Under the pieces are notes generated by a model. That model saw only the letters and a program-made list of their open reading frames with translations. It was not told where the DNA came from and searched no databases. From Arthrobacter sp. S41 (GTDB taxonomy: Bacteria; Actinomycetota; Actinomycetes; Actinomycetales; Micrococcaceae): a stretch of 64,000 nt of DNA. Where the stretch lies: assembly GCF_004320535.1 (NCBI RefSeq), contig NZ_SIHY01000002.1:434001-498000 (forward strand). Direction: 5' to 3'. Positions 1 through 64,000 of this stretch are shown here, piece by piece; positions within the stretch are counted from its first letter, which is position 1, and every line of letters begins with the position of its first letter. Position numbers and translations under genes: made by a program.

Positions 1-1
1 C

Positions 2-244
2 CTCATCGACACCGAAGCGCTGGTGCAGGAACTGCAATCCGGCAGGCTGCATGCGGCCTTGGATGTCACCGACCCCGAGCCGCTGCCGGCACATCATGCA
101 CTGTGGAGCGCACCGAATTGCATCATCACCCCTCACATGGCCGGAGACACCGACCAGTTCATTGCTCTGGTCAGCGAACTGGCAGTAAATCAGGTCATTG
201 CCTTTGCGCACGGTGAAAAACTCGCCAACCGAATCATCAATTGA
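2..244 (+). CDS. D-isomer 2-hydroxyacid dehydrogenase, C-terminal part (partial)
   Basis: The reading frame enters from the left edge, so only the last 80 codons are present. The visible protein has the C-terminal half of the NAD-binding domain of the D-2-hydroxyacid dehydrogenase family: the ALDVTDPEPLP stretch with the conserved D-V-x-x-x-E-P pattern, then LWSAPNCIITPHMAG, whose ITPH histidine is the usual catalytic acid/base. Such enzymes reduce 2-oxo acids to D-2-hydroxy acids with NAD(P)H in the cytoplasm. The substrate cannot be told from this fragment. The gene ends 40 bp before the proposed start of dgt on the same strand. Confidence 0.85.
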   Translation, partial: LIDTEALVQELQSGRLHAALDVTDPEPLPAHHALWSAPNCIITPHMAGDTDQFIALVSELAVNQVIAFAHGEKLANRIIN

Positions 245-284
245 CTCGGCGTTGAGCAGCCGATCCCCTAGGCTGGTTCCTACG

Positions 285-1817
285 ATGGATACCAGAGTTA
301 AAACGCATCAGACCGGCGGACGAGTCCGCGACATCGCCGAGCAGGATCATGCTGGTGAGGATGAGTTCCGCGTTGATGTAGAACGCATCCGCTTCTCTCC
401 GTATTTTTCACGTCTCTCATCGGTGACGCAGGTGATTCCGCAGGGTGGTTCGGGAACCCTGGTGCATAACCGTTTGACGCATTCGCTCAAAGTCTCAGCA
501 GTGGCTCGCTCCATCGCGATCAACCTCAGATCAACAGATGAATCAACTAGGAGACTAATCTCCGATTTGGGCGGTTGTGACCCTGTAGTTGTACAGGCGG
601 CGGCCGCAGCACACGACCTAGGCCACCCGCCTTTTGGTCATCTTGGCGAGCAAGAACTCGATCGGGTCGCCCGTAATATGTTGGGCCTGCCGGACGGTTT
701 TGAGGGCAATGCTCAGAGCTTTCGCATCCTTACCGCTTTAGACAGTTGCGGAGCCACTCCACGCGGAATGAACCTCACGCGAGCAGTTCGGGCAGCGGTT
801 TTGAAGTACCCATGGACGCGCAATGAATGGCGAAGCAAGGGACCAATTTCCCCAGAGCTACTGCCCCGCGGCATCGGCACAGACCCCTCTGCTGGGGCGA
901 TGAAATACTCTGCCTACGATATCGAAGCCGCAGAGATGGCCGATGTACTTTCGGTATTTCCTGGAATAGCCCAATATCAGCAGACCTTGGAATGCTCGGT
1001 AATGGATATTGCTGACGACATCGCTTACGCGGTCCATGACCTTGATGATTTCTACCGCGCCGGAATCTTGCAGTACACGAGCGTCTCGGCCGAATTACGT
1101 GCGTGGCTTGATCATTCAGCTCAACTTAAAACACTGAAGACGGCAGAGTTGGATCAGCGCCAGCCAGGGCATGCATTGGAACTAACTTGGCGTCGCCTTG
1201 TGGCGAAGGACCCATGGATCGCCAATCCTGATGCATTCCGTGATTCCGTGCGACGAGTGGACCATGACTTGGTTGATGGACTTCTAGCCGTTCCTTACGA
1301 CGGAGGGCTGCAGGCCGATCGTGCAGTGACCGCATTTACGCGCCGCTGGATCGACAGGCTCCAGGCATCGGTGACGGTTGATCGGACACCTATTGTTCGT
1401 AGCGGCCATATTCGCCTGAGCGAGGAGGCCTGGCATGACGTTGTTGTCCTCAAGTTTGTACATTCACGTTTCGTCCTAGACCGTTCCGACTTGGCCGTGT
1501 ATCAGCGCGGTCAGACTAGGATCATCCGCTCGTTGGCAGAAGGATTTAATACCTGGCTCAATGATCCAGATGACGCCGGCCGCGCACCGCGACGGCTTTT
1601 AGATTCGGTAGAAGCAACCACCGAGGAATACCGTCATCTTCGAGAGACCAACCCTGAACTGTTCTCTCAGGCTGGGCCGAACGAAATTCAACGGTTGGGT
1701 CAGGCACGAGCCATCGTCGATTACATTGCTTCATTCACCGATACACAAGCAGTCTCGTTGAACTCACTACTCACGGGAACCTCTGACAGTCTTTGGGAAG
1801 CAGGCCGAGGGCTGTAA
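285..1817 (+). CDS. dgt: dGTP triphosphohydrolase-like HD-domain protein
   Basis: Cytoplasmic HD-superfamily phosphohydrolase of the dGTPase family, which splits dNTPs, classically dGTP, into nucleoside and tripolyphosphate. The family signature runs through the N-terminal third: a QVIPQGGSGTLVHNRLTHS stretch with the first metal histidine, the HD pair in AAAAHDLGHPPFGHLGE, and a later metal aspartate in MDIADDIAYAVHDLDD. The ATG at 285 gives 510 residues, normal for the family. The frame stays open upstream to 198, but that part overlaps the preceding gene and has no family-like sequence. No clear Shine-Dalgarno site precedes the ATG, so translation may be leaderless. The gene converges on the RNase H gene with a 30-bp gap. 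Confidence 0.9.
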   Translation: MDTRVKTHQTGGRVRDIAEQDHAGEDEFRVDVERIRFSPYFSRLSSVTQVIPQGGSGTLVHNRLTHSLKVSAVARSIAINLRSTDESTRRLISDLGGCDPVVVQAAAAAHDLGHPPFGHLGEQELDRVARNMLGLPDGFEGNAQSFRILTALDSCGATPRGMNLTRAVRAAVLKYPWTRNEWRSKGPISPELLPRGIGTDPSAGAMKYSAYDIEAAEMADVLSVFPGIAQYQQTLECSVMDIADDIAYAVHDLDDFYRAGILQYTSVSAELRAWLDHSAQLKTLKTAELDQRQPGHALELTWRRLVAKDPWIANPDAFRDSVRRVDHDLVDGLLAVPYDGGLQADRAVTAFTRRWIDRLQASVTVDRTPIVRSGHIRLSEEAWHDVVVLKFVHSRFVLDRSDLAVYQRGQTRIIRSLAEGFNTWLNDPDDAGRAPRRLLDSVEATTEEYRHLRETNPELFSQAGPNEIQRLGQARAIVDYIASFTDTQAVSLNSLLTGTSDSLWEAGRGL

Positions 1818-1847
1818 CCGCTGTTGGCGGTTCGGCCCAATCCCGAG

Positions 1848-2879
1848 CTACACGGCTAGTGCTAGTTCGGAGAGTTCCTCAGCAACAATCTTCTGCATCA
1901 AGGAATAGGTCTGCTCGGGATTAATTCCTGCGTTGAAGTGTCGTGCCATGAGTACAGCCATCCGGTCAGCGGCTTCATTAAAGCAATTGCCGTTGTGCCC
2001 ACGCACCCAAATAGCACGAGTGTCTCCCCTGCGACGCGCCATCGCTACATCAATCGCGATGTCATGAGCGCCCCGTTGGCCCTGAAGTCCACTGACGGCA
2101 TCATTTACGGATTTGACCAACGCCTTGCAGTCGCTGAATATGATGAGGTCCGAATCTACGGGCGTGTGGCGAAGCGCCAATAATGCCCCCGTGGTTTCTG
2201 CCATCAACGGACTACGTGAAAAACGCTTGGGTGTAACTTGCGAAGCCCAATGTCCTTGCATGGTGACCATGGCTCCGGCACCTCGATCTTGTCCATGATG
2301 AGGAAGCGAACCGTCGGTATAAGCAATGACCGAAGACCGTGATTGATAGGCCTGCCGGGTAGCAGCCAGGGCCTGCGTGTTCACGTGATTTGCAAGTTCC
2401 ATATTGAGGCCGAATAACCATGCAGGATTCAGGCAAAAAACTGGGTTCGACGCTAGCTCTTGATGACCGAGTCCGTCACGATTCGAGATGAGAATGTCTA
2501 TCGCACCGGAACAAGCAATACGGCTACTGCCAGTAAACTCCGCGATGACATCGAGAATCGCCACATCTAACTCGCCGCTGCCACAAGTTCCGGTCAGGGT
2601 GATGACCGGACGATGGATGGAATCACACAGCGTGACGGCGAAATCGAAGTGCAGGCCCCTCTGACTGCGTTGAGCCAGATGTCCATGCGACATTATCGAC
2701 GAAGAAAATGGCACGTAGCCATGTTTTTGCCCTGTTGCGTCACGCGTAAATGCGGAGCGCTCTACAACGGCAAGAATTCTGGTGGGTTGTGTTTGGCGCG
2801 CCTCGGTAGCAAATCTCCGCACCCCATCAGCATCTAAAACTATGGATATCCGAGATCCTGGGAAATGAGTAGTCATCAT
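1848..2879 (-). CDS. RNase HI-domain protein with an unknown N-terminal domain
   Basis: The C-terminal part, from about residue 187, is an RNase H fold: AYTDGS with the first catalytic Asp, MAETTGALLAL with the Glu, IIFSDCKAL with the second Asp and FNEAADRMA with the last Asp, so the D-E-D-D set looks complete. This domain cuts RNA in RNA:DNA hybrids. The first 180 residues contain a beta-rich region and match no domain I recognise. At 343 residues it is about twice the size of a plain RNase HI. The ATG at 2879 has a strong AGGAGG site about 6 bp upstream. It could be an accessory RNase H or a nuclease with its own partner domain. Confidence 0.75.
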   Translation of the reverse strand: MMTTHFPGSRISIVLDADGVRRFATEARQTQPTRILAVVERSAFTRDATGQKHGYVPFSSSIMSHGHLAQRSQRGLHFDFAVTLCDSIHRPVITLTGTCGSGELDVAILDVIAEFTGSSRIACSGAIDILISNRDGLGHQELASNPVFCLNPAWLFGLNMELANHVNTQALAATRQAYQSRSSVIAYTDGSLPHHGQDRGAGAMVTMQGHWASQVTPKRFSRSPLMAETTGALLALRHTPVDSDLIIFSDCKALVKSVNDAVSGLQGQRGAHDIAIDVAMARRRGDTRAIWVRGHNGNCFNEAADRMAVLMARHFNAGINPEQTYSLMQKIVAEELSELALAV

Positions 2880-3118
2880 TCCTCCTAGCGCCTAAATGAC
2901 TTGAAAATGATCCTACTGCCATTCACCGACACTTTGGTTTCTGACGCGTTAAATATCCTGTTTCTTTGGCGATAAAAGCAATTAGTGAATCCAACAATTC
3001 CAGCACCGACCCTCGTTGTACCGACTTTCACCACGTGAGGTCCCACTGTAATGCGCCGGAAGAATCGGACTGTATTCTTATCGCCTCTAGTCAGGTGCGC
3101 CTCTAATTGCGCCAAAAA

Positions 3119-3154
3119 TATTGACCGTTACCCCTGCACGAGTAACGGTCAATA
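3119..3154 (-). terminator. Rho-independent terminator after the tiny ORF
   Basis: Two perfect 13-bp arms (3119-3131 and 3142-3154, core GACCGTTAC/GTAACGGTC) enclose a 10-nt loop. On the minus strand the hairpin is followed by TTTTT. The nearest upstream minus-strand reading frame is the 18-codon peptide ending at 3185, so this is the evident end of that small transcript. Confidence 0.6.
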
Positions 3155-3184
3155 CTGTCTGCTCAACAGCAGCGGTCTAAAGTT

Positions 3185-3241
3185 CTAGAGGCCCAGGCTA
3201 TGGATCAGCACGGCCAGGGACACAAGGAGATTGCTCAACAT
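3185..3241 (-). CDS. Possible 18-residue hydrophobic peptide
   Basis: The frame encodes MLSNLLVSLAVLIHSLGL, almost wholly hydrophobic and long enough to span a membrane once. A GAGGT Shine-Dalgarno-like site lies about 7 bp before the ATG. The stop is followed 30 bp later by a strong hairpin with a T run, and a GATAAT -10-like element lies about 80 bp upstream (3319-3324), although no good -35 is visible. This compact unit in an otherwise gene-free, A+T-rich gap resembles type I toxin peptides of the Ibs/Ldr/Fst kind in size and composition. The resemblance is not sequence homology. It could equally be a chance frame in a small RNA. Confidence 0.35.
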   Translation of the reverse strand: MLSNLLVSLAVLIHSLGL

Positions 3242-3590
3242 CAAAAATACCTCAATCGATTTCGTTGCGTAGTTTCTTTCAGCCAGTCACAGATTCTCTT
3301 CCTGACAATTACGACACTATTATCATTGGATTCAAAGCAAAAGTGATTTATACAAAATGAGAAAGTTTTTACACTCAGAAAATGAGCGTTTTACATGCGC
3401 ACTGTTGATTCGCTTTCCTTCGTTTGATAAGCGCCATCACCTTGCCAGGCGCCACGAAGTCGACTCGCAAGAAGTCTGACTTAGGACAGTTCACCAAAGT
3501 GTTGGTGCCGAATGCCCTTGAACAGGCCTATCGAACTGCCACTAGCTACTGTTGGTATAGGGCCCGATCCGACTTGAGCAAGGCGAGACA

Positions 3591-3956
3591 ATGAGATTCT
3601 TCAAGAGCCAATTTCACGGCGACTATTCCGACCCAGCTGATAGCTTGGGCCTGCACGTGTTGAACGAGCGATCTGAAGAGCTCTATACCTACAACAGCTA
3701 CCGCGATGTGTGGCTCATGGATCGAGTGAGTGCCGGGCACTATTTCTTCCCTGAGCTCTATGCGGAAGTAGGTCACCTGGTTTTTGAAGAGGTCACGGCA
3801 GAAGACGTCCCCGCCCTACTTGGTGAACTGGAGTCCGTTGCTTCTGAACCGCCTGCGCATCATCAGCACGTTCAAGGCGCCGAGCCCTCCGAGCGTGAAC
3901 AAACCGATGGGTTGACGTCTGCGCAGCTGGGTATAGCGCAGCGCCCAAAAGAGTAG
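3591..3956 (+). CDS. Hypothetical protein
   Basis: The frame has 121 codons with an AAGGCGAG ribosome site just before the ATG. The first 80 residues read like a folded, acidic cytoplasmic protein rich in aromatics (YTYNSYRDVWLMDRV and HYFFPELYAEVGH). The last 40 are low-complexity and histidine/glutamate-rich. The same DNA at 3816-4001 is open on the minus strand with a hydrophobic, arginine-rich translation, so the C-terminal half may not be genuine coding sequence. I do not recognise the family. No neighbour suggests a job: the gene stands alone between the gene-poor gap and icd. Confidence 0.4.
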   Translation: MRFFKSQFHGDYSDPADSLGLHVLNERSEELYTYNSYRDVWLMDRVSAGHYFFPELYAEVGHLVFEEVTAEDVPALLGELESVASEPPAHHQHVQGAEPSEREQTDGLTSAQLGIAQRPKE

Positions 3957-4028
3957 GAAGCCCCGACGAGGAAGAGTCGCGCCGCGAAATAACGTGAACA
4001 CTAGAAACTTTTTGATGTATTACTTAAA

Positions 4029-4064
4029 AGTTTGAGGCGCCACCCGCAGGGGACGCCTCAAACT
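4029..4064 (-). terminator. Rho-independent terminator of icd
   Basis: The arms are perfect 11-bp complements (AGTTTGAGGCG at 4029-4039 and CGCCTCAAACT at 4054-4064). On the minus strand the stem is followed by TTTAAG, 16 bp beyond the icd stop codon. Confidence 0.8.
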
Positions 4065-4079
4065 AGCTAACTTTGGTGA

Positions 4080-6473
<2,394 letters not shown>

Positions 6474-6521
6474 TCACATTTAAGTTAATCTCCCATAACT
6501 CAATGCTGCTTCCGGCGCTAC

Positions 6522-7121
6522 TCAGGAAAGCGCTAGGCCAGTGGAGGAAATTTGCACCATCTCTTTGACCGCCTGCTCAAAGAATTCGGAAGGCACAGCG
6601 CCAGTTCCAGATCTTTCAGCTTGGGTGAAACACTGCCAGGCGACGCGCCAGCTGGACGCGACCATCTCGGCAATCAATAACGCCTGCATTTGTGTAACCA
6701 AACCCCGGTCGACCAGGGACCGACTCAGCTCAACAACTAGCTCCTGTTCCCTACTGGTCGCGATTAACAGCAGCTTAGGGACAGAGACCATCAGGCGCGT
6801 CACGCGACGGAATTCATGCTGTTCAATTTCTGCAGAAAAATGATCCCTGCACACTTGCAACAGAGCCTGGAATATCGATGCCGGAGTAGCGCCCGCGGCA
6901 AGTTCAAGGCCCGTCAACGCGGTAACCAGCTCGCCCTGTCCAGGGACGATGGCTGATTCTTTGGAATCAAAATAGCGAAAGAACGTGCGATCCGAGATGC
7001 CCACTTGCTGCGCAATTCGTGAAACGGTCGTGGCTTCCAAACCGAACTCTTCAACAAGGTCCAATGCAGCTGCTTGAATCTTGCGCGAGGTCTCAGCCTT
7101 GCGTTCATCTCGAATCCCCAT
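6522..7121 (-). CDS. TetR-family repressor of the adjacent efflux gene
   Basis: A 199-residue one-component regulator. Residues 8-55 form the TetR DNA-binding domain, with the helix-turn-helix in TVSRIAQQVGISDRTFFRYF. The helical remainder should be the ligand and dimer domain. I place the start at the ATG at 7121 because GGAGGA lies just upstream of it. The ATG four codons earlier lacks a site. The gene diverges from an MFS drug exporter, and the shared spacer carries two GTGTCA/TGACAC palindromes. The simplest reading is local repression of itself and the exporter, relieved by an exported compound. Confidence 0.88.
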   Translation of the reverse strand: MGIRDERKAETSRKIQAAALDLVEEFGLEATTVSRIAQQVGISDRTFFRYFDSKESAIVPGQGELVTALTGLELAAGATPASIFQALLQVCRDHFSAEIEQHEFRRVTRLMVSVPKLLLIATSREQELVVELSRSLVDRGLVTQMQALLIAEMVASSWRVAWQCFTQAERSGTGAVPSEFFEQAVKEMVQISSTGLALS

Positions 7122-7184
7122 ACATTCCTCCATACCTGTTAACTTCTAGCGATCGTCTCATAAGCCGGAAGAAAAGTAGTTTCC

Positions 7185-7233
7185 TGTCACACTCTGACAC
7201 TTTTCCTTACGAAATTGTGTCACTCTATGACAC
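7185..7233. promoter_or_regulatory. Paired TetR-type operators
   Basis: Two related palindromes lie between the divergent regulator and exporter: TGTCAcactcTGACA (7185-7199) and GTGTCActctaTGACAC (7217-7233). Both have 5-nt spacers and their centres are 33 bp apart, about three helical turns. The second lies 36 bp before the exporter GTG. The half-site TGACA recurs once more at 7238-7242. Confidence 0.65.
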
Positions 7234-7268
7234 TATTTGACAGTTGAAGATTCCCAGAAAGAGAAAAA

Positions 7269-8735
7269 GTGACGTCAGAACCTACAAAAACTGAGCCCCA
7301 AGCTTCACCCCCACAGTCCGCTCGAGCAGCGTTGAGCACCAAGGCGCTCACCGGCATTATTGCCGCGCTCGCGTTGGCAGCTTTCATGATGATTCTGAAT
7401 GAAACAGTGTTGACGGTGGCACTGCCAGGAATCATGGCTGATATGAATATCACCGCAGCGACCGGCCAGTGGCTCACCACCGGCTTCCTGCTCACCATGT
7501 CAGTGGTTATCCCAACGACCGGCTTTTTGCTACAGCGGTTCAACCACCGTTCGCTGTTCATGTTTGCCATCATCAGCTTCTTGGTGGGTACAGTCATCGC
7601 GGTCATTGCCCCGAGTTTTGCCTTCTTGCTCTTAGCCCGCATCATCCAGGCGCTGGGCACGGCCATCATCTTGCCGTTGCTCATGACCACTACCCTCACG
7701 TTGGTACCGGTCCACCTGCGCGGCACCATCATGGGTTTAAACTCCATCGTCATTGGCGTGGGTCCTGCGATCGGCCCCACCGTTTCAGGCGCCGTAGTGC
7801 ACGCCCTGGGATGGCACTACATCTTTGCGATGATGCTCCCCATCGCTGCGGTAGTGCTGATCTTGGGAATCATTTTCTTCAAGGTTCCATCTACTGCGCG
7901 CAGCATTCGAGTGGACGGCTTGTCAGTTGTCCTCTCCGCACTGGCTTTTGGTTTCTTGGTGTACGGCATTTCTAGCATCGAGCACGCCTCGACCAACCCG
8001 GCACTAACGATTCTCAGCTTTGTCGTTGGCTTGGTTTCGCTAGCGATTTTCATCAAGCGACAGCTAAAGCTGACCGGACGGGGCCGAGAACTACTGAACC
8101 TCTCCGCCTTCAGCTCCCGAGGGTTCACCTTTGCGATCATCATGATCATGATCGCCTTTGGCACCCTGCTCGGCTCGTTGATGATCGTTCCGTTGATGCT
8201 GGAATCAGGCAAGGGGATCGATTCTTTGAAGATCGGCATGATGCTGCTTCCTGGCGGTGTTGCGCAGGCGATTGCCTCTCCCATTTTCGGCCGCATCTAT
8301 GACAAGCACGGTCCACGTCCAGTCCTGATCCCAGGTGCCATCATGCTCGCCGCCGGCCAGTGGCTTTACACGCTGATCAACGCGGAAACGCAATTGTGGA
8401 TGTTCATGATCACCCATATCGTCTTCTCCATCGGTCTGGCACTGCTGATGACCGGGTTGATGTCCTCGGCCATGGCGACCCTGGATCCGCGGCTCTTCGG
8501 CCACGGTTCTGCCATTTTCAACACTGGACAGCAATTAGGCGGAGCCATCGGCACCACCATTTTCGTCACGGTGATGTCTGTGATCTCGAAGGCGAAAATT
8601 AACGCCGGTACTGACGCTGCGCAGGCCCTGTTCTCGGGCGCTCATATCGCGTTCATCATCGGTGCAGTGCTGGCAACGATAGGGATCGTCTTCGCTGTGT
8701 GCATCAAGGGCTCTGCTCCAGCACAGCGTCGATAG
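7269..8735 (+). CDS. MFS multidrug exporter, DHA2-like
   Basis: Integral membrane proton antiporter of the major facilitator superfamily, 488 residues. After a 30-residue hydrophilic N-terminus rich in Thr/Pro/Glu come many hydrophobic segments, compatible with the 14-helix DHA2 layout. Family features include LNETVLTVALPGIMADMNI in helix 1, PTTGFLLQRF, the ARIIQALGTAIILPLL motif region, and GLNSIVIGVGPAIGPTVSG, which is the antiporter motif C. The start is GTG at 7269 after AGAAAGAG. Divergent TetR control supports a role in drug or solvent efflux. The actual substrate is unknown. Confidence 0.88.
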   Translation: MTSEPTKTEPQASPPQSARAALSTKALTGIIAALALAAFMMILNETVLTVALPGIMADMNITAATGQWLTTGFLLTMSVVIPTTGFLLQRFNHRSLFMFAIISFLVGTVIAVIAPSFAFLLLARIIQALGTAIILPLLMTTTLTLVPVHLRGTIMGLNSIVIGVGPAIGPTVSGAVVHALGWHYIFAMMLPIAAVVLILGIIFFKVPSTARSIRVDGLSVVLSALAFGFLVYGISSIEHASTNPALTILSFVVGLVSLAIFIKRQLKLTGRGRELLNLSAFSSRGFTFAIIMIMIAFGTLLGSLMIVPLMLESGKGIDSLKIGMMLLPGGVAQAIASPIFGRIYDKHGPRPVLIPGAIMLAAGQWLYTLINAETQLWMFMITHIVFSIGLALLMTGLMSSAMATLDPRLFGHGSAIFNTGQQLGGAIGTTIFVTVMSVISKAKINAGTDAAQALFSGAHIAFIIGAVLATIGIVFAVCIKGSAPAQRR

Positions 8736-8758
8736 GAATCGGTGGGGCTTGAGCATTT

Positions 8759-8877
8759 CGTGGTGCGAAGTGCGGGCCACGTTGCTCGGGCGGTGGAACC
8801 TCTGGTGGTAGCTTGAAGGCACATCGGGGAATACCACTGACCTTGGTCTTCCTCGCATTCCGGATTCTCCGGGTCAG
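8759..8877 (+). promoter_or_regulatory. Structured 5' leader of fhs
   Basis: The 157-bp gap before fhs can fold into several stems: CGTGG/CCACG (8759-8763 with 8777-8781), GTGGTA/TACCAC (8805-8810 with 8832-8837) and CTGACC/GGTCAG (8837-8842 with 8872-8877). The last overlaps a CCGGA-ttc-TCCGG hairpin (8860-8872) that would compete for the same bases just ahead of the AGAGGA ribosome site. I could not match it to the ZTP (pfl) or tetrahydrofolate riboswitch consensus. It is a candidate regulatory leader only. Confidence 0.3.
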
Positions 8878-8892
8878 CAGAGAGGACGCAGC

Positions 8893-10578
8893 ATGGCAAC
8901 GACGCCAGAAGCCGACATGAGTGATCTAGCGATCGCTTCACGAACGGTGCTCAAGCCCATCGCAGACATTGCCGCGAATGCAGGAATTGAACACGAGGCA
9001 GTGGAACCCTACGGACGCTACAAGGCCAAGGTCGACCCCTCGTTACTCACGGGAAATAGGACACGCCGCGGACAGGTAGTCCTGGTCAGCGGAATGTCTC
9101 CGACTCCCGCCGGTGAGGGGAAAACTACCATGGTGGTCGGCCTGGCCGATGCCTTGGCAGCAACCGGGGCAAAAACCATGATCGCCCTGCGCGAGCCTTC
9201 GGTGGGCCCGAGCTTCGGCATGAAGGGCGGGGCCACCGGCGGAGGCCAGTCGCAGGTGCTGCCGATGGATGAAATCAATCTGCATTTCACCGGGGACTTC
9301 CACGCCATCACCAGCGCCAACAACCTGCTGATGGCGCTGGTCGATAACCACCTGCACCACGGAAACCAATTGGGCCTCGACCCGCAACGCATCACCTTCA
9401 AGCGCGTCCTGGATATGAATGATCGCGCCTTGCGCACCGTGCTGATCGGACTGGGCGGGCCAACAGATGGCGTCCCGCGCGAGACCGGATTCGAGATTAC
9501 CGCAGCCTCTGAAGTCATGGCAGTCTTCTGCCTAGCCACCGGTCTTGAAGATTTGCGCGCACGACTTGGCCGCATGACCGTCGGCTATACATATGAGATG
9601 AAACCGGTGACCGTCGATGACTTAGGCGCAGCTGGAGCCTTGACGTTGCTGCTCAAGGACGCGATCAAACCGAATCTTGTACAGAGCATCGCCGGCACCC
9701 CAGCGTTCATTCATGGTGGGCCCTTCGCCAACATTGCCCACGGGTGCAATTCGGCTATCGCCACCAACACGGCTCGATCTCTGGCGGACATTGTGGTGAC
9801 CGAGGCAGGCTTCGGCACCGATCTTGGGGCCGAGAAGTTCATGGACATCAAGGCTCGATATGCCGATTGCGCCCCGAGCGCCGTGGTGATCACCGCGACC
9901 ATTCGTGCCTTAAAAATGCATGGTGGAGTTGCCAAAGAAGAGCTCGGTGCCGAGAACATCGACGCCGTGCGCGCCGGATTGCCCAACCTCGCTCGCCATG
10001 TCTCCATCATCCAGAAGTTCGGCATCCCACCGGTCATTGGCATCAACCAATTCAGCAAGGACACCCAGGCTGAGCTCAAGGTCGTCACCGACTGGGCGGC
10101 CGAGAATGCAATTGCCTGTGCGGTGGCCGATGTCTGGGGTCAGGGTGGCGCAGGGGCCGGCGCACTGGCCGAGGCAGTAGTGCGGGCCATCCAGTCCCCC
10201 GCAGATTTCAAGCACCTGTACGACCTCGATCAAAGTGTAGAAGAGAAAATTCTGACCTTGACGCAAGAAATCTACGGTGGCGAAGGCGTCGAGTATTCGG
10301 TTAAGGCGCAGCGAATGCTGGAGCAGATCCATGCCAACGGCTGGGATCGATTGCCGGTCTGCATAGCGAAAACGCAGTATTCCTTCTCCGATGATCCTCA
10401 ACTGCTCGGTGCCCCACAAGGATTCAGGCTGCAGATCCGCGAATTGATTCCCAAAACCGGCGCGGGCTTCATTGTTGCCATTACCGGAGCATTAACTACG
10501 ATGCCGGGGCTACCCAAGGTGCCGGCTGCCCTGCGCATGGGTGTTGACGGTCAGGGGAAGGCAGTAGGCCTGTCTTAA
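8893..10578 (+). CDS. fhs: Formate-tetrahydrofolate ligase
   Basis: Cytoplasmic one-carbon enzyme: formate + THF + ATP gives 10-formyl-THF. The 561-residue length matches the family. The P-loop-like nucleotide site SPTPAGEGKTTMVVGLADAL lies near residue 75. Other conserved blocks are ALREPSVGPSFGMKGGATGG, INLHFTGDFHAI and GGPFANIAHGCNS. The ATG follows AGAGGA at normal spacing. Its product feeds the two formyl transfers of purine synthesis, PurN and PurH, both of which are also in this window though not adjacent. The gene stands alone after the exporter, with a structured leader. Confidence 0.96.
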   Translation: MATTPEADMSDLAIASRTVLKPIADIAANAGIEHEAVEPYGRYKAKVDPSLLTGNRTRRGQVVLVSGMSPTPAGEGKTTMVVGLADALAATGAKTMIALREPSVGPSFGMKGGATGGGQSQVLPMDEINLHFTGDFHAITSANNLLMALVDNHLHHGNQLGLDPQRITFKRVLDMNDRALRTVLIGLGGPTDGVPRETGFEITAASEVMAVFCLATGLEDLRARLGRMTVGYTYEMKPVTVDDLGAAGALTLLLKDAIKPNLVQSIAGTPAFIHGGPFANIAHGCNSAIATNTARSLADIVVTEAGFGTDLGAEKFMDIKARYADCAPSAVVITATIRALKMHGGVAKEELGAENIDAVRAGLPNLARHVSIIQKFGIPPVIGINQFSKDTQAELKVVTDWAAENAIACAVADVWGQGGAGAGALAEAVVRAIQSPADFKHLYDLDQSVEEKILTLTQEIYGGEGVEYSVKAQRMLEQIHANGWDRLPVCIAKTQYSFSDDPQLLGAPQGFRLQIRELIPKTGAGFIVAITGALTTMPGLPKVPAALRMGVDGQGKAVGLS

Positions 10579-10620
10579 ACATCCCCGGTCGAGCGTTGAA
10601 TCTTTCGAAACCTTTCTCAG

Positions 10621-10633
10621 ATTGTTGAACAAT
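10621..10633. promoter_or_regulatory. Operator-like palindrome before pxpA
   Basis: ATTGTTgAACAAT is a perfect 13-bp palindrome around a single central base, 54 bp before the pxpA start. The same TTGTTgAACAA core occurs twice before ycsG and, slightly changed, in the second repeat copy. FCD-type GntR regulators commonly bind short symmetric sites of this kind. The GntR gene at 14849 is the obvious candidate. Confidence 0.6.
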
Positions 10634-10687
10634 TATCGAAAGTAAGGCATTCTTTTACCAAGACATGTTCACGAGACGGGGATCACA

Positions 10688-11446
10688 ATGCCATTCATAG
10701 ACCTGAATTCCGACGTAGGCGAATCATTCGGCAACTGGAAAATGGGCGATGACGCCGCCATCTTCACCTCCGTCTCCTCGGCAAATATCGCTTGCGGTTT
10801 CCATGCCGGGGACCCAAGCACCATCGCACAAACCTGCCGCGATGCCGTCAGTGCTAACGTCACCATCGGCGCGCACGTAGGCTACCGGGATCTGGCCGGC
10901 TTCGGCCGTCGTTTCCTGGACTGCTCGGCGACCGAGCTAGCTGACGACGTCCTGTACCAACTCGGTGCCTTGCAGGCTCTAGCTCGCAGCGCCGGCGCAG
11001 AAATCAAGTACGTCAAGCCCCACGGCGCCCTCTACAACACGATCGTGCACCACGAGGTACATGCCCAAGCGGTCATCGATGCCATCAAGGCTTTCGGCAC
11101 GGACCTTCCGGTGTTGCTCCTGCCTGGATCCGTTGCCCTGCGCAAGGCTGAGGCCGCCGGGCTACTCGGCGTTGCCGAAGCTTTTGCCGACCGCAATTAC
11201 AACCCAGATGGCACCTTGGTCTCCCGCCGCGAAGCCAACGCGGTACTGCATGACCCCGAAGCGGTCACCCAAAATATGATCCGTCTGGCCACCGAAGGAA
11301 CCATCGTTGCTGTCGATGGCAGCACAATCACCATGCCAGCCGAAAGCATCTGCCTTCACGGAGACACCGCAGGAGCAGTGGCCATGGCTCGTGCTGTCCG
11401 CGCCGGATTAGAAAACGCCGGAGTACAGATCCGGAGCTTCGCGTGA
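10688..11446 (+). CDS. pxpA: 5-oxoprolinase subunit A (LamB/YcsF family)
   Basis: A 252-residue LamB/YcsF-family protein, the A subunit of the ATP-dependent PxpABC 5-oxoprolinase that opens pyroglutamate to glutamate in the cytoplasm. Family blocks are clear: [18 protein letters not shown] at the N-terminus, [29 protein letters not shown] and [10 protein letters not shown], followed by [17 protein letters not shown]. The first gene of a tight operon, it overlaps the pxpB-pxpC fusion by 4 bp (GTGA), which implies translational coupling. A TTGTTgAACAA palindrome upstream suggests regulation with the distant ycsG-ycsI unit. Confidence 0.93.
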
Positions 11447-13041
11447 GCATCCGCGCTATCCACCGGGCTGGATCCAATGATCTGCTCGTCGACCTAGACT
11501 CACTCGATGCCGTCCTTGCGCTCAATGCCGCTTTGGAATCTGCTCCCCTATCCGGACAGCGCGATCTCTTGGCCGCTGCCCAGACAGTACTACTGAAGTT
11601 CGATTCGCCGCAGAGCGCCGAACGAGCCCTGGCAACATTGCCAGAACTTGAAGTCGCTTCTGCAGTTCAGAACGCGGGCAAGCTGGTAGAAGTACCAGTT
11701 CATTATGATGGTGAGGATCTGACGGCAGTCGCCGAGCTGACCGGACTGAGCACCGAAGCAGTCATCAATGCCCATACAAGCCAGAAATGGCGGGCAGTAT
11801 TTGGCGGATTCGCTCCCGGCTTCGCCTATCTGCTCGGCGAAAACCACGTCTTGAATGTCCCACGCCGAAACTCCCCGCGCACCAAAGTGCCCGCCGGAGC
11901 CGTGGCCCTGGCCGGCGAATACTCGGCTGTTTATCCGCGTCAATCCCCCGGTGGCTGGCAGTTGATCGGGCATACCGATCTGCAAATGTGGGATCTGCAG
12001 CGCGAAAACCCTGCGTTGATCCGACCACAAGATACTGTGCAGTTCATCCCGGCTACCCATAAAATTTCGGTGAGCCACGCGCCCGCCGCACGAGACGAAG
12101 CGCCAGCGCAGGCACCTGGCGGTGGCCTAAAAATCATCGATGCAGGGCTGCAGTCCCTGCTCCAGGATGCCGGACGCATCGGTTACGGAAACCTCGGAGT
12201 CGGCGTTGCCGGAGCGGCAGACCCCGCCGCATTCCACCAAGCCAATCGACTTGTCGGCAACCCGGCAGGCCAGGCGGTCATTGAAAATCTGGGCAGCCGC
12301 ATCACCCTCGAAGCCAGCGGCGATCAAGTTTTGGCACATACCGGGGCGCAAGCGCAGCTGTGGATTACCCCGGCTGAGGATGACCAGCTACGCACCCCAC
12401 GGCAGGTCGCCAGCAACGCTCCCTTTGCACTACTGAACGGCGAGCGCCTGAGCGTGGAGCCCGACGGCCTGGGGTTGCGCAGCTACCTCGCGGTGCGTGG
12501 AACCATTGCGCTCACACCAGTTCTGGGTTCCCTGTCCACCGACACACTCTCTGGGGTTGGCCCCGATCCGCTGGTTTCCGGATCCGTCATTCCGGTCAGG
12601 CAGCCAGCCATCGGACGCATAGTCGGCAATCCGCAGCCGAGCACGCTACCGGTTCCCGATGAGCAGGGGGTGTACCAGCTCAGAGTGATCGCCGGACCTC
12701 GCACCGAGTGGTTTGGCCCATCCGGGGTGCGACAGCTGACCGAACAACTCTGGAATGTCACCAGCGAGTCGAACCGCGTAGGCATCCGCTTGTCGACCGA
12801 CCAGCAGCCCTTACAGCGTGTGCTCTCCGGGGAGCTCGCCAGTGAAGGCGTCGCCAGAGGATCCTTGCAGGTTCCACCGTCGGGCCTTCCTGTGCTCTTC
12901 CTGGCTGATCATCCGGTCACCGGTGGCTACCCGGTGATCGCCACGGTGATCGCCGAAGACCTCAGCGCTGCAGCGCAGCTTCCCCCGGGAAGCAATATTC
13001 GATTTGTCCTCCAGTCCCCCGCCGCTTTGACGGCCAAGTAA
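11443..13041 (+). CDS. pxpBC: 5-oxoprolinase subunits B and C fused (KipI-KipA type)
   Basis: One 532-residue polypeptide joins two subunits that are separate in Bacillus and Escherichia. Residues 1-205 are the PxpB/KipI (allophanate hydrolase subunit 1) domain, with [31 protein letters not shown] and the [13 protein letters not shown] block. A short Pro/Ala linker follows, and residues from about 225 are the PxpC/KipA domain, with [21 protein letters not shown] and [17 protein letters not shown]. Together with PxpA this should couple ATP use to pyroglutamate ring opening. The same two domains also occur inside urea carboxylase, which matters because a biotin carboxylase follows. The start is a GTG overlapping the pxpA stop. 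Confidence 0.92.
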
Positions 13042-13056
13042 CTTCTTAGGATTGTC

Positions 13057-14796
13057 ATGAAAAAGGTACTGATCGCCAACCGCGGCGAAATCGCAGTTCG
13101 CATTGCCCGGGCGGCCACTGATACAAATATTAGTTCCGTAGCTATTTACTCGGACCCAGACGCCGACGCCTTGCACGTACGGCGTGCCGACGAGGCTTAC
13201 CCGCTGCATGGATCCACCGGCGCTGACACCTACTTGAATATCGAGAAGATCATTGAGATCGCCCAGCGCTGCGGGGCCGACGCGGTACACCCTGGCTATG
13301 GTTTCCTTTCGGAGAACGCCAACTTTGCCCAGGCGGTGATTGACGCTGGGATGAAATGGATCGGCCCCTCGCCGCAGGCCATTGAGGAACTGGGCAATAA
13401 GGTCACTGCTCGTCAGATTGCCGTTCGTGCCGGGGCACCATTGGCACCAGGCACCGATGGTCCTGCCGAAAATGCTGCAGAGGTTCGTGCCTTTGCCGAG
13501 GAATATGGTGTGCCCGTAGCTATCAAGGCTGCCTTTGGCGGTGGCGGCCGCGGCATCAAAATCGCGTATTCGCTCGATGAGATCTCCGAGGCCTTCGAGT
13601 CTGCCACGCGTGAGGCCACCGTGGCCTTTGGCCGCGGTGAATGCTTCGTGGAGCGTTTCCTCTCCAAGCCACGACATGTTGAGGCACAGGTTCTAGCTGA
13701 TACCCACGGCAATGTTGTCGTCGTTGGTACCCGTGATTGCTCACTGCAGCGCCGTCACCAGAAGCTGGTGGAGGAAGCACCGGCGCCGTTCCTCAGCGAT
13801 GAGCAGCGAACCCGCATCCACGAATCGGCGAAGGCGATCTGCAAGGAAGCTGGCTACGTTGGCGCCGGCACCGTTGAGTATCTGGTTGCCCAAGACGGCC
13901 TGATCTCCTTCTTGGAGGTCAATACCCGTTTGCAGGTGGAACACCCGATCACCGAAGAAACCGCTGGCGTGGATTTGGTGGCAGAGCAGTTCCGCATCGC
14001 TGATGGCCTGCCGCTATCACTGAGCGAAGACCCAACTCCCCAGGGCCATGCCTTTGAATTCCGCATCAACGCCGAGGACCCTGCCCGCGGATTCCTTCCA
14101 GCTCCGGGCACCGTAGAACGCTTCGAGGCACCCACGGGCGCCGGGGTGCGTATCGATTCTGGTGTTCGCAGCGGTTCAATCATTCCACCGTTCTACGACT
14201 CAATGATTGCCAAGCTCATTGTGCACGGAGCCGACCGCAATCAGGCGTTGCGTCGAGCCCGCCTGGCTCTGGAGGAGATCACCATTGCCGGTGTTCCGAC
14301 GGTCCTACCGTTCCACCGTGCGGTCATCGACCACGAAGACTTTAATGGGGAAAAGCTGAAGGTCTACACGACCTGGATTGAGGACGAATTCCTCAATGAA
14401 GTCGGGGCCAGCGATGAGATGGATCTTGACCAGCAAGATACCAGCCGGGAAACGATCACCATTGAGCTCGACGGCAAGGCGGTCCAACTCGGATTACCCG
14501 CCGCTCTCACCAACGCCTTGCGCAACCCATCGGGTGCTGGTTCCTCCCAGACAGCTCAGACCCAGGATACTGCCGAGCAAGATGCTTCCTCCGTACTCAG
14601 CCCAATGGATGGCAATCTCGTGCGCTTCGCAGTCGAAGACGGTGAGACCGTTTCCAAGGGGCAAACCGTCGCCGTGGTTGAAGCCATGAAAATGGAGTCT
14701 GCCGTAGCGGCCCATCGCGACGGAGTATTCACCGCAGGCAGTATTGACGTTGGGGCTGCGGTACGTCGTTCCGACGCGCTGGGCAGTATCCAGTAA
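13057..14796 (+). CDS. Biotin carboxylase-BCCP fusion subunit
   Basis: A 579-residue alpha subunit of a biotin-dependent carboxylase. Residues 1-450 are biotin carboxylase: [18 protein letters not shown], the glycine-rich ATP loop [11 protein letters not shown], the [17 protein letters not shown] block and [15 protein letters not shown] with the catalytic region. After a low-complexity linker rich in Thr/Gln/Asp, the last 70 residues are a biotinyl domain with VEAMKMES, whose Lys carries biotin. It begins 15 bp after pxpBC and is likely co-transcribed. No carboxyltransferase beta gene lies nearby. It may serve acyl-CoA carboxylation with a remote partner, or act on the amide or lactam substrate handled by its neighbours. 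Confidence 0.92.
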
Positions 14797-14848
14797 CTGG
14801 ACCTCCGCCCGTTCTATTTTAGGCAACGAGTTGGGATAAATTGGACTA

Positions 14849-15526
14849 ATGAAATCCAGCAGCAATGTCTCCAAGCTTCCAGCCAAAGCGCCCCATGCGC
14901 ACAGCGGCGTTTGGGCCGCGAACCTTTTGCGCACTCGCATCGCTGAAGGTGAATTGTTGCCCGGAGACAAGCTGTCTGAACAGTCCTTGGCGGAGTCATT
15001 GGGGCTTTCACGCAATACCTTGCGTGAAAGCTTCACCCTGCTCGACAGTGAACTGATCATCACCCGAATCCCCAACCGCGGGGTTTTTGTTGCGTCTCCC
15101 GATGCTGATGATGTGCGCGAAATTTATGCGGTGAGACGCACCATTGAGCCTGCTTGCCTGGCTTGGGGTCCAGAACTGGATTTGGAGCAGCTGGGCAAGA
15201 TCATTGTCGAAGCTCGTGCGGCTTTGGCGGCCAAAGACATTCCACGAATGGCTAGTGCCAATCAGGCGTTCCATCAGCAGCTGGTTCGATCCTCTGACAG
15301 CGCTTTGGTCCAAGAGCTCATGGGACGTGTGCTGGCCAAAATGCGTTTGGTCTTCCACGCAATGAGCGACGCCCCTGATTTCCACTCGCACTATGTGGAG
15401 CAAAATGCCCGCCTGGTTGAACTACTGAATAAGGGCCAACGCGATGAAGCAGCGACGGCCCTGCGCGGGTACTTGGACAAGGCTGAAGCAGAGTTGCTCG
15501 AACACATCAACAAGGCATCCGAATAG
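14849..15526 (+). CDS. GntR-family regulator (FCD subgroup)
   Basis: A 225-residue repressor. The winged helix-turn-helix is at residues 25-90 (LSEQSLAESLGLSRNTLRES, then the wing ITRIPNRGVFVA). The all-helical C-terminal part with the FCD layout runs to the end (DDVREIYAVRRTIEPACL, ASANQAFHQQLV). FCD domains bind small carboxylic acids, often with a metal. As the last gene of the pxp operon it holds the place that KipR, which is of another family, takes in Bacillus. I infer that it binds the TTGTTnAACAA palindromes before pxpA and ycsG and senses 5-oxoproline or a related acid. Confidence 0.88.
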   Translation: MKSSSNVSKLPAKAPHAHSGVWAANLLRTRIAEGELLPGDKLSEQSLAESLGLSRNTLRESFTLLDSELIITRIPNRGVFVASPDADDVREIYAVRRTIEPACLAWGPELDLEQLGKIIVEARAALAAKDIPRMASANQAFHQQLVRSSDSALVQELMGRVLAKMRLVFHAMSDAPDFHSHYVEQNARLVELLNKGQRDEAATALRGYLDKAEAELLEHINKASE

Positions 15527-15910
15527 CGTCAACGCTGGTTGCGCCTCCGTGTCAGTCTTGCGATTTCTGTCTCACCGACAACATGGCCATTGAGCTTCTT
15601 CAGACTTCGCTACGCCAGATCCACCGTCGTTGCGCTTGACCAATGAGACCTGACTGGCCTGGCACGAACAGCCGAAATATTCATTGTGATTCCGCCACTT
15701 TTAGCGCCCCCGGCACCTTGCAATGAGTTCTTTTCGCGGATGGGTCATCACGATGAAAATCCAAGGATATTCACCTGCCAAGTTGGCTGCACGATTGATA
15801 TTTCGACCTGCCTGCACCTAGCTTGTCGGCGTATGGTTTAAGGCAATCTTGCGCGTTCCTGGCTAGACCAAGGACCGCACCCTATAGTCGTTGCTGAAAG
15901 GTTCCGCCCT
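15527..15910 (+). other. Intergenic stretch without a recognisable gene
   Basis: No open frame in these 384 bp looks coding on either strand. A TGTC...GACA-ended segment at about 15549-15580 could be an orphan end of a mobile element, but no partner end or transposase is visible. A TATAGT -10-like hexamer precedes the deaminase start by about 25 bp, without a good -35. Confidence 0.4.
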
Positions 15911-16900
15911 GTGAACTTGCCCGTTGCCGAATTACATATCCATCTCGAAGGAACCCTGGAACCCGAGATGATCATGTCACTGGCCGCCAAGCATTCAATT
16001 GATCTGCCCTACAGCTCAATCGACGAGCTGCGGGCACAGTACGAATTCAGCAACCTGCAGTCATTCCTGGATCTCTTCTACGCCAACATGCTGGTACTTC
16101 GCACCCGCGAAGATTTCTACGAAATCACCATGGCCTACTTGCAGCGTGCACACGCTTCAGGCGTGCGCCACGTGGAATTGTTCTTTGACCCCCAAGCCCA
16201 TGTGGAGCGCGGCATGAACCTGCGCGATATCATCGCCGGGATCCGTGACGCATTGAGCGAAGCGCAGGAACGCTGGGGAATCTCGCACAAACTCATCGCC
16301 TGCTTCTGGCGTCATGCACCGGCCAGCGAAGCGTTGGAGCTTTTGCGCCTAATGATCGCTGAAAAGCACGACATCGATGGAATCGGCTTGGACTCCTCCG
16401 AACTGGGATTCCCACCAGAACTCTTTGTTGACGTTTTCGGCTTAGCCCGCGAAAGTGGTTTGCACGTTGTCGCCCATGCCGGCGAAGAAGGCCCAGCTGA
16501 CTACATTTGGCAGGCTTTGGATCTGCTCAAGGTAGAGCGAGTGGACCACGGCATTCGTTGCTTGGACGATGAGAAGCTGGTGCAGCGACTCGTTGCAGAA
16601 CAGATGCCGCTGACCGTCTGCCCGCTGTCAAATATCCGACTGCGTGCGGTGGACACCATGGCGGATCACCCATTGCCATCCATGCTTGAGGCGGGGCTGA
16701 AGGTTTCCGTGCATTCCGATGATCCGGCGTATTTCGGCGGGTACATGGATGCCAACTTCGCTTCGCTGATGAAGGCTTTCAATTTCAGCACCGAGCAATT
16801 GGCACAGTTGGCCCGAAATTCTTTTGAATCTTCATTCATTGACGATTCTGCGAAGAGTGAGCGACTGGCAGAAGTAGAGGCTTGGGTTAGCCAACGCTAG
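15911..16900 (+). CDS. add: Adenine/adenosine deaminase
   Basis: A 329-residue zinc-dependent amidohydrolase of the ADA family, removing the 6-amino group of adenine or adenosine in the cytoplasm (purine salvage). Metal ligands are visible in ELHIHLEGTLEPE (HxH), VVAHAGEEGP with the third His and catalytic Glu, the VDHGIRCL His, and SDDPAYFGGY with the Asp pair. The last motif and the overall length resemble the adenine deaminase subgroup, but adenosine cannot be excluded. The start is GTG at 15911 after GAAAGG. It sits between the two halves of the 5-oxoproline gene set and is stopped by a strong bidirectional terminator. Confidence 0.88.
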   Translation: MNLPVAELHIHLEGTLEPEMIMSLAAKHSIDLPYSSIDELRAQYEFSNLQSFLDLFYANMLVLRTREDFYEITMAYLQRAHASGVRHVELFFDPQAHVERGMNLRDIIAGIRDALSEAQERWGISHKLIACFWRHAPASEALELLRLMIAEKHDIDGIGLDSSELGFPPELFVDVFGLARESGLHVVAHAGEEGPADYIWQALDLLKVERVDHGIRCLDDEKLVQRLVAEQMPLTVCPLSNIRLRAVDTMADHPLPSMLEAGLKVSVHSDDPAYFGGYMDANFASLMKAFNFSTEQLAQLARNSFESSFIDDSAKSERLAEVEAWVSQR

Positions 16901-16917
16901 AGAAGATTTTCGGTCTA

Positions 16918-16969
16918 AATAAGTGCTGCGGTGTTCTTCCCTTAGGGGATGAACACCGCAGCACTTATT
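16918..16969. terminator. Bidirectional terminator between add and ycsI
   Basis: Perfect 19-bp arms (16918-16936 and 16951-16969, AATAAGTGCTGCGGTGTTC and its complement) surround a 14-nt loop. The A/T-rich arm ends suit termination from both sides. It lies 17 bp after the add stop and 2 bp after the ycsI stop. Confidence 0.85.
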
Positions 16970-16971
16970 GG

Positions 16972-17781
16972 TTATGGCACCTGATATTGCGAATCTTTGA
17001 TGTCGGTGATCAGCATGTGGCCAGGTGCATGCCCGATAGCCAAGGATGGCTTCGACTCCATGACAGCTGCTTGTGGCGTGACGCCGCAAGCCCAGAACAC
17101 CGGGACACTTCCTGCCGGAATTTGCACCGCGTCACCAAAGTCTGGCTTCGACAGGTCAGTAATTCCCAGCTCTTCCGGATTGCCTATATGTACCGGTGCC
17201 CCATGCACCGCTGGATATCGCGAGGTAATCCGAACGGCATCCGCTACCTGCGACGCCGGTATGGGCCTCATCGACACCACCATTGGACCGGAGATCACCC
17301 CAGCAGTGGTGCTGCGCGCAGTGGTCTTATACATGGGCACATTGACACCCTGATCAATGTGCGCGACGGAGATTCCGTTGTCCATCAAGGCTGACTCAAA
17401 GGTAAACGAACAGCCAATGATGAAGGTGACCAAATCATCGCGCCAATACTCGGTCAGGTCGGTGGGTTCGGCAACCTTGACCCCATTTTCATAGACCGCG
17501 TACTTCGGAACATCGGTTCTGATGTCTCCGCCAGCCAGTAGTTCGCCGGACACTTCCCCTGCTTCAAGCACGCCCAGCACCGGGCAGGATTTGGGGTTGC
17601 GCTGGGCAAAAAGCAGAACATCAAACGCTAGTGCTCGCGGCACGATCATGAGGTTCGCCTGCGCATACCCAGCGCTGATTCCAGCGGTGGGAAGCACTTG
17701 GCCTTCGCGGAAGAACTCACGAGCTTGGCTTGGGGATAATGCCGAACGTTCGGCCACGGTCATGTCACTGATGTTACTCAC
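16972..17781 (-). CDS. ycsI: DUF1445/YcsI-family protein (putative D-glutamate cyclase-like hydro-lyase)
   Basis: A 269-residue cytoplasmic protein of the DUF1445 family, recognised from SPSQAREFFREGQVLPTAG, PKSCPVLGVLEAGE, FIIGCSFTFESALM and WACGVTPQAAVMESKP with APGHMLITDI at the end. Bacterial members are usually called putative hydro-lyases. A related domain occurs in mitochondrial D-glutamate cyclase, which interconverts D-glutamate and 5-oxo-D-proline, so a place in 5-oxoproline metabolism is reasonable. The start is GTG at 17781, 12 bp after the ycsG stop. The two form one unit, as ycsG and ycsI do in Bacillus. Confidence 0.85.
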   Translation of the reverse strand: MSNISDMTVAERSALSPSQAREFFREGQVLPTAGISAGYAQANLMIVPRALAFDVLLFAQRNPKSCPVLGVLEAGEVSGELLAGGDIRTDVPKYAVYENGVKVAEPTDLTEYWRDDLVTFIIGCSFTFESALMDNGISVAHIDQGVNVPMYKTTARSTTAGVISGPMVVSMRPIPASQVADAVRITSRYPAVHGAPVHIGNPEELGITDLSKPDFGDAVQIPAGSVPVFWACGVTPQAAVMESKPSLAIGHAPGHMLITDIKDSQYQVP

Positions 17782-17793
17782 GGTCTACCTGCC

Positions 17794-19014
17794 TTAGCCC
17801 TGCCAGAGCGCTGCTAGCCCGGCCAACGAGTTCCATCCAAGGAACACGCTCAACAGCCATGCGAGCACGCCCACCAGAAGCAGGACCTTCGGGTACTTAT
17901 AGCCACCCATGAGATCCCGACGACGCCACGCAACCCACAGTAGAACTGCGAAACCGACAGGCAAGATCAAGCCGTTGAATGCTCCGGCGAAGATCAGCAA
18001 GGTTGCTGGTGCCTTACCCAGGAACAGGTAGATGATGCCGCAGACTGCGATGAAGGCGACCGTGATCAAATTGCGGGTTCGTTCTGAGGTGGTCCGCTTG
18101 GTGATGAATGAAACCGAGGTGTAGGCGGCGCCGATAACGCTGGTCAGAGCCGCAGCCCACAGGATGATGCCGAAGGCTCGAATACCGATATCGCCTGCGG
18201 CGTGGCCGAAAGCTTCAGCTGCCTTGTTATCGCTGGCCAGCACCACGCCGCCGGCAACAACGCCGAGGATCGCCAGGAACAAGAGCACTCGCATGACACC
18301 GGTGACGATGATAGCCAAGATCGAGATGTTGGAAATTGATTTGACGTGCTCAATACCGCTGGTGCCCGAGTCGATCATGCGGTGTGCACCAGCGTAGGTG
18401 ATGTAACCACCAACGGTGCCACCGATCAGGGTGGTGATAATCAGGAAGTCGACCTTCTCGGGCAGAACGACGTTCTTCAGTGCCTCACCTACCGGAGGCG
18501 CGGCAACTATGGCTACGTACAGCATCAAGAGAATCATGATGGCGCCAAGAAGCACCACGATTCGGTCCAATGCCATCCCTGCCTTTTTGGACAGGAAGAT
18601 CAGGATTGCCACTACTGCCGAGACGACACCACCAATTTTGGCGTCCACTCCCAACATTGCGTTCGCGCCAAGACCTGTACCGGCGATGTTACCGATGTTG
18701 AAAACCATGCCGCCGATGAAGACGAGCGCTGCCAAAACCCAGCCAATGCCAGGTAGGACTTTGTTCCCTAGTTCCTGTGCTCGCATGCCACTGACGCCAA
18801 TAACGCGCCAGACGTTCAGCTGTACCGCGATGTCGACGAGGATCGACACAACAATAGCGAAGGCGAAGGCCGCGCCGATTTTCACTGTGAATTCGGTGGT
18901 CTGGGTAATGAATCCAGGCCCGATGGCGCTGGTGGCCATCAAGAACATAGCGCCTAGCAGGGCGGTGCGCCGCGCTTTGGGGCTCATTTCAGTCTTTGAC
19001 TCAGGAAGTGCCAT
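17794..19014 (-). CDS. ycsG: Nramp-family transporter (YcsG-like)
   Basis: A 406-residue integral membrane protein with about eleven hydrophobic segments, of the divergent Nramp branch typified by YcsG. A soluble N-terminus (MALPESKTEMSPKARR) is followed by AIGPGFITQTTEF, where classical Nramp proteins carry a DPGN metal motif. The altered motif suggests the substrate may not be a divalent metal. Linkage to pxpABC and ycsI makes import of 5-oxoproline or a similar compound plausible, as an inference. Two TTGTTgAACAA palindromes lie 67-103 bp upstream. The promoter and first 106 codons exist a second time at 31718-32142. Confidence 0.85.
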   Translation of the reverse strand: MALPESKTEMSPKARRTALLGAMFLMATSAIGPGFITQTTEFTVKIGAAFAFAIVVSILVDIAVQLNVWRVIGVSGMRAQELGNKVLPGIGWVLAALVFIGGMVFNIGNIAGTGLGANAMLGVDAKIGGVVSAVVAILIFLSKKAGMALDRIVVLLGAIMILLMLYVAIVAAPPVGEALKNVVLPEKVDFLIITTLIGGTVGGYITYAGAHRMIDSGTSGIEHVKSISNISILAIIVTGVMRVLLFLAILGVVAGGVVLASDNKAAEAFGHAAGDIGIRAFGIILWAAALTSVIGAAYTSVSFITKRTTSERTRNLITVAFIAVCGIIYLFLGKAPATLLIFAGAFNGLILPVGFAVLLWVAWRRRDLMGGYKYPKVLLLVGVLAWLLSVFLGWNSLAGLAALWQG

Positions 19015-19118
19015 GGTGACGTTCCAATGCGATAGTGGTGACAGCTGTCACAGAATCAATGTAACGCACATGACATTACAGGTTGTTGAACAACCTTGGC
19101 AAGATGTTGTTGAACAAT
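18697..19118. repeat. Direct repeat copy A (ycsG 5' end and promoter)
   Basis: This 422-bp stretch matches 31721-32142 in the same orientation without visible gaps. It carries the first 106 codons of ycsG, its leader and both operator palindromes. In the coding part 7 of 106 residues differ between the copies, and scattered base changes occur in the promoter. This is therefore a diverged pair rather than a fresh duplication. The two copies bracket the glycosidase island. Confidence 0.9.
19081..19117. promoter_or_regulatory. Two operator palindromes before ycsG
   Basis: GGTTGTTgAACAACC (19081-19095, 15-bp palindrome) and TTGTTgAACAA (19107-19117) have centres 24 bp apart. Both share the core found at 10621-10633 before pxpA, which ties ycsG-ycsI to the pxp operon, presumably through the GntR/FCD regulator. 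Confidence 0.6.
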
Positions 19119-19122
19119 TTTA

Positions 19123-19722
19123 TGTTTCGTGAACTTCACGTCTTCAGTACCGAAACATCCCGGCCTCATTCAGCATTGCGGAAACTTGACTCAGTTCAGG
19201 GAAACCCCGCATGCAGATTAGAAGCACTTCATCGAAATACTGTCTCCCATCATGCTCCTGTCGAACACCCTTACCTTGTGCTGCCTAGCGGGCCCCTGAG
19301 AGCGATCCCTCAAATCGTGGACGGCGGACATCGTGATGACGGCCAGGATACTGCGGGGCGTGCTTCCCCCAGAGCTCTGTGGGCTTCACACCGCGTCCGC
19401 ATTGCCTCGTCCTTCAAGGGGCACTGCTGCTGAGACGAGCTGGACCACGCCGGTCTCCGCCTTTTTGATGGCCACGCTGTTCATCGAGAAGTGACCGTGA
19501 GCTCGCAGGCGCAGGAGTCTCACCGAGGTGTCTGGCCATACACCTACTAGCTGCGCGGAGCACGATCAGCATCACGGTCTTCGTGATCTTTTCGATGCGT
19601 CAGCTCAGGCCGAATTCACGCGTTCGAATCACCCAGCAACCTCGCGGTGTTCAGTTTTGGTGCCACCATGCTCACCATCCACTGAACCCGCGAACCTAAT
19701 CGGCCACTTATTCCCCCGCAGC
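19123..19722. other. Junction region without a convincing gene
   Basis: About 600 bp between repeat copy A and the SDR gene. Base composition changes here from that of the core genome to that of the island. Short frames occur on both strands, the most protein-like being 59 codons on the minus strand around 19390-19570, but none has a ribosome site or a recognisable family. It is best read as degenerate DNA at the left edge of the island. Confidence 0.4.
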
Positions 19723-20496
19723 TTAGGTGTGTGCGCCGCCGTCGATCCTGATCTCCGTGCCCGTAATGAAGGCTCCATCCTCGGAGATGAGCATGGCGAT
19801 CACTCCAGCGACCTCCTCGGGAGTCCCCATTCGCCCATCGTTCAGAGGTGCGCCGAGATGCTCAAGCAGGCTCCAGTCAGCGTCCGCCGGCAGGTTCTGC
19901 GGTGTGGTGTTCGTGATTCCGCTCGTGATTCCGCCCGGGACGATGTTCACTGCGCGTAAGCCCTGCTTTGCGTACTCGAGTGCGACAGAGTGAGTGAAGG
20001 AGGCGATCGCTCCCTTCGTCGCCGCGTAGGCCGCCATATATGGGTGCGCGAAGAACGCTGAGGTCGACGCAAAGTTGATGATGACACCGCCCTTCTTCTC
20101 CAGCAAATGAGGCAGGCTCTCCCGAACCATCAAGAAGGTTCCGGTCAAGTTCACCTGGAGGAGGCGGTTCCAGCGGTCCAGAGTCATCTCATGCGTGTGG
20201 TCGCCGTACAGTATGCCGGCGGCATTTACGATCGCATCGAGTCGGCCGAAGCGAGCGATGACTACCGCCACCGCTTCTTGCACTGACCGTTCGTCCGAGA
20301 TATCGACTCGTTGGGTGAAGAGCCGAGAGCGCTCATTGTCCGGCGCACTCTCGTGAAGTAGTCGCAGATCCTCCTCGCGCAGATCGAGGGCCGCGACCTG
20401 CGCCCCCTCGCTCAGCAGCCTCAGGGCGGTACCGCGTCCGATACCGGACGCTGCTCCGGTGACGATGATGATCTTTTCCGTAAGCCGGGTGTTCAT
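19723..20496 (-). CDS. Short-chain dehydrogenase/reductase
   Basis: A 257-residue classical SDR, NAD(P)-dependent and cytoplasmic. It has the cofactor loop VTGAASGIGRGTALRL near residue 13, NAAGILYG, the active-site Ser region FASTSAFFAHPYMAAYAATK with the catalytic YxxxK, and a C-terminal ITGTEIRIDGGAHT. I use the ATG at 20496, which has GGAG 5 bp upstream, rather than the ATG five codons earlier. The gene overlaps no enzyme frame except at the start and follows GH2 directly, so it is the last gene of the glycosidase operon. It probably oxidises or reduces a released sugar or aglycone. The substrate is unknown. Confidence 0.88.
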   Translation of the reverse strand: MNTRLTEKIIIVTGAASGIGRGTALRLLSEGAQVAALDLREEDLRLLHESAPDNERSRLFTQRVDISDERSVQEAVAVVIARFGRLDAIVNAAGILYGDHTHEMTLDRWNRLLQVNLTGTFLMVRESLPHLLEKKGGVIINFASTSAFFAHPYMAAYAATKGAIASFTHSVALEYAKQGLRAVNIVPGGITSGITNTTPQNLPADADWSLLEHLGAPLNDGRMGTPEEVAGVIAMLISEDGAFITGTEIRIDGGAHT

Positions 20497-20507
20497 ATGT
20501 ACTCCAT

Positions 20508-23033
20508 TCATGCTTGGATCGATTCTGTGAAATTGGACGGTGTAATGCTGTCCAAAAAGGGAGCGGCAGAACGCTCATGCACCTCGGCACTGACAACCAC
20601 ATCCGCCACCCCCTCTGCGGAAACGGTGACCTCAACGAGACCGACACGATCAGGACGGATTACCGCCAGCACACGCCCGTCATACGTACCGTGCGTGTCC
20701 TTATCAAAACGCTCCGACGTGCAAGGGCGTCCGCTGCCGAAAGCCGCCAGCGATCCTGCCCCGGTCACGGAGACAGTCACGGGACGATCAGCATCGTTGA
20801 TGAGGTTGCCGTCGGCATCTCGAAGCTCGATCTCGACGAAGAACAACGCCCCGTCGCGCAAATCGGTGCTGGACTTATCGAGCCTGACATCAAGAAGCGC
20901 CTCGCCGGATGCCGTGCGCAGTATGCTGCGACCGACTTCCTCGCCCTCGCGCAAGGCGATCGCGGTGAGCGCACCCGCCTCGAACGGAAGCTCGAAGTCC
21001 GCCAAAAAAGCGCGACGACTTCCGACCAGCTCCCTCGCGATCACCCGACCGTTCAGCTCCAGTTCGATCTCGTCAGCATTGCTGTAGACCTCAACGATCA
21101 TCGGTGATCCGTCAGCGATGTTCCAGCTCCAGCTGGAGACGGCATCCGTCCAGCTCCACTGCCCAAGGGTGAACGCACGACCATGATTGGCAGGACGCCT
21201 AACGGCGATATAGGGCGTGGAACGCAGACCGAATACGGTCTGGCGATAATACGACATGGGGCGGCGGTGGCCCGTGATGTCTAGGTCAGCCGACCAAGAC
21301 GTCAGCCATGGGAACTGCCCGTCGAACGCGTCCGATTCTCCCTCATATTTGACGCGTCCTACTCCGACTTCGCCGAGGTAATCCCATCCGGACCACGTGA
21401 AATCTCCGATCACCTGCGGATGATCAGTCACGAGTTTCCAGTTGCGATCGATACGCGAGGGGAACGTCTCCGTGCCGACCACGATGCGCTCTGGGTGTTC
21501 TTGCCGTTCCAGTTCGTATCGTGCATCGCCATAGTTCAATCCGACAATATCGAGCATCGCGAAAGACTCCGCCGTGGCAGCGGTGACCAGTGGCGAGGTG
21601 GCCACCCAGTCCATGAAGTCCTCGGTACTTCCCATGAGTGCGTTGACGCCGCCGTCGGCCTCCGCACTCTCAGGCTCCCCCTCTGTTGCGCACTGGGCGG
21701 TGGCTTCCTCGATGACCGTGGAGATCTCGCTCATTGCGGAGACGAAGCCGTTGATACCGTTGGTGACGAAGCGTGTGCCGTCGAGCTCCCTGACCTTTTC
21801 TGCGAGTTTGCGTCCCCATTGACTTGCGATCGCGTTACCCGTTTCGGGGATCTCATTTCCGATCGAGTAGATGATCACGCTGGGGTGGTTAAAATCCGTG
21901 GCGACCATCGCCGCGACATCCCTTTCCCACCATTCGGGGAAGGAGAGCGCATAGTCGAAGGGCGATTTCGAATCGGTCCACATGTCGAAAGTCTCGTCCA
22001 TCACCAGGACGCCGTGACGGTCGCAGGCGTCGAGCATCGCAACACTCATTGGGTTGTGGCTGCTGCGAATGGCATTGAAGCCGGCAGCTTTGAGGAGAAT
22101 GATGCGACGCTCTTCGGCATCCGCGAATGTCGCGGCGCCCATGATGCCGTTGTCGTGATGGATGCATGCGCCTCGTAGCTTCACGGTTTCACCGTTGATG
22201 CGCAAACCGTGATGGGGGTCGAGTTGCAGGGTTCGAATTCCGAAGGTCGTGTGGCGGATCTCCGGTTCGTCGGCAATACCGTTTAACCTCGTACGAGCGG
22301 TGTAGAGGGCTGGACGATCGACGCTCCATCGTTGCGGTTCTGGGACATAGATCCTTTGTCGGACGACTCCTTCAGTTTGGGGAAGCGTCGTGATCGGGCT
22401 GTTCTGAATCCCAACGACATTGCCCTCTGGATCAAGGATCTCGGTGGACACCGTTGCCGTGCGGGTGAGGATTCCGGTGTTGCGCACGCGCGTAGCAATC
22501 TCCACAACAGCGAGCTGATCATCGATATCGGGTGTCGTGATCCGGACACCGTTCTGCTCCAAGATGTGCACTCGATCGCTGACCCAGAGGTGCACTTCGC
22601 GGTAAATCCCTGCGCCGGTGTACCACCGCGAATCGTCATGCGTCCGAGCATCCACTCGGATGGTGTTCTGAGCACCGTATTCGAGGAAGCCGTCCAGCGA
22701 GACCACGAAGGCTGCATAGCCGTTGGGCCGTTGCGCGATGAATGCACCGTTCACGTAAATCATGGCGTCGCGATAGACGCCTTCGAATTCGAGCGCGACG
22801 TGCTTATCGCTCCACTCCAGCGGGACATCGAGCGAGGTGACATACTCGAATGCACCGGCTGGGAAAAAGGCGCCCGCGGCACCGCTGGGCGCATCAGCAC
22901 TGCGTTCCAGGCCAATGATCGCATCGTGCGGCAGGCGCACCGGGATACCTGCCGACGACTGACCCTGCACATCCGCGAATATGCTGGTCTTCGGCCGGTA
23001 AGACCAATCGGAGTTGAGAGAAGAGCGGGTCAT
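20508..23033 (-). CDS. Glycoside hydrolase family 2 protein
   Basis: An 841-residue retaining glycosidase of family GH2 (beta-galactosidase/glucuronidase group). The jelly-roll N-terminal domain covers about residues 1-190 (VRLPHDAIIG, YVNGAFIAQRPNGY). An Ig-like domain follows, then the TIM barrel with IRSSHNPMSVAMLDACDRHG, IIYSIGNEIPE (acid/base Glu after Asn) and VVGTETFPSR, where the TE pair is the likely nucleophile region. The C-terminal part fits the DUF4982 plus Ig-like tail common in this subgroup. No signal peptide is visible, so it should act in the cytoplasm on imported glycosides. AAAGG precedes the ATG. Confidence 0.9.
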   Translation of the reverse strand: MTRSSLNSDWSYRPKTSIFADVQGQSSAGIPVRLPHDAIIGLERSADAPSGAAGAFFPAGAFEYVTSLDVPLEWSDKHVALEFEGVYRDAMIYVNGAFIAQRPNGYAAFVVSLDGFLEYGAQNTIRVDARTHDDSRWYTGAGIYREVHLWVSDRVHILEQNGVRITTPDIDDQLAVVEIATRVRNTGILTRTATVSTEILDPEGNVVGIQNSPITTLPQTEGVVRQRIYVPEPQRWSVDRPALYTARTRLNGIADEPEIRHTTFGIRTLQLDPHHGLRINGETVKLRGACIHHDNGIMGAATFADAEERRIILLKAAGFNAIRSSHNPMSVAMLDACDRHGVLVMDETFDMWTDSKSPFDYALSFPEWWERDVAAMVATDFNHPSVIIYSIGNEIPETGNAIASQWGRKLAEKVRELDGTRFVTNGINGFVSAMSEISTVIEEATAQCATEGEPESAEADGGVNALMGSTEDFMDWVATSPLVTAATAESFAMLDIVGLNYGDARYELERQEHPERIVVGTETFPSRIDRNWKLVTDHPQVIGDFTWSGWDYLGEVGVGRVKYEGESDAFDGQFPWLTSWSADLDITGHRRPMSYYRQTVFGLRSTPYIAVRRPANHGRAFTLGQWSWTDAVSSWSWNIADGSPMIVEVYSNADEIELELNGRVIARELVGSRRAFLADFELPFEAGALTAIALREGEEVGRSILRTASGEALLDVRLDKSSTDLRDGALFFVEIELRDADGNLINDADRPVTVSVTGAGSLAAFGSGRPCTSERFDKDTHGTYDGRVLAVIRPDRVGLVEVTVSAEGVADVVVSAEVHERSAAPFLDSITPSNFTESIQA

Positions 23034-23266
23034 GACTGCCTTTCGTTGCTGGTTTTCCGGTCACAGGACATCGCGTTCCGCAGCCATTTCAACTCGTGAT
23101 TGGCCAAGAACCGGCCCAGTGAAGTCTCCGCTTCCAGCGGTGTCGCCGGAAGCGGTTCGTGAGCGTTCTGGGCTAGGTTCTGCAGTTGCCGATGATTGAC
23201 CGGCTCGACAGTGACAGACGGTTCCTGTCGCCATGATTGTTTTGCCGAGGATGGCGGTTTGAGTAG

Positions 23267-25540
23267 TCACGACGTCACTTCGACAGACGCTGTGAACGGC
23301 GCGGTGGAGTCGCCGCCGATGCCTATATCAAACGTCGTGACGTCCTGGATGTGCGACGACGTGACCGCGCTCCAATACTGAAGTTGGTCCGGCCCAAGAA
23401 TGAACTCGATCCGACGCGATTCCCCGGCAGCGAGGCAGAGCCGGGCGAAGCCTTTCAGCTCCCGAACAGGACGAGAGGACGTTCCGTACCGCTGGTGAAT
23501 ATACAACTGTGCGACTTCGTCGGCGTCACGATCCCCGATGTTAGTGATATCGACACTCACCGTGGTCGACTCGCCCCTGGCGATCACCGGTCGTTCGATA
23601 CGAAGACTGCTGTATTTGAAAGAGGAGAAGGACAGGCCGTGCCCGAACGGATACAGCGGTGCATTGGACTCTTCGAAGTACCGTGCATTCTGCTCTTCCG
23701 GAATGAAAGTGCGGTTGTGCGCGTAGATCAACGGCACCTGACCTACATGCCTAGGCCAGGTAAACGGCAGACGACCCGCGGGGCTGGTCGCGCCTGTGAG
23801 CACCGACGCGATCGCTTCACCGGCACGTGTTCCCGGGTACCACGCTTGCACGATCGCTGGGACATTCTCATCAGCCCAACGAAGATCCAATGGCCGGCCG
23901 GAGACGACCACCACCACGACCTTGGTGCCGGTGGCATGGATACGCTGCAACTGCTCCAGTTGGCGACCGGGCAGATCCAGAGTACTAGTGGATGATTTCT
24001 CCCCGATCTGGTTCTGTCGCTGTCCGACCACAACGATCGCCACATCTGCGGCCTCCGCGAGCGCGATCGCGCGGTCGATGGCGGCATCGTCGTCGTAGTC
24101 TGGCGGCGTGCGTTCGACAGTGGTGTCAAGCACGTCGAACATCGACGGATGGATCCTTTCCGGTATTCCTGCTCCTGCCTCGTAGCCGACTCTCGCGTCC
24201 CCGAGTGCGGCGCGCAGTGCGTCGACGATCGTGACGGTCTCGTTCGTGTCCTGATCGAAAACCCAAGGCCCGAGCACTTCGCGTTGACTGTCGGCGAGTT
24301 GGCCAATCACCGCTATGCGTCCCAAAGCGCTCGAGTCGAGGGGAAGTGCCAAGTCATCGTTTTTGAGGAGCACGATAGACTCCTCCGCCACCGTTTTGGC
24401 CAGCTCCCTGTGTTCAGGTGCAGCGAGCACGGAGGCGGTGTGTTCCTCCTCAGCGTAGGGACTCTCGAACAGGCCCAGTCGAATCTTCGCTCTGAGCACT
24501 CTGCGCACTGCTTCATCGAGCGCGCTCTCACTGATCCTGCCATCGGCCACCGCCTGCGGGATATTATCGAAGGCCGGTTCAAACATGCACATCTCCATGT
24601 CCAGTCCGGCACCGAGCGCCCGAATCGCGGCGTCGGTCTGGTCCTTAGCGAAGTGCTGAACGGCGAGCGAGCGGACCGCGTTAGCATCCGACACGACGAA
24701 TCCTTCGAAGCCGAGCTGGTCGCGAAGAATACTGGTGAGCAGCGTCCTGTTCGCCGAGGCCGGAACACCGTTGAGGTCCATGTAGGCGCTCATCACATTC
24801 GCAGCCCCGGCCTCGATGGCCGCCCGGAACGGTGGGATGTGAACGTTCCAGAGTTCATTCTCCGACACCTCGGCGTCGTCGTAGTCACGCCCGCCGCGAG
24901 CGGCACCGTAACCGACGAAGTGCTTGGGCCCGGCCAAGATGCTGTCAGCGCCAAGATCCCCCTGGAAACCGCGCACCTGTGCCGCGGCCATCGCCGCTCC
25001 CAACACGGGGTCCTCCCCTGCGCCCTCGATGATGCGGCCCCACCGTGGATCCCTGGCGATGTCGATCATCGGCGCGAACGTCCAGTGCACCCCGGCGGCA
25101 CGCGCTTCGCGCGCCGCAGCTGCCTGCACTGCTTCCACACTCGACTCCGACCACGTCGCGGCCAGAGCGATCGGCACAGGGAAGATCGTCCGCCAGCCGT
25201 GGACGACGTCGAAGCCGAATAACAGGGGTATACCCAGGCGCGACTCCTCCACTGCGTACCTTTGCATGCGATTGCTCAGCGCGGGATCTCGCAGGAAGAG
25301 CAGAGACCCGGCTCGACCTTCGCGAATCGCCGCTTCGATGAGCGCCGGGAGTTCGACGTGGATCCTGTGCTCCGGCGGAAGCGACTCGATATCAAAGTCC
25401 TCCGGGAGCGGTTCTCCGTCGCCGGTGTAGAAGTACTGTGTCAGCTGCCCCGCTTTCTCTTCGACGCTCAGGCGCGAAAGCAGGTCCTCGACACGCTCTT
25501 CGACCGAGAGATCAGGATTCTTGTAAGGCAGGGCAGACAT
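23267..25540 (-). CDS. Glycoside hydrolase family 3 beta-glycosidase
   Basis: A 757-residue GH3 enzyme, typically beta-glucosidase or beta-xylosidase. The N-terminal TIM barrel starts YKNPDLSVEERVEDLLSRLS and carries GPKHFVGYGAARGGRDYDDA and the nucleophile region FEGFVVSDANAV. The alpha/beta sandwich (SIVLLKNDDLALPL) and a C-terminal fibronectin III-like domain (FPFGHGL-like LYPFGHGLSFSSFKYS) follow. The start chosen is the ATG at 25540 with GGAGG upstream. A GTG at 25606 that overlaps the GH78 stop is the alternative and would add 22 residues. It has no signal peptide. It is co-transcribed after GH78 and probably removes beta-linked sugars exposed by rhamnose removal. Confidence 0.92.
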   Translation of the reverse strand: MSALPYKNPDLSVEERVEDLLSRLSVEEKAGQLTQYFYTGDGEPLPEDFDIESLPPEHRIHVELPALIEAAIREGRAGSLLFLRDPALSNRMQRYAVEESRLGIPLLFGFDVVHGWRTIFPVPIALAATWSESSVEAVQAAAAREARAAGVHWTFAPMIDIARDPRWGRIIEGAGEDPVLGAAMAAAQVRGFQGDLGADSILAGPKHFVGYGAARGGRDYDDAEVSENELWNVHIPPFRAAIEAGAANVMSAYMDLNGVPASANRTLLTSILRDQLGFEGFVVSDANAVRSLAVQHFAKDQTDAAIRALGAGLDMEMCMFEPAFDNIPQAVADGRISESALDEAVRRVLRAKIRLGLFESPYAEEEHTASVLAAPEHRELAKTVAEESIVLLKNDDLALPLDSSALGRIAVIGQLADSQREVLGPWVFDQDTNETVTIVDALRAALGDARVGYEAGAGIPERIHPSMFDVLDTTVERTPPDYDDDAAIDRAIALAEAADVAIVVVGQRQNQIGEKSSTSTLDLPGRQLEQLQRIHATGTKVVVVVVSGRPLDLRWADENVPAIVQAWYPGTRAGEAIASVLTGATSPAGRLPFTWPRHVGQVPLIYAHNRTFIPEEQNARYFEESNAPLYPFGHGLSFSSFKYSSLRIERPVIARGESTTVSVDITNIGDRDADEVAQLYIHQRYGTSSRPVRELKGFARLCLAAGESRRIEFILGPDQLQYWSAVTSSHIQDVTTFDIGIGGDSTAPFTASVEVTS

Positions 25541-25602
25541 CGGTTCCTCCACGGAGTCGAGAGATGGGACGGTGTGACGGTGAACAGTGCAGTGCGAGGT
25601 GT

Positions 25603-28089
25603 TCACTTGTTGGCTCCTTCAAGAGCGGCGGCAAGTTCGGCGCGGAGTTTCTCGGAGGCACCGGGAACATACTCAAGCATCGTGCGGATCGACATTCCTG
25701 TCGCCTCGGGGGCGCGCCCGTCCAAGGGCACACCCGGGTAGTGGCGCGCGAAGGTCTCGGTGAAGCGGCGCCATCCGGCCGGGTCATCCGACACTTCACG
25801 CAGCGTGGAGTCCAGGCTGAGAACGGGGCGCATCACCGGATTAATCTCGTAACTCCACGAGTGTTCTCCCCCTTCGATCTCAACGACCTGCGAATCGGTG
25901 TGCAGTGGCAGCACGACTTCAGCGGTGGTGTTTGCGGGGATGCTCACCTCGACGCAGACTTGCGTGTCCTCGATGCGCCAAGCAATGCGAACCTCGCCCG
26001 CAGCGATGGTGTGCGTCAGTTCGGCGTGGGTGAGATTTCCACCTGGTTGTGGGGCGATTCGCATCCGCCGATACCCCGGTTCGATCGCCGAGAGACCGCC
26101 GATCGTTCGATGCATCCAGTCGGCAACCGCGCCGAGTGCGTAGTGATTCAGCGACGTCATCCCGGACGGGTTGATGCTGCCATCCGGACGGATCGAGTCC
26201 CACCTCTCCCAGATGGTCGTAGCCCCCATGGTCACCGGGTAGAGGAAGGATGGTGCCTCCGTCTCCAACAGCAGGAGGTACGCCTCAGCTAGGTGCCCGG
26301 TCGAGGAGAGAGCATCGGTCACCAACGGAGTTCCGGCAAATCCGGTGGAGATGCGGTACCCGGCCTGTGCGACAAGCGCCGCCAACCGGTCACCGGCATG
26401 CTCCCTTTGCGCTTCATCGAGGATGCCGAAGGAGATCGCCAACGCATACGCTGTGGCGGTCTCTGAGGCCAGACGGCCGTTGGGAGTCACATACTCGTGG
26501 CAGAACGCCGCACGGACCTGATCAGCGAGGGCTTCAAACTCCGCCGCGTCCTCTGTGCGCCCGAGGATGCGCGCGGTGTCTGCCATCTCTCGCGTGGTAC
26601 GGCACAGATAGGCTGCGGCGACCAAGTGACGGTCAGTCTTCCCGCCCGAAGGATTATCGTCCGGCGCGTCCGGATCAAGCCAATCCCCATACTGGAATCC
26701 GGTACTCCACAAGCCCTCATCATCGAGAAGTCCAGCAACCTGACGGATGAAGGTGCTCATCGAGTCGTACGCGTCCTGGAGGATCTGCTGGTCGCCGTAC
26801 TCACGATAGAGCGCCCACGGAAGACTCACTGCGACGTCGCTCCACAGGGCTGTCGGAGAGGAGGGCGTAGAAAGGACATCAGGTACAACCCATGGCACGA
26901 ATCCTTTCTCCTGCTGCTCGATTCCGAGATCTCTGAGCCAGGACCCGAGCACACCACGTACGTCGTAGAGAAAAGCGGCAGTCGGAGCGAACGCGTTGAT
27001 GTCCCCTGTCCACCCCAGACGCTCGTCCCGCTGCGGGCAGTCGGTGGGCACGCCCACGAAGTTGTCGCGCATCGACCACACTGCGTTCGAGTGCAGCTGG
27101 TTCAGTTGGGGGTTGGAGGTCTTCAGCCATCCCGTGCGAGTCATATCGGAGTGGATGACCACCGCTCGGATCGCGTCCGACGAGAGCTCACCTGGCCACC
27201 CGTCGATTTCGACATAGCGGAAACCGTGGAAGGTGAATCGCGGCTCCCACGTCTCCGGCGCGTCACCATGGAGGATGTAGGTGTCTGTCGCGGCGGCCGT
27301 GCGCAAGGTCTCGTCCTCGATCTCCCCGTCCACCATTACCTCGACGTGACGCAGTGTGATCGTGTCTCCGCGATTTCCATCGACGGTTAGCCGGACCCAG
27401 CCCGAGATGTTCTGCCCAAAATCGACGACGAGTTTTCCGCTGGGCGTGCGGAGAACTGCCACAGGAGACAGCTCCTCGATGCGTCGAATCGGCGGCGCGA
27501 TAGGGTCAGCCAGAGCTTCAAGCGGCCAGTCGAATTCTTCAGCCTGCACCCAATCGCTGTCATCGAAGCCTGAGCGGTCCCACCCAGCAGGCTCGCTTCG
27601 GGCGTCGTAGGTCTCGCCGTCGTAGATGCTGTTCGCACCAAGCCCGCCGCGAGAGGCGGTGACCGATGTGTCACTGACGATCACTTCCCGGTTCCCGTCG
27701 TCATATTCGAGTTCGAGTTCGAACCACGCCGCAGGACGATCGGAATAGTGATGGCGTCGCCCCTCCCATCCCAGACGACCAACTGCCCATCCTTCACCCA
27801 GCACAGCCGCGACAGTATTCGCACCGACAACAATCCGGTCGGTGACATCGTGAGTGCTCACGATGAGCCGGTGATGATAGGAGGTCCACCCGGGAGCGAG
27901 CACCTCATCACCGACGACGGCACCATTGAGGTGCGGCTCGATGAGCCCCACTGCAGTCGAGCGGAGCGTCGCGCGACGGGGTGCCATCAGCGCGACGAAC
28001 TCCTTCCGAAGATACGACGCAGGCTCACCAACAGCTCCCTGCGCAAAGGGAGGGCTGACGAAAACGGCAGAACTGGACTCGGTCATCAC
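25603..28089 (-). CDS. Glycoside hydrolase family 78 alpha-L-rhamnosidase
   Basis: An 828-residue inverting alpha-L-rhamnosidase. The order is the usual one: an N-terminal beta domain (LNGAVVGDEVLAPGWTSYHH, GANTVAAVLGEGWAVGRLGW), a second carbohydrate-binding beta domain (VVDFGQNISGWVRL), the alpha6/alpha6 barrel with the hallmark DCPQRDERLGWTGDINAFAP holding catalytic acids, and a C-terminal beta domain (SLNHYALGAVADWMHRTIGG). The start is GTG or the next ATG at 28086, with AAGGAG 10 bp upstream. There is no signal peptide, so the substrate must be imported, likely by the MFS gene at 29377. First gene of the operon, it is controlled from two operators at 28159-28214. Confidence 0.94.
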   Translation of the reverse strand: MMTESSSAVFVSPPFAQGAVGEPASYLRKEFVALMAPRRATLRSTAVGLIEPHLNGAVVGDEVLAPGWTSYHHRLIVSTHDVTDRIVVGANTVAAVLGEGWAVGRLGWEGRRHHYSDRPAAWFELELEYDDGNREVIVSDTSVTASRGGLGANSIYDGETYDARSEPAGWDRSGFDDSDWVQAEEFDWPLEALADPIAPPIRRIEELSPVAVLRTPSGKLVVDFGQNISGWVRLTVDGNRGDTITLRHVEVMVDGEIEDETLRTAAATDTYILHGDAPETWEPRFTFHGFRYVEIDGWPGELSSDAIRAVVIHSDMTRTGWLKTSNPQLNQLHSNAVWSMRDNFVGVPTDCPQRDERLGWTGDINAFAPTAAFLYDVRGVLGSWLRDLGIEQQEKGFVPWVVPDVLSTPSSPTALWSDVAVSLPWALYREYGDQQILQDAYDSMSTFIRQVAGLLDDEGLWSTGFQYGDWLDPDAPDDNPSGGKTDRHLVAAAYLCRTTREMADTARILGRTEDAAEFEALADQVRAAFCHEYVTPNGRLASETATAYALAISFGILDEAQREHAGDRLAALVAQAGYRISTGFAGTPLVTDALSSTGHLAEAYLLLLETEAPSFLYPVTMGATTIWERWDSIRPDGSINPSGMTSLNHYALGAVADWMHRTIGGLSAIEPGYRRMRIAPQPGGNLTHAELTHTIAAGEVRIAWRIEDTQVCVEVSIPANTTAEVVLPLHTDSQVVEIEGGEHSWSYEINPVMRPVLSLDSTLREVSDDPAGWRRFTETFARHYPGVPLDGRAPEATGMSIRTMLEYVPGASEKLRAELAAALEGANK

Positions 28090-28158
28090 CTGAACGGCGC
28101 TCCTTACAGATGAGAGCTTCGATAGTCGGGCTACCGAGACTCCGTTGTCAGAAATTTC

Positions 28159-28214
28159 AACTAGCGCGAGCTAGTTACGCTCAACCATAACACGTGAGCT
28201 AGCGCGCACAAGTC
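28159..28214. promoter_or_regulatory. Paired LacI-type operators between GH78 and lacI
   Basis: AACTAGCGCGAGCTAGTT (28159-28176) is an 18-bp CG-centred palindrome with two mismatched positions. The weaker AGCTAGCGCGCACAAGTC (28197-28214) lies with its centre 38 bp away. Both fit AACTWGCNCGNGCWAGTT, shared with the pair before the MFS gene. The location suits repression of both divergent genes. Confidence 0.7.
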
Positions 28215-28283
28215 AATCCATCAAAAAAGGAGGGAAGTGTGATGGACTTAGGGAGGAAAACGCCGTGAAACGAAGGAGTGACA

Positions 28284-29294
28284 GTGGCATCGCAGTCATC
28301 AGGACGACGGGTTACCGCGGCGGATATCGCTAGATCTCTCGGGGTATCCCGAGCGACGGTGGGCTTCGTCCTTAACGAGACCCCCGGGCAGACGATCTCC
28401 CCAGCGACCACGGCGCGGGTGCTCGCAGAGGCGAGGCGCTTGGGGTATCGGCCTCACATCGCTGCGCGAGCGCTGGCTAGCGGACGGAGCCATCTCGTGC
28501 TGCTCGTTCTTCCGGATTGGCCCATCGAACACAGCCTGCGAGAGAACATCGATGAGGCGACCCAAGCCCTCGACGAGCATGGATACACTTTGATCACTTT
28601 CACGCCACACGAGGGGGCGCGCTCCCGTCCGTTATGGGAGACGCTGCAGCCAGATGTCGTGATGGGCCTACTCCGATTCCCGGCCCCCCTGATCCGCTCT
28701 ATGCGTGAAGCTGGCGTCGAACGCATCATCCCGGACCCAGATGAGGCATCGAATACCCGCTATTCCGAGGGGGGTCCCCGACTCCAGGTGGAACATCTTC
28801 ATGAACTCGGCCACCGGCGACTCGGCTTTGCCCGACCCGGCGACCCGCGACTCGTTGAACTTGCGGACGCGCGAGAAGCGGCGGCCACAGCAGCGGCCGT
28901 CAATCTCGGCCTCGAAGCTCCAAGAACGCTCGAGCCGGTCTGCGTGGGATCCGAGCTCGACCCGCCAGTCCAGGCATGGGTCGACGCAGGCATCACGGGC
29001 GTGGTGGCCTTCAATGATGATGTCGCGGCGGCAATCATCGGTGCCGCCGCACGTGCAGGAATCGCTGTACCCCGGTCCCTCTCCGTCGTCGGCCACGACG
29101 ATACCCCGACGGCATTAATGTTCGAGCCTCGCATTTCCAGCGTGCAGATCGACTCGACAGGACTGGGGCACTATCTCGCGGCTCTGGCCATTCATGCACT
29201 GGACGGGACGCCGACGCCAGACTGGGAGCAGACCTCCGCCGTGACGTTGATCTCGCGAGAATCGACCTCCGTGAGTCCGTCCACACAGGAGTAG
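28284..29294 (+). CDS. LacI-family repressor of the glycoside island
   Basis: A 336-residue LacI/GalR regulator. The N-terminal helix-turn-helix and hinge (VTAADIARSLGVSRATVGFV, then LAEARRLGYRPHIAARAL) precede a periplasmic-binding-protein-like sensor domain (GVVAFNDDVAAAIIGAA, LSVVGHDDTPTALMFEP). I prefer the GTG at 28284 because AAGGAG sits 5 bp before it. The GTG at 28278 lies directly on that site. It diverges from GH78-GH3-GH2-SDR and converges on the MFS gene. The four shared palindromes nearby are its probable targets. The inducer is likely a rhamnosyl sugar or a breakdown product. Confidence 0.9.
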   Translation: MASQSSGRRVTAADIARSLGVSRATVGFVLNETPGQTISPATTARVLAEARRLGYRPHIAARALASGRSHLVLLVLPDWPIEHSLRENIDEATQALDEHGYTLITFTPHEGARSRPLWETLQPDVVMGLLRFPAPLIRSMREAGVERIIPDPDEASNTRYSEGGPRLQVEHLHELGHRRLGFARPGDPRLVELADAREAAATAAAVNLGLEAPRTLEPVCVGSELDPPVQAWVDAGITGVVAFNDDVAAAIIGAAARAGIAVPRSLSVVGHDDTPTALMFEPRISSVQIDSTGLGHYLAALAIHALDGTPTPDWEQTSAVTLISRESTSVSPSTQE

Positions 29295-29312
29295 CTGACA
29301 GGACGACAAACT

Positions 29313-29364
29313 GGCAGGGCCCGCAACGAAGTCGGTGAGTTTAACGATCGTTGCGGGCCCTGCC
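29313..29364. terminator. Bidirectional terminator between lacI and MFS genes
   Basis: Perfect 17-bp arms (29313-29329 and 29348-29364, GGCAGGGCCCGCAACGA and its complement) enclose an 18-nt loop between two convergent genes. Confidence 0.8.
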
Positions 29365-29376
29365 TGCGTTATCTAA

Positions 29377-30738
29377 TTAGCGAACCTGCCGAACCCTCAT
29401 CACAATAATTCCGCCGACCAGGGTGATCGCTCCGGCAATGAAGTAGAGCAGGGTGTAGTTTTTGCCCCCGGACGAACTCGCTCCGATGGCAAGGATGAGC
29501 GGAGCGATGAACGGTGCGATCGCCTGGGGGATGGCGGTGGCGAATCCGGCGATTCCCATGAATCGGCCAGCATCGGTGTCACGCTCAGGAAGGACATCCA
29601 AGAGCAGCGCTTGATCTACAGCAGAGAACGCTCCGATGCCTATTGACGCGATGAGCGATCCGACGAAGAGCATGGTGATGTCCGTCGCAACGGCTTCAGT
29701 CACGACTCCCACGGCGAAGATTACGGATGCCACGAGAACGAAGAGCCGACGGCGACGGAGTTTATCGGAGAGGAAGCCGCCACCGATCGCACCGATCGTG
29801 GTCGCGGCGATGCCAACCAAGCTCAGAGTCGCGAGCACGCCGGCAATTTCTTCGACGCTGATCTTCAGGCGGGCTGCGAAGAAGAAGGCGGTGAAGGCCG
29901 TGTTCAGGGTTAGACCGAAATAGAAGCAGAATCGACCTGTCCATACGAGTGAAAAGTCGGGGTACTTCGCGGGGTTGAACAAGTACTTACGGAACGTCGT
30001 TCTGATGGTGAGAACCCCGGAGATGATCATCTGGCGACTGTCCTGCTCGCGGGAGAAGAACAGGAAGAGCGTAAGGAACAATACGCCCACCATGCCGGGG
30101 ACCAAGAACAGCAGGAGCGAATCGGCAACGAGACTTCCGGCGATGATCACACCGGCGACGGGTGCGACCTGCGTCGCGAAGCCGACGAGGCCTGCGACCC
30201 TGCCGCGCTGATGCTCAGGAAGGGAGTCTGCCATCGAGGTGGTGAGGATGGCCAACGCCTGCCCCCACCCAATCTGTGCCAGGATCCAACCCGCGCCCAG
30301 AAGGAGTACGTTCGGGGCCAGGCCCATAACGAACAGTGACCCCACCCCAACCAGCATTCCACCGAGGATCCAAGGGCGTCGACGACCTAGGCGCGAGCGC
30401 GTGCGGTCGCTGAGGATTCCGACGATCGGAGTAATGACCATTACGACAATGGAAGCGGCCCCGGTGATGTAACCCAGATACCGCTCTTCGAAACCGGGTG
30501 CCAGTGCACTCACTCGCACCGCGAGAGAGATGGCGATCGGCGTAATGAACGCTACGAAAATCCCGAACTGGGCGAGGACGAGCAGCCAAATGTAGGAACG
30601 TGACGCTTGAGAGGGACGGATGAGGCCCGTGACCGTACGAGTACCTTCTTGGTGCGCGCCGGACGGCGCAGGAAGGGGCGCGGAGAGCACAGTCGATGGC
30701 TCCTCGGACTGAGAGCCTGGATTGAAGGGCGTGGTCAT
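29377..30738 (-). CDS. MFS glycoside importer (GPH/SLC45-like)
   Basis: A 453-residue membrane carrier with about 12 hydrophobic segments. The loop GILSDRTRSRLGRRRPWILG is characteristic of glycoside-cation and SLC45-like MFS symporters and differs from drug exporters. The ATG at 30738 has GGAG 5 bp upstream. The frame's 12 codons before it are unlikely to be translated. About 55 residues of a Pro/Ser/Glu-rich cytoplasmic tail precede helix 1. Two LacI-type operators lie 75-130 bp upstream, matching those of the GH78 operon, so it is the likely entry route for the intact glycoside degraded by the cytoplasmic GH78, GH3 and GH2 enzymes. Confidence 0.88.
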   Translation of the reverse strand: MTTPFNPGSQSEEPSTVLSAPLPAPSGAHQEGTRTVTGLIRPSQASRSYIWLLVLAQFGIFVAFITPIAISLAVRVSALAPGFEERYLGYITGAASIVVMVITPIVGILSDRTRSRLGRRRPWILGGMLVGVGSLFVMGLAPNVLLLGAGWILAQIGWGQALAILTTSMADSLPEHQRGRVAGLVGFATQVAPVAGVIIAGSLVADSLLLFLVPGMVGVLFLTLFLFFSREQDSRQMIISGVLTIRTTFRKYLFNPAKYPDFSLVWTGRFCFYFGLTLNTAFTAFFFAARLKISVEEIAGVLATLSLVGIAATTIGAIGGGFLSDKLRRRRLFVLVASVIFAVGVVTEAVATDITMLFVGSLIASIGIGAFSAVDQALLLDVLPERDTDAGRFMGIAGFATAIPQAIAPFIAPLILAIGASSSGGKNYTLLYFIAGAITLVGGIIVMRVRQVR

Positions 30739-30812
30739 AGGGACTCCATTGTCAAAGAGATGCCGCGTAAGCACAGTGCGGATTGCAGGACATTATCTAC
30801 GGCGTGTGCGTC

Positions 30813-30868
30813 AACTTGCACGCGCAAGTTGAATCGACTGTAACCGTTATCACTTGCGCGCGCAAGTC
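30813..30868. promoter_or_regulatory. Paired LacI-type operators before the MFS gene
   Basis: AACTTGCACGCGCAAGTT (30813-30830) and CACTTGCGCGCGCAAGTC (30851-30868), the latter with a perfect 16-bp palindromic core ACTTGCGCGCGCAAGT. Their centres are 38 bp apart, the same distance as in the pair at 28159-28214. Confidence 0.75.
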
Positions 30869-31092
30869 CTGAAAGCAAAACAAACCGTGACGGTACCACC
30901 AGGGCATCATTGAAAGCGTCTTCGGCATCCGTTTTGACAAGAAATAACGACCTGCTTGATGAAATCAAATCAGCTCAGATCAGATTGTTACGATAACTTG
31001 TTTAATACGTCCCTGATTTAAGCTTCTACTGCACATCGCTTAGAGTTTCTTGACGTGCGGTGGTGGCTGCAACAAGAAAATGCGGGTATATC

Positions 31093-31506
31093 ATGAAATT
31101 TAGAGGAAAACTCTCACTAGTAACCGCACTAATTGCTGGGCTGGTTATCATCCCCGCGGCACCGTCATTGGCCGAGGGGTCATGAAGTCCATCCATCACC
31201 AATGCACTCACCGGATTTTCGTCTCGTAGCTGGAATGACCGAAATACTGATTCCGTAGCAACCAAAACAACTTTCAAAACTTCCTCAGAAACTTGGGGAA
31301 TGCAGAAAAGCGTCGGAAGCGTTACCGTAGACTTGGCGGATTGTCGAGGCGCCCTCCTCCCGACAAAAACAGTTTCCACGAAGACCACCGGTTCAGTAAA
31401 CTTCGGTGACCGCAAAAAGAGGACCTATCACTTTACGATCAAGAAAATTGCTGGCCTTCCCTCAGGAGTAAGGTGGCGGGCTCTAACGGTCGTTGCAACA
31501 CCCTGA
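31093..31506 (+). pseudogene. Secreted small protein gene with an in-frame TGA
   Basis: From ATG 31093 the frame encodes a classic Sec signal peptide (MKFRGK, a hydrophobic core, PAAPSLAEG) of 30 residues, then TGA at 31183-31185. The same frame continues without further stop for 106 codons of Ser/Thr-rich, beta-like sequence (SRSWNDRNTDSVATKTTFK, SVTVDLADCRG, RKKRTYHFTIKKIAG) to a stop at 31504. A TGG-to-TGA change would explain the break. The last codons lie in an inverted-repeat arm next to a transposase-like frame, so the 3' end may also be replaced. GAGG-like ribosome sites are not evident. The family is unknown. Confidence 0.6.
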
Positions 31507-31529
31507 ACAATCAGCAGTTGCAACGACCG
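31487..31529. repeat. Inverted repeat, possible insertion-sequence end
   Basis: CGGTCGTTGCAAC (31487-31499) and GTTGCAACGACCG (31517-31529) are perfect 13-bp complements 17 bp apart, directly before a truncated transposase-like frame. It could be the left end of an IS with an internal repeat, or the terminator of the interrupted secreted gene. Confidence 0.45.
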
Positions 31530-31720
31530 TGCCTCATTTAACCCCAAACCCAACACCGTCCACCCCACCACGAACCCGAAGAGCAAGACTCACTGAAGAC
31601 GAGAAGCAACGCTTCAACGAAGTCCTCGACCGAACTCAACTCGTCAAAGACGCTGCCCAAGCCATTGGCGCCTCACTGACGACGGCGTATCAGCTCGCCA
31701 AAGAACACGGTTGGAAATCA
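31529..31720 (+). pseudogene. Truncated transposase-like N-terminus (possibly IS30 type)
   Basis: About 64 codons encode a Pro/Thr-rich start and then a helix-turn-helix-like block, RARLTEDEKQRFNEVLDRTQ followed by VKDAAQAIGASLTTAYQLAK, of the kind at the N-terminus of IS30-like transposases. At 31721 the sequence switches to repeat copy B, and the frame then merely runs antisense through the ycsG fragment. The catalytic part is absent. Family assignment is tentative because only the DNA-binding part remains. Confidence 0.45.
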
Positions 31721-32038
31721 GTTGAAGACCATGCCTCCGATGAAGACAAGGACTGCCAAGAACCAGCCCACACCAGTCAGAACCTTATTGCCAAGTTCTT
31801 GAGCGCGCATGCCCGAGACGCCAATAACACGCCAGACGTTTACCTGTACCGCGATGCCGACGAGGACCGACACAACAATAGCGAAGGCGAAGGCCGCGCC
31901 GATTTTCACCGTAAATTCGGTGGTCTGGGTAATGAATCCAGGGCCGATAGCGCTGGTGGCCATCAAGAACATAGCGCCCAGCAGGGCGGTGCGCCGAGCT
32001 TTGGGGCTCATTTCAGTCTTTGACTCAGGAAGTGCCAT
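31718..32038 (-). pseudogene. Truncated ycsG copy (first 106 codons)
   Basis: The start and 106 residues match ycsG at 17794-19014 with seven substitutions, beginning with the same MALPESKTEMSPKARR and ending after FIGGMVFN, where foreign sequence supplies a chance TGA. Only the first two or three membrane segments of the 406-residue transporter remain, so it is not functional as a carrier. Its promoter with altered operators is retained upstream (32107-32141). Confidence 0.9.
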
Positions 32039-32142
32039 GGTGACATGCCAATGCGATAGTGGTGACAGCTGTCACAGAATCAATGTAACGCACAAGACAT
32101 TACAGATTATTGAACAACCTTGGCAAGATGTTGTTCAACAAT
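31721..32142. repeat. Direct repeat copy B (ycsG 5' end and promoter)
   Basis: Gap-free 422-bp partner of 18697-19118, same orientation, about 13 kb away. Its left border coincides with the break in the transposase-like frame. Its right border leads straight into the PadR promoter region. Confidence 0.9.
32107..32141. promoter_or_regulatory. Operator palindromes retained in repeat copy B
   Basis: TTATTgAACAA (32107-32117, one arm changed) and TTGTTcAACAA (32131-32141, perfect arms with a changed centre) correspond to the two sites before intact ycsG with the same 24-bp spacing. They would act on the truncated copy and may titrate the regulator. Confidence 0.5.
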
Positions 32143-32188
32143 ATTTCTCCAGTTTTTAGCGAGCGAAGTGGCGGTACTGCTCATTTGC

Positions 32189-32223
32189 ATACTCAGTATC
32201 TATGTTTAACGTATACTCAGTAT
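32189..32223. promoter_or_regulatory. Paired palindromes in the padR promoter
   Basis: ATACTcAGTAT occurs at 32189-32199 and again at 32213-32223, centres 24 bp apart. The second covers a TATACT -10-like hexamer (32212-32217), 46 bp before the TTG start. This fits autorepression by PadR of the whole three-gene unit. Confidence 0.65.
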
Positions 32224-32262
32224 GTAAACATTACATGTCCCCTCGCACTCTTCGGAGGTCCC

Positions 32263-32862
32263 TTGTCTATCCGACATTCTCTTCTTGCCCTACTACACGA
32301 CCAGCCGATGTATGGATACCAACTACGCAGCGAGTTTGAAGAGCGCACCGGTTCCACCTGGCCACTGAATATTGGACAGGTCTACACGACCCTTGACCGG
32401 CTGGAGCGCGATGGCTTAGCCGTCAAGGACGGCGATGACGGAGAAGGTCACGTGGTCTACCGAATCACCGCGTCGGGCAAGACCGAAGTTTCCCAGTGGT
32501 TTGCCGCGCCCGTTGTTGCAACTAATCCACCCCGCAACGAACTGGCCATCAAGTTGTCCCTGGCAATGACCCTAGACAATGTGGACGTAGAAATGCTCTT
32601 GCAGGCGCAACGCACTGCTTCGATGCGCAACTTGCAGACTTATACCCGGCAGCGCCGTGAAGCAGCGAAGTCGGACTCCAATGACTCGCAAGATGTTGCC
32701 TGGATTCTCGTGCTGGATTCACTGGTCTTTGGCGCAGAGGCCGAAATCCGCTGGCTTGATCACTGCGAAGGCTGGCTGCGCAAACATCGCTTCCGCACCT
32801 CAAAGAGTCCTGCCTCCCACGCTGCAGAACCGACCAATGCGACGAAGGAGCCGACGCGATGA
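32263..32862 (+). CDS. PadR-family repressor
   Basis: A 199-residue regulator with the PadR winged helix at residues 1-85: LSIRHSLLALLHDQPMYGYQ, WPLNIGQVYTTLDRLERDGL and the wing VVYRITASGK. A helical C-terminal dimer domain of the Vir-like type follows. I choose the TTG at 32263, with GGAGG 4 bp upstream, because the protein then starts as other PadR proteins do. The longer frame would include the promoter. It overlaps the ABC ATPase by 4 bp (ATGA). PadR-ABC-permease units commonly respond to antimicrobial or cell-envelope compounds. Confidence 0.88.
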   Translation: MSIRHSLLALLHDQPMYGYQLRSEFEERTGSTWPLNIGQVYTTLDRLERDGLAVKDGDDGEGHVVYRITASGKTEVSQWFAAPVVATNPPRNELAIKLSLAMTLDNVDVEMLLQAQRTASMRNLQTYTRQRREAAKSDSNDSQDVAWILVLDSLVFGAEAEIRWLDHCEGWLRKHRFRTSKSPASHAAEPTNATKEPTR

Positions 32863-33584
32863 GCGATCAGGTCCTACAGCTACGCAAAGTCTGCATGACA
32901 TACGGCAACGGAGCGAACTCCGTGGGTGCTCTACGAGATATCAACTTAGACGTGTCTGCTGGCGAGTTTGTTGCAGTGATGGGCCCTTCAGGTTCCGGCA
33001 AATCATCATTGCTGACCCTGGCAGGAGGTTTAGAGAAAGCCACCAGCGGTGATATCTACGTTGAAAACACGCCATTGGGTGCGCTGAACATCAATGAGCT
33101 GGCACGCCTTCGTCGCCGAGCTATCGGCTACGTCTTTCAAGATTTCAATCTTGTGCCGTCTTTGACGGCGGTAGAAAATGTCGCTTTGCCCAGAGAGCTA
33201 GATGGCGTGCCGTCCCGCAAAGCCCGTCGCCAAGCCATGGACGCACTGCGTTCCGTGGGCATCGACAAACTGGCGGACCGATTCATGGACCAAATCTCAG
33301 GGGGCCAACGTCAAAGGGTAGCCATCGCCCGTGCCATAGTTGGCCAGCGCCGCCTGATTCTGGCCGATGAACCAACCGGTGCGCTAGATACGGCCTCCGG
33401 CGACGGAATCATGGAAGTACTGCGTCATCGAGCAGACGCCGGTTGCGCGGTTGTCTTGGTGACCCATGAAGCCCGACATGCCGGTTGGGCTGACCGGGTA
33501 CTTTTTCTCAAGGACGGAAGAATCGTAGACCAGGCAGCACAATCCTATGATCCTACAGATCTACTGGAGCTTCCTGCCAACTAA
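32859..33584 (+). CDS. ABC transporter ATP-binding protein (MacB/LolD-like)
   Basis: A 241-residue ATPase subunit. Walker A is GPSGSGKSSLL near residue 43, the Q-loop region is YVFQDFNLVPSLTAVENVAL, the signature is ISGGQRQRVAIARA and Walker B is LILADEPTGALD, followed by the H-loop VLVTHEARHA. The sequence type (NLVPSLTAVENVALP, EPTGALD) belongs to the group that pairs with FtsX/MacB-like permeases rather than importers. It is coupled to padR by an overlapping start and to the permease by a 2-bp gap. It should energise export or membrane-peptide handling on the cytoplasmic face. Confidence 0.95.
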   Translation: MSDQVLQLRKVCMTYGNGANSVGALRDINLDVSAGEFVAVMGPSGSGKSSLLTLAGGLEKATSGDIYVENTPLGALNINELARLRRRAIGYVFQDFNLVPSLTAVENVALPRELDGVPSRKARRQAMDALRSVGIDKLADRFMDQISGGQRQRVAIARAIVGQRRLILADEPTGALDTASGDGIMEVLRHRADAGCAVVLVTHEARHAGWADRVLFLKDGRIVDQAAQSYDPTDLLELPAN

Positions 33585-33586
33585 TC

Positions 33587-36496
33587 ATGTCACTGAACCT
33601 TGAACCACAACATCGTGCCAAAAAACAGCAACTAAAACTCGCGCTTCGAATCTCTTGGCGAGATATCAAAAGACATCGTGGCCGTTCAACACTTATTGCG
33701 GCGCTCATCGCTGTGCCCATCATGATGATTTCGGCTGCACTTGTCGCCGGATTCAGCAAGATGCCCAGCACCGAAGAAACCATAACCAACGAATTTGGCC
33801 AGACCGCCGGTCGCGTCAGCCTCCAATACTCGGACCTCGCCGGTATCTCCCAGAGTCCCAAGGGTGATTTGAGTAGCGTTATCAGCGATGCTGACGCAGA
33901 ATCTGGACAACGCAACGGAACTCTAGATGATTTCAAAGATCTGGTACTACCTGACTACGACGTGCTGCCCCTGAGTAGCATCAGCCTGACGACCGAACGC
34001 GAGCACGCTACATTAAGTTTCGGCGCGGTCATCGGAGACGTCCTTAATCCCGCTTTCGATGGGAAATACAAGCTGCTTGAAGGGCGCAAAGCCACCAGCA
34101 ACATGGAAGCTTTCGGAACCCCCGGCTTCATGCAACGATTCGACCTGCAGTTAGGCGATCGATTCTCGACCAATGCCGGTGAATTCACCATGGTCGGTAT
34201 GGTGCGCGATAGCAATTCCAACGATTCGTTTCCTACGTTCTTTGCCGCGGCGAACGACCTACCAGAGAACTTTGTGCTCGGCCCCAATGAAACCAAGTAT
34301 TACCTTCTCGGGCAGAAACCTGCCACTTGGGCGCTGGCCACCGAACTGAACCAACGCGGAGCAATTCTGACCTCCGCCGAACTGCTGCGCAATCCCCCAC
34401 CTGCCGAACAAGTTGGAGCATCAGCGAAGGACTTCGCGGATGCGCCGAGCGGCAATGGCCTCGACCTCATCATGACGGGCGCTTCGATCGCCTCTCTGGC
34501 GATGTTGGAAGTGGGGCTGCTGGCCGGTGCAGCATTCGCGGTAGGCACTCGTAAGCAGCAGCAAGATCTTGCCCTGCTTGCGGCAACAGGTGCCGAAGCG
34601 GGTACCCTCAAATCCGTGGTGAGCGCCAGTGGCCTATGGCTGGGCCTGATCGGAGGCATCGCTGGTGCGCTGGCCGGCACGGGCGTGGGCATTGCCTGGG
34701 TACTTTGGAAACTCCACAACGGAGAAAACCTGCTTTGGCTGCACATTCCCTGGCCACTGATGCTTGGAGTCGTCCTGCTGGCACTTATCGCCGGTGTTCT
34801 CTCCGCCTACGGTCCCGCCCGTATGGTGGCAAACCAAGCTTTGAATGTTGCGCTCAAGTCGGGCCGAACAACCAGCAATCACAGTCGCAAGAGTCTGCGG
34901 CGGGGTATATTCTGGCTGGCTCTATCACTCTTGTTGCTGGCGTTATCCGCTTCGCTGTCCCTGTTTGAGATCATTCACGATTTTGAACTACGCAGCTACC
35001 TTGCCCTGGCCTTGGTCATTATGAGTAGTATCGGATTGATCAGCTCACTCATCTTGCTGACAGCCCCGTTGCTCAGGCTAGTGGCTGCAAAATCGGCTTG
35101 GCTTCCGCTTCCACTACGTTTGGCGACCCGCGATTCTGCTAGGAACACCGGAAGAACCGTCCCCGCCGTAGCCGCGGTACTTGCAGCTGCAACACTATCT
35201 AGTGCCATATTGATCTACTGGTCGAGTTCTTCGCATACTGAGAACGATAATTACCAGTGGAGTTACAACCTCAACCAAATGGCGTTGCCGCTGACGGTTT
35301 TTGAGTATTCACCTAGCTCCATCGGCGCTATGGGAACGGCATCTTCCGACGCGCTCGCTACTAGAAAGATCAATGCCGAGGAATTGTCGAGTGCTGCGCT
35401 CAAGGTTTTGGGAGAAGGCACTAGCGCCGCAACCATCCAAGGTGCTTTCGACCAGAACGAATGCGCCGGACTAGATCCAAACTCCGTTGAAATCGATGGA
35501 ATCATGCATTCTCCAGATTGTTCGACGTGGGCACTCAAGGAACCCGTTGGCCATCAATGTTTCGTAGCTACCGATGGGAAACCTATTGATCTGCAAGATT
35601 GGCGGTGTCGGGGATCCATGGCCAATGATTCTGGTTCCAGTAGCCTTCCCACCATCGTTGTCGGAGGTGAAGAAACCCTAGAAACCTTGCTCGGACGAAA
35701 AGCCAGCCCAGAAGCGTTGCAAACTTTGACCTCGGGCGGGGCGGTAGTTAGCAATCCGGTGTATCTGAACGCGGATGAGACAACAACGTTGATTTCCTAC
35801 GACGCTAATGCCGAGCCCCAAGAATCGGTAGATACCGCCGAGCAAATGTCTTCACTACGGACCTCGTTCAGTCCCCAACACAGTTTCCCGTTGTTGGCCA
35901 CCGTTGAAGAACCGACCAAACCCATCCCCTACTACGCGGTTATTTCGCCGGAGACTGCTTCAAGAATTGGGATGCCTTACGATGAGCGACTGGTGTTGCT
36001 ATCTCTGAACGAAGTTCCCAGTGATGCAGTCAACGACACGCTACTGACCGCACTGAGTGAGGTAGCAGGAGAAAACTACGGACCAGAAAAACTGGAAACC
36101 GGACCGAATTCCAACGTGACCTCTGCTTTGTGGCTGCTGGTTGGCGTTTCCGCCTTGGTCACATTCAGTGCTACGGGTATTACCGCCGGGTTGGCGTTGG
36201 CCGATGGACGCGAAGACCATTCGGTCTTGGCCAGCATCGGCGCAGATCCACGGCTACGCAAGTCGCTGTCAGCGGCGCAGCTGTTTTTGACCTCCGTAAT
36301 CGGCACGCTGTTTGGAATTGTGGCTGGCATTGTTGCTACAGGAACACTGCAGCTGCTCTTCCGGGACATGGCACTAGTCATTCCGTGGACGCAGTTGATG
36401 ATCATGCTGCTAGTTGTCCCCTGTATAGGTTCTGCAATGGCATGGTTGCTGACCAAGGGAAGGCTACACGTTTTGCGGCACAGGACGCTGGCCTAG
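33587..36496 (+). CDS. ABC transporter permease with FtsX-like domains
   Basis: A 969-residue membrane protein. A first transmembrane segment (about residues 35-60) is followed by a large extracytoplasmic domain, three membrane segments (around 285-420), further membrane segments near 450-560, a second extracytoplasmic domain, and a last cluster of three segments from about 845. This is the duplicated FtsX arrangement of the large permeases in antimicrobial-peptide export or resistance systems. The periplasm-facing domains carry several Cys (DQNECAGL, HSPDCSTWAL, HQCFVA, WRCRGS), which could form disulfides. Last gene of the padR unit, it is followed by a hairpin terminator. Confidence 0.9.
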   Translation: MSLNLEPQHRAKKQQLKLALRISWRDIKRHRGRSTLIAALIAVPIMMISAALVAGFSKMPSTEETITNEFGQTAGRVSLQYSDLAGISQSPKGDLSSVISDADAESGQRNGTLDDFKDLVLPDYDVLPLSSISLTTEREHATLSFGAVIGDVLNPAFDGKYKLLEGRKATSNMEAFGTPGFMQRFDLQLGDRFSTNAGEFTMVGMVRDSNSNDSFPTFFAAANDLPENFVLGPNETKYYLLGQKPATWALATELNQRGAILTSAELLRNPPPAEQVGASAKDFADAPSGNGLDLIMTGASIASLAMLEVGLLAGAAFAVGTRKQQQDLALLAATGAEAGTLKSVVSASGLWLGLIGGIAGALAGTGVGIAWVLWKLHNGENLLWLHIPWPLMLGVVLLALIAGVLSAYGPARMVANQALNVALKSGRTTSNHSRKSLRRGIFWLALSLLLLALSASLSLFEIIHDFELRSYLALALVIMSSIGLISSLILLTAPLLRLVAAKSAWLPLPLRLATRDSARNTGRTVPAVAAVLAAATLSSAILIYWSSSSHTENDNYQWSYNLNQMALPLTVFEYSPSSIGAMGTASSDALATRKINAEELSSAALKVLGEGTSAATIQGAFDQNECAGLDPNSVEIDGIMHSPDCSTWALKEPVGHQCFVATDGKPIDLQDWRCRGSMANDSGSSSLPTIVVGGEETLETLLGRKASPEALQTLTSGGAVVSNPVYLNADETTTLISYDANAEPQESVDTAEQMSSLRTSFSPQHSFPLLATVEEPTKPIPYYAVISPETASRIGMPYDERLVLLSLNEVPSDAVNDTLLTALSEVAGENYGPEKLETGPNSNVTSALWLLVGVSALVTFSATGITAGLALADGREDHSVLASIGADPRLRKSLSAAQLFLTSVIGTLFGIVAGIVATGTLQLLFRDMALVIPWTQLMIMLLVVPCIGSAMAWLLTKGRLHVLRHRTLA

Positions 36497-36530
36497 ACGG
36501 ATCGCTACTAACCCACCCGATGAATTGCGC

Positions 36531-36568
36531 ATGGCCCGAGCTTCAAGAAGTCTTGAACCTCGGGCCAT
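36531..36568 (+). terminator. Hairpin terminator after the ABC permease
   Basis: ATGGCCCGAG (36531-36540) pairs with CTCGGGCCAT (36559-36568), extended inward by TTCAAG/CTTGAA after one mismatch, 35 bp after the permease stop. The T run after it is short. Confidence 0.6.
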
Positions 36569-36603
36569 AAGTGTTTAGAGCAGGGGTCTGCTCAATTGGA
36601 TCC

Positions 36604-36690
36604 TTAGAAGTGGTTTTCGCCGGCGATGCAGACTTCGCTACCGGTGATGAAGAGACCTTCTTCGCTGACCAGCAGGTCCACAACCTTTGC
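36604..36690 (-). pseudogene. SDR C-terminal fragment
   Basis: The minus-strand frame ends in LLVSEEGLFITGSEVCIAG and ENHF, the typical SDR ending that carries the xITGxxxxxDGG-like tail (compare ITGTEIRIDGG in the SDR at 19723). Nothing resembling the rest of an SDR is upstream: the frame runs into antisense TetR sequence. It is a 3' remnant. Confidence 0.55.
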
Positions 36691-37075
36691 TACCGAACTT
36701 GAAGTAGCTCGCGCGGCAACGGAACTCTTTGCCCAACAGTGCATCGAAGCAACCACGGTTGAAAGCATCGCGGACCAGACCGGGATTTCACTGCGCACTT
36801 TTTACTGCTACTTTCCCACTCAAGAACAATCTGTACCCCACTACTGGCAAGTGGGCACCGAAACCTGTCAGTAGACCCTTCGATATGAGTCCGCAGGATC
36901 CCTCGGTGCGCACGTCGACAACGCTTTGGCCACGACCTTAGACGTCTGCCCTATTGAGATGGGCGACAACGGCTTTGAAGTGGTTTGGCGAAGGGTCAAC
37001 ACGCGATCCGAACCTGCTCAGGGCAGGGGTACCACCTGCGCTATTCGCCTGGCGCGCGAAGCCATCTTTCTATAA
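36690..37075 (+). pseudogene. Degenerate TetR-family regulator
   Basis: The first 60 codons encode a TetR DNA-binding domain (ELEVARAATELFAQQ, TTVESIADQTGISLRTFYCY), but no start codon or ribosome site of its own is present and the frame stops at 36874. A different frame (YESAGSLGAHVDNALATTLD onward) then runs to 37075, consistent with a frameshift. With the SDR tail on the opposite strand it looks like what remains of a divergent SDR/TetR pair after an internal deletion. Confidence 0.55.
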
Positions 37076-37090
37076 CCATGGTGCATAAAA

Positions 37091-37133
37091 GAACTCAGGC
37101 TATGAACGCGCGAAGCGTTCATGGCCTGAGTTC
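37091..37133 (-). terminator. Rho-independent terminator of purH
   Basis: GAACTCAGGC and ATGAACGC pair with GCGTTCAT and GCCTGAGTTC around a short loop, with one mismatch. On the minus strand the stem is followed by TTTTATG, 24 bp after the purH stop codon. Confidence 0.8.
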
Positions 37134-37156
37134 TTACGGCTTGCTACCGTGTGCTT

Positions 37157-38824
37157 CTAGTGGAAGAAGTGACGTGCTCCGGTGAAGTACATGGTGATGC
37201 CAGCTTCGTTCGCGGCAGCAACAACTTCCTCATCGCGTACCGAACCGCCTGGCTGTACAACAGCCTTCACGCCGGCATCAATCAGAATCTGCAGGCCATC
37301 AGCGAATGGGAAGAACGCATCCGAAGCGGCAACTGCACCCTTGGCGCGCTGCTCAGACTCGCCAACGGCGTTCTCGGCGCCACCGGCAGCATCTGCACCG
37401 GACTCGACCTTTACTCCCAAGGTGTTGGCACGTTCTACCGCAAGCTTGCAGGAATCGATGCGGTTGACCTGGCCCATGCCAATGCCAACTGCTGCACCAT
37501 TGCTGGCCAACAAGATCGCGTTGGACTTCGCGGCGCGCACTGCGCTCCATGCGAACTCTAGATCAGCCAAGGTTCCGGCGTCAGCGGCCTCGCCGGCGGC
37601 CAGAGTCCAGTTAGCTGGGTTATCGCCCTCGGCATCAATCCGGTCGCCGGCCTGAACCAGCATGCCGCCGGAGACCTGACGGAACTCGTTCTTGTTGCGT
37701 CCGTAGCCCTCTGGCAGTGCCAGTAGGCGGATGTTCTTCTTTGCCGAAAGGATCTCAACTGCTTCGGGTTCGAAGTCTGGAGCGATAACAACCTCGGTGA
37801 AGATACCCTTGACGGTTTCAGCCATTTGTTTGGTCACCGTGCGGTTGGCAGCGATGACACCACCGAAAGCTGAAACTGGGTCGGTTGCGTGCGCTTTACG
37901 GTGAGCATCGGCGATTGGGTCCGCTGCGTCATCCGAAGCGACAGCTACACCACAAGGGTTGGCGTGCTTAACTACCGCTACTGCTGGCTTTTCGAAGTCG
38001 AAAGCGGCGCGCAGCGCGGCATCAGCATCAACGTAGTTGTTGTAGCTCATTGGCTTGCCATGCAGCTGATCAGCCTGAGCGATACCGGCCGGTGCTGCCT
38101 CGTCAACGTACAGTGCTGCCTGCTGGTGTGGGTTCTCACCGTAACGCAGTGAAGCAGCACGCTGCAGGGCAACGCCTGCATAAGCTGGCCAATCGATGAC
38201 GCCATCGCCATCTTCATCGAGGAACTGGCTTGCGGTCCACGAAGCTACAGCAGTGTCATATGCTGCGGTGTGCGCATAGGCCTTTGCGGCCAGACGCTGA
38301 CGGGTCTTCAAATCGAAGCCGCCTTCAGCAGCGGCTGTGATGACCTGCGAGTAGAAGTTTGGATCTACCACGATGGAAACCGCAGCGTGGTTCTTGGCAG
38401 CCGAACGGACCATTGCTGGACCGCCAATGTCGATCTGTTCAACAACTTCGTCCTGGGATGCGCCGGAAGCAACAGTCTGCACAAATGGGTACAGGTTTAC
38501 AACAACCAGATCGATCTGATCAATGTCCATCGAAGACAGGGTATCCATGTGCTCGCTAACGCGACGGTCGGCAAGGATGCCACCGTGGATACGTGGGTGC
38601 AGGGTCTTGACTCGACCGTCAAGCATTTCCGGCGAACCGGTCACCTGCTCGACCTCAGTCACAGGGATTCCGGCGGCAGCGATCTTCTTAGCGGTAGAGC
38701 CGGTGGATACCAGCTGAACGCCTGCGGCATGTAGTCCGGAGGCCAGCTCCTCCAGACCAGTCTTGTCGTAAACGGAAATCAGTGCGCGACGGATTGCGAC
38801 TTTGTCCAGCACGGTCTTACTCAC
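37157..38824 (-). CDS. purH: Bifunctional AICAR formyltransferase/IMP cyclohydrolase
   Basis: Cytoplasmic enzyme of the last two steps of de novo purine synthesis: AICAR + 10-formyl-THF to FAICAR, then ring closure to IMP. Residues 1-190 form the MGS-like cyclohydrolase domain ([53 protein letters not shown]). The rest is the transformylase ([39 protein letters not shown]). The 555-residue size is slightly above average. The start is GTG at 38824 with GGGAGA upstream. It is usually directly downstream of purN in actinobacteria, but here purN lies 8.6 kb away on the same strand. Confidence 0.97.
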
Positions 38825-38921
38825 GAAATTTTTCTCCCGGCGGTGAGAATGAATGGGGCGGGTGGCGACTAGGCCACCGCCCTCATTCTAACCAAGGGAT
38901 GACCCGAATATTCAGTTCGTG

Positions 38922-39701
38922 TCATGGTCCTTCGACAAGCTGAGCAAGCTGTGGGAAATACTTGGACAGTTGCTTGTCAGTCAGGCAAAGACGCAGAAGT
39001 TTCTCGGCATGATCTTCATCGGCTACATAACAAACCAAGTCTGCAGGGGTACGTTGCTGAAGTTCTTCTCGCAGGCTCTGTGCCACCGCAACAAGGGTGC
39101 GATAGTAGCGTTTTATGGTGACTTCCCAGCCTTCGTGCGCTGCGAGGTCGGTCATCGCATCGGACCAGAGGGTGGCTGCCGGGTCTTCGCATAAATCAAT
39201 GGCTGACCAGTGCCAATCGCTTGGTTCCCACTTATCAGAATAGAAACTCTCAGAGTCGTCTGCATCGAGGCCTTCTTCAAGCGAGGCCAGAACCTGATCC
39301 AGATCTTCCTCATCATCGTTAAGGCTCGAGTCTTCCTCGTCGGTTTCCTGTTCATCCGCGTCAGAAATCACTATGGAGTCGTCATCGATTGTGACGTCTT
39401 CAGATTCGGTTGAACTACCAGGCTCCGCATCTTCGCGGTCTTCATAGTCGGCAGGCTCGTCAGCATCTTCGCCGCGCTCCACCAGTTCTTCTCTTGATGC
39501 CGTGACGCGATCACGTTCTAAAGCCTGTACCGAATTCAGCGCAAGCAACGGCATAGCGATGCTCTCGCTTTCTTCGGTGCTGACCCCGTGAAGGGCAATG
39601 GCATAGAAGTCTTGGTCGGGGTGTCCAGTAATTACTTCCGCAGCGTGCCGAAGGGCGGTCACCCGTATCGCCTCTTCGAGAGCGGCCCAATCTACTCCCA
39701 T
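38922..39701 (-). CDS. Acidic protein, possibly DUF4303-related
   Basis: A 259-residue cytoplasmic protein. Residues 1-65 (MGVDWAALEEAIRVTALRHA, FYAIALHGVST) and 165-259 (DWHWSAIDLCEDPAATLW, ITKRYYRTLVAVAQSL-like) look like the two ends of a SMI1/DUF4303-type fold. Between them lies a strongly acidic low-complexity insert of about 85 residues, nearly all Asp, Glu and Ser, with no predicted structure. The assignment is weak. I start at the internal ATG 39701 because the 18 codons before it do not look coding. Immediately upstream of purH on the same strand, it may be co-transcribed with it. Confidence 0.6.
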   Translation of the reverse strand: MGVDWAALEEAIRVTALRHAAEVITGHPDQDFYAIALHGVSTEESESIAMPLLALNSVQALERDRVTASREELVERGEDADEPADYEDREDAEPGSSTESEDVTIDDDSIVISDADEQETDEEDSSLNDDEEDLDQVLASLEEGLDADDSESFYSDKWEPSDWHWSAIDLCEDPAATLWSDAMTDLAAHEGWEVTIKRYYRTLVAVAQSLREELQQRTPADLVCYVADEDHAEKLLRLCLTDKQLSKYFPQLAQLVEGP

Positions 39702-39851
39702 GCCCAGAGAGTACTCCCAATCAGGCGCTGAATGACAGACCTTGACGCGCCACACAAAGAAGCGTAGAGAGCTACGCTCAATTCACAGTTTTCGGTTATG
39801 CTTCGACGCGATACACACTACTTTCACTCGCATTGAGAAAGGCGCCCTTTC

Positions 39852-41189
39852 GTGTCTTCTGCTCTTCCGCCTACGGGCACCAACGTCGTACAAGAACTTC
39901 CCTTTAAGTGGAAGGTACAAGGCTCGATATTTATCATCGGTGGCCTCGGATTCATGTTTGATGCCTGGGATGTCACGCTCAACGGTGCATTAATTCCATT
40001 GGTCGCCCAAGAGTGGGGACTAGACCGGCCCACCGCAGCACTTTTGGGCACGTCAAACTTGGTTGGTATGGCACTGGGCGCATTTGTGTGGGGCGGAATT
40101 GCCGACCGGTTTGGACGCAAAAAAGCCTTCAGCCTGACGTTGTTGATGTTTGCAGTGTTCACCGTGCTCGGTGCATTCTCACCAAACTTCGGCTTCTTTG
40201 TGGCCTTCCGGTTCTTGGCCGGACTTGGGCTGGGCGGATGCATCCCGGTGGATTACGCGCTCGTTGGCGAGTTCACCCCAGCTAAGTTGCGTGGACGAGT
40301 ACTTACCGCAATGGATGGCTGGTGGCCAGTGGGTGCTGCCCTGTCATTCTTCGTCTCCGGCTGGGTGATGGCCACAGCCGATAACTGGCGTTTGATTCTT
40401 GCTGTGATGATCCTTCCGGCATTTGTGGTGTTCTTTGTACGTCGTTCCGTGCCAGAGTCACCGTTGTACTTGGCTGCCAAGGGTCGCGAGGCAGAAGCTC
40501 GTGAAGTGATTGACTACCTAGTTGAACGCACCGGCGCCACCAAACGTGACTACGTCATCGAACAAGTGCCAGTTGAGCGTCCTGCCCGTTGGTATGAGCA
40601 GGTAGTTTCTCTCTGGCGTTACTCGTGGAAAATTACTGCGACCAGTTGGCTACTGTTCATCACTGTTCTGCTGGTTTACTACTTGGCACTGACGTGGCTT
40701 CCATCAATCTTGACCGAGGCTGGAATGGCGCAGTCCGCTTCATTCTTCGCCACCGCAGTCATGGCTCTAATGGGTCTACTCGGAGTGGTGATTGCCGCGC
40801 TCCTTGTTGAACGAGTTGGCCGCAAATGGCTGCTTGCCGTTTCCGCACCGCTCTCCGGACTAGTGCTGGTCATGGTGGCACTGAACCTGAAGGTTCCAGC
40901 TGCCGCAGTGGGTTGGGTGTTGGTCTTTGGTGTCATCGTTCAGGTGGCCATCCCCGTACTGTATGCCTACGTTTCTGAGATGTACCCGACTGAACTACGC
41001 GCCAGTGGATTCGGTTGGGCCTCAACCATGTCGCGCTTTGCTGCCGGATTTGGGCCGCTGATTTTCGCCGCGCTCTGGCCAGTGCTCGGTCTGCCTACGC
41101 TGTTCATTGCCGCGAGCGTACTGGTCACCTTGGCCATCATTTTCATGGCAAAGTTCGCGCCAGAAACCATGGGCCGCCAGCTGGGCTAG
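39852..41189 (+). CDS. MFS transporter (sugar/SV2/NiaP-like metabolite symporter)
   Basis: A 445-residue carrier with 12 hydrophobic segments. The N-terminal GLGFMFDAWDVTLNGALIPL, loop 2-3 GGIADRFGRKKAF and RFLAGLGLGGCIPVDYALVG are those of the metabolite:H+ symporter group that includes niacin and aromatic-acid carriers. The matching C-terminal half has ERVGRKWLL and YVSEMYPTELRASGFGW. The start is GTG at 39852 after GAAAGG. It stands alone, divergent from the acidic protein gene. The substrate cannot be predicted. Confidence 0.85.
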   Translation: MSSALPPTGTNVVQELPFKWKVQGSIFIIGGLGFMFDAWDVTLNGALIPLVAQEWGLDRPTAALLGTSNLVGMALGAFVWGGIADRFGRKKAFSLTLLMFAVFTVLGAFSPNFGFFVAFRFLAGLGLGGCIPVDYALVGEFTPAKLRGRVLTAMDGWWPVGAALSFFVSGWVMATADNWRLILAVMILPAFVVFFVRRSVPESPLYLAAKGREAEAREVIDYLVERTGATKRDYVIEQVPVERPARWYEQVVSLWRYSWKITATSWLLFITVLLVYYLALTWLPSILTEAGMAQSASFFATAVMALMGLLGVVIAALLVERVGRKWLLAVSAPLSGLVLVMVALNLKVPAAAVGWVLVFGVIVQVAIPVLYAYVSEMYPTELRASGFGWASTMSRFAAGFGPLIFAALWPVLGLPTLFIAASVLVTLAIIFMAKFAPETMGRQLG

Positions 41190-41332
41190 CGCACCTTGAT
41201 CCATTGATGAACTCGATGCCTGACGCCAAGAGCCGACTCGTACAATTAGAAGATCACCACTCTTCAAGAGGTACAACGTCGCAATATCCTTGGCGGTTGG
41301 CATCGTGGAGCACAACGACGGGAAAATCACCG

Positions 41333-41830
41333 ATGCAGTTTGACCAGAAGCAGCTCAAGGAAGATGGATTTACGGGCTTCCGCTCTGTGGCCACACTTGA
41401 AATCAATCGCATCCCGCACCGTCAAGGGATTTTTGTCGTCTTGGCGCCCTCGGACTATGAACCGCGGTACCTTAACCGCAGTACGGCCGGAACCTTCAAG
41501 AAGAAAAACCCCTCGCTTAAACCCGAGCAGCTAGAAGCCGAATGGGTCCACGACACCGAAGTCCTATACATCGGAAAGGCCAGCCCAGGCAGCCAAGGCA
41601 ATCGTGGGCTGCGCCGGCAGATTCAAGAATTCATCGACTTCGGCAATGGCAAACCACCAGGCCACTGGGACGGGCGCTTGATCTGGCAGCTGCGTGGAGC
41701 CGGAAAGCTCTTGATCGCGTGGAAAGAATTACCCTCCGAAGAGTTGAATGCTTCACTGGCTAAGTATCACGACAGCTTCCACGCACAGTACGGCAAGTTG
41801 CCCTACGCCAATTTGGTCCGCGCGCGGTGA
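41333..41830 (+). CDS. GIY-YIG-like hypothetical protein
   Basis: A 165-residue protein. The order GIFVVLAPSDYEPRY, then TEVLYIGKASPGSQGNRGLR with RRQIQEFIDFG, resembles the core of the GIY-YIG nuclease fold, where the first strand carries the GIF/GIY motif, the second VLYIGKA gives the YIG, and an arginine-rich helix follows. A catalytic Glu at the usual later position is not obvious. Histidines and Trp near the end (PPGHWDGRLIWQL) are conserved-looking. The start ATG at 41333 lacks a strong ribosome site, but upstream frame sequence overlaps the MFS gene and looks non-coding. It could be a nuclease relative or a binding domain. Confidence 0.6.
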   Translation: MQFDQKQLKEDGFTGFRSVATLEINRIPHRQGIFVVLAPSDYEPRYLNRSTAGTFKKKNPSLKPEQLEAEWVHDTEVLYIGKASPGSQGNRGLRRQIQEFIDFGNGKPPGHWDGRLIWQLRGAGKLLIAWKELPSEELNASLAKYHDSFHAQYGKLPYANLVRAR

Positions 41831-41975
41831 AACGAAAGCGTGTGAAGAGGCGCCCTCGGTTTCGCTGGTTACGCGAAAATTGGGACGACCTCGTGGCACG
41901 CTTGCTGGAATTCTTCTCGCTAGGGCCGCGAAATTCACTGCTCAACTTCAGCACCTTCGCCTACTCCGTCCAGAG

Positions 41976-42575
41976 TTACGCCTTGAACCCGTCAAGCATT
42001 ATCTGCACCAAACGCTCCTGAAGCTGTGGTGTCTGATTTTTGAAGGCTCGTGGCAACGGTCGAGTGGCTGCTCCAATGGCGGTGACCAGTTCTACGCCGT
42101 TCAAATCTCTGCGCACCAATTGTTGGTCTTTGGCCTGTTCAAGAACACGATTTACTGCCTGAGCGCATTCACGTTGCACGGTCAGCACTCGTTCATTCAG
42201 AGTCGCAGGCAGGGCTCCCCCAAACGCTTCGCTGAGCGCACCAAGATCTAGGCGCACCAGCTGCTCCAAGAATTTACTCCACGCTCGTGGCTCTTGGGCC
42301 AAGTTTTCCCTTGCGAGGTGAGCCGCATCCAATATTTCTTGCAGGGTTGTCACGGTAACTTCCTCAACTAGCTCGGGGCGGGCCGCGAAGTTGCGGTACA
42401 AGGTACCGATTCCCACGTTGCTTCGTTCTGCAATGGTGTCCATGGCAACGTTGGCGCCGTACTGGGCAAAGAGCTCTCGGGCCGTACGGAGAATAGTTTC
42501 ACGTCGTTGCAAAGCATCTGTGCGCATCAACCGGTTATGCCTTCCACGGTGTTGGCGGCGGTGGGGTTTACCCAT
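41976..42575 (-). CDS. TetR-family regulator
   Basis: A 199-residue regulator. After a basic N-terminal tail (GKPHRRQHRGRHNRL) comes the TetR helix-turn-helix: ETILRTARELFAQYGANVAM, DTIAERSNVGIGTLYRNFAA. The helical ligand domain follows. An internal ATG at 42527 would remove the basic tail. Neither start has a good ribosome site. It diverges from the GH38 gene, but no palindrome that would tie the two together is evident in the 216-bp spacer. The target and ligand are unknown. Confidence 0.82.
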   Translation of the reverse strand: MGKPHRRQHRGRHNRLMRTDALQRRETILRTARELFAQYGANVAMDTIAERSNVGIGTLYRNFAARPELVEEVTVTTLQEILDAAHLARENLAQEPRAWSKFLEQLVRLDLGALSEAFGGALPATLNERVLTVQRECAQAVNRVLEQAKDQQLVRRDLNGVELVTAIGAATRPLPRAFKNQTPQLQERLVQIMLDGFKA

Positions 42576-42791
42576 CTGCCGCTCAGAGAGTCTTAGATAG
42601 ATGTCCTATTTGGTCGGATCCAAAACTCAGTGATCTTTCCAGAAATTGCTAAGCGTTGCCACGGCGTTAAGACTTTTGCCAGAAATCTATCCCCACACTT
42701 CAACTAAATAGCCTTTCATTAGTGATTTTTCGGTAGTCTGGCAGTGAACTACCCCGTGAGTTTTTGGGGATCTGACCTTCGAAAGGCCGCC

Positions 42792-45700
42792 ATGCACGAC
42801 GATACTTCCTTGACCACTGGTCGAGTCAAACGAGTACTGCAGGAACGAGTACTGCCTGCCATCTACTCGGACTCAATCCCGCTTGAGGTGTCTTGGCATG
42901 AACTTCCAGGTGAACCAGTAACACCCACAAAGGGCTTGGCATTGGATTACGTTCCAGCTCAGGTTGGGACCTCTTGGGGAGCTGCTTGGGGCACCACATG
43001 GTTCCACCTTCAAGGCCAGGTTCCCGCTAGTTGGGCGTCACGCCGAGTCGAAGCAATTATCGATTTGGGCTTCGACGTAAATATGACGGGGTTCCAGTGC
43101 GAAGGGCTCATCTACCGACCTGACGGCAACACCGTCAAAGCGCTAAACCCACGCAACCAGTGGGTGCCAGTTACGGAGTCTGCAGAAGGCAACGAGCTAG
43201 TGGATCTCTATCTTGAGGCTGCGTCCAACCCAGTATTGCTGGATCATCACCCGTTTTTGCCGACCGAAGAGGGAGACATTCTCACTTCTTCCACGCGCAA
43301 GCTCTACACCATCCGACGTATGGATCTGGCTGTATTTGAACCAGTAGTTCATGAATTAGCTCTTGACCTTGAAGTGCTCCTAGATCTGCAGGAACAACTG
43401 CCCCAAGGCCCGCGCAAGATGCAGATTCTTCAGGCCTTGGATAACGCCTTGGATGTTCTTGATCTTCAGGACATTACCTCAACGGCTCAGGCCGCTCGCG
43501 ATGAACTAGCCGACGTTCTCGCCGCCCCGGCAGAACACAGTGCTCACCAGATTTCCGCTATCGGACACTCCCACATCGACTCGGCTTGGTTGTGGCCACT
43601 GCGCGAAACCATCCGCAAGGTCTCACGCACTGCTTCCTCGATGGTTGAGTTACTTGGCGATGAACCGGATTTCCTTTACGGAATGTCCAGTGCCCAACAA
43701 TACAAATGGCTTAAGAGCCACCGCCCCGAGGTGTGGGAGCGCGTCAAGCAGGCGGTGGCCGACGAACGTTTCCTCCCCTTAGGTGGCATGTGGGTTGAAT
43801 CCGATACTGTGATGCCTTCCGGCGAATCTTTGGTGCGTCAATTCCTTTACGGCCAGAAATTCTTCCACGACGAATTTGGTGTGAGTTCCAAAGGTGTGTG
43901 GCTACCAGATTCCTTCGGCTACTCCCCGGCCTTGCCGCAGCTGATGCGACGTGCAGGTTTTGAATGGTTCTTCACCCAGAAGATCTCATGGAATCAGCAA
44001 AACAAATTCCCACACCATAGCTTTGATTGGGAAGGCATTGATGGTTCTCGCATCTTCAGCCATTTCCCTTCCATGGACACCTACAACTCTCAGCTTTCCG
44101 GTGAGGAAGTTGCTAAGGCTTCACGCCAGTTCCGCGAAGCGCGCGTTACCAATAACTCCATTGCTCCCGTGGGCTGGGGTGACGGTGGTGGCGGTACCAC
44201 TCGCGAGATGACTGGCAAGGCTAAGCGCTTATCCAATCTTGAAGGTAGTGCGCAGGTGCGTTGGGAACATCCCAACAAGTTCTTCGACCGCGCTAAGCGC
44301 GAACTTCCCAACCCACCGGTCTGGGTTGGCGAACTGTACCTGGAATTGCACCGCGCGACGCTAACCAGCCAGCACCAGACTAAACAAGGCAACCGACGCA
44401 CTGAGCAACTTCTGGTGGAAGCGGAGCTTTGGGCAGCCACCGCCACGTTATACACGGGAAGCGACTACCCCTACGTACAGCTAGACGAGCTGTGGGAAAC
44501 GGTGTTGCTGCACCAGTTCCACGATATTTTGCCTGGCACCTCCATCGCCTGGGTACACCGTGAAGTTGTAGGCCGCTACGCACAAGTCATCGAACAGGCC
44601 GAAGCACTGATCCTCACAGCACAGCAGCAGCTTGCTGGGGACGGCTCAACGCCCATCGCTTTTAACGGGGCCGCGTTCACGCGTAATTCACTGTCCTTCG
44701 GTCAGGCAAAAGCACTCACTGCTAGCTGTGCGGATTCTGTTCAGGCCACGGCAGCTCATGGTGGATACGTCTTGGACAACGGCATTGTCCGTATTCAGGT
44801 CAGTGATCAAGGACTGATCACCTCCGCAGTAGATTTGGCCACTGGCCGCGAGGCTATTGCTTCGGGCCAAGAGGCAAACCTCTTGCAGCTGCACCAAGAC
44901 TTCCCCAACATGTGGGACGCCTGGGACGTAGATAAGTACTACCGCAATCAGGTCACCGACCTGCGTGAACTCAATTCCATGGAATTGTCCTCGACTGAGG
45001 ATGGCAGCCAGGTCATCACCATCTCTCGTGGCTTCTCGAAGTCGACGGTCATTCAGCAGCTGAGCCTGGCCCCGGGTGACCGAACAGTTCATATCGCTCA
45101 AAGCACCGACTGGCATGAGGCCGAGAAGTTCCTCAAGGTCGCGTTCCCACTCGATGTTCGGGCCGAGCAAACCATCGCGGAAACACAGTTTGGCTATCAC
45201 AAGCGAGTGACGCATGTGAACACCAGTTGGGAAGCAGCGAAGTTTGAAACCTCCATGCACCGCTTTGTGCTGGCCGAGGAACCAGGCTTTGGTGTGGGGC
45301 TGATCAACGATTCCATCTACGGCTTTGATGTCACGCGCGAAGCCAAAGAAGCGCGCGTAACCACCACGATGCGTCTGTCGTTGCTGCGCGCCCCACGCTT
45401 CCCCGATCCGCAAACAGATCAAGGCATTCAAACTCACCGCTACGGGCTGGTGATCGGCGCCGATATCGCCACAGTCACTGAAGCTGGGGCGCTGCTCAAT
45501 AGCGCAGAGCGAGTTGTTGTGGGTGCACAAGGCGTGGAACCACTTGTTGCTGTAACCGGTGAAGGCCTGGTGGTTTCCAGTGTGAAGCTGTCCGCTGATC
45601 GCAGCGGGGATCTGGTGGTGCGAGTCTACGAGTCGTTGGGACGACGTGCTCGTGGTGCCCTGAAGATCAATGCCGCTTACGCCTCGGCAACTACCGTGTC

Positions 45701-45812
45701 CCTGCTTGAAGATTCGTTGGCTCAGGCAGCTATTGATCTTCTTGATGGTGCGGTTCCGCTGGAACTGAGTGCTTTTGAGGTGCGCACCGTGCGCTTCAAA
45801 CTCAGCGACTAA
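42792..45812 (+). CDS. Glycoside hydrolase family 38 alpha-mannosidase
   Basis: A 1006-residue retaining alpha-mannosidase. An N-terminal lead domain (residues 1-240) precedes the GH38 catalytic barrel starting SAIGHSHIDSAWLWPLRETI, which supplies zinc-binding His and Asp. The nucleophile region is GVWLPDSFGYSPALPQLMRR, with a further metal His in LHQFHDILPGTSIAWVHRE. The all-beta C-terminal GH38C region follows (IAQSTDWHEAEKFLKVAFPL). The ATG at 42792 has GAAAGG 6 bp upstream and matches the usual MHDD start. It has no signal peptide, so it should degrade mannosides in the cytoplasm. No transporter is adjacent except the MFS gene at 39852. Confidence 0.94.
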   Translation: MHDDTSLTTGRVKRVLQERVLPAIYSDSIPLEVSWHELPGEPVTPTKGLALDYVPAQVGTSWGAAWGTTWFHLQGQVPASWASRRVEAIIDLGFDVNMTGFQCEGLIYRPDGNTVKALNPRNQWVPVTESAEGNELVDLYLEAASNPVLLDHHPFLPTEEGDILTSSTRKLYTIRRMDLAVFEPVVHELALDLEVLLDLQEQLPQGPRKMQILQALDNALDVLDLQDITSTAQAARDELADVLAAPAEHSAHQISAIGHSHIDSAWLWPLRETIRKVSRTASSMVELLGDEPDFLYGMSSAQQYKWLKSHRPEVWERVKQAVADERFLPLGGMWVESDTVMPSGESLVRQFLYGQKFFHDEFGVSSKGVWLPDSFGYSPALPQLMRRAGFEWFFTQKISWNQQNKFPHHSFDWEGIDGSRIFSHFPSMDTYNSQLSGEEVAKASRQFREARVTNNSIAPVGWGDGGGGTTREMTGKAKRLSNLEGSAQVRWEHPNKFFDRAKRELPNPPVWVGELYLELHRATLTSQHQTKQGNRRTEQLLVEAELWAATATLYTGSDYPYVQLDELWETVLLHQFHDILPGTSIAWVHREVVGRYAQVIEQAEALILTAQQQLAGDGSTPIAFNGAAFTRNSLSFGQAKALTASCADSVQATAAHGGYVLDNGIVRIQVSDQGLITSAVDLATGREAIASGQEANLLQLHQDFPNMWDAWDVDKYYRNQVTDLRELNSMELSSTEDGSQVITISRGFSKSTVIQQLSLAPGDRTVHIAQSTDWHEAEKFLKVAFPLDVRAEQTIAETQFGYHKRVTHVNTSWEAAKFETSMHRFVLAEEPGFGVGLINDSIYGFDVTREAKEARVTTTMRLSLLRAPRFPDPQTDQGIQTHRYGLVIGADIATVTEAGALLNSAERVVVGAQGVEPLVAVTGEGLVVSSVKLSADRSGDLVVRVYESLGRRARGALKINAAYASATTVSLLEDSLAQAAIDLLDGAVPLELSAFEVRTVRFKLSD

Positions 45813-45849
45813 ACATTAAGAATCTCAGGCTCGAACGCCTCGCCGTGGC

Positions 45850-47364
45850 TTACCAGGGCGAGGGTTCGTAGTCCTTGAGGAAGCAACCATAGAGGTCAAT
45901 GCCGCGTTCCCCGTCCACGATCGGCTGGTAGACTCGGGCCGCCCCGTCGATTAGATCCAACGGTGCGTGCCAGCCTTCGGCGACCATGCGGACCTTGGAA
46001 TCATGCGGACGTTCGTCGGTGATCCAACCGGTGTCCACCGCAGACATCAAGATGCCCTCGGTGTTCAGCATTTCTTCGGCACTGGTGCGGGTGAGCATAT
46101 TGAGCGAGGCCTTGGCCATGTTGGTGTGCGGATGACCGGCACCCTTGTAGCGTCGGGAGAACTGCCCCTCCATGGCTGAGACATTCACAATGTATTTACG
46201 TCGTGCCCCACTGGCAGCCAAGGTAGGTCGTAACCGTGAAGCCAGCAAGAATGGTGCGGTGACATTGCACAGCTGCACTTCGAGCATTTCCAATGCGTCC
46301 ACATTGCCCAAAATCTGGGTCCAGGAATTTTCTGTCACCACATCTGGCACCAGTCCCCCGGCGTCGATTGCGGTGCCTGCGGTAATGCGCTCCAGCGAGG
46401 CTGAGCCTGCCTTCATTGCCAGCTCTGCAAGTCGTTGTGCGTCGTAGCTGCCTAGCGGTTCCGGGGCCAACAACGCAGAATCCTCAAGCCTAAAGGCACT
46501 GGCCAAGGCTTTGGGGTGCTCGGCCGGCGGATTCGCTTCGCCCCATAGCTCCGGGCCGCCGTGGCTGGCCAGTAGTTCGGTGGCTAGCGGTTGCTGTTCG
46601 GATTCGATCAGGTGCTGATATGAGTTGGACGTGCGCCGAACGGTTTGGGCCGCGTTGTTGATCAAGATATCCAGCGGGCCTTCGGCGGCTACACGATCAG
46701 CTAGAGAGATAACCTGTGCCGGATCGCGCAGGTCAATGCCGACAATGCGCAACCGGTGCAACCACTGGTTGCTGTCTTCGATGGCCGCAAAGCGGCGGGC
46801 TGCGTCTTTGGGGAAGCGTGTGGTAATGGTGGTGTGGGCGCCGTCGCGAAGTAGACGCAACGCGATATGCATTCCGATTTTTGCTCGTCCGCCGGTGAGC
46901 AGTGCGCGCTTTCCGCTCAGGTCCGCGCGTGCATCACGGCGTTCACGACCTGCTGCAGCGCAGTCCGGGCACAGGTAGTGATGGAAGGCGTCAACGGTGG
47001 TGTAGCGGCGCTTGCAGATGTAGCAACCGCGTGGCCTGCGGAATTCGCCAGCAGTATCACCGTCGGTGGAAGCGATCAGGTCTAAGCCCAAGGTTTCGTC
47101 GTCAAGGCGCTGAGGTGAACCGGTTGCGGTACGTTCAATCAGTGCGCGGTCTGCCGCACTAATTTCTGCTCGTTTCTGCGATTTTCTGAAACGCTTGGCG
47201 GCTTTGAACATGTTGCTGGTGGCGCGGCGTACAGCGACGTGCCGTTCGTCGTCGGAATCCAGTTCATGTACTACCGAGAGCACCTTCAGGGCCGTTGCCA
47301 GCTCCGCGTCGGTAAAAGGTTGCGTCGTTGAAGCCGCGTCGGCTTTAGGTGTTTGCTCAGTCAT
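45850..47364 (-). CDS. SDR with an N-terminal zinc-ribbon-like segment
   Basis: A 504-residue protein. Residues 1-110 are helical and basic, with a CYICKRRYTTVDAFHHYLCP plus DC arrangement giving two CxxC pairs and nearby His, a probable zinc ribbon. From about 150 an SDR Rossmann domain begins (GKRALLTGGRAKIGMHIALR, ILINNAAQTVRRTSNSYQHL). It has an insert of about 100 residues before NVSAMEGQFSRRYKGAGHPH, NMAKASLNMLTR with a YxxxK-like active site region. The reaction is unknown. It lies 60 bp downstream of purN on the same strand and converges on GH38. Confidence 0.8.
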   Translation of the reverse strand: MTEQTPKADAASTTQPFTDAELATALKVLSVVHELDSDDERHVAVRRATSNMFKAAKRFRKSQKRAEISAADRALIERTATGSPQRLDDETLGLDLIASTDGDTAGEFRRPRGCYICKRRYTTVDAFHHYLCPDCAAAGRERRDARADLSGKRALLTGGRAKIGMHIALRLLRDGAHTTITTRFPKDAARRFAAIEDSNQWLHRLRIVGIDLRDPAQVISLADRVAAEGPLDILINNAAQTVRRTSNSYQHLIESEQQPLATELLASHGGPELWGEANPPAEHPKALASAFRLEDSALLAPEPLGSYDAQRLAELAMKAGSASLERITAGTAIDAGGLVPDVVTENSWTQILGNVDALEMLEVQLCNVTAPFLLASRLRPTLAASGARRKYIVNVSAMEGQFSRRYKGAGHPHTNMAKASLNMLTRTSAEEMLNTEGILMSAVDTGWITDERPHDSKVRMVAEGWHAPLDLIDGAARVYQPIVDGERGIDLYGCFLKDYEPSPW

Positions 47365-47424
47365 CTCGCCACCAATTTTACTTCCTTGGTGGCTCCGCGC
47401 GGTGTGCCTGGGTGGTGCTGTGCG

Positions 47425-47994
47425 CTACTTGCTCTTGGCTAGGTCTGCGAGGGTTGCAATGAGCAGACGGCGTTCAACAACTTTGATGCGTTCGTGCAAC
47501 GTGTCTTCGGTGTCTGCATCATCGATGGCGACTGCTTCTTGGCGCAGGATCGGACCGGTGTCCACGCCGGCATCTGCAATATGTACGGTGCAGCCGGTGA
47601 CCTTGACTCCGTAAGCCAGCGCGTCACGCACACCATGGGCGCCAGGGAACGAAGGCAGCAAGGCGGGATGAGTATTGATGTATGTGCCGTCAAAAGCGTT
47701 GATGAATTCTTCGCCGACGATTCGCATAAATCCAGAGGACACAACGTAGTCCGGTGCGTAGGACAGGCATTTTTCTGTCAGCGCATGGTTCCAGTCTTTG
47801 CGATCTTCGTAATCCTTGAAGTTCACAACAAAGGTTTCGATTCCGGCTTCAGCCGAACGCTGCACACCGTAGGTATCGTGTTTGTCGGCGCCGACCGCGG
47901 CGATGTCTACGTTGGGTAATTCACCAGCCTGAACGGCGTCTATGACTGCCTGAAGGTTCGAACCAGTTCCTGAAACCAAAACCACAATGCGCAT
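47425..47994 (-). CDS. purN: Phosphoribosylglycinamide formyltransferase
   Basis: A 189-residue cytoplasmic enzyme of purine synthesis: GAR + 10-formyl-THF to FGAR. It has the start RIVVLVSGTGSNLQAVIDAV with the phosphate loop, the formyl-transfer region FMRIVGEEFINAFDGTYINT followed by HPALLPSFPGAHGVRDAL with catalytic Asn and His, and GCTVHIADAGVDTGPILRQE with the catalytic Asp. GAAGGC precedes the ATG. In most actinobacteria it is followed directly by purH and preceded by a perM-like gene. Here both are separated from it by foreign blocks. Confidence 0.96.
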   Translation of the reverse strand: MRIVVLVSGTGSNLQAVIDAVQAGELPNVDIAAVGADKHDTYGVQRSAEAGIETFVVNFKDYEDRKDWNHALTEKCLSYAPDYVVSSGFMRIVGEEFINAFDGTYINTHPALLPSFPGAHGVRDALAYGVKVTGCTVHIADAGVDTGPILRQEAVAIDDADTEDTLHERIKVVERRLLIATLADLAKSK

Positions 47995-48102
47995 GCCTTC
48001 AATTCTACGGTTTGGTCTTGCTTGTTTTTCATTCCGCTCAGGTTTGTTGCTTATGCCAGTCTCAAACTGGCGTGGAGAGCAAAGAAAAACGATGATTACG
48101 AC

Positions 48103-48633
48103 ATGAGTGAGATTGTTCCTGATCAGAAGAATTGGACCTTCGTTTTGGACTCGGTCTGCCCCGAGTGCCAGGTTGATGTCCGCGAGGTGACTCCCAAGGA
48201 CGTCATCGAGCGATTGCCCTCTGGGGTTCAGCGCTATGTGACGGCGCTACACAATCCAGCAGCACGCGTGCGGAAAAATCCGGCGCGTTGGAGTGATCAG
48301 GAATATGTAACGCACGTAGCGCACATGTTGGTGATCATGACGCAGCGACTGGATCTGATGCTTGGGCAAGATGAGCCCACCTTCCCGAATTGGGATCAGG
48401 ATCAGGCTGCCAATGAAGGTAATTACAACGCTCTTACTGCTGGTGACGTCACGGCGCAGCTTGAGACCGCGGCTTCAAATTATGCCGAAAAATTGGGAAG
48501 CATCGGCGCTGAATCTTATTCCAGACGGGGTTTGCGTTCAAACGGTTCGGCCTTCACTGTTGAATCTTTAAACCAGTATGCGTGGCACGATTTTGTGCAT
48601 CATCTGTGGGATCTGGACCCCAAGCCCAGCTAG
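48103..48633 (+). CDS. DinB-like hypothetical protein
   Basis: A 176-residue, mainly helical protein. The layout fits the DinB/YfiT four-helix bundle: a first helix region with WSDQEYVTHVAHMLVIMTQR, a middle Asp/Asn-rich section and a final YAWHDFVHHLWDL. Three histidines (HVAHM, the WHD and the HH pair) could bind a metal as in thiol-dependent DinB enzymes. I start at the ATG at 48103. The upstream frame is open to 48022 but overlaps the purN promoter. No partner gene is evident. Confidence 0.65.
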   Translation: MSEIVPDQKNWTFVLDSVCPECQVDVREVTPKDVIERLPSGVQRYVTALHNPAARVRKNPARWSDQEYVTHVAHMLVIMTQRLDLMLGQDEPTFPNWDQDQAANEGNYNALTAGDVTAQLETAASNYAEKLGSIGAESYSRRGLRSNGSAFTVESLNQYAWHDFVHHLWDLDPKPS

Positions 48634-48703
48634 AGCGGGCGTCTGGACTCCGGTAGGCGATGCGGCAAATTTATGGCAGCAGTTAATTTATTTGAAACCT
48701 GCA

Positions 48704-48753
48704 TTGACCAACCCTGTGACCCGTGATACATTTTTCCCTGTTATACGAATAAC
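48704..48753 (+). promoter_or_regulatory. Promoter and LacI operator of the fructan operon
   Basis: A -35 TTGACC (48704-48709) and -10 TACATT (48727-48732) are separated by 17 bp. Right downstream, at the expected start of transcription, lies GTTATACGAATAAC (48740-48753), a CG-centred LacI-type palindrome. The first gene, a LacI regulator, starts 33 bp later. Confidence 0.65.
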
Positions 48754-48785
48754 TAACTCGCATCACTCAATGGGGAGACACTTTG

Positions 48786-49829
48786 ATGGCTAGAGCCAAG
48801 CCCGCTTCCGGGCCCACAATGCACGATGTGGCAGCTGCAGCCAGTGTCTCCCAAGCCACCGTTTCCCTGGTCCTAAATTCCGCTCCTGGATCACGCTTCT
48901 CTGCCGACACTCAGCAGCGAGTCTGGGATGCAGTTGAACAGTTGGGATACCGCACCAACGCGCACGCCAAGGTGTTGCGCGAAGGTGTTTCAGGGATGAT
49001 CGGCTTCATTGGCGACTCGGTGGCAACCTCACCTTTCGCTGGTGCAATCATCGAAGGTGCGCAGGAAAGAGCCTGGGAAGAAGGGCTCCTGCTGCTAACC
49101 ATCAACACTGGCGGCGACAAAAAACTTGAGGCCGCTTCGCTAGATACGATGCTCTCCTACAAGGTGGCCGGTGTCGTGTACGCGGCAATGTATAACCGTT
49201 ATCTTGAAGTCCCCAAAGCGCTGGCCGGGGTCCCTTCGGTCGTCTTGAACTCCCAAGACAAAGACGGCAAGCTCCCCAGCGTCGCTCCAGACGAAATTCA
49301 AGGTGGCTACACCGCCACTCGACGGTTACTTGACGCTGGCCATACCCGAATAGGCATGATCAACATCGAAACCTTAGAAAGTGGACTACCGGCAGCGGTG
49401 GGACGCTTCGCAGGTTATCAAAAGGCCATGAACGAAGCTGGAGTCGAAGTTGATCCTTCACTGCTTCGCTTCGGCGAAGGTGGAGAAACTCATGGCTACA
49501 CCTTCGGTAGGGAACTACTTTCTTCCAACCGTCCGCCAACCGCTATCTTCTGTGCCAACGACCGCACCGCATGGGGCGTTTATCAGGCGGCAGCGGAGTT
49601 GCGGGTATCAATTCCTGATGATGTTTCAATCATTGGCTTTGATAATCAGTCCACACTAGCTCCGTTCCTTCGCCCCGGACTGACAACTCTTGAACTACCT
49701 TTCGCCGCAATGGGCCGACAATCGGTGGATTTCCTCCTCCAAGGAGCTAAACCTGATGGTCAGGTAAAGCTCATGGATTGCCCACTTATTGAACGCTCGT
49801 CGGTATCACACCCCAAGGAGAAGCCTTGA
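48786..49829 (+). CDS. LacI-family regulator of the ABC/GH32 operon
   Basis: A 347-residue repressor. The DNA-binding domain is TMHDVAAAASVSQATVSLVL with hinge QLGYRTNAHAKVL, and the sensor domain is of periplasmic-binding type (IFCANDRTAWGVYQAA, VSIIGFDNQSTLAPFLRPGL). The ATG at 48786 follows GGGAGA, whereas the TTG one codon earlier is not needed. It overlaps the first permease by 4 bp (TTGA), so regulator and transporter are one transcript. The palindrome at 48740 is the likely operator. Confidence 0.92.
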   Translation: MARAKPASGPTMHDVAAAASVSQATVSLVLNSAPGSRFSADTQQRVWDAVEQLGYRTNAHAKVLREGVSGMIGFIGDSVATSPFAGAIIEGAQERAWEEGLLLLTINTGGDKKLEAASLDTMLSYKVAGVVYAAMYNRYLEVPKALAGVPSVVLNSQDKDGKLPSVAPDEIQGGYTATRRLLDAGHTRIGMINIETLESGLPAAVGRFAGYQKAMNEAGVEVDPSLLRFGEGGETHGYTFGRELLSSNRPPTAIFCANDRTAWGVYQAAAELRVSIPDDVSIIGFDNQSTLAPFLRPGLTTLELPFAAMGRQSVDFLLQGAKPDGQVKLMDCPLIERSSVSHPKEKP

Positions 49830-50797
49830 GTCAATCAAAACCAGCTGCTCTCAGGCGATTTAGCAAATCACCTAAAAAGCGCAAAGTTCCCTTTTCGCTT
49901 CAGCTGAAAAAGATCTTGGCAGCCTGGCAGTTATACGTATTACTAATACCTGCCCTGGCCTACATCGTGATCTTCAAGTACTGGCCAATGTACGGTGTCC
50001 AAATCGCATTCAGGAACTACAACCCCACCGACGGTTTCACCGGAAGCCAGTGGGTTGGCCTGAAGCACTTCATCAGATTTGTGAATTCTTACCAATTCAC
50101 AGAGGTGCTGGGCAACACGATCTGGATCGCAGTACTGGGTCTGCTCATTGCCTTCCCGGTGCCAATCATCCTGGCGCTGCTCGTCAACGGGTTGCAGAGC
50201 GAGAAGTTCAAAAAGTTCACCCAAACCGTGCTGTACTCCCCTGCCTTCATCTCCACCGTGGTGGTAGTCGGCATGATGTTCGTACTGCTCTCTCCACGTT
50301 CAGGCTTGGTCAATAACGCCATCCAGCTCGCTGGTGGTGAACCGATCTTCTTCATGGGATCCCCCGACTGGTTCCGCCCGGTCTACCTGATTTCTGACAT
50401 CTGGCAAAACGCCGGCTTCTCAATGATTGTGTACCTAGCAGCCCTAGCCGGCATCGATCCAGCCTTGCACGACGCGGCCAAGGTTGACGGTGCATCCAAG
50501 CTGCAGCGCATGCGCCACATCGATTTGCCAGGCATCATGCCAATGGTCACCGTGCTGTTCATCTTGGCAATCGGTAACTTGCTCAACGTTGGGTTCGAAA
50601 AGGCACTGCTGATGCAGACTCCGCTGAACCTCGCCAACTCTGAAATCATCCAGACCTACGTTTACCACGCTGGTCTGCAGCAGGCTCAGTTCAGCTACTC
50701 GGCTGCTATCGGTCTGTTCAACTCCGTCCTCAACCTGGTGCTGCTGTTGATCTTCAACCGTGTGGCTCGCCGGGCAAACCAAGCAACCTTGTGGTGA
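49826..50797 (+). CDS. ABC sugar permease, LplB type
   Basis: A 323-residue membrane subunit of a carbohydrate ABC importer, with six hydrophobic segments after a basic cytoplasmic N-terminus (SKSPKKRKVPFSLQLKKILA). The early KYWPMYGVQIAFRNYNPTDG block is typical of the LplB-type polysaccharide-uptake group. The EAA-like loop is AALAGIDPALHDAAKVDGAS, the contact point for the ATPase. The TTG start overlaps lacI and has AAGGAG upstream. No ATPase gene is in the operon, so a shared MsmK-type ATPase encoded elsewhere is needed. Confidence 0.93.
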   Translation: MSQSKPAALRRFSKSPKKRKVPFSLQLKKILAAWQLYVLLIPALAYIVIFKYWPMYGVQIAFRNYNPTDGFTGSQWVGLKHFIRFVNSYQFTEVLGNTIWIAVLGLLIAFPVPIILALLVNGLQSEKFKKFTQTVLYSPAFISTVVVVGMMFVLLSPRSGLVNNAIQLAGGEPIFFMGSPDWFRPVYLISDIWQNAGFSMIVYLAALAGIDPALHDAAKVDGASKLQRMRHIDLPGIMPMVTVLFILAIGNLLNVGFEKALLMQTPLNLANSEIIQTYVYHAGLQQAQFSYSAAIGLFNSVLNLVLLLIFNRVARRANQATLW

Positions 50798-50803
50798 TCC
50801 CCG

Positions 50804-51787
50804 ATGTCATTAAAAACAATTCCAGCAACACCAGTTTCGCCTCGACGGGAGGGACAGAAGGTGATTAATCGTCAGTCCGGTGGCAAGTCAAAGTTCCGCC
50901 TCCTGCGCGAACGTTACGCCGACCGCACCTTCACTATCGCAGCGGTCACCATCCTGATCCTGTCGATCTTGGCTGTCGTTTACCCGTTGTACTTCATCGT
51001 GATCGCATCCATCAGTGATCCCAATGCAGTGTATGAAGGCAAGGTTTGGCTCTTCCCCTCTGGAGTGACTTTCGAGGGATACCAGCGAATCCTTACCGAT
51101 GGCCGAATCTGGTCAGGCCTGACCAATACAGTGATCTACACGGTACTGGGAACGGCAATCAGCGTTTCCACCATCTTGTGCGGAGCCTACGCACTATCTC
51201 GCAAGGATATGCCGGGCCGTAAGTTCTTGATGTTGCTCTTTGTCATCACCATGTTCTTCGATGGCGGTCTGATCACCAAGTACCTGGTCGTGAAGGATCT
51301 GGGCATGCTCAACACCGTGTGGGCAGTAGTTTTGCCTGGCGCTGTTGGTGTGTGGAACCTGATCATCGCTCGGTCATTCTTTGAACACACCATCCCTAAT
51401 GAATTGCGTGAAGCAGCTCAGATGGATGGGGCCAATGACTTCCGCTTCTTCTTCCAGATGGTTCTTCCACTATCAAAACCACTGATCATGCTGATGATCA
51501 TGGTGCACGTAGTGGCCAACTGGAACTCGTTCTTCGATGCTCTGATCTTCCTCAACGACGATTCAAAGTATCCCCTCCAGCTAGTTCTGCGAAACATCCT
51601 TATCCAATCCGACGTTTCCTCGACGGGCACCACCGGCGGAGATATTGCCTCCTACGCCGCGGCCCAGCGAATAGCCGAACTGACCAAGTACGCGATGATC
51701 GTCGTCTCCAGCCTGCCGCTGATGATCGCCTTGCCGTTCATGCAAAAGCACTTCACCAAGGGCATGATGATCGGCGCAGTTAAGTAA
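50804..51787 (+). CDS. ABC sugar permease, YtcP/MalG type
   Basis: A 327-residue partner permease with six hydrophobic segments. It has VYPLYFIVIASISDPNAVYE near the N-terminus, GAYALSRKDMPGRKFLM and the EAA loop ELREAAQMDGANDFRFFFQM. It starts 6 bp after the first permease. The two probably form the membrane channel for an oligosaccharide delivered by the lipoprotein encoded next. Confidence 0.93.
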   Translation: MSLKTIPATPVSPRREGQKVINRQSGGKSKFRLLRERYADRTFTIAAVTILILSILAVVYPLYFIVIASISDPNAVYEGKVWLFPSGVTFEGYQRILTDGRIWSGLTNTVIYTVLGTAISVSTILCGAYALSRKDMPGRKFLMLLFVITMFFDGGLITKYLVVKDLGMLNTVWAVVLPGAVGVWNLIIARSFFEHTIPNELREAAQMDGANDFRFFFQMVLPLSKPLIMLMIMVHVVANWNSFFDALIFLNDDSKYPLQLVLRNILIQSDVSSTGTTGGDIASYAAAQRIAELTKYAMIVVSSLPLMIALPFMQKHFTKGMMIGAVK

Positions 51788-51863
51788 TCACACTCTTCAC
51801 CTCTCAATCGCAGGGCTAAGTTCCACTGCTTAGTCCTGCACCCCACCCCGAATAGGAACCACC

Positions 51864-53474
51864 ATGGCACTTAATCGCCGACATGCAGCTCTTGCTGCAG
51901 CGCTAGCCGGAACATTGATGTTCACCGCTTGCGGCTCAGGAAGCTCCGATGCACCTGAAATCGAGGATTCCTCAGCGGAATTCGGCTTCCACGACACCGG
52001 CCTGCCGATCGTTGATAAGAAGCTGGACTTGACCTTCTCCGGTTCCAAGACCGCGCTGGCCCCTGACTTCAACACCATGACCGTGGTGAAGAACTGGGAA
52101 AAGGACACTAACGTTCACATCAACTGGGAAAACCTTCCAGAGACCGTATTCCAGGAAAAGAAGAACCTGATTCTTGCTGGTGGCGATCTGCCAGATGCAT
52201 TCTTCAACTCGGGACTGACCGACTCTGAAATTGCGACTTACGCAACCAGCGGCACCCTGATCCCGCTTGAAGGTCTGGTCGAAAAGAACGCACCAAATCT
52301 TTCCAAGCTGCTCAACGAGCGTCCTGATATCAAGGCCGCGATCACTTCCTCAGATGGTCACATCTACTCACTGCCTTCCATTGAAGAGCTCGGCTTGGTT
52401 CAGTTCCCTAACCAGCTGATCGTCAACACCGCATGGCTAAAAAAGCTGGATATCCCAATGCCTAAGACCGTGGATGAATTCCACGATGCGCTCAAGGCTT
52501 TCAAGGAAAAGGATGCTTCGGGCACCGGCAAGACCATTCCACTGAGCTTCATGCCAGGCTCGTGGTGTGCCGATATCGTTGACCTGATTGCTGCCCTCGG
52601 CGGCATCCCAGACAATGCAGATCACCGCATTGTTCAGGACGGAAAGGTCATCTACACCCCTACCCAAGAGGGTTATAAGAAGGCCATCCAGACCCTACAC
52701 ACCTGGTACAAGGAAGGCCTGATCGACCCAGAGTCGTTCTCGCAGGACGACAAGGCTTACCTAGCCAAGGGTAAGGCTGCCAAGGAAAACCTCGGCTCGT
52801 TCGTTTGGTGGGAGACCCCAGAAATGGTTGGCGCTGACCGTGCCAAGGACTACGCAATTGTTCCAGTTCTGGAAGGTGTTGACGGCCAGCGTATCGCCAG
52901 CCAGTCCAACAACCAGGAAATCGCCCGTGGCGCCTTCGCCATCACCAACGTCAACAAGTACCCAGCAGCTACCATTCGTTGGGCCGACCACCTTTACGAT
53001 CCGGTTGAATCCGCTCAGGCTAACTGGGGACCAATCGGCGAGACGTTGAAGAAGGATGAAAAGACTGGTCTGCTCACCCAGATTCCAGTCAAGGAAGGCG
53101 AAAGCGAAGGCGAACGCCGCCAGAAGGTCGCACCAAGCGGTCCAAAGGCTAACACCGCCGAGAACTTCAAGACTGTTGTCGCTCCGGAGCCACGCGCTGC
53201 CGAACGTCAGAAGGTTGTTAACGAGTTCTACAAGCCATTCGCTGGCAACGAGGGTTACCCTGCGGTCCCACTGTCCAACGATGAGCTGCAGGAAATCAGC
53301 ACCGTTGAAACCGATGCTGCTTCATTGGTTGAGCAGAAGGTCGCCAAGTGGATTGTCACCGGTGGCATCGAAGACGAGTGGGACGAGTACGTCGCACAGC
53401 TTCAGAGTGTTGGCGTTGATCGCATGGTAGAGGTCTACCAAACCGCGCTGGACCGTTACAAGTCCAACTCCTAA
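51864..53474 (+). CDS. Extracellular solute-binding lipoprotein
   Basis: A 536-residue substrate-binding protein. The signal peptide (MALNRRHAALAAALAGTLMF) ends in a lipobox with Cys at FTAC, so the mature protein should be anchored to the outer face of the membrane. The mature part has WENLPETVFQEKKNLILAGG and DLPDAFF as in the large LplA-type binding proteins. A 76-bp gap separates it from the permease, and a strong hairpin follows, which probably gives it extra transcript stability. The ligand is inferred from the GH32 gene to be a fructan or fructo-oligosaccharide. Confidence 0.93.
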   Translation: MALNRRHAALAAALAGTLMFTACGSGSSDAPEIEDSSAEFGFHDTGLPIVDKKLDLTFSGSKTALAPDFNTMTVVKNWEKDTNVHINWENLPETVFQEKKNLILAGGDLPDAFFNSGLTDSEIATYATSGTLIPLEGLVEKNAPNLSKLLNERPDIKAAITSSDGHIYSLPSIEELGLVQFPNQLIVNTAWLKKLDIPMPKTVDEFHDALKAFKEKDASGTGKTIPLSFMPGSWCADIVDLIAALGGIPDNADHRIVQDGKVIYTPTQEGYKKAIQTLHTWYKEGLIDPESFSQDDKAYLAKGKAAKENLGSFVWWETPEMVGADRAKDYAIVPVLEGVDGQRIASQSNNQEIARGAFAITNVNKYPAATIRWADHLYDPVESAQANWGPIGETLKKDEKTGLLTQIPVKEGESEGERRQKVAPSGPKANTAENFKTVVAPEPRAAERQKVVNEFYKPFAGNEGYPAVPLSNDELQEISTVETDAASLVEQKVAKWIVTGGIEDEWDEYVAQLQSVGVDRMVEVYQTALDRYKSNS

Positions 53475-53491
53475 TTCACCACGCACAAGCT

Positions 53492-53528
53492 AGGGCCGGA
53501 CGGAACCTGAAAATTTCCGTCCGGCCCT
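53492..53528 (+). terminator. Hairpin between the binding protein and GH32 genes
   Basis: Perfect 14-bp arms AGGGCCGGACGGAA (53492-53505) and its complement (53515-53528) with a 9-nt loop, 17 bp after the binding-protein stop. The T run is weak, so it may be partial or protect the upstream message. Confidence 0.65.
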
Positions 53529-53573
53529 TGCTCTAGAACTAATCAAACCAGCACAGAATTGAGCTTGTTTCCC

Positions 53574-55082
53574 ATGACTGCTTCGACCGCCTCAACGGCC
53601 GAAAAGTACCGCCCGTCGCTACACTTCTCAGCGCAAGATACCTGGGTCAATGATCCCAATGGGCTGATTTACCACGATGGTCTCTACCACCTGTACTACC
53701 AGAACAACCCTTTCGGAAACGTCTGGGGAAATATGTCCTGGGGACATGCCACCTCACCAGATCTGCTCTCCTGGACACGCCATCCGGTAGCCATCGCCTG
53801 TGATGAAAATGAAGATATCTTCTCCGGCAGCATTGTCTTTGATAAAGAGAACACCAGCGGTTTTGGTACGTCCGAGAGCGCTCCACTGATCGCTTTTTAC
53901 ACCAGCGCTTACAAGCCAGGCAACGCTCGTCACGGCATCCAAGCACAGTCCGTCGCTTATAGCCTTGACGGCGGTTATAGCTGGAGCAAGCACTCCGGGA
54001 ATCCGGTGATTGATCGCAACTCCCCCGAATTCCGTGATCCTAAGGTCTTCCGCTACAGCTCAGCGGAGACCAGCTACTGGGTTATGGTCACCGTTGAAGC
54101 ACAGGATCACCAAGTAGTTCTGTATAAGTCCGAAAACCTCTTGGACTGGCAATACTTGAGCACCTTCGGCCCTGCCAACGCGACTAGCGGAGTCTGGGAA
54201 TGCCCGGATCTGTTTGAACTACCGGTAGACGGCGGAGCCAACGGATCCAAGTGGGTTCTGGTTGTTAACTTGAACCCTGGCGGCCCCAACAATGGTTCGG
54301 CAGGGCAGTACTTTGTCGGGCAGTTTGATGGCACAACCTTCACCTCCGAGTCCACCGTGACCGAAGGACGCTCCGACAACGAGCGTTTGAACGACTATCA
54401 ATGGTTGGACTGGGGCCGCGACTACTATGCAGCTGTGTCCTTCGGGGACGTTCCTGATGGGCGTCGTCTGATGATCTCTTGGATGAACAACTGGGAGTAC
54501 GCGAATCAGATTCCTACCTCACCATGGCGCAGCCCCATGTCGTTGGCCCGAGAAGTAACACTACAAACCATCGATGGTGCACCGCGTTTGGTGCAGAAGC
54601 CAGCCTTTGATCCGAAAAACGAACTGGGCTCAACTCAAAACTTCGGCCTCGATTCGGTACAGCTGGATGACGAGGTTCGAGTACTAGACCAGGCCGGCGG
54701 TGCGGTGCAGCGTATTGAGCTCTCGGTGACACCGGGAACTGCCAATGAGGTCGGTTTAGTTGTTCGCGGTGGACAGGCTGAAGGGACGCGCATCGGTGTG
54801 AACGTTGAGCAATCTGCGCTCTTTGTAGATCGCCGCAACTCAGGCGAAAGCGATTTCCACGAGTCCTTCGCTTCGCTGGATAAGGCACCTATTCTTCCGC
54901 TGAACGGATCCTACGAATTGACGATCTTTGTTGATCATTGCTCGGTGGAGATCTTTGCTCAAGGTGGGTCAGTGACGATCACGGATCTGATTTTCCCTTC
55001 CCCAGAGAGTATTGATCTTTCGCTCTACGCAACAGGCGGTAGTGCGCAGTTCAGCAATGTGGATGTTGTTCGCTTCTACTGA
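53574..55082 (+). CDS. Glycoside hydrolase family 32 beta-fructosidase
   Basis: A 502-residue retaining fructosidase (levanase/inulinase/invertase family). The five-bladed propeller starts WVNDPNGLIYHDGLYHLYYQ with the nucleophile Asp, then SPEFRDPKVF (RDP transition-state Asp) and GVWECPDLFELP with the acid/base Glu. A C-terminal beta-sandwich follows (VDHCSVEIFAQGG). No signal peptide is present, so it acts on imported oligosaccharides. The start chosen is the ATG at 53574. A TTG five codons earlier is possible and neither has a strong ribosome site. Fructan use is the likely purpose of the whole operon. Confidence 0.94.
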   Translation: MTASTASTAEKYRPSLHFSAQDTWVNDPNGLIYHDGLYHLYYQNNPFGNVWGNMSWGHATSPDLLSWTRHPVAIACDENEDIFSGSIVFDKENTSGFGTSESAPLIAFYTSAYKPGNARHGIQAQSVAYSLDGGYSWSKHSGNPVIDRNSPEFRDPKVFRYSSAETSYWVMVTVEAQDHQVVLYKSENLLDWQYLSTFGPANATSGVWECPDLFELPVDGGANGSKWVLVVNLNPGGPNNGSAGQYFVGQFDGTTFTSESTVTEGRSDNERLNDYQWLDWGRDYYAAVSFGDVPDGRRLMISWMNNWEYANQIPTSPWRSPMSLAREVTLQTIDGAPRLVQKPAFDPKNELGSTQNFGLDSVQLDDEVRVLDQAGGAVQRIELSVTPGTANEVGLVVRGGQAEGTRIGVNVEQSALFVDRRNSGESDFHESFASLDKAPILPLNGSYELTIFVDHCSVEIFAQGGSVTITDLIFPSPESIDLSLYATGGSAQFSNVDVVRFY

Positions 55083-55119
55083 TACAGCGACAGCGGATGG
55101 TTCTGCATCTGGGTACACA

Positions 55120-55150
55120 AAAGGCTGACGGAAATTTTCCGTCAGCCTTT
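55120..55150. terminator. Bidirectional terminator between GH32 and perM
   Basis: AAAGGCTGACGGAAA (55120-55134) and TTTCCGTCAGCCTTT (55136-55150) form a tight stem between convergent genes, with A and T runs at the arm ends. Confidence 0.8.
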
Positions 55151-55163
55151 GGTGTATCTAGCT

Positions 55164-56525
55164 TTAACCCTCTAGTACCGGGTCGGTTTCAAACAGTGGG
55201 GCAATGAGATACCCGATCGCCGTACCGATGCCGATCTGCAAGGCCAAAGCGCCAGCAGTCAACCACGGATTCGGGCCGAGATCTGTCAGGCGTCCGATGG
55301 CCAAGGAACCGGATGCCAGCCATGAACCGAACAGGCTCAGCACACCGGCAACCACTCCGGTAAAGACCGACAAGCAAGCCGTGGAAGCGCCCAGTGCGAG
55401 CATGTTGAACGGGATGCGACGGGCGAACCAATCTTCTAAGTGGTTCTCTCCCCCACGCAAGAAATACCAGCCAGCAAGAATACCTGCAGCAACCGGAATC
55501 AGCATGAACAGCCAATGGTTCGAGGCGTCACCCGATGGGATAGATGCCAGCATAGGGATCGATGGCAGCGGCCCCACCGTGGTTTCCAAGCTGGATAATG
55601 TGCTTCCGGAGCCCAGGGTGAATCCGCCACCGCTGACCCACGATAGGACCCAGAATGACGCATTAGGAATCAACGCCAATTGCACCAAGGTCAAAGCTGC
55701 CGAGCCGATGGGCCCTGGACGCAATTCCTGATACACGTTGGCAACTTCGGTCCAGTGCAGACCCATGTTGATAGTCAGCAGCAACCCGCTAATCCCCACG
55801 GCCGCTACGTAGCCAAGGAACCCGGCCACAACAACATGCCATACATAGGAACCAGCCCAGCGGCGGTGCGGAGACAGACGCTGAATATAGGCGGCAATGT
55901 CCACGCCAAATAGTCGAGCCCACGAACCGGCCTCGCGGCGCGCTCCGATAATCAACCCCAGGGTCGCAATGATCAGCGGGATGAAAATAGCGGCAAAGAG
56001 ATTCACCCGCGCGTAACTGTTATTAACGAGCAGTCCCACCACCGCGCCGATGGCGCCATAAGCGGCAAATGCTCCGAGCAGCCCTTGCCAGAGCTGATCG
56101 GTGTAGGAAGCACGCGCGATGCGTCGACCTGCGCGCAGGCAGAAGGCAAAGGGAAGTAACGACAGGCCCAAAGGAATCAGCGTCAGCCATCCGGAAACGG
56201 AGCTAGGATCCTCGCCTGTGCCTAGGTTCAAAACTTCAATTGGCACACCGTGGATCATCAGCCAGATGAATCCAGCAAACTGCAAAATGACGTTAAAGGA
56301 GTCTTCCAAGAAGCCGCCGCTGAAGTACACGGCGATCAGTGGCAACATGATCAGGGCTATGCAAAATACAACGGACTGCAGGATCTCAAAAACGCCCTGC
56401 AACGCAAGGGGCATTGGCCAGCCGTTGCGCAGACGCAACATCACTGCCTTCATGGGTTTCTTTTCGCGGCTCATCATTCTCAATGTTGCCACCAATAGGC
56501 TCGCCTCACGCAGATCGACGCGCAT
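55164..56525 (-). CDS. perM: PerM-like integral membrane protein (DUF6350)
   Basis: A 453-residue protein with nine or ten hydrophobic segments and few charged loops. Length, the MPLALQGVFEILQ start of the membrane part and the C-terminal GGENHLEDWFARRIPFN loop agree with the DUF6350/PerM group, whose mycobacterial member acts in cell division and precedes purN-purH. The assignment rests partly on that synteny. The ATG at 56525 has AGGGG upstream. An internal ATG at 56477 is an alternative. In this window purN lies 7.2 kb further along the same strand. Confidence 0.7.
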   Translation of the reverse strand: MRVDLREASLLVATLRMMSREKKPMKAVMLRLRNGWPMPLALQGVFEILQSVVFCIALIMLPLIAVYFSGGFLEDSFNVILQFAGFIWLMIHGVPIEVLNLGTGEDPSSVSGWLTLIPLGLSLLPFAFCLRAGRRIARASYTDQLWQGLLGAFAAYGAIGAVVGLLVNNSYARVNLFAAIFIPLIIATLGLIIGARREAGSWARLFGVDIAAYIQRLSPHRRWAGSYVWHVVVAGFLGYVAAVGISGLLLTINMGLHWTEVANVYQELRPGPIGSAALTLVQLALIPNASFWVLSWVSGGGFTLGSGSTLSSLETTVGPLPSIPMLASIPSGDASNHWLFMLIPVAAGILAGWYFLRGGENHLEDWFARRIPFNMLALGASTACLSVFTGVVAGVLSLFGSWLASGSLAIGRLTDLGPNPWLTAGALALQIGIGTAIGYLIAPLFETDPVLEG

Positions 56526-56558
56526 CCTGCCCCTGAGCGCTTGCCAACAACCGCGTTA

Positions 56559-57368
56559 CTAATAACTCTTTGGTGCCGCTGCTTTTGTGTCGTTGCTGAA
56601 ACTTGCCGCCAGTGCTTCGGTGGCACGGGCGAGCAAAGCTACGTCAGCGCCAACACCGACAAAGTCTGCGCCTGCTTCCATGTAGGTCCGCGCGGTTTTC
56701 TGGTCAAAGGCATTAACGCCGGCATATTTGCCGGCCGCTTTGGCTGCGTTGATGGACTTGATCACTGCATCCACCACCTCTGGGTGGTTCTGCTGCCCGA
56801 TGACGCCCATCGATGCGGCCAGGTCAGACGGGCCAATAAAGATGCCGTCTACGCCGTCGGTCGCCAGAATTTCTTCCACGTTGGCCACAGCTTGTTCGGC
56901 TTCGATCTGCACCATGATCGTGATCGTGTCATCAGCGCGAGTCAGGTAGTCGGGGATCCTGTTCCAGCGTGCCGAGCGCGCCAGCGCTGAGCCAACTCCG
57001 CGTACACCCTTGGGCGGATACTGGCAGGCCGCTACCGCTGCGGCAGCTTGCTGCGCGTCATTGACCATCGGGATGATCAGTGACTGCACTCCAAGATCCA
57101 AGAATTGTTTGATGACTACAGGGTCATTGACCGCGGGACGAACTACTGGGACCACCGGATAGCTGCGTACCGCTTGGAGCTGAGCCAAAATGCTTTGTAG
57201 GTCATTCGGTGAATGTTCACCGTCAATGAAGAGCCAGTCGAATCCGGCACCGGCACAGATTTCGGCAATCAGTGGCGAAGCGGAGCAAACCCAAATGCCG
57301 GCCAGGCTATGGTCTGCATCCCTAAGCGCATCTTTGAGCGACGGATCTGGTTCTACTGAAAATGGCAT
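56559..57368 (-). CDS. hpaI: HpcH/HpaI-family aldolase
   Basis: A 269-residue class II (metal-dependent) pyruvate aldolase that splits 4-hydroxy-2-oxo acids, such as 4-hydroxy-2-oxoheptanedioate, into pyruvate and an aldehyde. Motifs: AGAGFDWLFIDGEHSPND, VVPVVRPAVNDPVVIKQFLD with the catalytic Arg, VQIEAEQAVANVEEI with the metal Glu and VDGIFIGPSDLAASMG with the metal Asp. The ATG at 57368 overlaps the end of hpaH by 16 bp and has AGGAA upstream, so the two are coupled. Substrates of the sugar-acid type (2-keto-3-deoxy-L-rhamnonate) are an alternative. Confidence 0.88.
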   Translation of the reverse strand: MPFSVEPDPSLKDALRDADHSLAGIWVCSASPLIAEICAGAGFDWLFIDGEHSPNDLQSILAQLQAVRSYPVVPVVRPAVNDPVVIKQFLDLGVQSLIIPMVNDAQQAAAAVAACQYPPKGVRGVGSALARSARWNRIPDYLTRADDTITIMVQIEAEQAVANVEEILATDGVDGIFIGPSDLAASMGVIGQQNHPEVVDAVIKSINAAKAAGKYAGVNAFDQKTARTYMEAGADFVGVGADVALLARATEALAASFSNDTKAAAPKSY

Positions 57369-58138
57369 GTCACAGTTCCTAGCGGTCCATAATCTGCAAA
57401 TACGGTGTCGTTCGCCTCGACCCACATGGGCCTGGTGAAGGAACCGGCAAGAATTAGTTCACCGGCTTTGAGCTTATCGCCGTGGGAAGCAATCTTGTTG
57501 GCCAGCCAGTACACGCCAGCAGCTGGGTGGTTGAGCACGCCTGCGGCGACGCCGGTCTCTTCCACGGTCTGGTTTTTGAACAGGATGCCCGAAACCCAGC
57601 GCAGATCTATCGCATCTGGCTTGACCGGGTTGCCTCCGATGACCATCGCACCCATCGCGGCGTTATCGCTGATGGTGTCGACGATGGTGCGCCCTTCCAT
57701 CTCTACGCGGGCGTCAAGGATTTCAAGCGCTGGGATGACGTATTCAGTGGCGTTCAGTACATCGAAGATATTGGCCCGTGGACCTTCGATATCTTTCTTG
57801 AGCTTAAAGGCAAGCTCCATTTCAACGCGGGCACCGGTGAAGTCGGAGAAGTTGAAGACTGCGCCGGAATCATGAACCATGTCGTCGAAGATGATTCCGT
57901 AGTCTGGCTCGGTGATCCCGGTGGCCATTTGCATGGCGCGTGAAGTCAGGCCGATTTTGCGCCCGACTAAGGTCCGACCGGCGGCTTCGCTGCGTTGGCG
58001 CCACAGGTTCTGCACGCGGTACGAATCTTCCACGGTCATCTCCGGGTAGCGTGCGGTTAAACGGGCTACAGGCGTGCGCGTGCGACCGGCCTGAACCAGC
58101 TCATCGGCGATGGCCGTGATTGTTTCCTCGGATAGCAT
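57353..58138 (-). CDS. hpaH: 2-oxo-hept-4-ene-1,7-dioate hydratase-like protein
   Basis: A 261-residue enzyme of the HpaH/MhpD hydratase branch of the fumarylacetoacetase superfamily, adding water to 2-oxo-4-enoates. Features: SYRVQNLWRQRSEAAGRTLV, GRKIGLTSRAMQMATGITEP, DYGIIFDDM and the ARVEMELAFKLKKDI metal Glu pair. It supplies the 4-hydroxy-2-oxo acid that HpaI cleaves. The upstream ring-cleavage and dehydrogenase genes of homoprotocatechuate breakdown are not in this window, so only the tail of that route is encoded here. Confidence 0.88.
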   Translation of the reverse strand: MLSEETITAIADELVQAGRTRTPVARLTARYPEMTVEDSYRVQNLWRQRSEAAGRTLVGRKIGLTSRAMQMATGITEPDYGIIFDDMVHDSGAVFNFSDFTGARVEMELAFKLKKDIEGPRANIFDVLNATEYVIPALEILDARVEMEGRTIVDTISDNAAMGAMVIGGNPVKPDAIDLRWVSGILFKNQTVEETGVAAGVLNHPAAGVYWLANKIASHGDKLKAGELILAGSFTRPMWVEANDTVFADYGPLGTVTCHFQ

Positions 58139-58271
58139 CTGCGGCTACACCTTTCACGTCAGTTCCAATCAAGGTGAGCCGCCTATTTCTACCTCGATGA
58201 GGTGGCTCACATTTCTTGATCGTACCGAGCTTCTGGGCGCATGGCACATCGTACTAACATTTCGTCTTTTG

Positions 58272-58958
58272 CTATCTGCCAGTTGCTCGCACATTTGCCA
58301 GCAGCGTTTCAAATGGCAGCGAGGTCATATCATCGTTGGGGTCCGCAAATTCACTGACTGAGGGTGCGATTGATCTAGTATCGCCCAAATCTTGATCTGC
58401 CTTGAGCTCACCATCAGCGAGGCTCAGTGATATCAGGACCTCTTGGGCCACTCGGCGAGCGCGTTCAGTCAGCGTTCCTGCGATTCCTTGACCACCAAAA
58501 TCTTCAGAAGCGGCGAAGACTGTGGTCGGCATGATGTTGGTTCGCAGGTAGGCAAAGATAGGGCGCATTGCGTAATCGATGGCCAGCTGATGACGCTGGG
58601 TTCCGGCGGTGGCCGCAAGCACTACGGTCTTTCCGTTGAGCGCCTTGGGATCAAGAATGTCCAGGAAGGACTTAAACAGTCCCGAAATGGATGCCGTAAA
58701 TACCGGAGTGACCGCCACCAGGACATCGGCGTTGACTACCGCGTCAATGACGCGTTGCAGTTGAGGTGCTGCGAAGCCGGTGAGCATGTTGTTGGTGATG
58801 TCGCCAGCATGCTCGCGCAACTCAATATTGTTTAGATCTACTTGGATGCCAGCTGCCGCTAGTTTCACAACGATGCTGTCACCAATCTGGCGTCCTAATA
58901 GTGAGGAGCTTGAAGGAGAGCCTAGGCCGCCACTGATCACTACAACTGATTTGCTCAT
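58272..58958 (-). CDS. NADPH-dependent FMN reductase (CE1759 family)
   Basis: A 228-residue flavodoxin-fold oxidoreductase. It has VVVISGGLGSPSSSSLLGRQ as the flavin phosphate loop, ADVLVAVTPVFTASISGLFK and SFLDILDPKALNGKTVVLAATAGT-like sequence. It transfers electrons from NADPH to FMN and often supplies reduced flavin to a two-component monooxygenase. No monooxygenase is nearby. GAAAGG lies upstream of the ATG. It is separated from hpaH by 133 bp, so it need not be in the same unit. It diverges from kynA. Confidence 0.88.
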   Translation of the reverse strand: MSKSVVVISGGLGSPSSSSLLGRQIGDSIVVKLAAAGIQVDLNNIELREHAGDITNNMLTGFAAPQLQRVIDAVVNADVLVAVTPVFTASISGLFKSFLDILDPKALNGKTVVLAATAGTQRHQLAIDYAMRPIFAYLRTNIMPTTVFAASEDFGGQGIAGTLTERARRVAQEVLISLSLADGELKADQDLGDTRSIAPSVSEFADPNDDMTSLPFETLLANVRATGR

Positions 58959-59070
58959 GAGTTCTACCTTTCAAATTTATATGCGTATGCATGCTTCAAC
59001 AAGAAACCTCGGCCCGCTATTCCCTCGGTTCCAAAATCTTCAATGACCCACAAATGGCACATTTTCATTC

Positions 59071-59098
59071 TTGTGACGCTCGTAAAAATATTGATAAG
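59071..59098 (+). promoter_or_regulatory. Candidate kynA promoter
   Basis: TTGTGA (59071-59076) and GATAAG (59093-59098) are 16 bp apart. The ATG of kynA comes only 9 bp after the -10-like hexamer, so a transcript from here would be leaderless or nearly so, in keeping with the lack of a clear ribosome site. Confidence 0.45.
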
Positions 59099-59106
59099 AT
59101 GAGTGC

Positions 59107-59973
59107 ATGAGTAGCGATAAGCCACAGACTGAGAACCAGCGCGACATTGAAGAAGGTGTACGCACCGACTTCAAGAACACCATGTCTTACGGCAGCTACC
59201 TAAACTTGGAGCAAGTACTCTCGGCACAACAGCCCGTGAGCGTCCCGGAGCACCACGACGAGATGCTGTTCATCATTCAGCACCAGACCAGCGAACTGTG
59301 GCTTAAGCTCATGCTGCACGAGCTTGTTGAAGCTCGCCGATTGCTAGGTCAGGACGACATCGGCAAGGCATTGAAGTGCCTAGCTCGCGTCAAGCACATC
59401 CAAAAAACCCTGACTGAACAGTGGTCAGTACTTGCCACATTGACGCCGCGCGAATACGCACAGTTCCGCGGATTCCTCGGCTCCTCATCGGGCTTCCAGT
59501 CCTTCCAATACCGGGCAGTGGAATTCATTCTTGGTAACAAGCATGAAGGCATGCTCAAAGTACACGAGTCAGATCCTAAGGCACATGAACTTCTCTCCAC
59601 GTTGCTCCAAGAGCCAGGACTCTACGACGTATTCCTTGCTGCGTTGGCTCGCCGTGGCTACAACATCCCCGAAGAAATTCTTTCGCGTGACTTCACCAAG
59701 CCGTGGACTTACCAAGAAGCCCTCATCCCGGTGTTCAAGCTAATCTATGAATCCGAAGAAACCCCATGGAGCCTCTACCAGGCTTGTGAAGATCTCGTAG
59801 ACGTTGAAGATAACTTCCAAGCATGGCGCTACCGTCACCTACGCGTAGTTCAACGAACCATCGGCTTCAAGCGCGGAACCGGTGGTTCCTCTGGTGTCGA
59901 TTTCCTCAAGCGCGCGTTGGATCTGACATTCTTCCCTGAACTGTTTGCGGTGCGTACAGAAATTGGCAACTAA
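59107..59973 (+). CDS. kynA: Tryptophan 2,3-dioxygenase
   Basis: A 288-residue haem enzyme that opens the indole ring of L-tryptophan to N-formylkynurenine, the first step of kynurenine breakdown in the cytoplasm. Family blocks: MSYGSYLNLEQVLSAQQPVS, the haem and substrate region HDEMLFIIQHQTSELWLKLM, RGFLGSSSGFQSFQYRAVEF, and YRHLRVVQRTIGFKRGTGGS with the distal haem-ligand His and the substrate-binding GTGGSSG loop. It is the full family length. Formamidase and kynureninase genes are absent here. The 3' end overlaps a PaaX-like regulator on the same strand. Confidence 0.96.
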   Translation: MSSDKPQTENQRDIEEGVRTDFKNTMSYGSYLNLEQVLSAQQPVSVPEHHDEMLFIIQHQTSELWLKLMLHELVEARRLLGQDDIGKALKCLARVKHIQKTLTEQWSVLATLTPREYAQFRGFLGSSSGFQSFQYRAVEFILGNKHEGMLKVHESDPKAHELLSTLLQEPGLYDVFLAALARRGYNIPEEILSRDFTKPWTYQEALIPVFKLIYESEETPWSLYQACEDLVDVEDNFQAWRYRHLRVVQRTIGFKRGTGGSSGVDFLKRALDLTFFPELFAVRTEIGN

Positions 59974-60802
59974 CTCGGCACTGACAGCATTCAGTCTTGA
60001 TGACTTCGAGGCTCGCTCCGGCAGCGCAACATCTATCGTTCGCACCATTACTGGGTTGTACCTCCGAGAGAACTCAGATCTCGTTTCGCGAAATGTGCTG
60101 CTGGAGCTAGCCCTTGCCGCTGGCATTTCCGCGCCGTCGGCTCAGACAGCCATCTCCCGCCTGATCGATAAGCAGGTACTGGAAAGCTCCGCAGCTTCGA
60201 TGCTCCGCGTCCCGGACTCAGCCCAGGCAATGTTTGAACGCGGCATTCGGAGGATATTCACTCCTCGTCAAATGTCAGAAACCGATCAATGGTGCCTGGT
60301 CTCCTATTCACTGCCTGAGACCATGCGTTCTTTGCGTCATCAGATTCGCAAGCATTTCCAACAGCTCGGTGGCGGTCTTGTATCGGCGGGCCTATGGATA
60401 TTCCCCGAGTATTTGCGCGAAGAAGTCACCGCTGTGCTCATTGCACTCGATGCCCGCCAACAAGCAACGCTATTTACTACCAGCCAGCCCCACTTCCCCA
60501 TCAGCGCACATCATTCAGCGCAGCAATGGTGGGATTTAGCGCGTCTGGGCTCATTGCATGAAGACTTCTTGGACAGCACTACTGATCTTGACCCGAAGGC
60601 GCAAGACCCCGCTACTGCCTACCGCGGTTACGTAGTGATGGTGGATGCATGGCGCAAACTGCCCTACCTAGATCCAGGGCTCCCCGCTTACATGTTGCCG
60701 GCCCAGTGGCCTGGCCTTGCCAGCAGGGACCGATTCTTGACGTTGTCGCAAGCTTTCAGAGATACCGCTGGTCAATTCGCCAGCTCAACCCTAAGCCGCT
60801 AG
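59963..60802 (+). CDS. PaaX-family transcriptional regulator
   Basis: A 279-residue protein of the PaaX type: an N-terminal winged helix (GSATSIVRTITGLYLREN, ISAPSAQTAISRLIDKQVLE), the middle ferredoxin-like PaaX domain (WCLVSYSLPETMRSLRHQIR, GGLVSAGLWIFPEY) and the C-terminal domain (YVVMVDAWRKLPYLDPGLPA). PaaX represses phenylacetate genes in response to the CoA thioester. Here the start (TTG 59963, or TTG 59945) overlaps kynA, so it probably governs tryptophan breakdown. Its stop shares the CTAG tetramer with the stop of the converging CoA-transferase gene. Confidence 0.82.
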   Translation: MATNSALTAFSLDDFEARSGSATSIVRTITGLYLRENSDLVSRNVLLELALAAGISAPSAQTAISRLIDKQVLESSAASMLRVPDSAQAMFERGIRRIFTPRQMSETDQWCLVSYSLPETMRSLRHQIRKHFQQLGGGLVSAGLWIFPEYLREEVTAVLIALDARQQATLFTTSQPHFPISAHHSAQQWWDLARLGSLHEDFLDSTTDLDPKAQDPATAYRGYVVMVDAWRKLPYLDPGLPAYMLPAQWPGLASRDRFLTLSQAFRDTAGQFASSTLSR

Positions 60803-62184
60803 AGCCAAATGGGCTGATCCTGGCCATAGGCCGGCGGAGCAGCCCGGAAGTCTAATGGCTCACTGTTTACTGTGAACGGTGTCAGCGCGTAGTCCAGAAT
60901 TCCATACGCGCTGGGCCTGCGACCAAGCAACGGCGGATCCACTTCCTGGACGGAATCAAGCGGCGGGCCGAAGGCACAGAGCGCTTCTGCGGTTCGCGCC
61001 AGGGAGAATCGAACGCTTCCCACCCTTCGCGTTTGAGCCCGGGCCTGAACCAGGCTGACCATCGCTGCGGCCAGACCATAGCCGGTGGCGTGATCCAAAG
61101 CCTGAACCGGCAACGCTCCAGGGCTCCCATCTTCACTCTGATAGATATCAGCAATGCCGCAGGCGGCTTGCACGATGCTGTCGAACCCGCGACGGCCCAT
61201 CCACGGACCGTCGTGACCCCATGCATTCAATTCAGCGATAATCAGGTTGGGGTATTTCAGTTGCAAAGCTTCAGTTCCGAAGCCCAGCCGACTCAACGAC
61301 CCTGAACGATATCCGCAAATCAATACGTCTGCCTGCTCAAGCAACTGATTCATCCGCGCTTTACCCGCCGAGGAAGATATGTCTAGTACGGTGTTGCGCT
61401 TACCAAACCCGGTATCGATGTGTTGCGCGCTCAGTTCTGGAAGCAATGGGCCGTCTATTCGAAGCACCTGCGCGCCAAAAGCGGCCAGAGTGCGAGTTGC
61501 GGTGGGACCGGCGATTACGCGAGTAAGGTCCAGTACGCGTAGACCCGACAAGGGGCCATTGCCCTGAGGATCCGGTGTCCAGCTTTGTTGCCCCGTGCCT
61601 TGATGGTGGGTGAATTGGGCCCAGTGTCCTTCTTGAGCTGCCTTGCCGGAGACAGATTCAAGCCATTGCTTTCTAGTCTGTACCTTTGCAGCTACTCCGC
61701 CGGAACCAACGATGAGTTCTTGCGCTTGGAATGCGGTGTGGTGGATCAACGCCGCTTGAAGCGTTGTATCTGCCCCTGCCCCTACTGCTCGTAGCAGGCG
61801 TTGTTCATGGTGCGGATAATTTGCATGAGTTCTAATCCAGCCATCTGCGCATCGATAGAACCCTGAGTGCTGCGCAAATCCCTGAGTCTTCTCGCCAGCA
61901 ATACGTAGGTGTGCCATAGAACCAAAAGCCGCAGCAACTTGGCTCGCCAGAATTTCAGCCCGTCCGTAGGCGCCACCTAGTAGCTGAGCGTCCATGGCAT
62001 TGATTGCATTAACAAACAGTGAAACAGAACCTAGGGCGAGGCGTTCGACGTCTAGCGGGCCGTGCCACCATGAGAGCGGCCCGGTGATGTGCGCTGGCTC
62101 TGAGACAGTGAGCATTTGAGATTGTTCAAAACCACTGCTCAGAATCTTCAGAGACCAATCCCCGGTTGCTGCTGTAAACGGCAT
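60799..62184 (-). CDS. CaiB/BaiF-family CoA-transferase with swapped domain order
   Basis: A 461-residue family III CoA-transferase. The usual N-terminal start of this family, LRVLDLTRVIAGPTATRTLA with AFGAQVLRIDGP, appears only in the middle, at about residue 217. It is followed by ADVLICGYRSGSLSRLGFGT and AELNAWGHDGPWMGRRGFDS. The first half instead carries what is normally later sequence (GFYRCADGWIRTHANYPHHE). Such proteins recur in actinobacteria. The donor and acceptor are unknown. The start ATG at 62184 is preferred over a TTG at 62217. Confidence 0.82.
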   Translation of the reverse strand: MPFTAATGDWSLKILSSGFEQSQMLTVSEPAHITGPLSWWHGPLDVERLALGSVSLFVNAINAMDAQLLGGAYGRAEILASQVAAAFGSMAHLRIAGEKTQGFAQHSGFYRCADGWIRTHANYPHHEQRLLRAVGAGADTTLQAALIHHTAFQAQELIVGSGGVAAKVQTRKQWLESVSGKAAQEGHWAQFTHHQGTGQQSWTPDPQGNGPLSGLRVLDLTRVIAGPTATRTLAAFGAQVLRIDGPLLPELSAQHIDTGFGKRNTVLDISSSAGKARMNQLLEQADVLICGYRSGSLSRLGFGTEALQLKYPNLIIAELNAWGHDGPWMGRRGFDSIVQAACGIADIYQSEDGSPGALPVQALDHATGYGLAAAMVSLVQARAQTRRVGSVRFSLARTAEALCAFGPPLDSVQEVDPPLLGRRPSAYGILDYALTPFTVNSEPLDFRAAPPAYGQDQPIWL

Positions 62185-62242
62185 GGGCTCAGAGTACCGC
62201 GCACTGTTGCCTACCAACTAACGTCAGCGTTAACGCAAGAAA

Positions 62243-62276
62243 GGCCCACGACATGTCAATTGACACGTCGTGGGCC
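62243..62276 (-). terminator. Terminator of the rpf gene
   Basis: GGCCCACGAC (62243-62252) pairs with GTCGTGGGCC (62267-62276). The TGTCAA/TTGACA inner arms extend the stem after one mismatch. On the minus strand it is followed by TTTCTTG, 22 bp after the rpf stop. Confidence 0.75.
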
Positions 62277-62298
62277 TAACTAGTGGTCTAGCGAAAAA

Positions 62299-63099
62299 TT
62301 AGTTCGCTGGAACGTTCAGAGTCTGACCAACCACGATTACGTTAGGGTCGGTGAGCTGATCGTCGTTCAGAACGAACAGACCGCGCCAGTCGGAAACGCC
62401 GAGCTGGTTAGCAATCTTGCTCAGGGTGTCGCCGGACTTGACGGTGTAGTTCTTACCCGAGTCGGTGACGTCGATGTTGAAGGTAGGAGCCTTGGCAACT
62501 GGAGCAGCGTGCTTGCCCGAGGTGCTTGGAGAAGCCTGCTTGGTCTCTGCAACCTTTGGAGCCACGTAGGTCTTCTCAGGAGTCGCGGTCGACTTCTTAG
62601 GAGCTACGTAGGTCTTCTTAGGAGTCGCGGTCGACTTCTTGGTCTCGGTCGAGGTGGTCGACTTCTTAGGAGCCGCGTACGACTTCTTGGTCTCAGTCGA
62701 GGTGGTCGACTTGGTCTCGGTCGAGGTGCTTGGTGCACTCGGTGCCGAACCGCTGATGCCCAGCTTTGCGGTACATGCTGGCCATGCGCCCCAGCCCTGT
62801 GCTGCCTGTACCTTGGTAGCAACGCGGATCTGCTCAGCCTTCGAAGCGTTGTTAGGCATGCCCGAACCGCCGAATGCCTTCCAGGTCTGCAAAGTGAACT
62901 GCAGTCCTCCGTAGTAGCCGTTGCCGGTGTTGATGGACCAGTTTCCGCCGGACTCGCACTGTGCGAGCTTGTCCCAGGTACCTGCGCCAGCAGCGTTAGC
63001 TGGTGCGGTGGTGGCTACGATAGCGCCACCGGCTACTGCGACAGCTGCCAACGAGGCTCCACCGCGACGGATCAATTTCTTAGTCTTCTGCTGGATCAT
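62299..63099 (-). CDS. Rpf-type transglycosylase with LysM domain
   Basis: A 266-residue secreted cell-wall enzyme. The twin-basic signal peptide (KKLIRRGGASLAAVAVAGG) ends at APANAA. Residues 40-115 form the resuscitation-promoting-factor/transglycosylase domain, with the catalytic Glu in LAQCESGGNWSINTGNGYYG and paired Cys. A linker of about 90 residues made of imperfect KKST/ETKK/APKK repeats follows, and a C-terminal LysM (YTVKSGDTLSKIANQLGVSD, GQTLNVPAN) binds peptidoglycan. It cuts glycan strands and promotes growth resumption. It has its own terminator and a long 5' region. Confidence 0.93.
   Translation of the reverse strand: MIQQKTKKLIRRGGASLAAVAVAGGAIVATTAPANAAGAGTWDKLAQCESGGNWSINTGNGYYGGLQFTLQTWKAFGGSGMPNNASKAEQIRVATKVQAAQGWGAWPACTAKLGISGSAPSAPSTSTETKSTTSTETKKSYAAPKKSTTSTETKKSTATPKKTYVAPKKSTATPEKTYVAPKVAETKQASPSTSGKHAAPVAKAPTFNIDVTDSGKNYTVKSGDTLSKIANQLGVSDWRGLFVLNDDQLTDPNVIVVGQTLNVPAN
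62560..62731. repeat. Tandem repeat in the rpf linker
   Basis: Imperfect direct repeats of roughly 33-48 bp (units built on GGAGTCGCGGTCGACTTCTT and GGTCTCGGTCGAGGTGGTCG) encode the Lys/Thr/Ser/Pro linker. Such arrays change length easily between strains. Confidence 0.75.
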
Positions 63100-63740
63100 G
63101 ATTCTCCAGTGCTCTTCCCGCGCTCAGGTCTTCCAAGACCATCTTCGTGCATCGCTCAGCGTCGCATTTCGACGTTGTATGAAATACTGCCCTGGTGAGC
63201 GATCTGGAAGTCCCGGCAGTACCTGTTTCCCCATAACACAGCGAGTGTTATCGAAACGTTATAAAGACCCTAACCCGGACCCCCACCCCCTGCGCAACTC
63301 AGGAAACGCTCAGATTCCGCGAAATCACAGGTCACGATCTTCCCCAAAAAATAAATTTTGACCAAAATTTAAGCCTTAAAGTCCTTGTGAGCGTACAAGA
63401 TTGTTACAAAGACGAAGTAGATTTCAAACAAGTTTGTGTGATATGGATTTCACTTGCTTTTTGAGGGTGTTTCGCTACCAAACCACACGATTGAAGTCGC
63501 TACTTTCGCGTGCACGGACTACCAAATGTTGCAGCCCAGAATCACGCTTTCCACAGGGCATGTCGCGGGTGCCAAGATTAGCCAGATTCGCTCCAACAAC
63601 GCCCCCGGCAACACCCGGAGAGTGCCAAAAGGACACGGCGCGGAAACAAATCTCCTAGTCGCCGGGGTAGCACTTAGGTAGTGTGATGTGCGAAACCAGA
63701 TCATCACAGCATCTAATTCGTTTGTCGGACAGGGGACCCA
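63100..63740. other. Long intergenic region between rpf and the YihY gene
   Basis: These 641 bp separate two divergent genes. The part next to rpf is G+C-rich and contains paired segments such as CAGTAC/GTACTG-like arms and AACACTCGCTGTGTT (63236-63250), so a structured rpf leader is possible. I found no match to the c-di-AMP (ydaO) consensus, which has been described before rpf genes in other actinobacteria. The A+T-rich centre (63330-63420) probably holds both promoters. No convincing gene is present. Confidence 0.4.
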
Positions 63741-64000
63741 ATGCCAAGCCAGGGTAAATTCACCAAAGAGCGCATGAAAGAGTCTTTCTCCTGCTTCCCG
63801 CGCGCATTGCGCGAATTTTTCCGAAGCGACGGCCTAGACGTTGCCGCGTCCCTTTCGTACTTTATGGTCTTGGCGATGTTCCCAGGCCTGCTGGCGTTGG
63901 TTTCTTTGCTTTCCCTTGCTGGCGCCAGCGAAAGCGGAACCAAATGGATCATGGAGATCTTGGAACAAGGCCTGGCACCCAACGGACACAAGGCCAGCGG
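63741..64000 (+). CDS. YihY/virulence factor BrkB-family membrane protein (partial)
   Basis: The gene runs off the right edge. The 86 visible codons start at ATG 63741 with AGGGGA 5 bp upstream. They encode a basic cytoplasmic N-terminus (MPSQGKFTKERMKESF), then FFRSDGLDVAASLSYFMVLA and MFPGLLALVSLLSLAGA, the first transmembrane region and the conserved A-ASLSYF block of the YihY (once called RNase BN) family. Members are polytopic inner-membrane proteins of uncertain function. Confidence 0.85.
   Translation, partial: MPSQGKFTKERMKESFSCFPRALREFFRSDGLDVAASLSYFMVLAMFPGLLALVSLLSLAGASESGTKWIMEILEQGLAPNGHKAS

Follow-up and report, generated by a model that had tools for sequence, protein, structure and literature searches.

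A PxpB-PxpC fusion conserved beside its own biotin carboxylase in Arthrobacter sp. S41: a probable biotin-dependent 5-oxoprolinase

Introduction

The closest described systems to the locus considered here are the PxpABC-type 5-oxoprolinases of Bacillus subtilis, Escherichia coli and Corynebacterium glutamicum, and the B. subtilis activity was reportedly reconstituted by Niehaus in 2017 from recombinant PxpA, PxpB and PxpC. A two-component 5-oxoprolinase was described by the Meister group in Pseudomonas putida, and we know of no sequence for it. According to the accessible part of the source (PMC8453981), its component A has subunits of 64 and 51 kDa and 5-oxoproline-dependent ATPase activity, and its component B has a mass of 82 kDa. 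As to what the ATP is used for, the model in the accessible part of PMC13274462 is that PxpBC phosphorylates 5-oxoproline, and it is stated there as assumed.

Urea carboxylase and the fungal urea amidolyase combine four kinds of domain, biotin carboxylase (BC), CT_A_B, CT_C_D and BCCP, and guanidine is another substrate of enzymes that share this carboxyltransferase (CT) fold. The AccA3-type alpha subunits of actinobacterial acyl-CoA carboxylases have the BC-BCCP architecture over their full length. Both sides meet in PDB entry 9yx5, in which, by its title and chain names, PxpB-PxpC of Mycobacterium smegmatis (MSMEG_0435-MSMEG_0436) is bound to an AccA3-containing long-chain acyl-CoA carboxylase complex; this binding may reflect regulation or chance co-purification. 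In the accessible text of the open-licence literature we found no paper proposing a biotin-based mechanism for PxpBC, and none that deals with 9yx5. Here we describe an operon of Arthrobacter sp. S41 that joins these parts, in a window comprising the whole 64,000-nucleotide stretch of DNA that was analysed.

The operon and its parts

Three genes (pxpA, a PxpB-PxpC fusion and a BC-BCCP gene) form a tight operon at 10688-14796, all on the + strand, with a 4-bp overlap between pxpA and the fusion gene and 15 bp between the fusion and the BC-BCCP gene:

10688 to 11446, + strand: pxpA, LamB/YcsF family, 26.3 kDa, presumed lactam-hydrolysing subunit
11443 to 13041, + strand: pxpB-pxpC fusion, CT_C_D plus CT_A_B, 532 aa, 55.6 kDa, carboxyltransferase-fold subunit
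11863 to 11865, + strand: Arg141 of PxpBC, at the position of the urea carboxylase general base Lys1605 (K1605 of KlUA)
13057 to 14796, + strand: biotin carboxylase plus BCCP gene, AccA-type, 579 aa, 61.8 kDa, a dedicated paralog
14689 to 14691, + strand: Lys545 of the biotinylation motif AMKM in the BCCP, predicted biotin attachment site

A sequence-only reading of this DNA had described a PxpB-PxpC fusion beside a BC-BCCP together with PxpA, and the open reading frames, the spacing and the Pfam domains bear this out. The Pfam search places LamB_YcsF in PxpA (6e-99), CT_C_D (6e-58) and CT_A_B (1e-73) in one chain, and Biotin_carb_N, CPSase_L_D2, Biotin_carb_C and Biotin_lipoyl in the next. 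By Pfam family, PxpA, PxpB and PxpC are thus encoded together, as in a PxpABC-type 5-oxoprolinase, and the NRAMP gene nearby, the GntR regulator and the matching operator are further points of likeness. The locus differs from PxpABC in the fusion of PxpB to PxpC, in the additional BC-BCCP gene, and in its scores: PxpA lies above its NCBIfam subfamily cut-off (358 vs 226), whereas the fusion reaches neither that of PxpB (TIGR00370, 129.8 bits vs 145.55) nor that of PxpC (NF045499, 161 bits vs 500). The AlphaFold model of the fusion (mean pLDDT 93) shares the fold of the carboxyltransferase of urea carboxylase. The general parts of a biotin-dependent carboxylase are therefore present, namely a BC with the ATP-grasp motifs, a BCCP with a biotinylation lysine and a carboxyltransferase-fold partner.

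Conservation of the pair

The adjacency survey that the sequence-only reading had called for found the PxpBC and BC-BCCP pair in at least 83 of the 149 family genomes searched, beyond chance; 132 of the 149 have a PxpBC match. The coordinates of the listed matches cover 126 PxpBC rows, from 124 of the 132 genomes with a match, together with some of the BC rows. By these coordinates BC lies directly downstream of PxpBC on the same strand in 81 of 124 family genomes, and the remaining 43, scored as "non-adjacent", are a maximum. Two of 20 re-examined "negative" genomes (L247 and L253) also have an adjoining BC. Among the listed BC rows at least 62% identical to the window protein, 74 of 76 adjoin PxpBC, the two exceptions being one in which the genes are on different contigs (G381) and a second copy (in G399). 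PxpBC and BC-BCCP are a conserved, co-inherited pair and no chance neighbourhood.

Among 80 named pxpB loci, 13 have the same cassette; they belong to Burkholderiales, Photorhabdus, a Pseudomonas MAG, Rhizobiales, a Bartonella MAG and Arenivirga. Pseudomonadota have it, plasmids carry it as well, and a GntR regulator and 5-oxoproline genes usually accompany it; six annotated plasmid examples list no beta subunit adjoining it. In one genus, g212, PxpBC and BC-BCCP lie in a single open frame in four of the five genomes with PxpBC, but because in-frame starts and a Shine-Dalgarno-like sequence precede the BC, these fusions lend the partnership weak support only; in the fifth genome (G403, L291) no BC was found in the stretch examined.

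The pair is not obligatory. Fused and split PxpBC without an adjoining BC are common, fused PxpBC has persisted without an adjacent BC once within the same genus (G421), and on a Tsukamurella plasmid the listed neighbours of a fused PxpBC include neither pxpA nor BC. BC presence on the PxpBC tree needs seven changes, at least five of them forced, with L118 labelled BC-less although its BC shares the frame. Independent pairs were too few for a comparison of fusion with BC presence. In a phylum sample, a BC occurs in 75 of 76 CT_A_B genomes as against 277 of 296 overall; 60 wide stretches at CT_A_B rows of this sample, picked by hand, were examined. BC-less genomes with PxpBC were considered as a refutation and proved uninformative, the lone exception, G100, being a 94% complete assembly.

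Descent of the biotin carboxylase

The genome has four biotin carboxylases and three Carboxyl_trans matches (C2:283441, C1:2142839 and C1:226887). The earlier statement that no acyl-CoA carboxyltransferase gene lies near the cassette holds in a search of the genome, the closest Carboxyl_trans match being C2:283441, about 160 kb off. This AccD-type gene lies near the organism's own AccA (C2:296193), and C1:226887 is without an adjoining BC partner.

All 36 of the 36 cassette BCs in a first tree form one group beside actinobacterial AccA (SH-aLRT 91); in a second tree of 25 rows the cassette-BC group has support of 84/68, and the group that includes four AccA rows 100/100. In the BC domain the window protein is 64.4% identical to its own AccA, 66.7% to the AccA of another family and 64-69% to cassette BCs of other taxa. 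Over the full length it is 58% identical to its own AccA and 58-63% to four cassettes, and it is AccA-like throughout (762 bits against AccA3). Sequence identity was dropped as an argument for a cassette BC distinct from AccA, AccA being as near as many cassette BCs. Since the 64.4% for its own AccA falls inside the cassette range, the distinct descent of the cassette BC rests on trees and synteny. In contrast to AccA3-type alpha subunits, whose architecture it shares, the window BC-BCCP has no AccD nearby and is paired with PxpBC.

Comparison with urea carboxylase and other Pxp-biotin pairings

The label "urea-carboxylase-like" given by the sequence-only reading fits the kinds of domain, but not the BC, which groups with AccA, nor Arg141, which stands in place of the general-base lysine. 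This position is Lys in 7 of 7 urea carboxylase rows and Arg in 82 of 82 cassette PxpB rows, counts from which only identical rows were removed, so that some loci enter twice. Arg also stands in 128 of 133 PxpB rows scored as without BC; the five Lys rows were scored BC-less because their loci are short, the BC being about 2.7 kb off in G145, G164, G200 and G216 and the locus of G026 ending near a contig edge. Because Arg occurs equally in rows with and without BC, it is no marker of a biotin-linked PxpB. Seven further PxpB positions are conserved in cassettes and urea carboxylase and fall below threshold in BC-less rows, a pattern confounded by phylogeny.

No urea carboxylase was found in the genome, which has a single CT_A_B match, and the best score against TIGR02712 (urea carboxylase) is 532.1 vs 1303.85 bits; the parts are encoded by two genes and not as a single chain. 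Membership in urea carboxylase was rejected on the missing single BC-CT-BCCP chain, the Arg for Lys and the AccA lineage of the BC. The cassette shares with urea carboxylase the four domain kinds and the CT fold, and differs in its two chains, its domain order and the presence of PxpA instead of allophanate hydrolase.

Pxp proteins meet biotin proteins elsewhere too. Faecalispora has a PxpC-BCCP fusion followed by BC and then D-Glu cyclase, and another gene order found is PxpB-PxpC-BCCP-BC-D-Glu cyclase-PxpA. Pairings outside the cassette use other BC lineages, and other Pxp-BC clusters carry the urea carboxylase-like Lys in PxpB. PDB 9yx5 likewise holds a PxpB-PxpC pair and an AccA3-type BC-BCCP in one entry, although in that entry PxpB is not fused to PxpC and AccA3 itself is the BC-BCCP. 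In the accessible part of PMC12427679, an extra BC plus BCCP and pxpB plus pxpC are both reported as species-specific in Lp. pentosus, and the authors draw no link between them; this report and the adjacency recount weigh the other way from the loss of the identity argument, and our estimate of the probabilities is unaltered. Thermococcales have PxpB/C-like genes, according to the accessible part of PMC3199775.

Operator and gene context

The surroundings of the operon include the following:

10619 to 10635, + strand: palindrome AGATTGTTGAACAATTA, probable operator of the operon, agreeing with the C. glutamicum PxpR operator at 14/17 positions (at 15 when read on the other strand)
14849 to 15526, + strand: GntR/FCD regulator, with a putative PxpR-like role
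16972 to 17781, - strand: D-glutamate cyclase family (PF07286) gene, same family inside cassettes elsewhere
17794 to 19014, - strand: NRAMP-family transporter gene, PxpT/YcsG kind
19080 to 19120, - strand: two PxpR-like operators ahead of the NRAMP gene, from the operator scan

Scanning the window for the PxpR operator with at most three mismatches gave 8 strand-hits vs 0.12 expected. The operator core lies about 65 bases ahead of pxpA in most family relatives scanned, and a PxpR-type core precedes pxpA at 28 of 44 distinct cassette loci vs 0.09 expected; it is also present in 4 of 28 fused PxpBC loci without BC. Transporters of the PxpT/YcsG kind are linked to 5-oxoproline or manganese uptake in the accessible parts of PMC13274462 and PMC10448178. 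Among the 19 cassettes that have long flanks, 17 lie near a gene for D-Glu cyclase, NRAMP, pyroglutamyl peptidase or DUF979. Since gene neighbourhood and operator both indicate 5-oxoproline itself as the substrate, a biotin-dependent 5-oxoprolinase is the likelier reading, and the earlier proposal of a lactam or amide enzyme "rather than a plain 5-oxoprolinase" was probably a wrong opposition.

Proposed mechanism and competing explanations

We put the probability that the operon encodes a biotin-dependent 5-oxoprolinase at roughly 0.62. What the sequence shows is the set of parts, the conserved pair, the match to the operator and the 5-oxoproline context; the individual steps of the chemistry, and the way the proteins would assemble in this organism, are inferred. 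BC-BCCP would use ATP and bicarbonate to form carboxybiotin on Lys545, the fused PxpBC would act as carboxyltransferase and pass the carboxyl group to the lactam nitrogen or oxygen of 5-oxoproline, PxpA would hydrolyse the activated lactam, and the resulting carbamate would lose CO2 to give glutamate. The net reaction would be 5-oxoproline + ATP + water to glutamate + ADP + Pi, and because bicarbonate would be recycled, a dependence on it might escape notice. The scheme suggests that captured CO2, and not phosphate, may activate the substrate. That PxpBC is the partner of BC-BCCP, as the sequence-only reading had it, gains from the conserved pair, 9yx5 and the PxpC-BCCP fusion; the carboxyl transfer would be its predicted chemistry.

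A plain ATP-dependent PxpABC, in which PxpBC phosphorylates the lactam and BC-BCCP is an accessory dispensable for the core reaction, such as a stimulator or a source of carboxyphosphate or CO2, is in our judgement unlikely, though it has the reported reconstitution of the B. subtilis activity in vitro on its side. It would also account for the many fused and split PxpBC without BC and for an Arg141 unchanged with or without BC, and phosphorylation is the printed model (PMC13274462, in its accessible part); but a dedicated BC is kept beside PxpBC across several phyla, a PxpC-BCCP fusion exists, and PxpBC has the fold of the urea carboxylase carboxyltransferase. Far less probable is that BC-BCCP has its partner in an acyl-CoA beta subunit encoded elsewhere and shares only its regulation with the pxp genes: its AccA-like full length, its 58% identity to the organism's own AccA, its similarity to AccA3 and the partnerless C1:226887 would suit this, but the closest Carboxyl_trans gene is some 160 kb away and already has the organism's own AccA near it, and no such subunit is listed by the cassette in the six plasmid examples. 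We think it just as improbable that the biotin-dependent enzyme acts on another lactam or amide (5-oxo-D-proline, hydantoin or another cyclic amide) and not on 5-oxo-L-proline. The D-glutamate cyclase in or near cassettes does point to 5-oxo-D-proline as well, and the S. meliloti cassette adjoins glycolate oxidase-like genes, but the pyroglutamyl peptidase in 4 of the 19 long-flank cassettes and the PxpR-type operator fit 5-oxo-L-proline.

A wider form of the biotin-dependent reading, which we hold tentatively and rather doubt, is that PxpABC in general is a biotin-dependent carboxylase-hydrolase whose PxpBC, where there is no dedicated copy, borrows a housekeeping BC-BCCP (AccA3 or AccB/AccC), ATP acting on bicarbonate and not on the lactam; the classical P. 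putida component A would then be BC-BCCP plus PxpBC. Computed cassette masses are 60.5-64.7 kDa for BC-BCCP, 55.6-59.5 kDa for PxpBC and 26-28 kDa for PxpA. The masses given for the component A subunits in the accessible part of PMC8453981 lie near those of BC-BCCP and PxpBC, although 51 kDa is lower than computed for PxpBC, and the 82 kDa of component B lies near three PxpA; this comparison also bears on the biotin-dependent reading of the operon itself.

Implications

The way in which PxpABC links ATP use to opening of the lactam is, in the accessible part of PMC13274462, an assumption only, and a cassette with its own biotin carboxylase makes this question directly testable. If the biotin-dependent reading is true, carboxylases that share this CT fold would gain a lactam as substrate beside urea and guanidine, there would be a reason for PxpB-PxpC to sit on a mycobacterial carboxylase complex, and the enzyme work of the 1980s would be re-interpreted.

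Organisation of the Cassette in Arthrobacter sp. S41

The window occupies G000:C2:434001-498000 in a genome of 3.47 Mb, and the sequence-only reading that a PxpB-PxpC fusion (PxpBC) lies beside a biotin carboxylase-BCCP gene is confirmed: pxpA, the fusion and BC-BCCP form a tight same-strand array.

Genes of the cassette and its downstream flank in the window
10688-11446, + strand, pxpA, overlapping the fusion gene by 4 bp
11443-13041, + strand, PxpB-PxpC fusion gene
13057-14796, + strand, biotin carboxylase-BCCP gene, starting 15 bp after the fusion gene
14849-15526, + strand, GntR/FCD regulator gene, next after BC-BCCP
15911-16900, adenosine deaminase gene, between the regulator and D-glutamate cyclase family genes
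16972-17781, - strand (opposite to the cassette), D-glutamate cyclase family gene
17794-19014, - strand (opposite to the cassette), NRAMP transporter gene

All of the ATP-grasp and catalytic motifs that were looked for are kept in the biotin carboxylase (BC), as is the AMKM motif of the BCCP with Lys545. The genome encodes four biotin carboxylases: that of the cassette, AccA, a protein of pyruvate carboxylase length and an MCC-like protein that adjoins its own carboxyltransferase. Elsewhere (G000:C1:226887-228224), a lone carboxyltransferase-type protein of 502 aa, with no biotin carboxylase adjoining, is encoded beside a CaiB/BaiF-type CoA-transferase-like ORF, the family of which was assigned by eye.

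Distribution of the PxpBC-BC Pair

A PxpBC match was found in 132 of the 149 Micrococcaceae genomes searched, and a BC lies directly 3′ of it in 81 of the 124 for which match coordinates were listed; two of 20 re-fetched "negative" genomes also have a BC directly downstream. Among the matches listed, 74 of 76 BC rows with at least 62% identity adjoin PxpBC. The full cassette (pxpA, fused pxpBC, BC/BCCP) is present at 13 of 80 named pxpB loci, in Paracidovorax, Variovorax, other Burkholderiales, Photorhabdus, a Bartonella MAG, Rhizobiales, a Pseudomonas MAG and Arenivirga. Counted by BC alone, the cassette type occurs in 17 of 398 Pseudomonadota genomes. Within a single pseudomonad genus, six of the 13 genomes carry a cassette BC.

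Plasmids also carry it: 215 plasmid records match a Rhizobium cassette BC (193 at 60% identity or more), and 95 of the 215 are from Klebsiella. In the records inspected, cassettes from Klebsiella, Bartonella and Rhizobium combine GntR, NRAMP, pxpA, D-glutamate cyclase (annotated "putative hydro-lyase"), pxpBC and BC; the IncFIB plasmid pKleb8A7 (L292) holds the whole cassette plus GntR, NRAMP and D-glutamate cyclase. The order is pxpA, hydro-lyase, pxpBC, BC in P. aeruginosa and pcp, pxpA, pxpBC, BC on one Comamonadaceae plasmid. A Streptomyces match at 59.8% identity has no adjoining pxp genes, and the fused PxpBC of a Tsukamurella plasmid has neither pxpA nor BC among its listed neighbours. 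On a plasmid of S. meliloti Rm41 (L293), glycolate oxidase-like genes come after pxpA, pxpBC and BC; the listed neighbours include no 5-oxoproline genes, and the substrate there is perhaps a different lactam.

Descent of the Two Partners

In a BC-domain tree of 65 rows, all 36 cassette BCs form one group (SH-aLRT 91) beside actinobacterial AccA (support 100 with four AccA rows) and apart from urea carboxylase (UC), MCC and PYC. A second, careful tree of 36 rows placed 25 cassette rows together at 84/68 and cassette plus four AccA rows at 100/100, so that a single origin is favoured by these phylogenies rather than proven. Plain identity does not separate cassette BCs from AccA, the BC domain of the window being 64.4% identical to its own AccA and 64–69% to cassettes of other taxa. 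Fused PxpBC forms a clade of 55 (support 99) in a 95-row tree, in which an Arthrobacter plasmid copy falls with a genome of the family. BC presence requires seven changes on this tree, at least five of them forced (one row, L118, is mislabelled), so BC appears to have been gained or lost repeatedly beside PxpBC, with repeated loss probably the simplest account.

BCs of other lineages, from at least two more positions on the BC tree, accompany split Pxp clusters. The order at one locus (L087) is PxpB, PxpC, BCCP, BC, D-glutamate cyclase, PxpA, and in Faecalispora jeddahensis (L175:8647-10014) a PxpC-type CT_A_B domain and a BCCP domain (motif SMK) are fused in one 455-aa protein, whose gene is followed by BC and D-glutamate cyclase and also adjoined by a second, unfused PxpC. 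A UC-type lysine (VPKY) is found in the split PxpB of f18/f34 clusters (10 rows, 10 genomes); loci with this lysine include the wide loci L085, L086, L097 and L068 and the short loci L013, L020 and L026-L029. BC is close to this PxpB in nine of the 10 genomes; PxpB adjoins PxpA, PxpC and biotin carboxylase in the wide loci, and a BioY biotin-uptake gene lies among these genes in L085. These clusters may encode a second type of biotin-dependent lactam enzyme. In Lp. pentosus, an extra BC and BCCP and pxpB with pxpC are reported as species-specific genes (PMC12427679). In four of five PxpBC-bearing genomes of one genus, g212 (L287-L290), a single open frame spans PxpBC, a linker and BC-BCCP. Ahead of BC stand a Shine-Dalgarno-like sequence and an in-frame start codon (GTG or ATG), from which BC-BCCP could be translated separately, giving two products.

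Mechanism

In fold, PxpBC corresponds to the carboxyltransferase domain of UC (3va7 and 5i8i at Z 24.9 and 33.6; rmsd 2.1 over 297 residues, PxpC half), with PxpB/PxpC homologues ranking ahead of these structures. The probable general base of UC, Lys1605 (PMC5770610), which aligns as the lysine of TTKYNP, is replaced by Arg141 in the window protein. In the mechanism we propose, PxpBC would carboxylate 5-oxoproline with carboxybiotin as donor, and the activated lactam would then be hydrolysed by PxpA.

The P. putida 5-oxoprolinase could fit such a scheme. According to PMC8453981, its component A is a hexamer built from 64 + 51 kDa dimers and cleaves ATP in the presence of 5-oxoproline, and hydrolysis requires component B (82 kDa). 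A futile carboxylation-decarboxylation cycle would appear as a 5-oxoproline-dependent ATPase. Computed masses for seven cassettes, in some cases with the earliest Met of the frame taken as start, are 60.5–64.7 kDa for BC-BCCP, 55.6–59.5 kDa for PxpBC (six of them) and 26–28 kDa for PxpA. Unfused PxpB and PxpC would fall short of the component A subunits in mass.

The model in print assumes instead that PxpBC phosphorylates 5-oxoproline, and it is stated there as an assumption (PMC13274462). Further points against the proposed mechanism are that fused PxpBC without BC is common, that Arg141 does not tell biotin-linked PxpB from other PxpB, and that B. subtilis PxpABC activity is reportedly obtained with three recombinant proteins. 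The partnership of PxpBC with BC, as the sequence-only reading had proposed, is strongly supported by the conserved pair, the recurrent pairing and PDB 9yx5 (released 2025-11-26). By its title, this entry is an M. smegmatis long chain acyl-CoA carboxylase complex with MSMEG_0435-MSMEG_0436 bound; chain V corresponds to PxpC and chain W to PxpB. The entry also contains AccA3, which the window BC-BCCP matches better than any other solved structure. Our search of open-licence literature found no publication describing the entry. A bold reading, drawn from 9yx5 and the AccA descent of BC, is that BC-less systems borrow the housekeeping AccA, which would reconcile them with a biotin-dependent mechanism.

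Substrate and Regulation

In C. glutamicum, PxpR senses 5-oxoproline and represses pxpTABC, and its operator served as our query (PMC13274462). The window contains near-copies (eight strand-hits versus 0.12 expected), among them ones immediately 5′ of pxpA and ones ahead of the NRAMP gene, and the core TTGTNNNACAA lies within 300 bases 5′ of pxpA at 28 of 44 distinct cassette loci, versus 0.09 expected. It precedes pxpA at four of 28 fused loci without BC, one of eight other BC-bearing loci and three of 81 split loci without BC. This core is also a general site type of FCD/GntR regulators. A 425-bp truncated duplicate (31721-32145), 90% identical to 18697-19121 and comprising the NRAMP 5′ end and two PxpR-like operators, stands ahead of a PadR-ABC transporter gene group; the PxpR-like matches at 32.1 kb belong to it.

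Among 19 cassettes with long flanks, 17 have a D-glutamate cyclase, NRAMP, pyroglutamyl peptidase or DUF979 gene nearby and 16 a GntR gene; near 94 split BC-less clusters, pyroglutamyl peptidase is found 20 times, D-glutamate cyclase 12 and NRAMP seven. The NRAMP relative of B. subtilis is described as a manganese importer (PMC10448178). Given the PxpR-type operators, this gene context and the role of PxpR, the substrate is most likely 5-oxoproline, in either its L or its D form. Biotin-dependent chemistry is likely, and the cassette would join two known kinds of enzyme, the 5-oxoprolinase and the biotin-dependent carboxylase.
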